Part shown: positions 1 to 64,000 of the stretch, in pieces | Layout of the letters: each line of letters opens with the position of its first letter | How positions within the stretch are numbered: the stretch's first letter is position 1 | Assembly: GCA_037074765.1 (NCBI GenBank) | Contig: JBAMDO010000080.1 | Coordinates: 124,001 to 188,000, forward strand | Reading direction: 5' to 3' | DNA: 64,000 nt | Origin: Mansonella perstans | Taxonomy: Eukaryota; Nematoda; Chromadorea; Rhabditida; Onchocercidae | Notes under the pieces: generated by a model | Seen by the model: the letters and a program-made list of their open reading frames with translations, nothing else | The model's database searches: none | What the model was told of the DNA's origin: nothing | Program-made: the position numbers and the translations under genes

Positions 1-1098
1 TTATCTTATTATAAATGTAAGTAAAAGAGATGAATAGGAGATAAGTGTAGCTTTTTTTTCTTATCAGACTAAAAATGATTAAAATGAATGCATTATAGTA
101 TCAGTCAAATGAGTTGCTTAATATTGTGAAATTTTGAAATTTCATATTTAAAAAGTTAATCATTAATAATGGCTAAAATATTTTCAAAAAAAAAAAAAAA
201 AAAAAAAGAGGAGCATTGCAGAAGGAATTCAAATTATTCAAAGTTTGGAGCATCGGAACAAGTTCAAGTCATTCAAAATTATTCTCTTATAGTTGTTTAT
301 AATTTCAAAATATTTCAATATTAGAAAAATTCCTTAACAAGACATTTACATATATGCATTATTAACCTGATCTTAGCTTTTCCATATGCATTGAATTATT
401 CATCGGTTCAGAGGTCATCGTTATTACAGTTAAATGTGAAATACAGAAACACTGAAGAAATGTTGGCATGTAAAAGTATGCGAAAATATGAGATGCTTAA
501 AAACACGTAAAATAACTTCTAGTTATCTAAAATGCAAGCAAATTCATTAAATGTGAAAAAATTTTTTTCCAAAATGATTCAACATTCAAATCTTCATGTT
601 TTAAATTCGCGCAAATTCTCGTAGTTTCATCCTGAATGTTTGATCCAACCATTTCAATGTATGGAAAGGTTTCAGGATAAGGGATGTGAGCTATCGAGGT
701 TTCAGTCTTTTAAGACTAAGCATTTGCGGGAATTCTGAGGTCTTGTATGATAGCAGATATGAATATGCATGAATATATAAATATATGGTACTAATTATTG
801 GATAGATCTCTTTAATGCCGTGCAAATTTTTAACAATGTCTATTGGATTGCGTAGATACATGTACGTTTTGTAGTTTTCATTGATATTCCGGCCATTCAG
901 ATTCCTGACTATTCAGCATGTAGCGTATCGAAAGATGAAGATAAATAAACTTCAATAAACTTCACTTTAATAAACTTTAATAAATAAATGAACTTCAATA
1001 AACTTTAAATAAACTTCACCGCGAATGTTATTAATGATAGTATCCTATTTGTTGACCTATATTCAATTTGTTACTTCTCATTTGTAGAATTACAGGTG
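1..1098. other. intergenic, no gene seen
   Basis: AT-rich sequence without a convincing exon on either strand. It contains an A-run near 187-207 and direct short repeats of the AATAAACTT type near 945-1015. The last part presumably holds the promoter or trans-splice region of the gene that starts at 1099; a TTACAG acceptor-like site lies just upstream of that ATG. Confidence 0.5.
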
Positions 1099-3996
1099 AT
1101 GGAGGAGCGCAGGAAGGCTCTATACAGTTATTCATGGCAACAGTCACCAATAAACAAACATCGGCGAGCAAATTCACTCGATGAAGGTATTATTTTTTTT
1201 TTTTTAAAAATGAAGATTAAAATGCAAAATACAGCAAAAACTGGATTACGAATAATGGTCATATAAATGGAAATTAATTCATTAATATTAATTAAGAAAT
1301 GATTGTTATTAACAGTCTGTGATGTGTTTTTATTTAATGAATATATTTTTTAATGAAATTTCTGAAATATGAAATCACTTCTCTTCGGATTTTACTGCAA
1401 CATTGTTTTTACTTACAGAAAAGAAGATTTTCGACGACTGGTTTGAAGAAAAAGCAGACGAATACTTTCCATGGATCAGAGATCAAGGTCCTGACGACAA
1501 AACTATGCACACTAATGCATCTGTAAGTTTTGTTTTATAATTTTGATTCTCAAGATAAGTCTTTACATATAGGATAATTTCGAGAGTATAGTAGATAGAG
1601 AGAAAAAAAATTAATTAATCACGTTCAAAATGAAAAGAAATGGATTAATGCAATAATTAATGAATGATTGATTAATGAATGAATGATTGAATGGATTAAT
1701 AAATAACAGATACTAGAGGTTACATTACATGGTAGTGCAGGATTTTATTTGGTGGTATGGATAAACTAGCAGTGATACTCATGTGATGTAGTAGCATAAG
1801 ATAGCAAAATAGTATTAGAGTGTATGTCTAATTAGTGAATTTAGATAGATCGTTTCTAATCTGAAAATAGTTCTAAATTAGAAAATGTGCCACATTACCA
1901 TAGCTTCGTTTAGGCACTGGAAAAATGATTTGAAAAAAAAGAAAAAAAGAAAAAAAAAAGATTTGAAAAAAAAAAGGAAAAAAAAAAGAGCAAACAATCA
2001 TTAATGATTTTTTTTTAACTTGTCATATCATCTTTTGTTCTATAGTGGACATTTTCTTCACCGCCGTGCAGTCCAAAAATATGCAGAGCTTTTGCACACG
2101 CTTCTGTGACGATTAGGGAGCGATTAAAAAGGCCAAAGCAGAACCAAAAAACGCTTGAAGAAGCACATAAAGAAACTGAACGTCTAGCGAACATAACTCG
2201 TTACGAAAAATCTCTCAAAGAAACTAGAAAAGCTATCGGTAAATCACTTTGCGGTAAATTTACTTCGGTAAATCCCTTGTATTTTTTCACATTAGTTATA
2301 TTCTTTACCGCTGCTTTATCATTACGTAATTGTTCTGATTCAGTAAATAAATTTGGCTCGTCATCATTTTAAATAAAGTGTCAATACCTTCGATGATTAG
2401 AATATACTATAAGTTCCAGCATTAGGATATACTTGTAAATTCCAAATGTAAGTTCCAATGGTGTATTCCATGATGCTGAACTTTTTTGATCCTTGAATAT
2501 ATTGCATTAAGAATCAATCAGATAAGATATAAAGATTAGTTCTGATGAAGTTTAATGTAGTCTAAAGTATAATTTCAGTTTAAAATAAAGCACGTCAGAA
2601 TTCATAGATTCTCGAGTCTAATATGACCACTTATATGTATTGACATGAACTGTATGCCGGGTGTACTTTGAGTTTTTGAAACACTTGATTTATTATGAAC
2701 GTCATTTACTAATTGAAAGAAATATCGATTTTAGTAATCTTGGAGTTATTTCAGAAAAAATCAAAAAGGAGAAACAGAGAAAACAGATGTTTTCCCAGTC
2801 ACAGGACCAAAAAAAGCTTTTTTATTCTGTAACACCTCCAGAAAACTTGGCTTGTAGTAGCTTAAATGAATTTTCATCGTTTCAAAAAAAACTTTGCAAA
2901 GTAAGTGCTGCCTGTAGTATGTTTTAAAAAGTTTAATGTTTTATTTTTTGTTTGGTATAAAATGGTTGAATAAATAATGCTTCTTAAGGAAACAGCAAAA
3001 GTGGAATGCAGTTTATCTGATAGCAAGGAGCTGAAGGGCAAGTTGAAATCTGGTTCGATCTTATCCAAGAGCGAAATAAGTTGGTAAGTCCAGTTTAAAT
3101 TATTATGGTTGTGTCAGTTTATGAACATTCCAGGTTTTTATTTTTAGCTATTCCTGATGAATTGCGAATGCATTTTTTCACCCTGAACTAATCTAAGAAT
3201 GAAGGAATGTTAAATCCGTGGTTAAGTAACAGAACTTCGGTCTGAAAAAACTGAATAAATGGCAACAGTGGACGTACCAATTTCTTTTCAGTAGCTTTCT
3301 GTTTTATTTACCAATCTCTAGCAATTTCTTATAGTGCTAGATAAGGCAAATTTAATTTTTTCAGAGGGCTTTTAGTTTAGATAATTTAAACTTTAAGCTC
3401 TTTCTTCAAATTGATTTGAAATGATCAGAGACGAAAGAAACAAAAATCTTTATAGTGACAAAACCGAAGAGCGTGCAGAGCAAACTACATCATCAAAATC
3501 GAAACAGCAAACATCAAGCCATCAGAGTGACTATGACAGCGACAGTGAGCTCCTTAAGTTGGCGCTTGAAAGGTTGGCAACATTCAACCATTTAACTTTA
3601 GTTCATCCAGAACAATTGCTTTCCTCATGTTTTCGTTGAAAATTAAGTTTTGGATTATTAAGAATAAAAAATAGGGTTAGATTTATTTTCACTGAGAACA
3701 TCTTATGTGTTGATGTGTTTCGGTTTTTAGCCTTTTTTTTCAAGAGGTTTTGTTTTATTTCATTTCTGTTTTGTCATGAAACTTTAGAAATCTTGTCCTG
3801 TGTTCGGTCATGAAATCATCTCAAATATTTTAGTAGTCCAGTCCAAAAATCGGATTCAGCACTAAGAATTACCCTAAGCGATGATGAATTGAGTGATGAG
3901 GCTCTGCTTGCAATGTTAACGTCATCACCTGTATCGAATCGGAACTCAAAAAGAATAAGTGATCGACTGATTCATGATTTATTGGATCAATCTTAA
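1099..3996 (+). CDS. unrecognised Ser/Asp-rich nuclear-type protein, 7 exons
   Basis: Exons inferred at 1099-1186, 1419-1522, 2046-2238, 2755-2900, 2989-3083, 3429-3572 and 3834-3996. Every intron has GT/AG ends, most donors are GTAAGT or GTAAAT, and all junctions but one keep the frame. The protein (~310 aa) opens MEERRKALYSYSW and has an acidic/aromatic stretch (FDDWFEEKADEYFPW) in exon 2. Exon 3 is a charged helical segment, exon 6 is Ser/Asp/Gln-rich, and the C-terminus ends in LIHDLLDQS. I do not recognise a family; composition suggests a mostly disordered, perhaps nuclear, protein (inference). The exon 5-6 junction is unresolved: joining 3083 to 3429 makes an in-frame TGA although the total coding length is a multiple of three, so a small exon or another site is missing. 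The ATG could also be internal, because an acceptor lies only 3 bases upstream. Confidence 0.6.
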
Positions 3997-6235
3997 AGCA
4001 TGTAGCGGAGAAGGTCGCTGTTCAGCATTATAAAGTGTTAAAAGGGTGATTTTATTACAATGTTTGGATAATATTTAACATAAAGAATTAGAACAGGTAT
4101 ATAAATGGTTGTACATGATTTCACGTTTAAATGCTTTGATCTCCAGTTTTTTTTAATTGTATTTTAAGAATAAACTTGAAAAATTTTTTTACTTAGTTTT
4201 GTGCAAATTATAAAAGATTAAATAATCTTTTATAGTTTACATAAAACTAAGTAAATATTGTACAAGGATAACTGCAGGTATATTAAGAATTAGATATATG
4301 TTTAAGATAGTTTATATGGCAAAATAAAGGAAAGAAGATAATCTAATTTTTTCGAGATTACAATAGTTTTCTTTAGTTCAAGAAGCGCTTGATTCTGGTC
4401 TTATCAATATAATTTGTTTCTTTTATTATTTCAGTTCTTCTAAACCGTTTTTTAACGATTTAGTTTTAGAGATCAGAAGTATTATTAGTAAGCAGTTCGT
4501 TTTTTTGTCATTTATTATTTAAGCTATTGACCTACCTTTTATGCCTTTTTTTTTCCCGTTATTTATCTGTTTGGCCCCTCCTTTTGCTTCTTTGGAGCTC
4601 AGAGAGAGTAAGAAAATAATTGCGCAATGGCATAGCAGATATGGGACTTACATTATGCATTATTTTTCATTTATCCAAGTAAAAATCTATCTGTTCTCCT
4701 CTCAACATGAGAGTTGATAATCGTACATTCCTTTTTCCCTCCTTTTTTCATTTCTTACCCCTCCTCCTCTTTACTTGACTATTTGTTTATCTTATAACAT
4801 CAGTGGGGGATAGTCGGTAGGTAACTTACTGCTTATTGTACATAATACGAAATTCACTATTCGTTTTGTAACTAAACGAATTCTTAGAATCGGATACATG
4901 CAGATAGAAGCATATATTTCATTTTGGTCCATAATTTAGTCTTCTTCAAAAATAATATCGAATTAGTAGTACTTTTCCGGACCTGTGTGTTGCGATTTTG
5001 CAGAATAAATTTTGTAAAAAACAAGTAATGTAAAGTAAAGCAATGTGATGTAGCAGAATAATTAGGGAAAGTATTTCTTCTTGATGACATCCGTCAGAAA
5101 TGTTTGACATTGACCAAGCTAGGTGAAAAAAGTAGAAATCAGTGCATCTACCATAGATTTTGTTTTTCTTACCACCATTTATTATGCACATATTCCTTTT
5201 TTAGTTTTAGTTTTTAATTTTTATCGTAACCATCATTCTGCCTAAAAAGATAGTTTGCTTATTAGCCGGCTAATTACTTCTTATGTTTGATTTTTGTCAA
5301 TTTCTCAACATTCAAAGAAATTTCGTCTTAGCAATAGAAATCGGTAATTATGATGTAGATATATGGTTATTTCTAGCTTAGATCTTTATACAGTTACAAT
5401 TCGTAGTTGCATCATGTGTTTTAATGAATTTCCAGGAAAAAGGTAGATGTAGCTAATTCAGGTTCGTTTCGTTTTCTGACATCTCAGACCTTTTCTCTTT
5501 GCATTCCCTTGCATTTAATTTCATTAATATTGATACCTCAATATTTTGCTAATAAGTTAATATCAGCAAGTATAGTTATTGTTATACATTATGTTTGAAT
5601 TGAAATTCTTAAATTCTCAGTTATAGTCATCATGTTCGCTTTGAAGTATAGATTCTTATAAATCCCCACTTTTTCAGTAGGCATTTTCATCCCGATTTAT
5701 CTAGTTGCACTTTTGATTCTTTTTGAATGTAACTTTCAGGAGGATCCCGCGCAATTTTTAACTAATTAGGTCACATTGTAGTACTTCTTTTCTCTAATTC
5801 TACTACTCCTGCTCATTCTTTTGCACTTAAAGGATCATTGTTTATCGCATCATGTCATATCAGCTGTGCATACGGAGGTCAAAGGGCACACAGAGAAATA
5901 AAGGAATTATTAGTGACTATTTCTTTGGAAGAAAATTGCAGCATGTGATGCAAAATCGACCTAAGCATAAATAACTGAATAGCAGATATATTCAACTGCC
6001 TCATTTACTTTTTCTTCTCTAAAATATAGTAAAATAAAGAATGCTTGTGTATGATGCTTACGATGTGGTGTACCCTATACTAATATACAATGTGCAACCT
6101 ACACTGATGCATATTCAGCAAAAAAAGCAGTGATATTATCTCAGTCCTGTCGAATTTACCACATTTGATCTTTCATCTTTCAACTGAATTGCAGATTCTT
6201 ACGCTGTTAAAGTTATTCGACAGTGACAAGTGAGG
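3997..6235. other. intergenic, no gene seen
   Basis: About 2.2 kb of AT-rich sequence. Short open frames on both strands lack splice sites or coding-like composition. The only structure worth noting is the hairpin at 4191-4252. Confidence 0.5.
4191..4252 (+). other. 62-nt imperfect hairpin, pre-miRNA-sized
   Basis: The arms 4191-4219 and 4224-4252 are near-perfect inverted repeats (29 nt each, about three mismatches) around an AAAT loop. The terminal 10 bases (ACTTAGTTTT / AAAACTAAGT) and the loop-proximal ATAAAAGATT / AATCTTTTAT pair perfectly. It lies about 200 bp downstream of a gene stop codon, so it may sit in the 3' UTR or be an independent hairpin. The 4-nt loop is smaller than usual for animal pre-miRNAs. 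Confidence 0.45.
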
Positions 6236-8955
6236 ATGAGTCAAGAATCCGATTTGACTGATCATTCTGTTGGTAGAATTAAGAACTTGACTAAATATCA
6301 ACAAGCCACGAGTGGAGTGATAAATAAATATATGTTAGTAGAACTATCAAGTTATTTAATTTATTTGTGACTATGCATAACCGACTTTCATTATATCCAA
6401 TTTAATGGGTGCCATTTTCGAATTACCTTCGGAAAATTCCCAAACCTTTCAGCACGGTCTCTTCAAAAGTTTATACCACCCTGTATTTTCAGGTCCCCGA
6501 GCAGCGATAGTGGTGTTGATGCGAATATATCGACAGATCATTTGTCCTCTACGAATAATATATCGAATATATCGACTGATTTGTCCCCTACGACAAATCA
6601 TTTGTCCCCTACGACAAATCATTTGTCCCGTACGACAGATCATTTGTCCCGTACGACAAATGATTTGTCCCGTACGACAAATGATGATTTGTCCCGTACG
6701 ACAAATGATCATTTGTCCCGTACGACAAATGATGATTTGTCCGGTGCGACAAATGATGATTTGTCCGGTGCGACAAATGATGATTTGTCCGGTGCGACAA
6801 ATGATGATTTGTCCGGTGCGACAAATGATGATTTGTCCGGTGCGACAAATGATGATTTGTCCCGTACGACAAATGATGATTTGTCCGGTGCGACAAATGA
6901 TGATTTGTCCCGTACGACAAGTGATGATTTGTCCCGTACGACAAATGATGATTTGTCCCGTACGACAAGTGATGATTTGTCCCGTACGACAAATGATGAT
7001 TTGTCCGGTGCGACAAATGATGATTTGTCCCGTACGACAAATGATGATTTGTCCGGTGCGACAAATGATGATTTGTCCCGTACGACAAATGATGATTTGT
7101 CCCGTATGAGTCCAGCAACCTATGGTGGTTTAGACATTATGGCATATCGCCTGCAGTATATGAGGTATATCTTCCGTGATTTTTTGAGAATAAAAGAAAA
7201 CTTAAGAATTTTAAATTTGAAATTTTCTTTTTTTAAAAAGATTGTCGTAGTTTAATGAACTTGAATGTTCTGCTCCGACAACTTGATGTAATATGATTTG
7301 AAATCAAATAAGATTACTGATTTCAGTTTTGAGGGATCTGATAACGTAGGAAATACTGAAAGGCTTGCCGAATATGAGAACAAGGAGAACATTTGTCCAC
7401 TACAAAGTCATGCAGATACGGGGACTGCTTCGTTATCGCGAGGTTGGCTCCGCACTAACATGTGAGAAAGAACATCATTTTGTTCCACTTGTTATTACTA
7501 ATTTTCAGCTTATTCCAATAACATCTTTTTAAATTCTGGCGCCATCGTTATTTCACAGTAGCTTTATTGTAAAAATCTTGCATATAAGAAGTGTTAAGGT
7601 ATCTAAACAGCGAATAGTTGACATGATAATTGCATTTTTTTAGCATATGCAAGTAAGCGCTAAGTTTGAATCGTTTTTTTTTTTTTTTTTTTTTTTTTTA
7701 AAGGGATTAAAGTGCTTAGCAAAGATATAAATTTGTTTCTTTTAGGGAAACTGTTCAACGAAATCATCCACAATTTGGACAGCGTGAACAAGAAACTCCT
7801 TTGCGAGTTTTCACTGATTTTTCACCGCCCCACGCTCCAAACGTTTCATCTTTATCGCGCTCATCGCATAATGTGCCTGCTTTTTCACCACCTGTGGCAC
7901 CTGCACACCCTTCAGTACCACCTGCACACCCTTCAGTACCACCTGCACACCCTTCAGTACGCCGGCGACGAGCGAGAATACAAGCCGGAGAAGCAGAATC
8001 CGGTCAACTCCTTGTTCGAATACCAAATCTTATTTTTACTAGGTTTTTCCTTCCTTCTGATGTTTCAAACCAAGTTAATGTTGAATAATCTTTCTTCAGC
8101 TTCAGCTTCAGCTTCAGCTTCTGAGGTTTTGCCAAAAGTAAATCGTTTTGGATGGCGTGGTACTGCACCAGAAACGCCTCCGTTTTCTAAAATCAGTGAC
8201 GCTTCCGGGGTTTCGAACGTAGTTCTTGCGAAGTCTGCTACCGCTTTTTTTTTTTTTTTTTTCATTATATGTCTTAACAAGTTATAAATGTTTTCTTAGT
8301 TTTGTTTTCTCAGTATAAACTCATCAGTTTTCTTCCAGATATTACGAATCACTGTTCTACAATCTATTCTTAGCAGTACGCATTTTGACTTCAGTTCTGT
8401 CTCTAATTAAATAAATAAGCTTAGTCGATTAGTTAGTCGATCTTTTTCAAAATGCACCAAAAACTGTAGCTTATTTTTGTTACAAAAACAGTATAGCAGA
8501 AAATGAAATTTAATTTTTAGTGGACAGAGAAACGGACTTCCAACTGTCGGTGCACAAACAGCAATAAACACAAGTTTTGTCACTCCACCATCTAAACCTC
8601 TGCCACCACCTTCGGCTCCCAAAAAACAGAGGATCGATAAGAAATCTCTGGGAACTATCTGCAGTCCTTCATTGTCCCAAGAAAGTCCCATAAAGAAGCA
8701 GTCAAAGTTACTCCGAAAGCGCAATTTTTCTCCTTCGTCCACTGATACCAGTATCTCGCCTATGATGCTTCGGTCGGCACTGAAGCCGCGTCGTTCAACA
8801 CGTACTAAAAGTAAGTTATCGCAATTGCGCAAGTATTTTTATATCATTATTAATAATAAGTGCTATAATACTATAAATGGATTTCAGGAATGCCGAACCG
8901 TTACAGCAGTAATTTCGATCGTCGTGCTAACATACGTAAGAAGAAAGGAAGATAA
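6236..8955 (+). CDS. unrecognised disordered protein with KEN box and octapeptide repeats
   Basis: Exons inferred at 6236-6333, 6493-7164, 7327-7461, 7746-8042, 8521-8810 and 8888-8955 (519 aa, all phases consistent). Exon 2 encodes a DSGVDANIS segment and then a long tract of seven- and eight-residue repeats (NDDLSRTT / NDDLSGAT). Exon 3 carries a KEN box (AEYENKENICP), the APC/C destruction signal of many cell-cycle proteins. Exon 4 has Pro-rich text with PPAHPSV three times. Exon 5 has SP/TP sites and basic clusters, and the tail is basic (NIRKKKGR). An alternative chain ends exon 4 at 8002, adds an exon at 8100-8209 (contains RFGWRGTAPETPP) and starts the next exon at 8528; it is also in frame (540 aa). 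No family recognised. A cell-cycle role is only suggested by the KEN box and SP/TP density. Confidence 0.6.
6572..7106 (+). repeat. coding minisatellite, 21-bp then 24-bp units
   Basis: It begins with about five 21-bp units (ACGACAAATCATTTGTCCC type) and continues with about eighteen 24-bp units that gained an extra GAT. The 24-bp units come in two flavours, CCCGTACGAC and CCGGTGCGAC. Both unit lengths are multiples of three, so copy-number change keeps the gene frame. Three or more of the six frames are open through the whole array. Confidence 0.9.
7898..7960 (+). repeat. 21-bp direct repeat x3 in coding sequence
   Basis: Three near-identical copies encode PAHPSVP-type heptads inside exon 4 of the KEN-box gene. 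The copies keep the reading frame. Confidence 0.85.
8094..8118 (+). promoter_or_regulatory. tandem splice acceptors (CTTCAG array)
   Basis: Four successive CTTCAG hexamers follow a pyrimidine-rich stretch, so the acceptor can be chosen in 6-bp steps without changing frame. Each step removes one Ser-Ala pair from the optional exon 8100-8209. This is inferred from sequence only. Confidence 0.35.
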
Positions 8956-9285
8956 TCTTTTGAAACATTTTGTAAGAAAAATATGAGCCAGGAGCAGTTA
9001 TTAAGAAGCAACTTTACACCTATTATTCATGGAAAACAAAAGATTAATATTTTTTAAAAGATTACAATTTGGAAAATTTTGAAAAAAGAACGTTTTGAAA
9101 TCAAAGAAAAGTGCTAGAATAAAGAGAAAGTTGTGGCTTAATCGAAATTCATCGAAATCCATTCATTTCGAGATTATTGTGTGGTTTTTTTTCTGTATTA
9201 TATACATGTGCACTTAAACTTCCTCTGCTTATCAATCAAATTCGCATTGAGGTGCCGCTCGGTGCATCGACCTCTTACTCTCTCC

Positions 9286-9690
9286 TACGTACTGGAACTC
9301 CTAGTATATGACTGGCCGTGTCACGTACTAGAACCCTTCCTTATTATGTGATAAGCATTGGTACCTATTAAAACTCTTTCTTGATTGGCTTTAGCACGTA
9401 CTAAAACTTTTTCTTGTTATATGATAGGCATTGGCACGTATTAAAACTTTTTCTTGATTAGCTTTGGCACGTACTATAAAACTCTTTCTTGTTATATGAT
9501 AGGCATTGACACGTATTAAAACTCTTTCTTGATTAGCTTTGGCACGTACTATAAAACTCTTTCTTGTTATATGATAGGCATTGACACGTATTAAAACTCT
9601 TTCTTGATAGGCATTGGCACGTATTAAAACTCTTGATTGACTTTGGCACGTATTAAAACTGTTTCTTGTTATATGACTGAGAACTTTTTT
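9286..9690. repeat. non-coding tandem repeat, period ~75 bp
   Basis: Alternating half-units, one containing TTATATGATAGGCATTG(A/G)CACG and the other GATTAGCTTTGGCACGTACT, each followed by a TAAAACT(C/T)TTTCTTG motif. About five full periods are seen, degenerate at the left edge. The open frame on the minus strand through it (ITRKSF / RANAYQERV heptad-like repeats) is a by-product. Confidence 0.85.
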
Positions 9691-10753
9691 GATTATTATG
9701 AACATCTGAACTGTGTTTTTAGTCATTTAAAAGTTGCTATTGAAACAGATAAAACGTGAATTGCCATTCTCAAATAAAACTTAATCACAAGCAAGTTAAA
9801 ATTTTGCCGTTTATTTTGCCAGACATATCGATAAGTATATATTAATAAATTTTTCCAAAATAATATATAATCAAAGAAGTTGGGACAATGTTAATCAATC
9901 TTGAGCTATTAAATTAACGTTACATGTGTGATTCGAGTGGTACTGAATGTCAAGAAAAACTAATTAAATCGGCCATATTCAGGATAAGGTTTTCAGTTAG
10001 CTCGTTTATGAATTGGGAAAATGTAATATGCGATATCGTTGGATTTATTCTTTGAGGAGATCACTTTCTCATAAAAATCATGTATAATCAGTGAAATAAA
10101 ATTATAAATTGCAAAGGGTTTTTCTCATCAGAACTTAGGATATATCATTTTCAGTTTCCGGCTTTTCAAGTATTAAATTTTAAATCTGAAAAAACAGTTT
10201 TTCAATGGGAATTATATGAAAATACTTTAAATCTTTCTGGAACTATGGCAGATTCTCGCGTTCCTCTCCTTTTTACTTTTTTTGGAGAACCAAAGAAATT
10301 CTCTTTAGGTTGAGTACCGATTAAAGACAGAACTTTGTGATGATCATGATTCTGTGATTATTCCAAAGAAACGCTAGAAATTGAATGAATTCGCTGGTAT
10401 CTGGACCTTGTTTTCCGTTCGAATTTTTACATGCTGAAATAATACGATACGAAAAACAGCGGGAGGCAAGTTTTCAGGTTTATTTGTGTACTCTTGCATC
10501 TCATTGGAAATTCTTCCGCTGTAATGTTTTTCTAGCTGGAATTTATTAGTGGTTTTAATATGAACTTAAGAAGTGAACTATGTTTAATTAAAGTAAACTT
10601 TTTTTAATAAAAGTTCTAAATATTCTCAAAAAAATGCATGATCTGAAAATAACGAAGAAAACCGCTGACAAATAGAAGTAATAACCAGATGTCCTTTGGT
10701 TTTTTTGGAGTTTTCGAATATAAAATTTAGCTTTTTTTATGGATTTTGAATTG

Positions 10754-10763
10754 TGCACTGCAG
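10754..10763 (+). promoter_or_regulatory. possible spliced-leader acceptor at TRAPPC6 ATG
   Basis: GTGCACTGCAG sits directly against the ATG at 10764 and no upstream cis exon joins in phase. Nematode genes are often trans-spliced this close to the start codon, so this is a reasonable SL acceptor. Inference. Confidence 0.35.
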
Positions 10764-11593
10764 ATGGAGCAGATTGACAAACGAAATGAGTGGATTGAAC
10801 AGATACGGGAGAATCAACAAGTGGAAGTCTCGTTATTGGATGAACAGTTGAACTCGGTGAAACAAGTCTTCATCCAGGTGCTTCCTTTACAAAAGCGAAA
10901 GTTGATTTTGTTCTGCATATTGATTATATTAGTGTCCTGAATTGCAGGGAAATGCTGAGACACGCCTGGAAGCTCTTGGTTATCGCGTCGGTTTCGTTCT
11001 TGTTGAAAAAATTGCTAAGGACTTACCGAGGTTTTTTTCCTCTTCCAGATTATTTGAGATGGGTAATATATGTGAACTTAATAGTTGGCTGTAGTATCCG
11101 TTATCCTTCTTAAGGTTGACCACTGAATTGGAGAAAATGAAGTTTCTTTGTAAAGAGTTTTGGACTGCTGTATTTGGCAAACAGGTCGACAATTTGCGTA
11201 CTAATCATCAGGTTATGCTTTCATGATTTCGTTACATATGTGACTATTTAAAGTAGAAATCTCAAAGCTCGAATATCGCTTGTTTGTTTACAATATTTTT
11301 CAGGGAATTTACGTTGTACAGGACAACAAATTTTTCATCTTAGCGAGTTTTGCGGAAGGGAAGCAATATGTGAAAGAATCTGCTATCTATTTAGCTTTTC
11401 CATGTGGTGTCATCAGGTTTTGTTTTTTATTTTTCTTTTAGAAATTATTTATTTCGATGTTTACTTCAAGAACTTATTTCATTTTATTTCTAGAGGTGCA
11501 CTGTATAATCTCGGTATCACATCGTTAGTTACATCATCGGTGGAAAATGTGCCTGCTGTGAAATTTCATGTGCATATGCAACAGAAGAGTTGA
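10764..11593 (+). CDS. trpp-6: TRAPP complex subunit 6 (TRAPPC6 / Trs33)
   Basis: Exons 10764-10877, 10948-11030, 11115-11211, 11304-11416 and 11494-11593 give 168 aa with all phases consistent. The product matches the Bet3-fold TRAPPC6 family along its length: [19 protein letters not shown] early, then [36 protein letters not shown], and [20 protein letters not shown] at the C-terminus. The [15 protein letters not shown] block is the most diagnostic. TRAPPC6 is a core subunit of the TRAPP tethering complex, the exchange factor for Rab1/Ypt1-class GTPases on ER-to-Golgi and Golgi membranes. The chain is slightly longer than the ~158-aa human protein because of a charged N-terminal extension ([17 protein letters not shown]). 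The gene is compact, with introns of about 70-90 bp. The symbol follows C. elegans usage and is assigned by similarity. Confidence 0.93.
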
Positions 11594-13385
11594 TACTTGG
11601 GGAAGAATTTTTTCGTTATGCCATATTTTTTTTTGTGAATTTTCTGAAAAATTTTTGTTTCGTAAAAGTGTAGAGTGATGTTTTTTGCTTTATTTTCGAT
11701 AGCTGGATATTTACTGCTCAGTAAATTATTTTATTCCATGTTAATACTGGTTTTTTGTCAAGAAACATTAGTATGATGCAAGGGTGAAGTATTGAAGTAT
11801 TGACCTAAACATTGTCATGAGAAGTTACAGATTTTGTATATGTTATAAAAGAAGGAAATTATATGAAGATGATAAAGTTGCAGAAATGCAAAGGAATTCT
11901 AAAAATTTGTGAAATATTGCACGAGAATTTAGAAGTGGCACTCTTAATTAGTGAACAAATATTAGCAACGAATTGTTTTTGACATCCATAGTGTATTATT
12001 TTCAGTACAAAATAAAGGTAGTAAATTTGGTGTTTGATGGCCTATGATACTTTACATTACAACCGAATGCATTGTCTATTTCTGACGAATGAATGCATCA
12101 AGTCGTTAACAAAGATTTTTGCTAATTCTTCGGCTATTTGCTGGATTAGATGGTTTTATTTAGCTCTAACAATTGGTAGTATTCTGAAGAAAAGGCAAGT
12201 AAAAATTTGAAAATTGTAACTGTAGACATTATTAAACAGAATGATTTTCTGAACTTTACTATTACAGTTCTTCGAAGTGCTACATTTAGTATGGAAATAT
12301 TGGGCATATAAATGCTGAGTACCAAATCAAGAAATGTGCTTTTTTAAATTAGTTTTCCAATTTAGAAGCAATTTATTACTATTTCCTGCTTCTTTTTGTT
12401 AAATTCCGTCTCATAACATGGATGATTATATGGATGCAGTATTGCAGTAATCCTAAAAATTATTTCCATTGATGATGTTGTAACTAAATTTTAAAATGTA
12501 AAAATGATTATTGTTGTCAAAAAGGTAGTAAGAACAATGGATGATAAGAGAACAGTATGAGTAATGAATGATGCATAACTGATGTGTATGAGTAATAAAT
12601 CAGTTGAAAAGCTTTATAAGTGCAGGAAGAAATATGGAATGAGATATTAGTTATCAATTATTAATATTAGATTTTGTAGTTATGGAGAAAAAGTAGAGCT
12701 GCAACAATTAGACAATGTCATTATTGCAGAATCTGTCCTCATTTTCCATTCATCCAATTTCGTTATTAAAATTGATAATTTAAAGAAAGCCTTGTTAAAG
12801 AGTGAAGAACCAAGTTAGAAAAGTAAATTTTGTGGATAAAGAAAAGAGTACTGTTCGGAATAAAGGATATTTCTAGAGCTGTTTCATAAAGATGTCCTTA
12901 ATTTTGCTACTATAAAACTGGAAAAGTTTTCTGATTTTCCATAAAAGTTTTCAGTTTTGGTGACACATATTTTACTTATACCAAAATAGTCAACAAATAG
13001 TCGATTGATGAATTATTCTAAATTCATTTCCAAATTTACTTCTTTCATTATTTGCAAACTAATTAAGAATCAAAATTAAGATTTTTTTATTTCATTGAAT
13101 TTTCGCAACAGTTACATACAATTTATTTTCGATACTTTGCATTTCGATTAGTTGCTTTTAAGAATTGAATTAGAAAAGTTTTGCATTCGGCAACTGATAA
13201 CGTACCTTTTGCAACTGAGTGTTGATAAAACACATATTATCGGCGACATAAAATTAATCTTCATTTCAAGGTTTTATTTCTGGAAAAGCAAAGGTGTCGT
13301 GTATAAACAGCTAGCATTATTTTTCGAATGTTGCTGTTCCTCATCCTTTTCATTATTATCCATCATATACAAGCAACTTTTTTCC
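11594..13385. other. intergenic, no gene seen
   Basis: AT-rich. The start is presumably the TRAPPC6 3' UTR (an AATAAA-like AAAATAAAGG at about 12009). The end is the upstream region of the small membrane-protein gene. No exon was supported. Confidence 0.5.
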
Positions 13386-13695
13386 ATGGATGGTAAATTG
13401 TTTACTTTATTAAAATTTCATTTAAATTAAGCTTTTCAAATATTCGGAATTACTTGCAGTAATAACAACTCCTGCTATTGTTGCGCTACTGTTATTTGTG
13501 TTGTTTTTTTGTTGTTACTATTGCTGTTGCAGTAACTGTTGTTGTGGTGGAGCGCAAAGAGGTCATACAGAAAGACTGGCCAGCGTAAAAAATCGTCTCA
13601 AAGGATCTGTTAGTTATGGTAGTGATATAGCTGGTACCATAGGATGCAATGAATGCTCCAGCTGGAATATTGGAAGTGGTGGAAGTTATGGGTAA
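13386..13695 (+). CDS. small one-pass membrane protein with Cys cluster, 80 aa
   Basis: A mini first exon gives ATG-GAT-G (13386-13392) before a GTAAAT donor. A 67-bp intron ends in TTGCAG at 13459, and the second exon runs 13460-13695. Phase is exact and yields MDVITTPAIVALLLFVLFF followed at once by CCYYCCCSNCCCGG. So an N-terminal membrane anchor of about 16 residues abuts ten cysteines within 16 residues, then comes a basic/polar tail (GHTERLASVKNRLKG) and a Gly/Ser-rich end with two more Cys (CNECSSW). Juxtamembrane Cys clusters are often palmitoylated, so a lipid-modified tail-out or tail-in membrane protein is plausible (inference). No family recognised. The two-residue first exon is the weakest part; a different upstream exon remains possible. 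Confidence 0.55.
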
Positions 13696-16600
13696 AGAAG
13701 CAAAATAACTATTGAATAATGCCAAAGATTATGGTGAAAAAAAAAAAAAAAAACGAAGTGTCACTTTGATTAAATCAAAATAATGAAAATTAACGAAGCA
13801 AGAAGTTTTTATTTTTAACTAATCGTAATCAAAGATTGATGCCGAAGGTAAAAACGAATTAACACTTTGAAACAATCAAAACAATAAAAATTCAACGAAG
13901 CAAGAAATTTTTATCTTTACATAACACCTTCGATACCAGTCTTTGATCGTAAAGATTTTTAATACTTCATTTATTCACCATATATTTAATATGGCAGGTG
14001 GTTATCATTTATCTCTCATAAAATTATAACTGATCATCAAAAACTGATATTCATTGCGATTTGGGACAAACTATTATGTTGATGAATAATTAAAATTGTA
14101 TCATTTAAAAAATTACCAATCTTTTAACTAACAGTTATCTTTTATTTTGTTCATTTTTTCTTGCAACAGATTGAAAGAGAAACTTGAATAAAAATTCAAA
14201 GCAATTTTGTAGAGTTACTTATTTAGCATGAATCAACTTACTGTAATGAATGAATAAATGATTAAATGCAAATTTCTGGAAATTTGGCAACTTTTGAACT
14301 TCCTGGAATTTGTTTCTTATGAAAGGAAAGAATAATTTTGAATTTGTCAAAATTGTCTCCATATTTTCCAATATATGTTCATGCAATTGCTTTGTCTGTT
14401 AATTGCTACTATTTTATAAAATTTTTTCAATAATTGCTAGATAAATAGTTTTTGCAATAACAACAGTATTGGACATTGTGAGAAACTTAAGAAATCTGGA
14501 ATATTATCATATTCTTGCCACTGTTCATTTTTCAGCCCAATAATTGCGAACATAAACGATTGAAAAATTAATTTGCAAAAGTGATTTGAAGAACGTTAAG
14601 GTTCTTTTTCTTATGAGAATAATATCTAACTTTTATTTCAATTCGCTTAAGCTCAAAAATGCAAAGATAAGTTGATTTTTGGTACTTTGTTAATTTTGTT
14701 AATTACAACTGTCAAAAAACAATGTTCCTCGTAAAGGAAGATGAAATAAATGAACATTCATGGAAGAAAAAGAATGGATTGATCAATTAGGCAAAAAAAA
14801 AAACTTTTGAATTATCCAGAAAATATTCTGGACATATATTGGTTAATTATACTAACAAACTTTATTTAATTATTAAGAATTACTAAACAGAAATATGTAA
14901 CAAAATTGTAAATCTAAGATACCTAAAAGTGTTTTATCGCCTATCATGAAATAAAATGCCATTGATAAAATCAGCTACGATATGTCTCCGAAATGTTTCA
15001 TTTTCAAAATTTAGAAACACTGTATTTTAAGCCTATGCTTTCTTTTTGGAATAACTTTTCATTTCGTCTACTTTTGTCCTCATACTTTTATGAAATTGAT
15101 CTTTGTCATATAATGGAGTAATATTAAGTTTCTTAGCGAATTGAACGATTAAGTCTAAATCGATTGGTTGATTTTAGCAATAACTAATTTACTGATTTTA
15201 ATAAAAAATTTTTTTCGCACATATGAGGTTTTTTCTTTTCAGTGAAACTTTGATAATTGCTTTTAATAAACTGTCAGCATATTTAAATATCAAACATTTT
15301 AGCGTGTTACAGTTTTCCTTATGAAAATAGTCATCAGTTGATAACAGATTGTTGTGAACGATGGAGTTAACCGTGTGACAGTGAAAATTTGTTGAAATTT
15401 CCTCAACTTGAATATAAACTTATGCTTTTCCAGCAAAAATATCGTGAGATATTCATTTTTAGATAATGCAATATCATTACTATAACTATTAAAGTTAAAG
15501 CTGGAAATTTCCGTCCTGAATCTGATTTTAATATTACGACTTTTTCATTCTTCATTACGATTTTCATTCATTCTTCTTCCAGTTCCTTATTCACTATTCA
15601 TTTCTGTTTACGTACAAAACATGCATACTTCCAGCTTAGAATGAAAATAAATTGAAAAATTAAAAAATCTTTCAAGTTCCATATGCCGTACCATCAATTA
15701 TCACACGGTATTTTCTCACTGGAACAAGAATTTCATCTGTATTATCATTTCTGACGCTCAATCAAGAGAAAACGTTTTCAAAAAGTTGGAATATTGTTTG
15801 TGGTCTCTGAATAATTTTGAATTTTAACAACTTTTAAATTTTCTTTAAATTTCAAAATAACATACAAAAGCAATAATTGCCGTTTTGAGAAGCGACATGA
15901 GACAGGAACTTGGCATTCATGAAACAAAATACTAATAAATTGTGCATCGGTAAATAGATAGACTAATTAATGATTGAAATTTGAAAAGCAATAAAAATTT
16001 CAAGGTAGAAAAATACACTTCAAATGATTGAAAAAAATTTTCAATGTAAGCAATGCAAGTACGGGTGGATAACGAACTACTGATGATGTCATTTCATTGA
16101 ATTGGGTCACAAAATCCAAGTAAATTATTTTTTTTTAAAAATGCGATAAGAGGTAATTATTACAAGATGAAGGTATCCGCCAAGTCTACTTAAGTTCAAA
16201 TTTTGTTATACTACTTTTAAATCTTAAATTGAAAGGTTGTTATAAATGACAATTCATGCATATAAATATTTTAAAAATTTAAACTGAATACAAATTTTTA
16301 ATATTTTTGTTTTTAACTTCATGCATTTAAAATTGCCATTCCCTTTTCCTTATTTATTCGTTTCCTTTTTGATGCAATGAAATAACGCAAGCTTTTTTAG
16401 TAGCAACAGTGTTCTGGTCGATTTATAAAATTTTATTTACCGAATTTCGTAAAATTAGAAAAATAAAATATATTAAATGAACAGAGTTGTAATTGTCGCA
16501 CAGTGTTTAATTAATTCCATCTTTTGATGATGTAATGATCGCTCTCATTCCTTATTTGTATTCAACATCATAAAATACATTCATCTTTGTTGTTATTTCA

Positions 16601-18155
16601 AATTACAACTAATCAAATATTCTTAAAATCAGGCCGTCTCATTTTATTAGTTTATTTCGCAATCAAATTTTTAAATTTAGTATTTTGTTGAATTTAACCA
16701 ATCAATTAATATAATTCCTTCATATTCTTTCAGATCTGTAGAGAACGTTTTAAAATTGTTGAAACAGGATTTATGGAAGCATCTATCAGATTAATTGATT
16801 GCTTTATCTGATTTTCCTTTTTATCGTCCTAGTTTTCTTAATATTGGAAGCTTTTTTCTTGATCATTATTCAATCACCAATCCTAATTCGTTATTCTTGT
16901 TATCGAGATAAACAAGTGGCTGATGAAAACAAAAAAATATCAAAATATTAAGTATATTGATTAAGTAAAATTTTACATTATCTACTTTTTTTTTATTCAC
17001 GGTTACGAATATGTTATCATTGTTTGTTTAAATTACAATTCAAATGAAATGATATAAGTGAATTCAAAAAAAAAAAAAAAAAAAAAGAACGGCTCTTATA
17101 TTAATGATTGTTTCTGAATTCAGAACTACAATTTATCAGATACGGATACAAACAACTATTGTCGAAAAGTGTTAAGCCTAGAAAATTTGTAGTTCGCTGA
17201 AGTTTGGTCATAACTGAAGAAATATTCATTTAAATTGAAGGTCACTACACATAAATTCTTTGGCAATCTTCTTTCCACTAAAAAAAAAAGATTCTGATCC
17301 AATGGCTTTATCTTCCAATTAATGTTTCTTTCTTGTCCTTGATTTTTTAAGCATTGTTATTGAAATTAAAATTCTCAATTCATTTAATTAAACATTCAAT
17401 TTGAATTATCTTCTCTGTTAAGCTAATAATTATTGGAAGAAAGAACAGAATAAAATACACGAAAAGTTACGTGAAAGAATATTTGAACTGAATTGAAAAA
17501 ATTTTAACACAGAGTTCCAATATTATTTGGCTAATTATAATGAAGAAATACTTCATCACTAATTAGAAGGAGAAAAAGAGAGAGAGAGAGTACAAAGAAA
17601 TAACAAATTCTGTTAATTAAGCAGAGTGAATAAGTGAATAATGTGACAATCATAAAAAATTTTATCATATCATTTCTTTACATAAACTTAAAAATTCCCA
17701 TATAAATAATTTTGATTAATTGCAATATTATTAAAAATTTACCAAATGAAATGCTCATTTATCGAAATGATTAATTATAATGAAGAAATTTCATTATACT
17801 TCAACACTAATTAGAAGTGATAATTAATTATGCATTATATTATCCTAATTGTTCGAGAAAATTCTACATTTTGCTTTTCTTCATGTAATATTTCCGGTAA
17901 ATGGATACAGTTTAATCAATGAATGAAATATTTTTCTTTTCCAACTAGAAATTAGATTAAAAAATTTACTTTTCTATCGAATGTGGCAAATATTAATTTT
18001 CTATTCGCCTCATTTTCTACAATATTAACAATAATTATATGAACGGGTTTCGAGGTGGGACTTATTTAAATTTAACCTATAAGTACGTCCTTAAATACAA
18101 CAATTATTGGGTCAAAAATTTATATTACTCATTTCTTCTAATCAGCAATAAACAA
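13696..18155. other. long gene-poor AT-rich stretch
   Basis: About 4.4 kb with no supported exon on either strand. It contains homopolymer runs (A-run near 13737-13752 and 17067-17085), a short AG-repeat near 17577-17591 and many A/T-rich simple stretches. Confidence 0.5.
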
Positions 18156-18547
18156 ATGGCATTTTCCGATATGCTTGATCTCCGCTACCTAATTGTTCTG
18201 ATAATTTTTGTGGTTGCAAATACCCATGCATTCCTTTTTGGTGGCATGTTTGTTTATTTCATTCTTTTTTAGCTTTCAAAAATTTTCATAAATCTCCAAA
18301 TAACTTAACGAATCAATTTACAGTACTGATGAAATAATTTAACATTTTTAGTTGCGATCAGTGATTTGTTATTCTAATTACGTTCTTGAAAAAAGTAAAT
18401 TTAAGGAGCACTGATGTTGGGTATATTAGCCTGATATAAAAACATTAAGCATAATAATCTGATATAAAATTAGCATGCTTATATATGCATCAATTACTAC
18501 AAGATTACAGGGGTAATTGTTGCTGTTGCGATGGTTGTGGCAACTGA
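18156..18547 (+). CDS. 42-aa secreted Cys-cluster peptide
   Basis: Exon 1 (18156-18247) and exon 2 (18511-18547) join in phase across a GTTTGT...TTACAG intron. The product starts with a clear signal peptide (hydrophobic core YLIVLIIFVVA, likely cleavage after NTHA). The mature peptide is only about 17 residues: FLFGGMGNCCCCDGCGN. It has four adjacent cysteines plus one more and ends by a TGA. Small secreted peptides with Gly and Cys runs are common in nematodes, but I do not recognise this one. The longer open frame upstream in exon 1 (from 18039) lacks the signal-peptide start, so the ATG at 18156 was chosen. The cysteines could coordinate metal or form intermolecular disulfides (inference). 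Confidence 0.55.
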
Positions 18548-19531
18548 ACGTGTTCAAACCAATTCTTGGCAAATCTTGATTCTGGAATTTTTGAAGATAT
18601 CTACAGCGGTCAGGCAAGCAACCTGTAGCCTCGTTTTTTCCAATTGAGATAATCATTTTTATTTCCACGCTCCCCTGCTCTCGGTTCCCCATTTCTTTTT
18701 TAATTGTATTACCCATCTTTTGTATTACAGTCTTCTATTTTTTTCTCCTGCATATTTTGAACTGCATATTTTATATTTTCTTAATGTGAAATTTGAATAA
18801 ATGTTTTTCATTTGTTCAATAAACTTTTTTATAAATGTGTAAAGAAAAAATTAAGGCAGATGAAGCATGTATCATGGGCAAATTTACCGCTTGAAGCAAG
18901 CCTGATACCAGTGAATTAAGCAAAGCCCGAAAAATGTTCCTCAATACTTATCAACTTCTCAACCTTATAGAGTTGTTCAATTTGCTTAATTGAGTAAATG
19001 CCACAGTACTAATTCAGAAATTTAATGTTCGATTTAATCAATTTGGTTTGATCATCTTGATTAGCTTCTAATTGTTTAAACCCATCCTGATTGCTATTTT
19101 ACATGCAATCACGAATCAATATCAATGACATTAAGCAGATAGCTTCTGGGATGCACTTTTTTTTTTGTTTTAAAGAAAACAGGATGAATTTTATCTTCGC
19201 ATCATTCATTGATAAATTTGATTTAGCAAAAACAACAAGAAATTTATTACTATGAAATTAAAAATGGAACGTTTGTCTAGAAACGATCAAAAAAAAAAAG
19301 TTTTTTTAAAAAAACAAGCGAAGAAATGGAAAAAGAAGTGAAATAAACAATTTCAAAGAAGAGCTTATTTTGCTGATTAAATGAATTCGTAAATAGAAAG
19401 AAAGAGTTAGTGAATAAAATTTGAATCAATTGCTAAATATCTTGAATTTCAAAATTTCAACAAAAATAGATTTCTAATTGATTTAACAAATCAAAAACTT
19501 TTGCATTCCTTTTTTAACAGATCTTTTTAAT
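18548..19531. other. intergenic, no gene seen
   Basis: AT-rich sequence between convergent genes. It should contain the 3' UTRs of the plus-strand Cys peptide (AATAAA-type signals near 18797 and 18819) and of the minus-strand 491-544 aa gene. Confidence 0.5.
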
Positions 19532-21737
19532 TCAAACTTTTCTCAGTACAGCACGAAATTTATTTATCTTTCTCTTCTTGAACGATTGTTGTCGAGGCAT
19601 ATTTGTTGAGGTATTGATAAATGTAGCATTGCTTCTCAAATACCAGGGTGCTGCAGACTTTACCCACAGCATGTTTTTAATTTCAGGCTTTCGCATGTGG
19701 TGTTGAGAATGATTGACAAGTATCATTCGCTTAGGCTTCCTGTGCGCATTTGAAAATTGTAAGGTAATAGTTGTTTTTTTTACAATATCTTTCAAAATTT
19801 TTCCTTCTGGTGATTTTGAAGATCTGTGGACAATTTGAGCCAACATATTTCTCTGCTTCTCATTAGATTCCAGTATAAAATTTTTTCTTCTGATAGGATT
19901 GTCTTTGAGGGATTTCTTCATTGATACCAAAGTGTTCACTTGTTTATCCATGGAATTGTTTTGTGACACTTGCGCCCTAAACAATTTGATTGGTTTTATC
20001 GAAAAATATTTTGCTTCATTGCTGAATTCATTTCTGAATTTTAAAGAAGAGAATAGTGAAACATTCGATTGGCCTGAATTTGCCGGTTCTTCTGTCACCG
20101 AATTTTGTTGAGAGAAATTGTAATTTGGTGACGGAAAAATGAATTCCTTGAATGAATCAAAAATTCTGGAATGCTTGTGAAATTGTTCCTTTTTCGAATT
20201 CTGCTGCGCTTTTTGATTTTCAATAGCACTGGAGAAATTCATTCGATGATTGATACCGCTGTAGTTAAGTTCTGATCGTACAGCGTTAACATTTTGAAGA
20301 CTATTTGCAAATTTATTTTCAAATTTGTGCATCAATGATGGCTTTTTCAAGCTAGAATGCCGTGAAAGTACAGTACGGATAGCGTGATCATCGTTCACTT
20401 CATCATAATAGTCATCTGTATCTTCTTCCGGTGTTTTGAATTTTCCTTTTGATTCATCGCATGAATTACCACAGGCATGAGAAATTGGTGTAACTAAAAT
20501 ATTGGTCACAACTGTTTTCTTTTCGTTAACTTTATTCGTAGACAAATTTCGGTCTAAGTCTGATGTAGTAGAACGTCCATCAAAGGTAGTATCCCACTTA
20601 TTAGTCCATTGTTCTAAAATCGGCCTCCGAAAATTTTCTTCTTGAATGATCCTATTAAGAGCAAATTGATTATTTAGTGCTGACAATTTTTCATTATTAA
20701 TTAGCAAATGATTAGTTGTAGTGCTTCTTACAAACAATTTTTCACGATCAGAGTTAACTGTTCCATCATTCAGCATCATTGGTATTAACTGATCTTTTAG
20801 ATCAGCTAGAGATTTAGCAATATCACTCTGTGCTTGGGGATTATTGATTGATTGAAAGTAAGAATTGATTTGATCTGAGGATGACATTGTACTGCTTTCA
20901 TCTTCTTCAATTCGATCACTAATCAATCTGCCATCAAGGTTTTTGTTTGAATCAAACATACTTTTACATGTGCAGCAAATATATCTGAAATCTGACAAAA
21001 ATTTCATAAAACGACGAAAAGTTAAGTTTTAAAAATTTGAAACTTTCCAACGAAAAATTTTATCTTTTCTTATGCAAATTATTAATTTAATATTTTCTAA
21101 TCTGTAATGCTTTAATTTTGCAAATGTTAGTTTATCTTCTATAAATATGTTCTTTTAAAAAAAGTGAAATTTAAATTGTAAAGACAACTGAGACTTTTTT
21201 TAAATCCAATTAGTACAAGTTTTGATTCAAAAATTTTTTTCAACAAATTAATAATATCTTTCCACGAATTTTTCGAAACATTACAATTCAGATAGTTTAT
21301 TATATAATCATATATAGCATGAGCAATCTGGAAAAATTTGGGAAAAAATGCTAAATGATTGAAATTTGTTCCAAAATTTGACGAAAAGTTTGCGTTACTG
21401 CAAAAATTTATTTTTACAACAATATCGGTGATACTTACTGGCAACATTGCTGCAATCTGCAATTATCCAGTACTGTACAGTTGAATGAATTGAGTGTAAA
21501 AAGTAGTAAAAAGTAGTAAAAGCTCGGTGAAAATATCAATTGAGATAACATGTGAGATGTTACAAATCGATTGAGCTTACCGATGGAAAGATATTCGTAA
21601 AAGATTTCTAGAAACACGGAAATACAGCACCAAACGAATATCAATAAGATTTTATAACTTTCTGTTTTAAAGACAAAATTTCTCAATAAATTGGCTAAAA
21701 TTTTTATCAAAAGACTCAGTTGCCAATTTTGTATCAA
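19532..21737 (-). CDS. unrecognised Ser/Asn/Lys-rich protein with possible N-terminal membrane segment
   Basis: The main exon is open from 21007 to the stop at 19532 (491 aa if begun at MKFLSDF). A better-phased model has three exons: 21737-21581, 21456-21439 (18 bp) and 20991-19532, giving 544 aa. In that model the first exon carries a hydrophobic segment (YKILLIFVWCCISVFLEIF) at about residues 29-48, and the acceptor TTTTTGTCAG replaces the MKFLSD start. The rest is hydrophilic: a CCTCKSMFD motif, a helical stretch with SDIAKSLADLKDQLIPMM, an acidic patch (PEEDTDDYYDEVNDD) near the middle, and a very basic C-terminus (KKRKINKFRAVLRKV). No domain recognised; it may be a lineage-specific membrane-anchored or nuclear protein depending on which start is used. 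Confidence 0.5.
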
Positions 21738-23233
21738 TGATGAATATGGCGCACTAAACCGGAATCATTCCGGAGTAACATGAAGGATATTTATTTGATT
21801 CGATGCCTTGGCAAGAGTTGTTTGTTGCTTGCAAAAGATATAAATATATAAATCGAATGAAGATTTACTAAAATGTAGCCAAATTATGCTAAAGGATGAA
21901 ATAAGGCTTCTGCATCTCTAACTAATCAAGTGACAAAACAATCATTAAACTTTGATGATATTGAAAAAGAGCAACACTTAAGGAAGCCTTTCGGAGTGAT
22001 GCGTTTGACGACGATCTCATCTTAACTGTCGCAGCATCACAAATTCCTTGCAAAGTAATGCAGCACGAAATATCACTTGTCGCTATAGTTTATGACACTT
22101 GAAAAGCTAACATTTAATTGTTCAAATTTAAGTCTTATCGTCAATTGCTACTGATCATAGTCAATGAATGGATATGTAATTTTTCGCAAATAAAAGAATT
22201 TTTACAACAAAAAAACCTGTCCAAGGGTAAAAATTGAATTAAATATAGGTAGACTATTTACTAAGCATAACGAAGAAGAATGCCTTGAATACTGTAAAAT
22301 ATTAATGTCCCGCTCAATGATGGTGCTGTTTATATCAGATATGACACGGTAACAGAAGACTTCTGTTTGTTCATCAAAGTGTTCATTTCATGTCATATGT
22401 CAACAATTGATAATATTTAAAAAAATCCCACACACTATATCTGAAGATTTGATCATTTATTAATTTATTGAAACAAAATGATTCATGAAATTACAATTTG
22501 AATTTAAGCAATTAATAAGAATTGTAATGTCGTATTCAAATTAATCAATAAAATGAATTTAAAAGAAATCATTTGCACAGAGTAAGAGTGAGAAAAAAGA
22601 AAGGGTGCAATAATAGATATAAATGCCTTTCATAAAAATGATATCAATAAAACAGCATAACAAAAATTAAATTAAAGAAATTAAGAGAGTCCAAAGATCA
22701 TGATCAAATGGATGAATGACAGTGATAATTTATTGATGCAAGAAATTCTCTAATAAAATGTCAAATAAGTTAGAAAAGAAATTTAATTCATTCAATGATT
22801 AGAATTTCAGAAATTAGAATTTAATAGAAACAATATCATAACAGTAAAAAAATCTGAATCAAAAATTTCATTTTTTTTTAAAAAACTTTGAAATTAATGA
22901 ATCAAACAATTATACAGTGAATATAAGAATAAATTACTATAAAAGTTTCAAAAAGTTAATATGAAACTATTGCAAATCTGTTTGTTGAAAGAAAGTTTTA
23001 AATTTTTAGATTTTACAAAATTTGAGTGAATTTATAAAAAAAAAGGAATTTTTTTAACAAAGTGAACGATACGTAATGATAGACATATGATAAATACAAG
23101 CTTTTGTAATTATTACATTTTTACTGGTGAAAATTACAGCGAAACATTTGGTATCATTTCGAAATACTTTTGCAATTTTTGCAGTTCGAGTTTTGTCATT
23201 TCATGTGCGCGTCGCTCCTACAATTTATCAAAG

Positions 23234-23265
<32 letters not shown>

Positions 23266-23520
23266 TTAGAAAAATTTATTTCTTTAAATTTTTCAAAATT
23301 TACAATTAATTTATCTTAAAAGTAGACAGCGAGAATATTTAAGAAGATAGCATATTTTTGAACATTCCTAATTAAACATTTCTTTATCCATATCTTACTG
23401 AGGCATAGATCGCTTAGTGGAGGAAATATGTCATAGCTTAAATTAATTCTTGAGAATAATAAAGAGTTGGGAGAACTGGGAGTTGAATTAAGTTCTGCAA
23501 AATTAATTAATTAAAGACCA
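21738..23520. other. intergenic, no firm gene
   Basis: AT-rich. On the minus strand just below 23520 there is a possible extra 3' exon of the RapGAP gene (about 23490-23393): an acceptor AATTTTGCAG is followed by 18 codons to a stop if spliced from the GTAAGT at 23526. A T-run lies at 23235-23258. Confidence 0.4.
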
Positions 23521-26500
23521 TTAACTTACTTTCGTCAGTTCTTCTTTCAAACGTAAGATCATGGCTTCTAATGCTTGCTTTTCACGCAATGTTTTTTGCA
23601 ATTGCATTTTACACTTTTCCAATTCATCACCCTTTCTGACAATCGCATTTCTGGATTCTTTCACTTTGGACGTAGAATTAAATGTGTAATTGTGCATATT
23701 GTCTTTCGCTTGCTGAAAATTTAAAAAACAACGACTTTTTTCAATCAAAAATGAATGGAGAATCGATTTCAACAATATATAATTTTCCCTATGGTTTTTA
23801 CATTTAGTAATTTTCATATTAAAAGAAATGCAAAATCTAATCTTTAATTTCTTTTAAGCAAACAGTTAATTTAAGTTAAAATTATTCCGAGAAGTTTAAA
23901 TTTACTATCATCAAACAGAGACACTTCGCATAGAATATACTAGCATTTACAAATATTGAAAATGCACTGTAAATTCTTAAATAATAAGTTTCAATAAAAT
24001 TATAGCTTTTAATGAATTTTATGAGGAAATAAGTTTACGTTGTGGATATTGTAGCATGATGAAATTAATGAATCTTCTGAGCGGACACGCAAAATCCGGC
24101 CCTGAACAAGTTATGGATTAGCTTAATTAACTATTTGAAATTTTTTTTTTTTTTTTGAGAGCATCTTCCTATATCAATTTTGAGAGAATAAAAAAAAGAA
24201 GATCGAACTTTTTGTCATGAAATGAATTCATTTGTAAGAAGCTATCTCAAATTTTCGTGTTTGATCGTGCAGTAATTTAACAAAAAGTCTTATTGAATTC
24301 GATAAATTCAATAGAAATTTGTTAAACTCATTAGAATTAAAATTATTCAATAAAAAGAATAAGTAAAAATTTTGTAAAGAAAAAAGAAAGAACTGATGAC
24401 ATCTTTCAATAACTAATTGAACATATTTTGACTGTGAAATGATTTATTAATTTAAATATAAACTTTTTATTAAAAAATTTCAATACAGGCTACCTGCATT
24501 TTGTAAGTAGATTCATACAGGTAGTTTCTTGATGCTTTCCATTCATCAAGCCTGAAATACCTATCAAATGAATTGGCATCCAATTTAATTTGTTATTGGC
24601 ACAAACATTAGAGAGTATGGAAGATAATTACAACACTTCAACAGTCTCTAATAGTCTTTATATACTATCAAAACTTTTTTCATTTTTAGATTTAATTTAA
24701 TTTTCGCTGCAACTGAAAAATTTATCCTTCCAAATTATTTGAAATGAATGTTTTAAAATACTTACTCAGTTCTTAACGATCTTTTAGAGTGTACATAATT
24801 AATTGCCTCACGATGTGCAAGCTTTGGAACCTAAAAAACTCATTTCAAGCAATTATCAGTCATTTAATCATTGAAAATTTTGATTCACAATAAATGACTC
24901 TTAAATTAGATTGACGAGAAATTTCGATTTTAATTTTACAATTTCAATTTAGGATTTTCTAATTTTCACTTAAAATATAGTGAGAATATTTCAGCATATT
25001 TTTTAATTTACCCAACTTTAAAAAAATCAACTTTTAAAAATAGCGAAATAGCATAATGAATAAAACACAATGAGTAATTGTTTTTAGAATGCTTACAATA
25101 GCATGCCTGTTCATTGCAAGTGATTCATCTTCGAAACTTATTGATTGCTTATTAGTTTTATCCCAATTATTAAGCATGCGAAGTTGTTCATTTTTGAAAC
25201 TATTAAAATAACTGAAAATTTTTTTAAATTTATCAGCTGTTATTGGTGATTCAATCTGACACACTATCTATCCTTCTTATAGGCCACTAAAAATTTCTTG
25301 TTACTTCATTCCTTGCTTATATTATCCATTATTTTTGTCTTATAATTAAATATATGCAGCTTATCTCTTAATTATTCAATATCCGAACGAGTACAACATA
25401 TTCTGGATAGACAAAAAAGAAAAAAAAAACTAATTTTGATAAATACCAATTAAAAAAAACTTTAGCAAGATAATGTGATAATAATTTCATAACGCAACAC
25501 TAAAAATTTCACTTCATATTTCGTTTTGAAAATGTATCAGGCAACAACATCAGTCGTTCATCACCACTAACAGCAGGGCAGTGAGGATCAGCACAACCTC
25601 TACGAGGTGAACCATCAGATGCCGGTGAAATCATAATTAACCGAAGTGATGCTCGATCTGCCATTAAATTACACATTTCGTCGTAACTCATTGTGACAAC
25701 TGGTTTACCTTCAATCTGTAAACTTATCTTTATTTCATTTTTCCTTAGCTTTATGAAGTAAAAAGTCCAAAGTGACAATTTAATAAAAACAAAACTAATA
25801 ATTATTTAAAAAATCAAAACAAATAAAGTATTTTTGCTTGAAAAAATATTTCTATCAAAAAGAGAGGTCGCAGAGAATTCTCGAAGGATAAAGTATTCAG
25901 AAGGACGTAAATTTCAAGAATTATATCTCTCTTGGCCTGATATTCAGCATCAATTATAAAAAGCAAATGATTTTGCGAAACGAGATATTTTATCGCGTAA
26001 ATTTTTTCACGACGGATTTACATTTTAATTAAAATTTAAAATTATTTCAACCTCAACAATACGTGATCCTTGTCTAAGACCACATCGCCATGCTGTGTGA
26101 TACATTTCCACATCAATAACAACACCTTCTTCTTGTAAATGAAAGTCTAAATTGTCAGAAACTCGTGCGCGTCGATGTAATACTTCCTTGGCTTCATCAC
26201 CTGCAATAATCAATTCAGGAATGTATCATGTATCACGTAAAATATCTGATCATCAATTCTACTCAAGATAAGAAAGGAAGAGAAGTGAAGAAAGAGAGAG
26301 AGAATAATTTCAATAAAACCTAAATCTAAGTGTAAGAAAGAGTAAATTAAAAACTTCAGCTTCCATTTAGATGAATTAATTTCCATCTAAAAATTAAAAT
26401 TATTCTAAAATTTCATTGATTACCTTTTGTAACATATTCCAAACGTCGTATTAGAGCGGTTAATTCTTGATCACCAATATCGCTCGTGCAACATCTCAAA

Positions 26501-29500
26501 AGTAGCATGTCACCATGATCAAAGTAAATTTTCAACCTGAAAAAAAAGTTTTTAAATAATGGAAAATATTTTCATTCTATCATAGTAACTAGAACAAAAT
26601 ACTATCAATTAGAATGTGAAGTGAATTTTAATACGATGATGCTAAATTTCAGGAGCATTTCAATTAAACTACTAGATGTTTGAAATTTAAGGAAAACTCA
26701 TAAAAAGAATAGAAAATTCCTTTTTTTTTTAAAAAAAAGGCTTATACCCTGAATTTATGTTAGCCCAACCAATGACCGAATGTGTAGGTATTGCACAAAT
26801 GACTTCACCGGATGGCATTTCCAAAATAACCAAAGTTTCTTCAGATACACCGAGAACACATGTGATCGATTGATTTTGTGAATGATCATGAACTTCAACA
26901 AGCCATGAAAGTGCTCCATGTAACGATTCACTTAGTATCGGCCGTGGTAGCGATCGTTCTTTTCGTTTCACCGATCCAACCAAAAATCGACCTTTAAAAT
27001 AATCATCGTTTATTGAAAAAATAATTCTTTTAGAAAGCATTACATACTTGCAATTTTTGCAGGTCCATCATTGGGATAAGATGAAGCAAAATTTTCAGCA
27101 ATTTCTTTCAATGCTTCACGACGGGTTCGAGCAGCCATTGCAGCGAATTTTTTCGACCGATGTACCGCATTTTCAGCATTTATTACTGAAAGAAAAGTGA
27201 AAGATACCTTGATTTCTATTTTTCTGGATGACAACTATCCAAGTGGTCAATTAAGTTTATTAGTCTTTCAAATTAAAAAGAAAAAGTAACAATAAATAAC
27301 AAAATTTTTTCTCTTTTCAAAAAAATTTCAAAATTCTTTTCAATTGAGCAAAGACGATAATTTGAATTGAAAAAAGAATGGAATGAAAAGCCAAAAACTT
27401 TTTACGCTTACTTTTTGTGATGAAGAAATCATGAAATTCAGAGGATTTTGGAAATGTAGCTTCTTGAGGTATAGGAGGTCCAAAAGCTGGAACATCTTTC
27501 GCTCGCGATACAGCGATACTTAAATTATGCTAGGAATACGGAGTTATTAAGGATCAATCACTATATTCCATAATTACATGCACAATTTGAATCCCATATT
27601 ATAGCTGACCTTGAAGAATAGGTAAATCTGCTTCTGTAAATGAAATTCAGAATTCATACCTGTATGTTACATCATCAGTGCACGGATTATTGGCTCGTAC
27701 GATAATGAAAACATGCTGGAAATGTGAACGAACAGTGATTGGACTAAAAGGAAAAGCACCAGGCTCTTGAAAAATTACAGTAACCATATCATTTCCAATA
27801 TGCCTTTTTCGTGCTAACTGAAAAAATAATGCTTTTAGAGATCCAAAAAAAAAAGATCCACCTGAATTCAATTAAAATAATCAATGAACAATTAACCTTA
27901 AAAAAAAAAATGAACTACTAATACATGAAGCAGAAACATCTGTTTACCTGTTGTTTGTTGCTGGGAGTGAAAGGAAGAAGTGTTGATACATGGAACATTA
28001 TTTCATGTGCTTGATATTTGACATATATCGAATGTGTACCTGTTGTGTCACCACGTACATCAAGACCTCCCTTATACTGATTAAAACCTTTTAATTGTAC
28101 ACGTTGTCCAAGAAATTCCAAAAACTCCTCGAAAGCAGGAGATCCATTCTCTGAAATTGAAATTAGTTTCAGTAAGTAATTCATTAATATATACTATTTT
28201 ACTGATTAAACAATAGAATTCTTTAACAATCTCTAAAATGATATGAAATGAATATTGATTCCAGTTTTTTCATCTTTTCAATTTTAGTTTTAAATTATGG
28301 ATAGCTTTCTACAGTAATATGAAATGAAAAAGTTTCAGACTTGAATAGAATCGAAATTAGTTTAAATGGAAATTGTAGGCATACCATTATTATACATTTG
28401 CTCTTCAGTAGACTGGCAAACACCACAGTACATCACTCCAACTTTATATCGAGTATAAATTGGCTAAAATTAATATAATATAAAATATATACTTTCAGAT
28501 AAAATAAATTTCAAATAAGCAAAAGATCAAATCAAACTACCGTACTACCTGTGTTTTTTTAAGATAATTAAAAAAAAATTTTGCAGCAATATGAATGATA
28601 TTGTGTTGTAACGTTGAAAATTATCTTTTTTATTCTTTCAAATTTCAATTTGTCAACGCAAACCTGTTCATCAATTTTTACAAGAAAATCTTCAACACGT
28701 GTGAATGATGGATTAACTGGCCGAAGGATTCCATAGTGTATTTGTGGACAAGCAATTTCCAATAATTCTTTTACCAACAATCGAATATTTTTCTGATCGA
28801 TATTACTATCCGAAAGAGCTTCTTCTGGTATTGCAACTCGTAAAGTACAAAGCTAAATAATTTTACATCTGTCGTCAATAAAGACCATATGTGAATTGAA
28901 TAAGGAATAAATCATAGCAAAAACTCAATTAATGTTTGATTACAGAAATATACTGTAAATTAGCTAAATTATCATTTCAAATTTCATTAAGAATGATTTT
29001 TTAAACAGAAATGCACTTCTATAAGTATATTTCTGTTAATTTAGCACGAAATTACTGCAAAAGAATTTAGTGGTTTAAAAAAAAAGCAAAATACATCACT
29101 CAGCCGGACAATCATTCGATAAATGTTAACATTCTGCATAGCACTTTCAATACGTTCACGAACCACGGAAACGGCAACTGGACCAAGTGTTTCATCGGTA
29201 CCAAAAAAATTCCAGTGTGCTGAAACTTTCAGCAATATTCAAATTTGTGAAAAAAATTATCAGATTATAAAAAATTATAATGGTTCAAATTTTTTTTCCT
29301 TTCAAAGATAAAAAAAATTACAAATTATTCAAAATGAAGAAAAAAACTCACGTCGTCCAAGAAAACAATGTCGATAATAGTAAGCACCAATATCCTGAGG
29401 CTCGATGACAACTTTTTGTTGACGTGCTGCGCATAATCTGAGAAAAAAAAAACCTATAATAATGATAAGTTATAGTGATCATTAATTTAATACCTTTTTT

Positions 29501-31569
29501 CATAAAAGAGAGAAATCAAAAATTATGGAACGAAAAAGAAAAGAAATTTTGCAATGATTTGATTTTTTCAGCTTTCTAATAACGAAATTACATTTTCAAT
29601 GAATGAATTAATTTTTTATTATTGAAATTTTCATTTCTTTTACTTTTTCATATCTTTTTTCGCTTTCAGAATTTTTAAATTTTTATGAAATTTTCAGTGA
29701 TTGTTCAACTAACTTTCAATTATAACTATTAACTTGATTAATTCTACATTCACCATGTGATGAATGATATTAGTCATCTCATCAATAAATCAACGAATAC
29801 GTGTTTGTATGAAAGGATGAATGATATTAATTAATTAAGTGCACTTTTCTTTAATCATTGTATGATGGCGACTTCTTTTACAACAATAATATGGAATGAC
29901 CCTAGCAACATTTCATTCAGTATATTCTTTCTAGAAATAAAAGGAAAAAAGAAACTGTAACAAAATATTAAAAAATCTTTTGTTTATTTTAATTATATGA
30001 TCGATTCATTTCTTAATTTATTGCTTGGCTCATTTTTCATCGATCACTTTCACTGCGCCTAATCTATTTTTGCACAAATGGATGTGACATTCTTTGGTCC
30101 AACCATTTAAAAGTGGAAAATGCTTTTTTCGGAAAAGATTTCTGTTCTCGAATGAAAGAACTGAATTGTTTCAGACCGTTAAATGGTCAAATAAGTTCAA
30201 CAAATAAATTTGGCGGAGCAAGAAAGAAGGAAAAATATTTTTACCTTCCGCCAAGGTACACATTGCTAACATCTTCCAAGATGCCGATTTCGGATGCTGT
30301 ATGTTCCCGTTGCCATGTTTCATTCGTGTTTCTCGTTTCAGTATTTGAAATAGAACTTAAGAGACGGGAAAGAGCCAAGCGACGAATTGGTTCACCGCCT
30401 AATTCATTTCTAAAAAAACCAAAAAAATTGATTAGAATAAAGAAAGTTTAATGTTAACAAAATCACTGCGTACTTGATGTTTATTTTACTTTTTCCACGT
30501 GTAAGAAAGATAAAATACCTGAAAGCTGGACAATTTGCCAACAGATCATTAGATTTACCATCACCCGTGTCATCTTCACACGGACTCTGAGCTTGGGATG
30601 CACCAGTCGGACGAGGCTCAATAGACGTTGTTGGTGGACCAAGTCCCCAGGCTGATGCTAAGCTTACACAATCATGATGAGCACAAAGACGCGGATAGCA
30701 TGGTCGCAATTCGCTATAATTTGTCAAATCTTTATGAAACTGATGGCTTTCTTGAAACTGATGATTAAAAACATTTCAGGAAAAAAGTAATCACTGGACA
30801 ATTTAAAAAATTTAGCTGCCATTTATTTATATTTATATTCAACTAGAGGATTTCTAAAAATATACCCTTAAATTTCGTTGGATAAGTTGCATAAAGATTC
30901 AGAATACTAAGATTGTCATTAATGATAAGAGAAAACAAGTACCAAATCCGTTCAGGAACAATTTGTGGATTATAATCGGAATCATACGCAGCATGGTTAT
31001 CAAACTGAAAAACCGATACATTCATCTGAGCAGATCCAGAAGGCGCGATAGCTGATGTTGTTGGAAGGACATGTGTAGGACCTATAAAATCTTCAAGGTT
31101 TCCAAATCATAGGCACATCGAACGGAAGAATATATGCTTGAGAATCTTCGAGACAACATAAGAATAAATTTCACTCTAGCTGAATGCAATTTCATATCTT
31201 CAAGGAATCATGTTTACTAATTTCGAGAATTAGAGAACATTGCTCATAAATACAGACATCGGTGACATTCTAATCTAGGAATCCAGAGATAAGCATCAAG
31301 GAATTACATTTCAATAATGGTAAAAAAGGTCAAATGTTGAAAGGACATACAGGATGTCATTGTTGGATTGCCACTATGTCCATTGTTTTGATAATTAGAC
31401 GAGTAAGGAGCAAGTGTGGTAATTCTTGACGAATTTTCAGCAGATAATGATGCGATTGCTTCGCTGTTAATCCCTATAAAAAAATTAGTCAATTTGAATA
31501 ATATATTTTTGAAAATATTTTAAATTTTTTGGAGTTAGTACCTTTCTCAAAGCAATTTGCACAACTGTT
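23521..31569 (-). CDS. sipa-1: SIPA1/SPAR-family Rap GTPase-activating protein (5' end incomplete)
   Basis: 21 exons, high to low: 31569-31542, 31473-31351, 31081-30866, 30750-30519, 30409-30245, 29437-29352, 29219-29095, 28852-28664, 28463-28385, 28150-27948, 27817-27660, 27518-27412, 27185-27048, 26991-26748, 26536-26424, 26200-26052, 25715-25572 (or 25513), 25255-25097, 24830-24766, 24551-24494, 23712-23521; about 990 codons. The RapGAP domain (exons 6-12) is unmistakable: [47 protein letters not shown], then [24 protein letters not shown] holds the catalytic Asn thumb that replaces an arginine finger. A PDZ domain follows (exons 15-17, [14 protein letters not shown]) and a C-terminal coiled coil (exon 21). 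Such proteins stimulate GTP hydrolysis on Rap1/Rap2 at junctions, synapses and the cortex. Exon 17 reaches an in-phase join only if cut at GCT|GTTAGT; reading on gives a stop. The first Met was not found; the first exon seen encodes NSCANCFEK. Confidence 0.9.
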
Positions 31570-31682
31570 CTGAACAATCAAGAAGAAATCTTGTAATTAG
31601 TGAAATTACGCTGTAATTTCTATTTCACTATCAACGGCACAAACAATTACCGTGGCTTAATCTTTCATGCCACTTAACGACG

Positions 31683-31918
31683 AATATTCGAACTGTATTT
31701 GGATTATTCTTTAAGATGATCCATTTAATCGAACTGAATTACGAGTATTCGGACTACTCGTTAAGAAGATCTTTATCCGAGCTAAATTATGAGTATTTGG
31801 ATTATTCGATAAGAAGATCCGCTTATTCGAACTGAATTACGAGTATCCGGATTGCTCTTCAGAAGATCGTTTATCCATATTGAACTAAGAGTTTCCAAAT
31901 TACTCGTTAAGAAAATCA
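31683..31918. repeat. degenerate ~49-bp tandem repeat
   Basis: About five diverged copies built around GAATTACGAGTATTCGGA and TACTCGTTAAGAAGATC-like blocks. It lies immediately upstream of the first RapGAP exon seen and has no coding potential. Confidence 0.75.
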
Positions 31919-32912
31919 TTAAGTTACTGCTTAATTAAACAAAGCGTTGTTATATTTTACTTTTTTAAGTTTAATAAAAACAAAATAAAATCTATGCAAA
32001 ATATTAACCACCAAGCGTCATAGTAAAAAGCTAATTATGTCGGCTAAAAATGTCCAATGCTCGAGCGATACTAGTACACAATGCATTTGCAGATTGACCA
32101 TTGTCCATAAGGCAATATTACAAACTGACAAATAATCTATTTTTCCAGAAGTAGGCCATCAAAAACATCTCAATTTATAGCCTATAGGCTTTTTTACTAA
32201 TTTCGGTTTCCACTTCTAAGCAATTTCCCAAAAAATTTAAGCTTTCTTAAAGAAGTATTCATGGTTAAACGGAAAGAAGTAAATTAAATTCAAACAATTT
32301 CCAAAATTTTTCTGAAAAAACTAAAATAAATTTCGTTCGGTATGTAAATAGTGATGTTAAAGAATAAAAAAAATCTTTCTTTGAACTAATGGAAGGCACT
32401 TGTCAATAAAGGACTGTTTATATGCAAATTCTCTTCCTTAAGGAATGATGAAGATTTAGGCTTCTTTTGACTGAACATTTAATACCAGGGAAAAAAAAGC
32501 ATTTAATTTCCAGTAATACTTTTTTTTAGTTGCAAAGAGTAAAAAGTATTAAAGACAAAACAACTTCAGTTTCCTTTCTCCTAATTTTCCTTTGCCCACG
32601 GGAAAAAATCATTATTCCCAAAAATTGTCATCCATTGTTGTCCCATGCTGCATGCCGTTTTCGTATACTTTTTGTTTTTCTATCAATTTCCATTTAAAAA
32701 CCGTTTTTATAAAATTAAGTAAATCTTATCAAATACTACATTTAAAAGAACATGTAATTATGAGAAATAGCTTAGATGGAATTTAATTATTTTCAAAACA
32801 GTCAGTTGTTGCATAACATTTCAATTTGAAAATTTTCAAAGCATCAACCACTGCAATATTTTAGGCCTCAGATGTCTCCAAAATAACAGTCATTTCTTCC
32901 CAACTTCCCAGT

Positions 32913-32943
32913 AAAAGTAGCCTCCTATTTTGAGGCTACTTTT
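32913..32943. other. perfect 12-bp stem, 7-nt loop hairpin
   Basis: AAAAGTAGCCTC and GAGGCTACTTTT are exact inverted complements around CTATTTT. It is unusually GC-rich for this neighbourhood. No associated gene was found, so its role is unknown. Confidence 0.6.
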
Positions 32944-34637
32944 GTTACAAAATTTAAAAGGAATTTCTCATCATTCCTTTCTCCTCTTCCTTACGTTTCG
33001 TTCCACAGTTAGCATTGAAAAAGCGTAAATATTAAAAATGAAAATCTTTTAAATTAGCAGCGAATAATTGCAAAGGACAAATAATTTTTAAAAATATAAA
33101 AATTCAAAATCAATTTCAATAATTGCAAGTACTAGCAAATAGAAGCTGAGAACAGGAAGCAACTTTATGCAATTTATTCTCTGTTAGTTTCGTTTTTTTC
33201 TAACTTTTCATATTTTGAAAAATTTCCTCACTTCAATGGAATGCATTATCTATAGCAAAAAAACAAATCTAGGTCAATAGAAATTTAAAATAGAATTCTT
33301 GAATTTGCGCTATTTTCAAAGGGGCACTTTATTTTTAGGATAAATAAACATTTATTAGCAAATGTTACAAACAATAATAAATAGTTTCAGTTTTTTTCCA
33401 TATATATTTTTTTAAGCCATAGAATATTTAAGAATGAGAATTATCAATTTAAAAAAGATGTAAAAATACAATTAAATTTATTAATGTACTTTGAAGAATG
33501 CTTTCGGCACAAATCATTAGTGAATTGTTTCAATGAAAAATTGCAGTCGAAAAAACAATTCACAGATTATCTTTGCAAAAAAAAAAACCTTAAATCTTAA
33601 TCTATTCTTTTTTACCATGATTTCGATGAAATTCATAACTTTTAGCATAAAACTCTTCATCGTGGATAATACAAAATTATCAAGGAATAATAAAAGAAAT
33701 TTGAAGTCTTTTTAGGAGAATAGCTTAATAGAAGATTTTCCAAGAAAGTGTAATTGAAAAGTTGAAATGAAAATTGCTCTAAAGTTAGATATCAATTACA
33801 GCTTTGCCATTTCAAAATTGAGAAACGGAATATGTATGGGATAGAAAGTAAACAAGGAAATTAAAAATGATGAAAAAAAAATGATTTTTTTTTTCTGGAT
33901 TTCCTATCCAAACTGTTCAATGCGTAAATTGAACTGGTTTGGAAACATTTAGTGTGCTTGTAAATGAAAATATATTTTCCCATTCAATTCTATTTAACTA
34001 TAATAATAAATACATTTAATTAAAAAAAAAAAAAAAGAAAAGAAATGAGCAAATTTTATTTGAAATTTCTTCTTAAAATAAACTATCACTATAAAACGAT
34101 TACTATCGATAAGATTTTATCATTTCATCAATTTTATTTCATTGGTTATATTTCTTCTCCTTCAACCATCATTCAATTAATGTTTTTCAATGAAATTTCC
34201 ATTTAGAAGCGAAAAAAAAAAAAAAAAAAACTAAATTTTTCGATTATTTCAAAAAGAAACATCGAGAAGAAATGAATGGTAAAGAAGGAGAGAAATTTGA
34301 AGAGAAAATTTGATGAAATTAATGCCAAAAGAGCATGTTTTATCAGGAAAAAACAAAAAAAAAAAAGAGAAAAAGAAAGGAAAAAGAAAAATTGAAATGA
34401 GAAATAAAAATTAAACAAAAAAGATAAAACGAAATAGAAATTAAAACTTTAATGAAGCTAGCCTAGCAGAGAATCGATATAGCCTAGCTATGGGCTCATG
34501 AAATACACTTGCAACATTTCTAACGCTATTTTCAACTTTATTTTATGAAACAATGGACGACAAGTTTTTATTTGAAATAAAAATGAAAAGGACAAGAGGG
34601 AGAACGAGAGAAATATTAGTTTATCTTGTTGTCTTTG

Positions 34638-34895
34638 AATTCTAATTAATGATATTGTTGACATGTTGAAATAGTTCAACAGTTCTAATTAATGATATTG
34701 TTGACATGTTCAAATAGTTCAACAATTCTAATTAATGATATTGTTGACATGTTCAAATAGTTCAACAATTCTAATTAATGATATTGTTGACATGTTCATT
34801 AATAATTCATCAATTTTGATTAATAATATTGTTGATATATGTTCATTAATAGTTCACAAATTTTAATTAATGATATTGTTAAGATTTTTTTAAAA
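34638..34895. repeat. 44-bp tandem repeat, ~6 copies
   Basis: Units of TTCTAATTAATGATATTG + TTGACATGTTCAAATAG + TTCAACA. The first four are nearly identical and the last two are increasingly diverged to the right. Confidence 0.9.
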
Positions 34896-35140
34896 ATTCA
34901 CAAATTAAATAATTCTATGTTCAATTCAATTCAATCAATTATATTTTATTTATCAAAATGAAAATAATATAAAAAATTTTCTCAATTAAATTCGTAATAT
35001 TTTATAACATTTCAATGAAATTTTATTAATTCATATAAATGGAGAAAATAATTCTGCAACAATGCAATAAGTGGATGAGGAAAGAGTATGCGAGGATAAA
35101 TGAAGAAAAATGAGCTTAACTCACAAAAGCCAAAGAATAT

Positions 35141-35535
35141 ATGTGTGTATGTGTGTATGTGTGTGTGTGTGTATGTGTATGTGAGTATGTGTGTATGTGT
35201 ATATGTGTGTATATATGTGTATGTGTGTATGTTAGTCTGTTTTTTTATTTACATGTATGTGTATGTCTATGAATGAGGAAATATATATTATCGATATGAG
35301 CAAGGCTTGACAATTTATATTTTGAGAAATTTATGAGAGAGCGTAATGTTCCCGATAAATAAGACTGGATTAAGGTTAAAAAGTTTGCGTATCCGTCAAA
35401 TAGTGTGTGTGTATGTGTGTGTGTATGTGTGTATGTGTGTGTGTGTATGTGTATGTGTGTGTGTGTGTGTGTATGTGTGTGTGTGTGTGTGTGTGTATGT
35501 GTGTATGTGTATGTGTGTATGTGTGTATATATGTT
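35141..35535. repeat. (GT)n / (GTAT)n microsatellites
   Basis: Two blocks, 35141-35234 and 35401-35535, of GTGTGT and GTGTAT runs separated by about 165 bp of ordinary sequence. Long VCVCVYVC and HTHTHTHT open frames here are artefacts of the repeat. Confidence 0.95.
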
Positions 35536-35925
35536 TAGATAAAAGCGTAAAAAGTAATCATCATGCGTTATTTCAAACAATTTAATCCAATAATTTTGAT
35601 GTAAGGAAAAAAGATAGGAAATTGGATGAGATAAGGAAAATATGAAATGAAAAAAGTTAGTTGTTTCTAAAAAGTCGTAGAAATGTGATCGTAGTATTCA
35701 CATAAATAGCCCTTTGAAACCTACTGCAATAGTCTAAGCTATTTCCTTTTACATTTTCAATTTGTGCTGTTTCATTTTTTTTTTTCCCTAGTCATATTAA
35801 TTAATTATTTGTAGTCTTATTTCCATTCAATTTATTGACTATTTCTGAGCTATGAAAGCTAACAAAATGATAATTGCAATTATTAATGAAGCATACTGTG
35901 TTATGATTTGATATCAATTCCAAAG

Positions 35926-35937
35926 ATGATAATAATA

Positions 35938-35985
<48 letters not shown>

Positions 35986-36035
35986 GAAATAAATAATCAT
36001 AATAATAATAACAATAACATATATCAATAATAATA
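35926..36035. repeat. (AAT)n microsatellite
   Basis: Runs of AATAATAAT interrupted by GAAATAAATAATC and ACAATAACAT. The poly-Tyr open frame on the minus strand is an artefact. Confidence 0.95.
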
Positions 36036-37613
36036 ATTTCTGATACTGAAAATTCATGAGCAATGATATGATATGATGCACGGTGAATTTTAGCTTTTGA
36101 AAAAATTTAACAGTGATTGAAAATAGCAATACTATTTGCTGATCTTTCATTCCGAAATTTCACAAACTTTCAATATAAATTACAATGAATGTTCTGAATA
36201 TCAAACTAAACTATCTTTTCATCTTTCCTCCATAATGCTAGTAGATATGTTGACTTTTCCTTTTTACTCTTTGATCATTTAACAAATTGCAATAAATTTT
36301 AAAACTAAACTTGACTTAATTTATTTGAAGCAATTATTCATCAATACCCATCCATTATTTCATTCCTTTTTTTTCTTATCAATATAACAAGTATGCTTTT
36401 TATTTGACATTTTTATAATAGCCTATTTATTGGCTATTTTAAGCAAGAAATTACATTGAAAATCAATTATCACATATTGGAATTGACATTGTAATTTCTA
36501 CAATGAATAAAATTGAAAAAATTACCAAGCGCATTGTCCTCTATCACTAATGGATACTATTGTTTAGCCTTTCTATTTATTTATCCCAAATATTCGTTAC
36601 TACTCTTAAATTATAAATCTAGTAGTACGATTTCATTCAACACTTATATTTCTTATTTTTCTGCTTAATGATACACTACTAATAGAATATTCAGCTGATT
36701 TCAATTTCAATTGAAATTATGCGCTTCCGTCAGCTATCAAATCAAATTTAGTGTAGGCAGTTGTGATTGGTACGAAATTATTCTTAAATGCTGAATCAGC
36801 TATATTCTCGAGAATTTTTCAAAACTGATTCTTGTGATGTTTCAGCAATCATACGAATTAAAAAAATAAATAAATAAAAAATCCGGTCACTTATCAAATT
36901 TTTCTTACATATTCTCATGACACGTTATCTCAGCTAATGAATCAATTTTACTCTGAAAAAATTTTCAAAATTTTCAACGTTACAGAGCACAATTTGACAG
37001 TGATAATTACCGCTAGGTGTCATTAATTAGCAACAAGTAAGTATTACCATGACAAAACCTTCCTCATACTTTTGTTTTAGATGGCATAAAAACGCAATCA
37101 AAATATTTTGTATATCTTTTGATCAGCAAATCAAAAGTAAATAGCACAACGAAAGTAATGAAATCACCAATAAAATCACAAACAAATGAACAAATTATAT
37201 ACGGTTCAAAAATTATCACAGCATTTAAAATTATTTAAAATTTTTAACCTTTCAACCTTCAATACATCAATAAAATTTCACTCTCAAAACAATAAATTCG
37301 ACATAACTTTTATGAACAATCAATGTCCATAATTTACTAAAGGATTTTTCTGTTGGTACATCAATTCGAGCCTAAAAAAGCAGTCATTGTTAGTGATAAA
37401 CTGATTTTAGCTAATGTCTTCACTGCATAAATTACTGAATTACGTCAATAAATTGCTACAATTTTAAAGAAACAGGAATTTTTAAGGCCTTTAATGATGT
37501 AAACATGAATATAGAAACTGCTGAGCTATTTCTATGAAGAGAACTAGATCCGTATGACGTAAAACAGCACACTGCTAGTATCAAGTAACAATGATTGTTT
37601 TTTTGTTTGTTTC

Positions 37614-37663
37614 ACTGTGGCCTTACAAAAATTATCGAACTGTGGCCTTACAAAAATTATCGA
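37614..37663. repeat. exact 25-bp tandem duplication
   Basis: ACTGTGGCCTTACAAAAA + TTATCGA occurs twice in perfect succession. It looks recent, as there is no divergence between copies. Confidence 0.9.
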
Positions 37664-38194
37664 AAAAACCACTGAACACAGATTAATTATTTCTAACCAG
37701 GTTCCAATTTCAGCTACTGAGACGCTTCCAAAAGTTTCAATTTCAACTCTGTACAGAAATCTTTAACAAATTGCTCACTCATATGTGACTTGTTATGATA
37801 GTTCTAATATTTCATATTGGCAAGAGTCAAGTGAAAAAAAAAAATTCACTTGGAAAAAAGAAATAAACTAACAAACAGATTGGAAAATTTCGGAAGGAAA
37901 TTGCCGCGATAAATCAGAAGATAAACAGCTAAGCAAACAAAAATAGTCTTGCTGATCACATAATCGAGTAAAAGAAAATTGTTTAAATTGCAATTCAAAA
38001 TAATGGAGAGGAAAAAATAAGTTAATAGTGGAACAAAAATGGAAGATAATTAAAGAATAATTTAAAAAAAGGATGGTAATTAGTTTAATCGATGAACAAT
38101 GTTCAAATTAAGAAAAATTAAATCACAATAATAAAATTAACAAGTGTTAACACAGTCTTGAAGTATAAAGATTAACAATATGGTGCTTAATTAA

Positions 38195-41100
38195 TTAATT
38201 ACTTTTCACACTCTCTGTGTAGTTGCTTCTTTCCATATGTTCAAGCCGTCTTTCAAATCGTCGAATTATCGGTATCAGCTTGTCGAGTTCAAGTGTAAAA
38301 AATATCTGCAAGGAATTACAAACTTTCGAAAAAGACTGAAAGAAATTGTAGACAAATAAAATGAAGGATTTTTTTAAGATAATTTCAAACATAAGAAACT
38401 AAGTGAACAAGACTAGTTTCCAGGCTGTGAAATAGCTTGAAGTTCCCGAGTTTTTATTTCACGTAACATAAAATTTAAGGATAATTATTTTGAAATATAT
38501 GAACAAAATAATCAAAAAAAGAGAGGAATTAAATATTTGCAGTGTGAAAGTTAAACAAAAAGTGGATAAAATGTTTACATACTTGAAAATGCTTGAAATA
38601 AAGAAATCAATAAAAGTTTTTTCTTTCTTATCCTTTCAAATTTAAAAAAGACGACAATAAATAAATAAATTGGTAAGACATATGTACAGTGCACAGCAAA
38701 AACTACATGGTAAAAAATTTATGAAGATATTACATTGATGCACCGGGTAGTCAGCTTGAGTAGATAAGAATACGCCTTGTCGTTGTGACTAAATTCCTCC
38801 GGTGAAGTATATGCAAGAGCTCCTACACAAGCTTCACTCAAATTGCTTTCGGCATTATTGATAACCCAATCCAGCAAGCAACTGATCAAAAAGAATTGGG
38901 GGGGATAAGTCTAAAATTTAACAATCGTTACCACAATCAGCAAAAAAAAAGACATTCAACTATTAATATGAGATTTTCAACTATTAATATACTTGTTTGA
39001 GTCGTTATAATTAAAATTCTACAATCACATAAGAGCTATTTTCATTAAATAACAGTTTTGAAATAATGGCAAGCTATCAAATGACTTCACAATTATTTAT
39101 CATTAAGCTTGAGCATAATTAAATGTGAGCATTATTTGTACTTTTTTTTTCTTAAGAAAAATCTTCTTAAGAATTTAATCGTTCAGAAAGCAATATACAA
39201 AAATGACAACATCAGATATTCAAGTTTATTCAGTACGGAACAATGAAAATTCTTCTTTCTTTTTCAAAATTACTCATGCCAAAACAATCTTTTCTACCTG
39301 TTCCAATTTCTCTTTCCTAGCAGAATTTGAAAGAGTTGATTTCCTAACTGCCTTAACCACAAACTTGATCAATCCATTAGCATCAACACTTGCTAAGATT
39401 TTGCCATCAGATTTCTCTTCGTCCAATACTTTTAGAGCATGTCTCAATGCACCGATTAGTTTATGCTGGTTAATACTGTAATAAAAGTAAAACTTCGGGT
39501 AATTGTACTTATGATTGATTTTCACATGTCACTCAAGATCCAATTAGCACAACTTACTTATTACTAATAACTTACTAGTAAGTACTACATCTATCTCCAA
39601 TCAAGTTTCCTATTCGTATGAATGATAAAATATTAATATATATCCTGCACGGCCAGAATATTCAACAATATAGACATGGTTATCTTACAATTATCCAATA
39701 CTGGCTTTATTTAACATGAAAATATTCTGAAGTGAAAATAAGATTGCTGACAATAAAAAAAGAGAAAATATTCAGGTATTAAAGTGAATATAAAAGTAAA
39801 AAACGAAATAAAATCGATTAAAATTTTCTAACTGCGAAAAGATGGAAATCTTTACCTACTCGATGCGGAATAAAAATTAAAAAAATAATTCAGGAAAGCA
39901 TATGGATATGATTGGCATGAGCTATCAAAATATCGTAGAAGCAAGCCAGCCAATGCGGACGGGAAGCAAAGACATCTATAATACAGCATTTTGCCAATAC
40001 TTTCAACCGCCGCAAAAGAAAGTTCAGCATCCTAGAAATAAGAAAACTTACTTTCGAAACTTTTGATTACTGCAAATAAGTGATATCTTGTGCTTTATAA
40101 TCTCAAAATTTGTTCTTGATAACAAAATAATCCGGCAAAACTCAGTATTTTAACTCTAAATACCGATCACGAATTCAATCTAGTCTACTGGTAGTACTAT
40201 CAATATTTTATAGTGCAGTTCATTTTATCTGAATTTCACGCGTGAAAAAACAATCAGATTTTCCCCTTCCAAAAAATTCAAAAAGAAATTTCAAACAAGA
40301 TTTGTTGGAAGCCTAATCATGATAACTTCCAGCTGCTAATTATCAAACATTGCACAATTTACCTGACTGAATATAAATCCTTCAAAAACTTGCAGAAGCA
40401 TTTGCCCCTTAACAATACCGCTGTCTACAATTTCCGGATAATACAATTGAGCAGTTGTTGCATAATTTCTCAAAATCGCACACGCAGCTATGGATGTAAG
40501 AGCCAATGCCTGCGTTTTATATATATATATATATATAGATTTAATAAAGGTTAATAATAGGTTTAATATATATATATATTTTAGTGGTATAATTGGTTAG
40601 ATTTCGAACCAAATGAAATTTTTCGAGCTTATAACCTGGAACTTATATGAATTAACGGTATCCCACATCTTTTCTAAGGGTAAATTATACCGTCTAACTA
40701 GGACCTTAACATGCGTAGGTGCTCCTTCGACCTCAATAGCCGAACGTAACACATGAATTCGTTCACGAGCAATCTGTCCATCAATTGCTACGCCAATACC
40801 AATTACCTCAGAAAGCGCATCCCAAATTACTGGATCTAAGGTTGTGCAGTATGTATCCACCTGCAAGATTCTGATTAAAAAATGATTTCGATGAAAATGA
40901 ACAGTTTTTGCAAAATTCTGATCAGTAATGAATAATTACTCCTGACTACAACAAGTATTTAAGATAAGACAATAAAAATAAGCTCTCCTGTATTTTCATG
41001 TAACGATAAGGTCATATTTTCAATAAATGCGACCAAGTTGTAAAATAGAAAAAAAAGAAACAAAATTCAAATAATAATTTTGCGAAAGACGTCTAAGACA

Positions 41101-44100
41101 AGCTTCCTTTACTGCCACTTAATAGGATTCGTTTTGTGAGAGAAAAAGAATGGAAAGTAGAAAACTGAGTCAAAGCAACACTTATAAAGCAAACCACTTG
41201 ATCGAATGCAGTTCGCAAGAAGGTAGTAACTTTGGCAGTAGAAGAATTTCGCATTATAGCACGGAGCAATAGCAAAGCACGATGTATATTGTGGCTTTTC
41301 GGCTAAAAATGGAAAAGTTATCCGTAAATTTTTACCATTATTTGTCGCCGAACTTCAAAAGTAAATCGAATTCCGTTATATAAGTTCCTAATGGAACTTA
41401 ACATTAGAACTTACCTCATAATTGCTATTCTCCTCCATAACTGCTCCATCTGATATTGCGTAATCTACGCCAATTTTAGCCAGCAAAGCTTTGGTAAGAG
41501 GAAGTTCTTCAGTTTCATTCAAATCAGGCGTGAAAAAACTGTTTATACGATAACAACACCATTCAAGAAACTCCTGCAAGTCAGATTATAAATCAATTTA
41601 AATTTCGGAACTTTTCCTATTACATCAGTGAAAGCTTGTGAACATCACGCAGTATTAAACTTCACTTTAGTCACAGCAATGCATATGCTAATAAAAGACA
41701 AATAAATATAACTATCAAGATTTGCTCAAGAGAGGGATTCACACAAGTGAAAACAATATGAACGATATTTTAAAACTCTATATTTTTTAAATAAAGTTTT
41801 TCAAAAAAAATAACGCTAATAAAGATTTGTAAAAATCAAGTTGCAATTAAGAAATTATATAGAAGTGAAATTATTGAAATATTCCTCTGACTCTAACCTC
41901 CAACTTCTTTTCTTTTGCATAGAATAAATCAAACAATTCATACACCGCGAACTCTAGAACTTTTTCTGAATTTGGCAAATCTCGTGTAGAAATAACTGTT
42001 TCCAACGTGTTTTGCCAATTTTCCCTGAATTTTCTGATTAGTAATTTAAAAAAAAAGCTTGTGTCAACATGGATTCACTAAATGCAAAGAATAACAAAGA
42101 TGAACAGATAAAACAAAAAAAGATTTTTTAGTTTACATTCCTATTTGATCCGTTTGATCAAACGACCGTGTTAACAAGCACAACTGAAAGATAATGCATT
42201 CTTCGAGAACTCCTTGCACTGAGTTTGTAGACGATGACCACGTAGCCAAATTACTGAAACTATCTACTCATTATTTACAAACCTCCAATTAATGTTAAAA
42301 ATGACAGTTCTGTTCAGGAAGTCTGAACAAACAATGAGAATAATGCTAGGAAATGACTTATCTTTTATCAAATCATGAGTTTAGATGCAGTATAAAGTTT
42401 AAAAACAAGTACAGAAACCGATGTCTGGTAATAATAAGTGACAATTTTACTATTTTTAACATAAATTTTTTTAATTCTAACCTGAAGTTTTTCTAACTTT
42501 TTTTTCTAATACATTTCTAACCTAATAACTATAATTTCTGGGAAATGTCCCGAATTTATCCGAAACTTCCTGAAATCAAATAATCAGTTTAATTTAAAGA
42601 AATATTTTCAATTGTTCGGAATTTAAAGAAACACGCTGAAAATTAGTTTAAAATGAATCATTTATATTTACTTGTAAAGAAAGTCGACGAAACTAATCAT
42701 ATCCGGAAGCAAATCATGCAAAGAATCACAGCGATCTGCTTCATCAGCAGCATTTAACTGACAATATTCACACAAACTTCGCCAAAGATATGTACGACCA
42801 GCTATTACATAGAGATTGTTATTGGAACTGAAAATTTCATCGTTTCCCATACTAGCTTCTGACATAATAACTCTTCTACTTTTCCGAATATGCTATTTAT
42901 GCTCTCGATGACCCTATTTATTGCTGCGCTAAATTCCTTTTTTGAGCGTCAATTACAATTCATTTTGGTATTAAACGTGATCTAACATTTCAAATGATTC
43001 CTTTCAATATGTAATTGCTGATAACAAACTGAGCCACTCGTTAAGTAAAACGAAGAAGAAGAACCTTAACATCAATTAAATTCAAACCAAGCAATCAATC
43101 TGGGATACGAGTAATGAAAGATAAAATTTGGAAAAAATACTTTTAAAATTTGCCAATAATATGAACTACTGCAATATCATAGAATTATTATGGAACCGAA
43201 ACAAAACCTATGACGCAGTTCGATATAATTTCGTCGACTAAGTATATCGTAGTTCACGAAATCAGCACAAAGCGCCACATCAGTTGTAACTAACTTGGCC
43301 TGTATAGCATTGCATAACTCATGCAGATTCTTCAACATTTCACCGGTTCGTACACTTCCTATTTTCCGTTGGTAATTTTTGAGAAATATCATTAATGCCT
43401 GCAAAAAATGCAAATTTGAAAAAAGTGTAATGCTACAATTTACATCCAGTTCATCCAATAAGTTATGCAAGTTTCATGAATTAAATGAACATCAGAGCTA
43501 CAATTAATTAACAAGCACAAAAAATGTGTCTGTGGAACGAAAAGAGATAATCCTTGCCAGAAATTCTGCCGATGAAAGTACGAAAGAATTGAGAAAATAC
43601 TTTTTATATCTTAAGTGAGTTCGAAAGCAACCGAAGGAAATTTATTACTTGGAAAAATTCACTTAGAAAAAGGCAAGGCATGACAAGGCACAAATCCAAG
43701 TCAACAATGAAGAAATTTACAAGAACAAAGTTCTAGAAAAATTATTTCTTACCTGTTGGGTTGTCTGTGAATCAGAAAGAAAATCAAGATGTTGCAGAAG
43801 ATTAAGTAGTGGTACTGCATCATTTCCAGCCCAATTCACAACCATTCGCTCAGCTATTTTTCGCAACACTGCTAAAACTTAATTTTAGAGAAAAAAGAAA
43901 ATTGAATGAACCTGAAAAACTACGAATTTTAGCAATGCAAACAAGCATATTTGCTGAGAGAATTTACTAATTTCAAAAATTCAAAATTATTATTAACAAA
44001 CAAAAAAACTACCATCGTCGCTCGTAAACGCAGCTTTGAGTAGCTGCATTCGCTGTTGAACAGTAAGTGATCGTACATGCAAATTGCGCGCAACTCGACT

Positions 44101-46092
44101 AAAAGCAAGACGACGAACATTGTTATCACTTTCTATTAAAATCATCGATATGAATGTTGAAATATCGCTTTCAGTAAAAAGCGGTACACAATGAACAGCC
44201 TCTGTGCGTACGTCACGTGAAATATCCTTCAAAGCGTCAAAGATATCTGAAAGTGAATTAAGGAAGATAATTTAACGTGTAGTTATGACATCCTTTAGAA
44301 AAACGAAATAGACTAATTTCGCAAAGTACCAGACCATCAAAGAAGCATACACGGTGAATTACTTGAGATGTTTAAAATCAGAATTTCAAAACTTTTTACG
44401 CTCAAATCTCATTTCCAAATCTCAAATGTAATGGGAAAATATCGTAGTTTATATTTGTGATGCAATAATAATACTTTCAGAAGAAATCTTTACACACTAC
44501 TTTATTATACTGCTTCCATTCCAATAATAACCTTCATCTTTCAAAAGTAAGAAAGTTATGCTTCGGATAGGAGCAATATCGTAAGGGAGTTGGATAAATA
44601 AAAAGATAACCATGCTCTGATTTTTAGAATCTCATTCATATTCCATAAAATATGATTCATTTGTTTCTAAAATTAACCTAACTTATTAAATAGAAAAAGT
44701 CTTACATTTAGTGCAGTTAAATTCATTTTCACCTTCATTCCTGTCATCAATTCTGCATAAAACGGACAATGAACGAATCACTTCAGCTCGTACAAATGGG
44801 TTCTAAAGTTTTTACAAAAGGTGCTACAGATATTATAAAATATTTCAAAGCAATCACTTCATAAGGTCTAACTAATAAATGAATGGTTTTTGATCTTTTG
44901 GCTAATCATAATTGGCGAGCATTTATCATTTTTTTTACCTAATAAAAAAAAATTAACTCTACCTTATCATATATCCTTCTTTGCAAAATTCTGGCCAAAT
45001 TATCCATCACTTTTGCAGGCAGACCTGCTTCGTCTTTACAAGTGGTTGGTTCATAGTCTGCTTCTATCTCTTCAATACCTTCAAAAATTGATGTTATCAG
45101 TTGACAGCACCGATATCGTGAGGTATCACAGACTGAGTACTGAGTCTGAAATATTCACAAATGATTAAATTCACAATTCAAAATTTGTAATTTTATTTTA
45201 AGAAGAAGGCATTGCAAAGTCTCTAAAATTCTTTGTTAATGAAATTTGTGCATAAATTGACCAAGATTTACTAAGGAAGCAAGTGAGAATGTCGGAATCA
45301 ATCTAAACTAGACTTGTTTCATAATCTATTATTTCAACTACATTACAGTTAATTTCATGTTTGAGAAATTCTATCCTTACATTTTCGATATGTTGCAAAA
45401 GAAGGGTAAAAAGTGGAGAGATAACTGCATCCTCTAAAAGCATCTTTAAGCTAGATTTCACAAAAAATGAAAGGCATCGATCAGCGCTTTTGTCAGCTTG
45501 CGATTGGCCAGTAAAATACCAAAGCCATAATTCTATTTCACCCAAAACAGCATTTATTTCCAATCCTTCCTGCATAATTCGAACAAAAACTTAATAAAAA
45601 CTTCTAAAAAAAAAAGAAAAAATAAATAGCTTGAAAACAAATCAATCTGAGCTTTGAATTTTCTATAAACATATGCAAAAATGATTAAAACGTGAAAGTT
45701 TCTGCAACGATGATATTAGCATAATAATAAATAAACGACTATCTAATCAAAAAGACGTGTTGAATCAGTACGATACAGTTATAATAGGTTTATTTTATAA
45801 CAGATTTATTAAAGAATTGTTTGAATTTGCTTCTTTTATTAAGAATAATATCAAAATTATTTCATCCAAAAAAAAATTTAAAAAAAAGAAGAAAAATTAT
45901 CTGATATAAAACCAAGTAAATGCTTACCTTATGAAATGCTTCACAAAATTTTTCAACGCAATCATTCATTTCTGTATTATCATCCTTCTGACGAACTACC
46001 GATAACAATTCCCGAATAACTGGTAATACCGCGATAATTTCACTGCATGGTAGTTCTTTCATTGAGTGTTTCTTCGATACGCTCATCCTCAT
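38195..46092 (-). CDS. capg-1: condensin complex subunit CAP-G (NCAPG-like HEAT-repeat protein)
   Basis: 18 exons, high to low: 46092-45928, 45569-45381, 45145-44963, 44802-44706, 44246-44013, 43870-43753, 43398-43208, 42872-42672, 42253-42137, 42024-41898, 41573-41415, 41302-41198, 40860-40636, 40509-40363, 40031-39856, 39475-39298, 38910-38734, 38305-38195; about 966 aa, close to human NCAPG (~1015). Diagnostic blocks are SRDVRTEAVHC, the HEAT helices NVRRLAFSRVARNLHVRSL and TVQQRMQLLKAAF, ERMVVNWAGNDAVPLLNLL, WRSLCEYCQ with acidic DLLPDMISFVDFLYK, and LLRYFDSSCQSYPYAFLNYF. CAP-G is the HEAT subunit of condensin that binds DNA together with the kleisin CAP-H and is needed for mitotic chromosome compaction. 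Exon 5 to exon 6 does not join in frame: one base appears missing at 43857-43860. Exon 12 ends at 41198 (phase 0) or 41182. The tail is short, without the usual long basic extension. Confidence 0.88.
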
Positions 46093-46798
46093 GCTAATAA
46101 AATATTTTAATTTACAATAAATTTAAACAACACACTTTTCCGAGTGAAACTTTATTAAAATACAAAAGACGAGTTGTATTTGTGTATACGTGTGTACGTG
46201 TATGTATGCACGATGTAACTAAATATTCTAGAGAATTGCTATAGTAGAAATTCTAGCATAAACACGTACGTGTTTGAAATGTAGCGTGTATAATCCAATT
46301 AGCTTGCATATTTTTAACATCTTTTCAAATACTGATTTTTTGTACAAAAAATGATAAGCGTGAAAAAATGAAGTGCGATATTATTATCCCATGTATGGTC
46401 ATAATGCAGGCTCATTTTTATTTTTCAATTATTCTTATGCTATACCGTACGTCAATTTTCACGTATGGCGTGTCATAAATCAACGCTTATATAAGTGTAA
46501 TTGTAAAAATAAGTGTACTGTAACGAAAAAATCCTGGAACAGATAACGGAAGAATATTGTTAATTATAAATTAACTTAAAATCTTTCCATAAAAAATAAG
46601 CTTAAGTTTAGTACTTTGTACAGTTTAATTACTATTCATTTAATTATATTTAATTACAAGACAATTTCAACATTTTAATTTTTTTTCACGTAATGAGCTA
46701 ATCGATAAATCAGAACAGATAAAATATGATATAAAATATTCCTATAATCTCATCATATCACCTTTTGGATGTTTTAATATGTGACAGAGGATCTTTAC

Positions 46799-46920
46799 TT
46801 ATGCACTAATTAGAACTTTTAATTATGCACTAATTAGAACTTTTAACTATGCATTAATTAGAACTTTAACTATGCATTAATTAGAACTTTTAATTATGCA
46901 CAGATTTTTAACTATGCACC
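46799..46920. repeat. ~28-bp tandem repeat, 4-5 copies
   Basis: Copies of (T/C)TATGCA(C/T)TAATTAGAACTTTTAA in direct succession, decaying on the right into single TATGCACC-like remnants. Confidence 0.85.
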
Positions 46921-48975
46921 ATCATTTTAAAATTATCAATTTTGATTTATCTATGCATTACTGACTAACTATGCGCTAATTAATTATTAATTTAATTGAC
47001 TACCAATTTAATTATTTTCTTTATTTCACCTTTTCTGAAAACAACATTTTGCAAGAGGAAATTTAATTAAATTATAATTATTCATACGTAAGGAATAAAA
47101 TATGATGAATTAAGCGAAAATTTTAACACTTAAATTCTTTTGTGTACACTTTACACAGGAAGTTAAATAAAAAATTTTTAATTGTTGCCAACTTTTAAAA
47201 ACAATCCTTAATTTTTTGAATGAATAACTTTTCTTGTCTCATCATTTCTTCTATCTGTAATAGTATTCATTAAATTATTCAAAGTGCAAAGGTCATATCA
47301 GTTAGAAGACTGAAAAAGGATGAAGTACTAAGCGATCATTTGTGCATTTAATAAGAATCTAATTCCTTGTCTAATTTTTTAACACTTTGACCAATTTCCA
47401 GTACATATATTACAACTTTGAAACTTTGATTTGAAGATCGAATCACTGCAAGAATTAGTATCTCAATTCAGTGCCTTTGTTTCAGCTGCTATATTTTTTA
47501 ATATGAAGATTAACAATATCGACGGATTTATTTGCTGAAAAGTCGTTTTAGAAAGATCAAATTCCTAGTTAATAAAATATGAAATTCGAAAATCTGCTCA
47601 GAAAATTTCACGCATTCTCTTGCAATAAACAATTTTCAAATTTGCATTTTATTTTATTAGCGTTTGCAAAAATTCAAATATTTTTCCAATAAACTGATGT
47701 CAGCATATCTCTTTAATATTTTAAAAAAATTGTTTCGTCAGCGACAGCATCGATATTGTAAATTATCGCAGTTTTTTGGATTTTTTAAAATTTTTTTTTT
47801 TTTTGTAGTTTTTCGTATATTTCCACATTTTTTGTTTTCCTTGCTATCTTTACTTTCTTACTTTTTAATTTTATAAATTTCGTGCTATGTGTCACATTGA
47901 AGAATGGAACATTTACAAATTAGATTAGTCAGATATCAGATATCATGTAAAGAGAAAATTACATACTATGAAGAAAATGAATTGTCAAATTTCTAAATTT
48001 CTTTAATTGGATTAGTGAAATTAATCTAGTGATGTCTAAAATATCTGTATTGCCAATTAAAAAATTGAAAAGAAAAAATTAAATTAACGAGTTTTTGCTA
48101 ATTACTATTCTTCTAAAATAAATGATTCTGAAATAAATGAGCAAAAATAGCTTTGCACAATACAGAAAAATAAATGTATGATTTTAAAAATTTCACTATT
48201 AAAATTTTAAAAGTCATAAATGTGTAATAACTGCAGCATTGAATAGACACGAAGAAAACGGCATTAGAAGGACAAGGAATGACGAAGGTGAAAAAATTCA
48301 TATTGTTAAAGGTTATTGTCCTCATTTATTCATGATTGTCTAAGAGATTACAGATTGATATCGTATGTATTGTTATCAAATGTTCAACTGTATCAAAATA
48401 TATTCATCGATGATTTTGTTAAAAATAAACTTTGTGTACATTAATCATTCGATTATTTTCTTTTATAGTATTTATAAGCCAGATCAATACAGCATCATTA
48501 ATTCATATAAACAACACAAATATGCCAGTAGCAGGGGCATTATCTAGTATATATTTTTTTTTAAGATTTTTAGGACTAGTAGCAATTGTTATGTTTGGTA
48601 ACTTCAAGAAATATCTGGATTTCTTGGAAATACATTATTGATATTTCAAAAAATTTATCTCTTGTCATTGTGAATTTGAAAAACTTCTGGAACTCTTAAT
48701 TCGGAAGTACTGCAGTCATTTTTTACTTTTTCTATGCATATTCTTTATACTTAATCACTGTGTTAAAAAATAACAATTATAATCACTCTTAACCAAATCC
48801 TTCCGTTATTCCTTTCATCATTTCATTATAAATACAAATTTTGAAGAAGACATCTATTCTTTGCATAGATCTGACTTTTTTCTTATCTGGTTTTTTTTAC
48901 TAATCAAATGAAAACAAGTTATTCATATATTTTAGTGAATGAATTTATGTCATTAGGATAAGAAGCAAATACCAA

Positions 48976-49185
48976 ATGCGTTCAATATCAATACTATCAA
49001 TATCAGCCTGTATGTATTTATCTATTGTTTTAACAACACATCACCAACATTATCAACAGCATTATCATCATCACTATCGTTATCAATATCATCATCATTA
49101 TCATCATCACCAAGATGTGTTTCATGTGTTGTATTTTGAGGAAAATGTGCAACACAGTTGTTCATTTGCTTACTTCTCTCATTAG
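48976..49185 (+). CDS. doubtful 69-aa His/Tyr-rich secreted peptide
   Basis: The ORF begins MRSISILSISACMYLSIVL, which resembles a signal peptide. It runs into a 27-residue tract made almost only of His, Tyr and Gln (THHQHYQQHYHHHYRYQ...), then a normal-looking end (FHVLYFEENVQHSC). The His/Tyr tract rests on CAT/CAC/TAT codons, so it could simply be a CAT-rich simple repeat that happens to be open. No splice partner was found. A GAT|GTGTTT site at the end of the His tract could be a donor. Low confidence. Confidence 0.25.
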   Translation: MRSISILSISACMYLSIVLTTHHQHYQQHYHHHYRYQYHHHYHHHQDVFHVLYFEENVQHSCSFAYFSH

Positions 49186-51132
49186 CCGATCTTTCCATCC
49201 TTTCTTTAATCGTTCCATTATTAATAGAGTTTTTTCTAACAATTCGTTCATAGGAATAACATTGAAACGATAACTTTCATCTAATCAGAACTAAAAATTT
49301 TTTTATTTGAGCTGGCATTACCTGGCTATCAATAAAAAGAACTGCTTTTGATCTATTAGCTGATTGAATTAATTAAACTAAACTGCTCAAATCATCCAAT
49401 TCTTACTACAGTTAATATTCGGTAATTGTTGTTATTGTTAACTGCAGAGTAATTTAAGGATTCTGAAATATTAATGAATTTCTTAATTGATAGTATGATT
49501 TTTCAAAATTTTCTATAGCATTTTGATGGTCAGTTTATCAAACAACTTTCTTTTTTTTTCATGATTAAAATTTTTGTAGATTTAAAAAATGAAAGAGAGA
49601 GAAGGAAAGAATAAGTAAGAAAGAGAAGGAGAGAGGGGAACTGAAAAGAAAATTGTTGATTTTTAATCGCTTTTACATCAATGTCGAATGAATGATCGGT
49701 ATGTGTGTTGAACGGCTTACAGTATGGGTCCATTGATCTGCTCCACTAATCGAAAATGTTTCTTTTCCTAACTAATTCGTCTAAAATTTCAAAGGAACCA
49801 TTCTATTGATAACAATTTAATTTTGTTACCAAATTTTTTTTTTTTTTTCACATTTAAATATTGCTTAGTTTGATTTAATTTTCAGTTTTAATCGATTACT
49901 TTCATTAAATTTCCATTTCGTTTTCTTTTTTCCCCATGTTACTATTTAATTTTAATAGTATCAGAGAATAGTGAAATTTGTTGAAAAAAACAAATTGAAC
50001 GGCAGCGATGTTTGAAGTAAAAAAAAGCGCTACTTAGTTTTTATTGTGAATATTTTATCATTCGTCAATTTTGTCCTTTATTTACTGGTATTTTTATTCT
50101 TAATTTATTTTATTTTATACTATCATCATTTTATACTATGAACCAAAATTTTTTTCCATTTACCATTATTTAATTTAAAAGTTACCTTATTCCTTCTGTT
50201 AAATTTCATGGATGCATAAGTGAAAGTGAAATTTTTAAAAACAGAAAATAAAATTTTCTTAAAATAACCAGTTTTTCTGATTAGTCTTAGTAATGAATTT
50301 GTCTTACAGAAAATAAATCACTGAGCGCAGCGGAATTCAAATATTTAGTGGAACTTATTATTAAATGAATTCCTTATTATTTTGTAAATTTTAAAAGTTG
50401 TAAAGTTATATAAAATTTAGATAGAAAAAAAAGTTTGAATAACATTTTCACTCAGGCATATTATTTGAGAAGGAAACGAGCATATTATTGCTTCCACAGC
50501 TGCATGGAACAGCTGAAAATTAATAGCATGTGCCAGTCATTTCAACATTTGAAAAGCATTTGAAAAAAAAAATTGATTTTTAATTTATCAAAAAAAGCAT
50601 TTCATTTTTGCTTCTGAGAAAAATTCAACAAAAAAAAGGAAAAAGAAACATTGAATGAATGTTTTATTTCTTTTGAAAATGATTTTATTTAAACTTATAA
50701 TGTATTAAATGAAGCTCTGCAAAATGATATTTAATTCTTCCATGCAAACATCTTCTAATTCTATTTTCAAAAATAAACTGGAAAATGTTTCGATAAAAAT
50801 TTGGTAGTAGATTAATCGTAATTTCACTAATTCAGATTATTTACAAAAAGAGATGTTATTTGCATCGCTTTACAATGAGCTAAGCGTTTTTATAAAGCCT
50901 ATGATCTCAACAGAGCAATCTATAGAATGCTTTTATTTTATTTCATTTCTTGTTAGCCTCAATCTGAATTGAAATCAGTTTTTTGTTTTTTCATGATCTT
51001 ACTCCTATAACATATACACGTCATTTCTTCATCTTCGCTTGAAGCAAATTTAATTTTTGCTTGTTCATTATTTTGATAAATTCTAAATCAAATTAAGAAT
51101 TCCATATTACAGTTATATGATAGCTGTCATTT

Positions 51133-51161
51133 GATAATATATGATAATATCATATATTATC
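51133..51161. other. 29-bp AT palindrome
   Basis: GATAATATATGAT and ATCATATATTATC are perfect inverted complements around AAT, about 350 bp upstream of the large ORF. Confidence 0.6.
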
Positions 51162-51499
51162 TATATGTCACATTTTGCATTTCAGTATATTTTAGAGTTA
51201 ATTTCAAGATACATTAGATGAGTGAAAGCTCCATATTAAGATGATATGAGAGAGTCGTAGTTAGTGATGTAATTTTTATTTGTTTTTTTTTTTTTTTTTA
51301 TTTCTTTTTATCAGTTTTCTTTTTCATTATGGAACAATGATTTTTTTCCATTTATTATCTGTATTATTAGCTTATAATTATAAATTTTCTTGAATCAGTA
51401 TCTGAGAAATATATTAAATCTTCATTGAAATTTATAGTGAATAAAATATTAGAAGGTCATTTGATAATTTTCCATACTTATGAGAATTTAAATGACATT

Positions 51500-51511
51500 C
51501 TTATTTCAGTA
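51500..51511 (+). promoter_or_regulatory. likely trans-splice (SL) acceptor of the large ORF
   Basis: CTTATTTCAG ends 2 bases before ATGATGGAT at 51512. The frame is open further upstream, but that stretch is AT-rich and hydrophobic and unlike the rest of the protein. So translation probably starts at 51512 or 51515. Confidence 0.45.
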
Positions 51512-54500
51512 ATGATGGATAAGGAGGATAACAAAGTGATGGATGATCATGCTGAGCTACATGACAGGATTTCGTTTGATGATTCAGCACTGCAACAGTG
51601 CACAACCAATAAAAATGATATTCAACAAATCGATGAAGTAATAAATTTACGAAGTATCACAGTTGATAATCTACAACACTATGATGAAGGTTTGTTAAGA
51701 AGCAAAGATGTGCCGGAAAAAGAAACCAATTCTGTGAGCCTTCAGTTAGAATTTCCGCTTACTGACCTTGCAGAAGCGACGAGTATACATATAGATTCAA
51801 TTTTGAGAAATCAGAATACAATCTCGGAAGCAGATAACTCACATTCTCAAAAACCACCATTCACTTCGTCGGATTATAAAGCACCTTATGAGATTGGAGC
51901 TCAACAACCAATTCCGTTTGAATTCGAAAACTATGCAAATCAAATTTTGGGACAGAAGCAAACACAGCCGTTTGTTACAGCTAACAGTAATATAGTAGCA
52001 GAAAAAACCAACGATCAAGTTGCTGATGCTTCTGCGCTCTACCAGGTTGCTGATAAGTCGGAAGATCAACAAACAATGAATGATGAGGTTATGAATATTT
52101 TCGAGCCGGTCAAAAATTTCTCACAAGAGTTACAAACCGAGAAACAAGCAAACTTTGAAACGTTACATGATAAAGAAAACTCAAGAAGAAATGAAGCAGA
52201 AATAACTGATAACATGTTGAATAAGAATTCGGGAAATTGGGATTCCGAATATCAGCAGTCCGAGAAATGTAAAGTAACAACTTGTGCTTCTAATAGAGAA
52301 AGTGCCAATGATGCTGAACAAGGGTTTCATCTTTTCACTACAGAAAATCGGAAATCAGAAGAAACAGCAATCCCGGGTGAAATATTATATGTAGTCCCAG
52401 AAAGTAGTGAGAAATCTCAAGAGACTCTAGTCAATGCGGAATTTTCTAAAAGTGCACATTCCGAAAAACTTGTTACAGCAAAAATCCACTCAGTGCCAGG
52501 AGTTTCAATTCTAAAAGAAGCGGTTAAGGAAAACATAATACATCGAAGCAAGACTAATGAAACTAATCTTATCATGGAACAAGTTCCATTAGTGCAGGAT
52601 AGACCTGCAAAAAGTTCTACTGGAGGAAAATCTCTGGAAAAGTTGAACTTTTTTGAAAGTGAAGGAAGATTTACTCCAGAACAAAATGGAACTAGTCATA
52701 TAAACGAACCTACGAAATTATTGATTCCAGAATATGATTCACAAAATATCAATCCGGAGGTTTTGGAAGAAATGAAGTCAGGAAAGGAATTTATATTACC
52801 TAGTGGTGAAAAAATATCTGAGCAAACTTCGATAAATATGAAAGCAATGCAAATTGCAGAAAATGCAGGAAATATGAAAGCAATTCAAGATGAACATCCA
52901 GAACAGAATGAAAGCGAAAATGTTCATGAACAGGCACTTAACGTAACGAATGCTCGACATGAAGAAAATATGAGAACTTCGAGTAAATGCACAGAAATGA
53001 TTTCGGAAGACAGAAATAACACAGTTTATGAATCTGATGCTCTGTTTCATGAAAGTAAAACAGTAACGGAAGAAGATAAAAAGTCTGATTCAGCATCAAA
53101 TATTTCGGATTGCAAACAGGAAATGAATAAACAAGAAACTGATGAAAATATTGCAGTAAACAATGGAATAATTAAAGTGAAGTGTGCTGAATTTTCCGGA
53201 TCTATGTATAAGCAAAAAAAAGGCAACGACAAAGTTATAAAAAACGAATTGAAAAATATCAAGCAAAATGCTTCAAATAATGTCACAAAATGTAAATCAA
53301 CTAAAAAAACATCGTCAACAACTATTAAAGTGACCATCCCAACATCGACAGATGTGACAAAAAACAACCAGATGATAACTGTCAAAAAAATGGTGAAAAA
53401 ATCAGCCGTAACTTTACCCTTACTTTCTGCGAAAAGTACAATTTTGGAGGGAAAAACTGTCGGGCAAATTGGATTGAAGCAGACAACAAATGTTGCAAAT
53501 AGTAACAATATTAAAGTTCAAAGAGAAAACAAAAAATTAACAAAGATGCCAAATGTGACATCAAAATTAACTCAGAAAACACTTCAACAACGTGTAATTA
53601 CAAAATCGAAAATTAGCGATAAAATGAATGCGATGAAGTTTCAATCAAAAGATATCAAAGATTGCGAAAAGAACAGAAATGAAATGAGAAATGACACAAA
53701 TGAATTAGGAGGAAAGAAAAGGAAAATCGGAGCAATTAACTTTGAACCATTAATTTGGACAGAAACTTTGATGCCTGTTTATGAGCAAATTTGGGAGAAT
53801 TTGGAAATAGCAACAAAAATCAGCGATAAGAGCAATGGGGTATTTGAGAGAGAAATGGAGAAGAAACCTGAAAACGAAATGAAAATGAAAAATGATCATT
53901 CGGGAACAGAATGGGCGATACGGGAAAATTCGAAATTGATGATAAACGAAATTGTAAAATCAGTTAATTTGTCGAATGGCAATGAAATCAATGTTCCACA
54001 ACATTCATTAAATGAGCATGGGAAGGATTTCATTCTAGATATTTCGGATTCTTTAAAAATAAGGAAGGATGAAAAAGTAACTGTTGAAAAAGAAATGGTA
54101 GCAGATAGTAGTAGTGGAAAACGTGAAATTGAAATTCCCGCTTCGATACCAATTAGACCTTGCGAAGCAACAGAAATGAAGTACCAAATTTACTTGGAGC
54201 AAAAAAACCTCGAAACTATGGCAGGACAAGACATTGGAGCAGATACAAATAAAAATTCTGATGATTCTCATGAAAATATGAATGAATGTATTATACCAAG
54301 ATTAAAATCAAATTCAATAGAAGCAGGAAATGAAACAGAAGCTGTTGTTGATGAAGGAGTCGGGATTGAGGATATGGTGCAAAAAACTGAAGGAATAACA
54401 GAAAATGATGGAAAAATAGTACCATCAGAAATGGAAAAATCAGAGATCAAGCTTGAACGAAATATTTATTATGAACAATTAGGACAAATTGAAAAAAAAG

Positions 54501-54928
54501 CACCAGTATTAGCAGAATCAGGTTCCGAGCAGAAGATACAATCGGAACTGGAAACAAATGATGTTCACAAATATAATGAGACAAATATAATGAGTAATAA
54601 GCATTGTCAGCAGAAAGGTCACTTTGATAGGACGTATTCGGATACACCGGAAGAATGCATGCATAATATTTCCGGGAAGGATAGTTCACATAAGCATAAG
54701 CAGGTCGATGCAAAAAGAAACTATTCACAGCAAGCACACAGTGGAATTTCTAATAATGTCGAATTACAAGGCAATTATCAGCAACAGCAAAATGGACATC
54801 AGGATCATCCATCGAAAAAGCAGCAGAATTCCGTGGATCATTCCAGCGGCGAATACTATCAGAACTCCTCCGGTCGACAAGGAAACAGCAAACAAAATAA
54901 ACGAAACAAGAAGTTACGTAACTTTTAA
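51512..54928 (+). CDS. ~1138-aa charged low-complexity protein, unrecognised
   Basis: One uninterrupted 3.4-kb reading frame, remarkable next to neighbours made of 100-200 bp exons. The start MMDKEDNKVMDDHAEL follows a TTTCAG site. The protein is rich in Glu, Lys, Asn, Ser and Gln and almost free of hydrophobic runs, so it should be largely disordered. Residues ~566-740 are strongly basic and Ser/Thr/Lys-rich (KKTSSTTIKVTIPTST). The only aromatic-rich island is at ~744-763 (NFEPLIWTETLMPVYEQIWE), a candidate short interaction helix. The C-terminus is Gln/His/Asn/Ser-rich and ends KQNKRNKKLRNF. The frame might be extended 3' by splicing at TTAC|GTAACT, but the next exon is unclear. I do not recognise a family; a scaffold, cytoskeletal or nuclear role would be a guess. 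Confidence 0.7.
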   Translation: MMDKEDNKVMDDHAELHDRISFDDSALQQCTTNKNDIQQIDEVINLRSITVDNLQHYDEGLLRSKDVPEKETNSVSLQLEFPLTDLAEATSIHIDSILRNQNTISEADNSHSQKPPFTSSDYKAPYEIGAQQPIPFEFENYANQILGQKQTQPFVTANSNIVAEKTNDQVADASALYQVADKSEDQQTMNDEVMNIFEPVKNFSQELQTEKQANFETLHDKENSRRNEAEITDNMLNKNSGNWDSEYQQSEKCKVTTCASNRESANDAEQGFHLFTTENRKSEETAIPGEILYVVPESSEKSQETLVNAEFSKSAHSEKLVTAKIHSVPGVSILKEAVKENIIHRSKTNETNLIMEQVPLVQDRPAKSSTGGKSLEKLNFFESEGRFTPEQNGTSHINEPTKLLIPEYDSQNINPEVLEEMKSGKEFILPSGEKISEQTSINMKAMQIAENAGNMKAIQDEHPEQNESENVHEQALNVTNARHEENMRTSSKCTEMISEDRNNTVYESDALFHESKTVTEEDKKSDSASNISDCKQEMNKQETDENIAVNNGIIKVKCAEFSGSMYKQKKGNDKVIKNELKNIKQNASNNVTKCKSTKKTSSTTIKVTIPTSTDVTKNNQMITVKKMVKKSAVTLPLLSAKSTILEGKTVGQIGLKQTTNVANSNNIKVQRENKKLTKMPNVTSKLTQKTLQQRVITKSKISDKMNAMKFQSKDIKDCEKNRNEMRNDTNELGGKKRKIGAINFEPLIWTETLMPVYEQIWENLEIATKISDKSNGVFEREMEKKPENEMKMKNDHSGTEWAIRENSKLMINEIVKSVNLSNGNEINVPQHSLNEHGKDFILDISDSLKIRKDEKVTVEKEMVADSSSGKREIEIPASIPIRPCEATEMKYQIYLEQKNLETMAGQDIGADTNKNSDDSHENMNECIIPRLKSNSIEAGNETEAVVDEGVGIEDMVQKTEGITENDGKIVPSEMEKSEIKLERNIYYEQLGQIEKKAPVLAESGSEQKIQSELETNDVHKYNETNIMSNKHCQQKGHFDRTYSDTPEECMHNISGKDSSHKHKQVDAKRNYSQQAHSGISNNVELQGNYQQQQNGHQDHPSKKQQNSVDHSSGEYYQNSSGRQGNSKQNKRNKKLRNF

Positions 54929-57900
54929 CAACTTTACTGATGCAATGAATGTCTTCCGCGTGACAGAAACAACAAATTCACACGTTGAGCAGAACTTTAC
55001 CATAAACAGGTATCAGTCATTAATTTGCTTTTCCAAAAAATGTAAAAACTTTTGATTAATTAATTTTTTAAAAAGTTTTTCAAATATCTCAAATATCGAA
55101 GAAAAAGTAAGTACATTGAAACAAACTATTTACATTACTTATCAAGGAAGAAATTTGAAACTATTTTCATAAGTTGAACAAATTTTGAGGAATAAACTGA
55201 AATTTATTATTTAAAAGTTCTTTTAATTCTTGCGCTGCAGGAGCGATGGAATTTGATGTTTTGAAACGTAAAAAGAACAAAAGTATACTCTTATGCAATT
55301 TTACTGTAATGATTGTTTAACGTTTTGTAATTCATTTACATGACCGGAATGAATTCATTTATTCATTTGCCAGAATTGTTATTTACTCAATAATTCGTTA
55401 AAAAATATGAAACTGATGAATTTCTATTGGCTGCAGTGTAAATAATGATATTATCGAATTATGAAGAAAAATAAATTAAATGGATCCATTTAATACTGAA
55501 TTAATTTTAAGTGATACATTTTGCAGGAATAAAATCGACAACTATAGCTCAATTATCTTACGAGTACTATATGACGAAATACTTTTAACAAATACTTAGT
55601 ATTTTTTACAAATACTTGACGAAATACTTAGCGAAATCTGATAATTCGTTGATAAGCGTGATAATTTTTACAGCTTATGATTCTTATAACAAGTTTTCTT
55701 TACAACTCTTATGATAGCGTCGTTGAATTAACCGTTATAGAATATAGATCAAGTTCTAGATCAAAATTGTTTTTTAAATTTCACTATTCATTTTTAATAC
55801 ATAAATTATTCATAGTTTTATGTGCAGAACCAAAAAACCACATAACAATCAAATTTTTGCTGTGTACGATTTCTTCTGTGAAAAAAAAAAAAAAAAAACT
55901 TTAATTATAATCAATTCATCAAAAGATAACTTATTTATTTTCTTACTTAAATTCGTATGAAATTTACTTTCGAATACTTTTTCATTGGTCAAACTTTAAC
56001 GATTTGTTTCAGTTGTTTCATTTGAATAAATTAATTTTTTGTATATGACTCCGAAACATACACTTTTTTTTCTCAAGCTATAAATCAATCAATGCAATGC
56101 GTCAGTATGGCTGAACACTATTAAAAATTATGTAAATGTTAGTTTTATTTCAATTTTTTTCAACTTTTTTTTATTTCAATTTTTTGTAAAAAACTAAAGC
56201 TGAAAATAATAATTATTTGAAGAAGAAAAAAGAAAATATTCTTAAGACATATCTTCCCATTTAAAATCAATTTCATTTCTAACACTGCAATTGGTCCAAT
56301 TGATGACTGATTAAATTTTGAAAAAAATTGAATTTTCTTCAACTTTATTTCGCCCATCGCCTAACATTTCTCAGTGCAATATTGCATTGAAGTAATTTGA
56401 TTTAATGCAAAAAAATAATTTTGATATTTAAATGTTTAACAAACGAAAATGATTTTCTAAATTCAATCGAAATTATTTAACAAATACTTCCAAGTGATAG
56501 TGAACAAATTGCTTCTGTGATAACACCTAAATATTATAATTGTTTGTGATGGATGAATGGTTTTTAAAAAATAAAAAAAAATTGATGTGAAAAATTTTAA
56601 AACTGAGTTTCCTTTTCATCGTTTCCTTTTCATTTCAAATTTTTTCAAACAATATTGTTGTACTGATGAAAATACTAATCAAACAAGGAAAAAAAGAAAC
56701 TCATTTTTTTGATCAATATATTGCGGCAAATTACTTAAGGAAATCATTCTCCGATATAACTGGATTAACTGAGATGACAAAGATAAATGAAAGATACTGT
56801 ATGATAATTATGACAAGGAAAATCTCATCATTTGTTGATTGATCGAATTATATCGCTGATAAAAAGAGTGGAAATTTTCATAGCGATTGTCAGTTGTACG
56901 ACGATACGACAGAAAAAAAAGGTACAAAATGTATGATCAAAAGCTGAAACCGCTAATACGATAAGGAATTAGATGACACAAAATGGAACCATATCACAGC
57001 ATGAAATGATGATATTTATCAAAATTATTTTCGGCATAAATGCATACAACAGGATGAATGAATAATAAGCGATAGTATGTCAAATACTTTTTTTTAATTT
57101 TATCGCAACATTTAAATTTATTCATCTGAACAAATTTTTTGTTTTAAAGTGATAAATGCAAAAAATTGGGATAGGATATAAATCCAGAATGTTTCAAATA
57201 ACTATTAAAGACATTACTTTATACATTTCTTGAACCAGCAGATCAAATTAGGCATTAGAATAGAATTGATTTTTAAAATGAGACATAAATTTATGCCACA
57301 GAAAAAAGGCTTGCATGATTTTTTTATTTTAATTGACTAAGATGAAGATATATAATTGAGTTAAGTAATTAATCCAAGTACTTGAGAGTGTATTAAATAG
57401 AAATACACCTATTTTTAATTTATTCAATTGAACAAATTCATATGTTTTGAGAAAAAAATTTAAGAAGGGTAATAAATCTAAAATCAATTAAGTGTCTCAT
57501 ATTACTGGAAAATTGTTAGAAATTAATAAGCGGTACAATCTAATTACATTCTAACTTATAATTAATAGCACATCGATTACATTGTATTAAAATTATTAAA
57601 TTTTGATTTATTCAAAAATTTTCAAACTTTTCTTAATTACATTATTTCTAGTAAATAATTAAATTTATTTCAAACTTTTCTTAATTACATTGTTTCTAGT
57701 AAAAATAAAAAAAAAAATAATACAAATGCATCAGTAAATTTTAGTAATTTCAGTCTTTTCCGTTTATTACTAAAATGTTCTTAATGTCAATATGATTGCG
57801 CTTTTCAGTGCGTTCACAAAATGTTATAATCCTTAGTGATAAATAGCTGGGAGATTAATGCGGAAAAAATTATCTAATGCTTTCATTAATCTTTCGGTTG

Positions 57901-58038
57901 ATAAACACTTCAAAGCATTTTTTAGAAATCCCCTGATAAACTCACGCCAGAGCAAATGCTGCATTTGTTTCCACTTAGATAATTTCAGAATTTTGCTGAA
58001 GTATGACCGTATTTTGATTTGTCTTTTCCAGGTTCATT

Positions 58039-58173
58039 AAAAAATCCCATAATTTATTTATATGATTAATACAATTACAGACTGATAAAGATAAGATAAA
58101 AACAATCAATTAAATGACAGCATGAAAAAAAATAATAATAATTATATTAATCATATAAATTATGGGATTTTTT
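58039..58173. repeat. inverted repeat, arms ~35 bp
   Basis: Left arm 58039-58076 (AAAAAATCCCATAATTTAT...) and right arm 58140-58173 (...ATAAATTATGGGATTTTTT) are complementary except for a 4-base insertion in the left arm. The loop is about 63 bp and contains AATAATAAT. It may be a small foldback element. Confidence 0.75.
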
Positions 58174-60112
58174 GCAAAATGCAAAATATCATATTCTGTT
58201 AAAAGTTTCAGCGGAATTAATTTCACTTATTAAAATTTTCAAAATTCTATTAAAAGTTAAATTTTATTTATTTTTTGACAAAATTTGACCTTTGTAACAA
58301 AAAACGTTAACAATTTGTTTTTTTTTCTTGACTTCTTTCATTGCATTCAATTGATACGGTAGTTGCAATTGTTTTCTTTTGTTTTTTTTTTTTTTTTTTT
58401 TTTAATAATTATGACCTTTGTCAACTTATCTTATTCGTCATTTTGCCCATCATTTCCTATGCAATTATTACATTGAGATAAAGGCATAAACACTGTCGTC
58501 AGATGTTCATCGACGATGATAACCACTTAAGATATTGGATATTTCCTTTTTCTTCGGGACCTTTTTAACATTTATAATAGTCCACTTTACAGTAAACTTA
58601 TTCCTATTTCGGTTAAATAAACATACAAAAAAGCACGAGAATACTATGATTAGGAAAAGGTAAGGAATGACATGTTGAGTGACTTGATGTCCTTAGATGA
58701 CACGATATTTGACATCTTATGCTAATCGAAGAGCTTCCACAGATTGTTGTTCACCGCTCTATGATTATCCTTTTTCGTTGAATATTCTTGTTAACCGTTT
58801 CCTTTCCTCTTTTTTCTCGAATTATATTCCAGCTTCAAATTACTACATTTCGGTGTCTTTTGAATATGTATTTTTGATTGTACTAAACCATTCTTGTATT
58901 TTCATTCTGAACAAAAAAAAGAAAAAAAAACCAAATGCTTTTTTTTTCCTTTTGATAATTATGCATCTGAAGTAATTATCTTAAACGTTTCACATTTAAT
59001 TATTATTATCTTAGCAAATAGACATATTTATTAGAGAAATTGTAATGATTTTCTCCTTCAAACCTAAATTTTACAACAAATTTAAAATTATCTTTGAGAT
59101 ATCAAAAAATATATTTGTCTCAGATTAATTTGACTTAATTATTTATCTTAGATTAATTAAAAATTGACCATTTCAATGATCAGTTAAAATATAGCTAAAA
59201 TTTTGGAATTCGAAGATTTGAAGTTTTATATTTTTGGAATTAGTTTTTTTTTGCATGCTTTTTATTTTCATTATTTTTTCAATCCCAACTAAATAAGTCT
59301 AAAATAATTCAATTTTGAAATACGTTTAATTAATTTATGTGTCAAATTAATTTATTAGCTAATTTTTTTTATTTTAAATTGATCTTCGAATTATTCTGTA
59401 GTTTATCACTGTGTTACACTGAAATCAAATGAGAATATTTGAATTTTAAGTTGAACTTATGCTAAACAGTCGCAAAAGAGACGTTCAGCACAAGCTGATG
59501 ACATGTTACATGAACATTTATTGTCATCATTAGTGGTCAATGAATGGTCAGTGAAATGAGCCAAAAAGGAATTTGTTGATAGGATAGTCTAAAATTAGCT
59601 ATGCTAATTAGGTTAAATCAGAGGCTAATTTATTGAAGGATTAAGATTTTGTCTGTAATGATTGCAGCTATTGGCAACATCTCTTGTCCACTCTTATGCT
59701 AAACTGCTAGGCTTTGTTATCGTTTCAAATATGATGAGAAAGATGAAGTAGAACAAGGCTCAATATCCATTTACTAATATTTGCAACTTTTATCATCCAT
59801 TTCATGCTTCTATTGCAATAATAAATCATTTTCATGTGAAATATGTTTACATTCCTAATAAGCCAGCAAACCAGAACTTTTTTTTGATTTCAAAACTTCC
59901 GGTTTTTTTTCATCAAATTTTTGGTTTCTCACTTATTTAGCAACAATGTTAATTTATTGTACACTCAGTTGAAAAAGTTAAACAGTAATAAATTCCCAGC
60001 AGTAGTCTTTAGAGGCTATAATACTGTGTACTTAAAGCACTATCATATCAAGATGAAATATATCATAAGAAAACTATTGCAGAGAATCTGTTATTGTTTA
60101 CTTACTCAACTG

Positions 60113-60612
60113 AGAATCATTTTATTTATTCCCTCTTTTTGTTTTAATTATGATAAATATTAAATGACACAATAATCAATTTTATATCATTGCTTTCCTG
60201 AATGAATGTGTTTTTTCCAAGACATTTTTTGGCGCTTTTTGCACTATTGGTATTTTTCTAGTAGTCTTCATATTTCTGAATTGAATTCAATTGAATTGGT
60301 CTCACCATACTTGAAATAAGAAATAGAATTTTAGATTCTATATTACTGAATGCTATTATCAGTTCGATAAAACAACTGAAATGCAGTAGCAGAACTATTT
60401 TAATCATCTCAGTGAAAATTCAATGAATTATGAAGCAATTTCTGCAAACTTTCAATCATGGTGGAAAAATATTAGCAGTGCAAAAAGCACCAGAAAATGT
60501 TCTAAAGCTTGGAAAAAACATCCATCAGAAAAGCAATGATAGAAAATTGATTGCTGCATCATTTAATGTTTATCATAATTAAAATAAAAAAAGGAAATAA
60601 TCAAAATGATAC
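60113..60612. mobile_element. foldback/MITE-like inverted-repeat element, ~500 bp
   Basis: Left arm about 60113-60262 and right arm about 60465-60612 are imperfect inverted complements over roughly 140-150 bp. Well matched blocks include TTTTAATTATGATAAA, ATCATTGCTTT, TGTTTTTTCCAAG and GCTTTTTGCACT. The ~200-bp centre contains the near-palindrome ATAGAATTTTAGATTCTAT. No transposase frame is present. That fits a non-autonomous foldback element or MITE, or a long hairpin transcript. No clear target-site duplication could be fixed by eye. Confidence 0.55.
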
Positions 60613-61242
60613 GGTTAGGATATGATAAGTGCCACTGTGGGATATCACAGATAGAAGAAATGCCATGCAAAATTTGTTATATTATCAATAATAATTTAAA
60701 AAATTTCTTTTTTTTATCTTAACTTGATGAAATTAACAGAAGAACAATTATGTTTGATTAAATATCAGAAACTGCATGAAAAAAATTAAATTATAATTAA
60801 ACAGAAACAAACATCTCTTGAAATTCGTTCAATTGTTATGGATGTGATAACTTACTGTATTATTCATATTGTCATTTAATTACTTCAAATACTCAAACTG
60901 TTCACCTGATATAATAACAGTTTTAAGAATAATTAAAAAAAAGGATTAAGGATCTTTGTTTTATGTGATATGTATATATATATATGTCCATATACTTTAA
61001 TGAGTTATTTTGATCAATCCGCCAGCCATTATATATAGATATACATATGCATTTACTATGTTATTGACACCGTAATAACATTACCGACGTAATTGATACC
61101 GTAATATGATCTATGCTCATCAAATTAAAATTAATTACTTTTTATAAACCAAATTGCCCTTTTTCTGCAAAAACCTCATCAGTTTTTTTCATTTAACCGC
61201 CGTAATAGTTTATTACGGATTATCTATCAATGCTATACTTCC

Positions 61243-61281
61243 GATATATCTATATATATAGATATAGATATAGATATATTT
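61243..61281. repeat. (TATAGA)n-type microsatellite
   Basis: A short run of TATATC / TATAGATA units. A second, smaller TATATATA block is at 60970-60986. Confidence 0.85.
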
Positions 61282-62376
61282 ATGTATTAATTTGCAAATA
61301 ATTATCGCATTTTGCTACCTTTAATTGCTTTCTCATCTTGATCCGAGAAATATTCCGGAAAGAAAAGTCATTTACATTGAATCAAAGGGTACACCGTATT
61401 TTACGCTTGACAAAATCCGATTTGAGGTAACGTGAGAATGCAGCAGTGATGCTTAAGGTGCGACGAACAAATAAATTATACGCTCAAGAAGAAGCTATCA
61501 AAAATTTCCAATTTTATAATCTAGAAGAAAAATATGTAGAAATACTTTCATTAATATTGAGCATGTCCAAAATAAGATTCAAAATGCAAGCTTAGAAAGT
61601 AAAAGCTTTGATCATCTGGAAACCAACTAAGGCTGGGATCTGTAGGATGAATCTGTATCCTGGATTAATGGCATAAATTAATTGTGGATCGGTGTAGAAT
61701 TGTTCTAATTCTGATCATTTTTAAAAATTGAAGAAAAGCTGAACATAACAATGATGAAAGCAAAAATTACATATGCATTACATATACATGCGATGTCTTC
61801 CAACTACTTCATATTATCATCGAAACGGCTAAAAATAAACGAAGTTTGATTTATAATTCCGGATCAGATGCCATATTTTTTACACTTCGCCTATAATATT
61901 GAATGTATAGATATATCAATCTCCCAGTCTTTTTTCTCTTATTACTTCAATAGTCTCAATTGGTGCACTGTGACCATTTCAAAGGGGGAGGAGGAGCATC
62001 GTTTTCGTGCGGTAGTTCATCCCACATTTACCGATACATCAATCAGATGCAATTATTGGTACTGCAACTGCTTCTGCTGCTGCTGTTTCGCTTCTCGGAT
62101 AATTTCATAAAAGGTTATCTACACTGATTGTTATCTTCTGCAGTGATACCGTATCTAACCTATTTCTTATCATCGAAAATTTATCACAGTCAACAAATTC
62201 CATCAATTTGTGAAATCTTACTTATTAAATTAAAACAATATTTTAACATTACATGAATTCTTATTTGTAGCACAAAAAATTCGATTGATAGAAAATTCTG
62301 TAAGTCAATTGCTCAATCCATCTTCCGATTATTTGTTGCAAACGTTAAGTATAAGAATAAAATGGTGAGATTTCAG

Positions 62377-63277
62377 ATGCTATGCGCTGCGTTACTTATC
62401 GATAGATTTCCCTCACAAATAGGATATATTCCGTGTTGGGCAACGATACTTTCAAGCTTTATGGAATTATTTGCGACGAATACTGCTCGAATTGTTCCTA
62501 TAGACAATCATATTCCCGTTTTCATCCTTGCGACAGAAACCGAACAGAAGACAAAATTTATGGATGTTACCATGCAAACATCGTCTGGTTTGTAACTTTT
62601 TGCTAAAGAATTTGCAATCAAATTTGTAAATCCCTTTTTTACTTCGTTGCATTAAATTTCAGGAATGCAAATGAGCACATCAATGATAGCTCGTCAATTG
62701 CGTGACATGGCTGACAGGTTCGAGTATTTCTACATCGAGAATGAACAGCACTCCATATGCACACCGGCATCATCAACGTTGCAGTCACAGGTCAGAATTT
62801 GTTGCATAATCTCTCGGGGAAGTTATCCCGAAAGGAAAAATAGACTCACTTGAAATTAAGTAAGTCCTACATTAGATTTTGTGCAAACAGAGCGAATCTT
62901 AATAAATACTTTGATAAAATCCCAATCATTCGCTAAGGTTTAAAGTTACAATTATTGCGCAAAATGCGATTGGCACAGATTTCCGAGAAGTACACAATGA
63001 CGCATCACTTGAAGATTTCTGAATCTTTCGCATTTTTCTCTAAAGAAATGGCTATAAATGATCTAAAAAACAGTAAAATTCATTTTAGTGTTTAATCCCA
63101 ACTTACCAGTATTGTACAATTTAGAATACCATTTGCGCTTATCATTTGCGCCAAATCTAAAATTATTTTCAGTCACAAAACCAATCGTTTACAACTTTCA
63201 TCGCATCAACTGCAAAAAATTTCGTTAACGCTTTATTGGAACGGATACTGGAGCAGTTTTATTTGAGGAAAAAATAA
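62377..63277 (+). CDS. candidate BH3-only (EGL-1-like) cell-death activator
   Basis: Exons 62377-62587, 62663-62790 and 63173-63277 join in phase (147 aa) with TTTCAG acceptors. Exon 2 encodes IARQLRDMADRFE. This fits the BH3 pattern: hydrophobic I, then L four on, M three on, small residue plus Asp, and F two after the Asp. The I-L-M-D-F spacing is the same as in the C. elegans EGL-1 BH3 helix. BH3-only proteins of this kind bind the Bcl-2 homologue CED-9 and release CED-4, triggering caspase activation. The last exon ends in an amphipathic helix (FVNALLERILEQFYLRKK), and EGL-1 also has a hydrophobic C-terminal tail. The N-terminal exon matches nothing I know. Two further exons may precede it in phase (62271-62299, and 61954-62113 with an ATG at 62047 and a Leu-rich run). 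The assignment rests on a short motif, so it is tentative. Confidence 0.45.
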
Positions 63278-64000
63278 CTTGCCTGTCCATTCTGTGCTTA
63301 TGAGTGATATTTGCCTATTAGATAAGGCCTAGCAATTATAATCAGAATGGTCCAAACTTAGTGTTTGCATTTAGAGAACTGATTTGTAGTTGGAGCGGGA
63401 GAGAATATGTAAGCTAATATCACACTTTATTTTTTATCAAGTATAAAGTTAATTATTAATCAATTCATGTATTTATTTTGTGTCTAATTAGTACTCTGTG
63501 ATAAATTAATAGCCATTAAATGGAAAATTACTCTAAACTCAAGCTAAGCAAAAGTTATATCTGTGAATTTTGCGGCGGACAAAGAAGGAGCTTACTATTA
63601 CTTTTGTTGTATTTGGCTTTTAAATTGAGAAAGTATTGTTAAAATTAAAAGAAATTTGCAATAGACACATTAATTCATTATTACAATTTATTTCTGAACT
63701 TTGTTGGATGCAAGACAAGAGCGCATAAAAATTATAACTTGAAGAGTACGGTATCAATAGCCGAAAGATTCAACTGTGCTATTGGTGCCTCTATAAATGA
63801 CGTAATATGGAGTGACACCTGGTCATTCAACTTTTTCGCTTTAATTAATTCAACTGTGAGAATTCATTAATCTGAAGCCGAAAGCATTTTTTACTACCGT
63901 TTACAAGTGGCCAATGAGTGCTTTAGCACACTGACCAGTCTTTAAAGTTATTATTTTGCCCACATTTTTTACCGTGAAATGATTGATTCAACGGAATTAT
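63278..64000. other. 3' flank, no gene seen
   Basis: AT-rich sequence to the window end, beginning with the presumed 3' UTR of the BH3-like gene. No open frame with splice support was found. Confidence 0.5.

Follow-up and report, generated by a model that had tools for sequence, protein, structure and literature searches.

BH3-only proteins and the cell death pathway in nematodes

The closest described counterpart of the gene analyzed here is EGL-1 of Caenorhabditis (PF11430; PDB 1TY4). Both are short proteins with one BH3 motif of the form I-x3-L-x2-M-x-D-x-F, no other BH domain was found in either, both have a helix-like C-terminal end, and CED-9 is the presumed target of the filarial protein. 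BH3-only proteins have been identified in the nematode branch that includes C. elegans, but, according to a 2022 analysis, none in the other nematode branches (PMC8998228). For filariae, the pathway is presented as EGL-1/CED-9/CED-4/CED-3 in a review whose accessible text contains no gene sequence (PMC10538269), and extensive apoptosis is reported to follow Wolbachia depletion (PMC3207916). EGL-1 has been tracked by immunoblot in Setaria cervi, in one paper with commercial antibodies, and the filarial gene goes unnamed in the accessible parts of these articles (PMC6283587, PMC6089915). As far as the available text describes it, Sayonara of Drosophila offers a likeness by description only, namely a late-recognised BH3-only protein in an ecdysozoan previously without any (PMC10107002). 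In a full-text literature search, whose scope leaves subscription papers and bioRxiv preprints outside, the titles and opening lines of abstracts name neither the gene analyzed here nor a sequenced filarial BH3-only protein, and the same literature yielded no article on its Brugia malayi homologue Bm10621.

The window, that is, the whole stretch of 64,000 nucleotides that was analyzed, corresponds to positions 124001-188000 of contig C80 (229,957 bases) in a searched genome of 75.7 Mb and 539 contigs. Near its end lies a small gene whose protein, judged by its sequence, probably belongs to the BH3-only class. We consider it probable (roughly 0.8) that this protein works like EGL-1, by opening CED-9.

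Structure of the window gene

The window gene consists of three exons with 459 nt of coding sequence that, after scripted splicing, yield a protein of 152 aa containing MIARQLRDMADRFE and a C-terminal helix. Its features are as follows.

62261..62270, + strand: possible trans-splice acceptor (ttatttgtag), 5' of the first ATG, identified by eye
62362..62587, + strand: coding exon 1, starting MVRFQMLC and ending at a phase-1 donor (spliced translation)
62425-62526, + strand: conserved segment in exon 1, residues 22-55, kept in homologues
62588..62662, + strand: intron 1, GT..AG, 75 nt, phase 1 (spliced translation)
62663..62790, + strand: coding exon 2, the BH3 exon, 128 nt (spliced translation)
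62683..62721, + strand: BH3 core MIARQLRDMADRF with canonical residues I84, A85, L88, M91, A92, D93 and F95 (matrix and homologues)
62791..63172, + strand: intron 2, GT..AG, 382 nt, phase 0 (spliced translation)
63173..63277, + strand: coding exon 3 including the stop codon, bearing the C-terminal amphipathic helix (spliced translation; helix predicted in the Onchocerca volvulus homologue)
63230..63274, + strand: C-terminal ALLERILEQFYLRKK, resembling the C-terminal LFHRLLDFFAF of EGL-1 (placement against shuffles)

The initial annotation, made from the sequence alone, had proposed a small multi-exon gene with the motif exon at 62663-62790. The spliced model contains this same exon, bordered by AG and GT and in frame with exons 1 and 3, and the gene is conserved in related filariae. 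The claimed EGL-1-like spacing of I, L, M, D and F also stands, given that IARQLRDMADRFE of the window protein has the I-x3-L-x2-M-x-D-x-F spacing of IGSKLAAMCDDFD in the EGL-1 chain of PDB 1TY4, and the features of the BH3 motif (four hydrophobic residues, small residues and Asp) are all present. The proposed C-terminal helix, ALLERILEQFY, is encoded by exon 3 and coincides with a helix predicted by AlphaFold2 in the O. volvulus homologue.

There are two candidate starts, 62362 (MVRFQMLC) and 62377 (MLC), and several public homologue models begin at MLC. Position 62271 is not a start codon; the TTTGTAG just before it could, by eye, be the acceptor site for a splice leader. Downstream of the gene, no match was detected in 63278-64000 to the seeds of miR-35 and bantam/miR-58, the microRNAs associated with egl-1 in C. 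elegans; seeds of the miR-2 type do match at 63304 and 63496-63498, possibly by chance. Elsewhere in the window, a short unit appears to be repeated in tandem at positions 6381-7136, where both strands have several open frames, and positions 51371-54928 (+ strand) hold a charged open frame of 1185 aa with no Pfam match at E 0.1.

Homologues and conservation of the BH3 core

When the spliced translation was searched against some 5.8 billion proteins, 15 of 31 candidates proved to be homologues. These public models, which are 55-73% identical to the window protein across 49-100% of its length, come from nine named species in eight named genera (Onchocerca volvulus, O. flexuosa, Brugia malayi, Cercopithifilaria johnstoni, Dirofilaria immitis, Acanthocheilonema viteae, Loa loa, Elaeophora elaphi and Litomosoides sigmodontis) and from two unnamed contigs; some species contribute several models, and none is marked as the window gene's own. 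A profile search extended the family to 19 of 2128 candidates by adding two unnamed entries and two of Gongylonema pulchrum, which, according to a taxonomy look-up, belongs to Spiruroidea, as opposed to the Filarioidea that include Litomosoides. None of the names attached to these homologues fits, all being 'uncharacterized', 'hypothetical', 'unnamed' or seemingly accidental; the accidental-looking names are ATP-dependent RNA helicase, Transactivator/viroplasmin, COesterase, DUF4614 and DUF3077, and a Pfam domain is listed for none of the proteins that carry them. By eye, several public models read on past exon 2, so that the C-terminal exon is missing from them.

The core IA[RQ][QR]LR[DE]MAD[RK]F, followed by E, is present in 18 of the 20 sequences (19 homologues and the window protein; 13 distinct stretches), and in the two others (P0015 and P0016) exon 2 is, by eye, not read in frame. 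Conservation of I, L, M, D and F in related filariae had been set beforehand as one of the tests on which the BH3 proposal could fail, and it passed that test. Four of the 12 core positions vary, comprising four of the five exposed and none of the seven canonical ones (one-sided p 0.010), with the limitation that the filter pattern fixed the canonical residues, so that invariance among the matched sequences is by construction. No sequence that reads the exon departs from the canonical BH3 residues. In exon 1, the segment YIPCWATILSSF..TARIVPIDNHIPVFI is conserved in filariae almost to the same extent as the BH3, and a search for a known counterpart of this segment (62425-62526) found none.

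The short exons, taken alone, would be compatible with a chance open frame and no gene at all. This extremely improbable reading is rejected on account of the protein-level conservation across the 15 public models, and on the same comparison the conserved small gene is real.

Strength of the BH3 motif and a second BH3 gene

In a 13-position matrix built from ten vertebrate BH3s, the window motif scores 20.2 bits, compared with 20.9 and 21.1 for Gongylonema and 18.8 for EGL-1; vertebrate BH3s that were left out score 13.7-24.4, with three of the ten exceeding 20.2. A matrix restricted to the four BH3s whose sequences appear in the search results gives 21.9 for the window motif versus 19.7 for EGL-1. 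Among the 53,463 six-frame 13-mers of the window, the runner-up reaches 9.0 bits. When the scan is extended to the 188,567 six-frame 13-mers of the contig, a second gene (hereinafter gene 2) ranks first with 23.7 bits, the window gene and an inverted copy of it follow with 20.2 each, and the next score is 11.3. Under random-composition nulls, the expected number of such scores in the contig is 9e-4 for 23.7 bits and 0.013 for 20.2; at any one position, the probability of reaching 20.2 bits is 6.9e-8, rising to 3.2e-7 for a helix-like composition. For an entire proteome, whose size was assumed, about 0.3-0.6 chance scores are expected, so the motif alone is insufficient, and the case for a BH3 is carried by conservation in other species and by the second BH3 gene nearby. 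The positions of gene 2 and of the duplicated arms are as follows.

C80:195099-195216, 195503-195630 and 195830-195886, + strand: gene 2, three exons, 100 aa, 7.8 kb downstream of the window gene and outside the window
61990..64000, + strand: left arm of an inverted duplication of about 2.46 kb, as far as it falls within the window; the whole arm is C80:185990-188441
C80:201866-204331, opposite strand: mate arm of the inverted duplication, carrying the second copy of the window gene

Gene 2, for which a protein search of the assembly found a single site, carries MIAEQLRRLADDFENEF and agrees with the window gene in both intron phases (1 and 0) and in the length of its BH3 exon (128 nt). In single comparisons, BLASTP aligns its protein to the window protein with 12 of 19 residues identical (E 1e-5), and hhalign aligns it to the family profile over 50 columns with a probability of 91 (E 9e-7). 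By these measures of protein similarity, gene 2 is a detectable, diverged paralogue of the window gene.

The two arms, between which gene 2 is located, are 97% identical. A comparison of the two gene copies over 916 bases shows four substitutions, of which one falls in exon 1 and three in introns, while exon 2 is identical; in exon 3 the copies differ in length by one base, which changes how the C-terminus of the second copy is read. The duplication could still be an assembly error. The left arm starts inside what appears, by eye, to be a further 5' exon upstream, which reads MGGASFSC.. in the other copy and has similar sequence in Brugia and Dirofilaria models, and the window copy thus seems to be without the ATG of that exon. 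Another part of the contig, outside the window, contains a direct segmental duplication (C80:51455-62957 and 58352-69987) in pieces of 0.6-2.4 kb with 91-99.9% identity. The proposal of a single upstream trigger, made in the initial annotation, has to be given up in view of the near-identical second copy and of the diverged paralogue with a higher-scoring BH3.

Database searches and predicted structure

Among 177,635 PDB sequences, the 22-mer encompassing the window BH3 retrieved two, both BIM BH3 and both weak (E 0.35 and 1.1); the best non-self matches of EGL-1, to PUMA at E about 1, are comparably weak. As a single control, the C-terminal helix of the window protein retrieved one PDB entry, NusB. 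No BH3 was found among the three PDB matches of the 82-residue C-terminal half or in the one match of the family profile, an ESAT-6-like protein. For the Gongylonema peptide, one of five PDB matches is BIM and four are GPSM2; the 18 matches of gene 2 include 10 to BAD, PUMA or BIM, 6 to EsxB, 1 to ATF-2 and 1 to the designed peptide dF3, a binder of the Bcl-2 family. In Pfam, all of the following matches are below the cut-off: BRX_N as the only one for the filarial BH3 peptides; BRX_N first and Bim-BH3 second (E 0.097 and 0.098) for two Gongylonema peptides; and Bim-BH3 alone (E 0.099) for the 26-mer of gene 2. Lact-deh-memb, TAFII28 and BRX_N, all below the cut-off, were rejected as identities, and so was DrmE_N, the only Pfam match, again below the cut-off, of the whole gene 2 protein. 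Neither of the two Pfam matches of the window protein up to E 10 is a Bcl-2 domain. Vertebrate BH3-only proteins such as BIM, PUMA and BAD have in common with the window protein a core of the IAxxLRxxxDxF type, but similarity is seen in the BH3 alone.

An AlphaFold2 model of the O. volvulus homologue, built on an alignment of 15 sequences, has a mean pLDDT of 57 and a pTM of 0.31 and contains no confident globular fold. It consists of two helices, one at 76-106 that includes the BH3 and one at 126-153 at the C-terminus, with pLDDT blocks of 77, 79 and 69 (81-110) and 63, 78, 81 and 67 (121-154), and values of 39-54 in the remainder. The hydrophobic moment of the window BH3 is 0.52, compared with 0.49 for BIM and 0.29 for EGL-1. 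The BH3 region is thus predicted to form an amphipathic helix, and the two-helix model fits a BH3-only protein without being specific to this class.

These results bear on the possibility that the gene encodes a Spiruromorpha-specific protein with another function, in which a conserved amphipathic helix mediates coiled-coil contacts or happens to resemble a BH3. The statistics of the single searches against PDB and Pfam are indeed weak, generic helices score alike (the GPSM2 and EsxB matches above), and the conserved segment of exon 1 is without a counterpart in EGL-1. Nevertheless, two different genes 7.8 kb apart head a contig of 230 kb, well above the next score, the substitutions that are seen avoid the canonical positions, and outside the two helices the model has low confidence values, as a disordered chain would. 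We therefore consider this reading unlikely.

Relationship with EGL-1 and CED-13

The Pfam model of EGL-1, PF11430, did not match the window gene in the genome search or in the protein scans, whereas the C. elegans EGL-1 peptide, used as a positive control, matches it at 4.8e-14. The EGL-1 core in PDB 1TY4, IGSKLAAMCDDF, is in the same register as the window core. In a profile comparison of the filarial family with five Caenorhabditis EGL-1-type proteins, hhalign produced a single alignment, of BH3 on BH3 only (score 18.28, p 0.039, probability 1.3%). None of 300 column shuffles reached this score (best 18.13) and reversed EGL-1 scored 13.66, although column shuffling is a lenient null because helical periodicity is lost. 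An ungapped comparison of 14 BH3 residues with EGL-1 was matched by 1 of 2000 shuffles. The profile search that had been envisaged as a check on kinship with EGL-1 gave, in this way, a divided answer, with the BH3 register recovered but at a low probability and with PF11430 silent.

Outside the BH3, the C-terminus of EGL-1 (of the form SLxxRxLDFFAF) places best on LLERILEQFYL, a score reached by 36, 43, 46 and 149 of 2000 shuffles at 11, 12, 13 and 14 residues, respectively. MAFFT aligns the same two segments, the BH3 and the C-terminus, with their filarial counterparts. The conserved acidic N-terminal segment of EGL-1 (FADDSGFFDDSE) has no counterpart in the window protein, and no similarity was seen between the N-terminal halves of the filarial and EGL-1 proteins. 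The window protein is also longer than EGL-1 (152 vs 106 aa) and has a conserved exon 1 segment and a basic tail, LRKK, of its own. With PF11430 silent and the N-terminal halves dissimilar, we classify the protein as a BH3-only protein acting like EGL-1, without assigning it to the EGL-1 family.

Whether the gene is nonetheless truly orthologous to EGL-1 or CED-13, with both lines descended from one ancestral nematode BH3-only gene and most of the sequence eroded apart from the BH3 and a C-terminal helix, is a separate matter that adds to the EGL-1-like reading rather than excluding it. The sole profile alignment, the MAFFT pairing and the placement of the last 11 residues of EGL-1 on the filarial C-terminal helix all point in this direction, as do the number of genes, two as in C. 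elegans, and the size of gene 2, close to that of EGL-1 (100 vs 106 aa). To be set against these are the silence of PF11430, the dissimilar N-terminal halves, the fading of the C-terminal match at 14 residues and the weak hhalign alignment of gene 2 with the EGL-1 proteins, likewise BH3 on BH3 (probability 0.7%); furthermore, short motifs converge. The likeness of gene 2 to CED-13, the second BH3-only gene of C. elegans, is one of gene number alone. On balance, we put orthology somewhat short of an even chance, and common descent with EGL-1 and CED-13 appears possible but not proven. The orthology with EGL-1 suggested in the initial annotation is not established, as PF11430 is silent, the acidic N-terminal segment is absent and the profile alignment is limited to the BH3.

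Pathway partners and proposed function

The genome contains one Bcl-2 site; a search of PDB with its product, for which the exons were joined by eye, finds structures of C. elegans CED-9 with E 3.7e-21. This filarial CED-9 has the sequence SYGRL, and the preceding loop is, by eye in an alignment, two residues longer than in CED-9 of C. elegans. According to the accessible text of one article, an insertion in the CED-9 loop enables dissociation of CED-4 upon EGL-1 binding, a second Bcl-2 gene exists in several filariae, and a BAX/BAK/BOK-like protein is reported for no nematode (PMC7456325). A second Bcl-2 gene was not seen in the genome searched here, where a single place was found. Caspase exons with QACRG are present. 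The NB-ARC model (PF00931) gave five matches in the genome, of which the only one over the cut-off was rejected as CED-4 (by eye, it resembles an ABC ATPase), and CED-4 was not found by this search.

We favor the reading in which the window protein opens CED-9, on the combination of a conserved spliced gene, a canonical BH3 in a predicted helix, the absence of a detected Bcl-2 domain, the presence of CED-9 in the genome and the existence of a paralogue. When the gene is switched on, the BH3 helix (approximately residues 76-106) would dock in the hydrophobic CED-9 groove, where I84, L88, M91 and F95 would fill the pockets and D93 would pair with the SYGRL arginine, by analogy with the role of this arginine in BCL-XL. 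CED-4 would then be freed and the CED-3 caspase activated, while the C-terminal amphipathic helix would probably lie on the mitochondrial membrane or provide an additional contact with CED-9.

Alternatively, the protein might bind CED-9 through its BH3 and play a non-lethal role, in mitochondria, autophagy or the production of eggs or embryos, without triggering death. The core is, in our judgement, conserved above what would be expected of a fast-evolving trigger, and BH3-only proteins with non-apoptotic roles are mentioned in the accessible text of PMC6829140. However, a C. elegans-type CED-9 and caspase exons are kept in the genome, and therefore an opener of CED-9 would be expected to kill, which leaves a purely non-lethal role with a small share of the probability. 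A broader formulation of the lethal reading, in which at least two paralogues at one locus form a filarial BH3-only cluster, start CED-9/CED-3-dependent death and share an ancestor with EGL-1 and CED-13, is tentative, falling slightly on the doubtful side of even odds.

Implications for filarial biology

A filarial protein family with a typical BH3 could supply the first step that has been missing from apoptosis in these worms. It provides a real gene to measure, and the trigger of apoptosis in filarial parasites may now be tested with peptides and recombinant CED-9.
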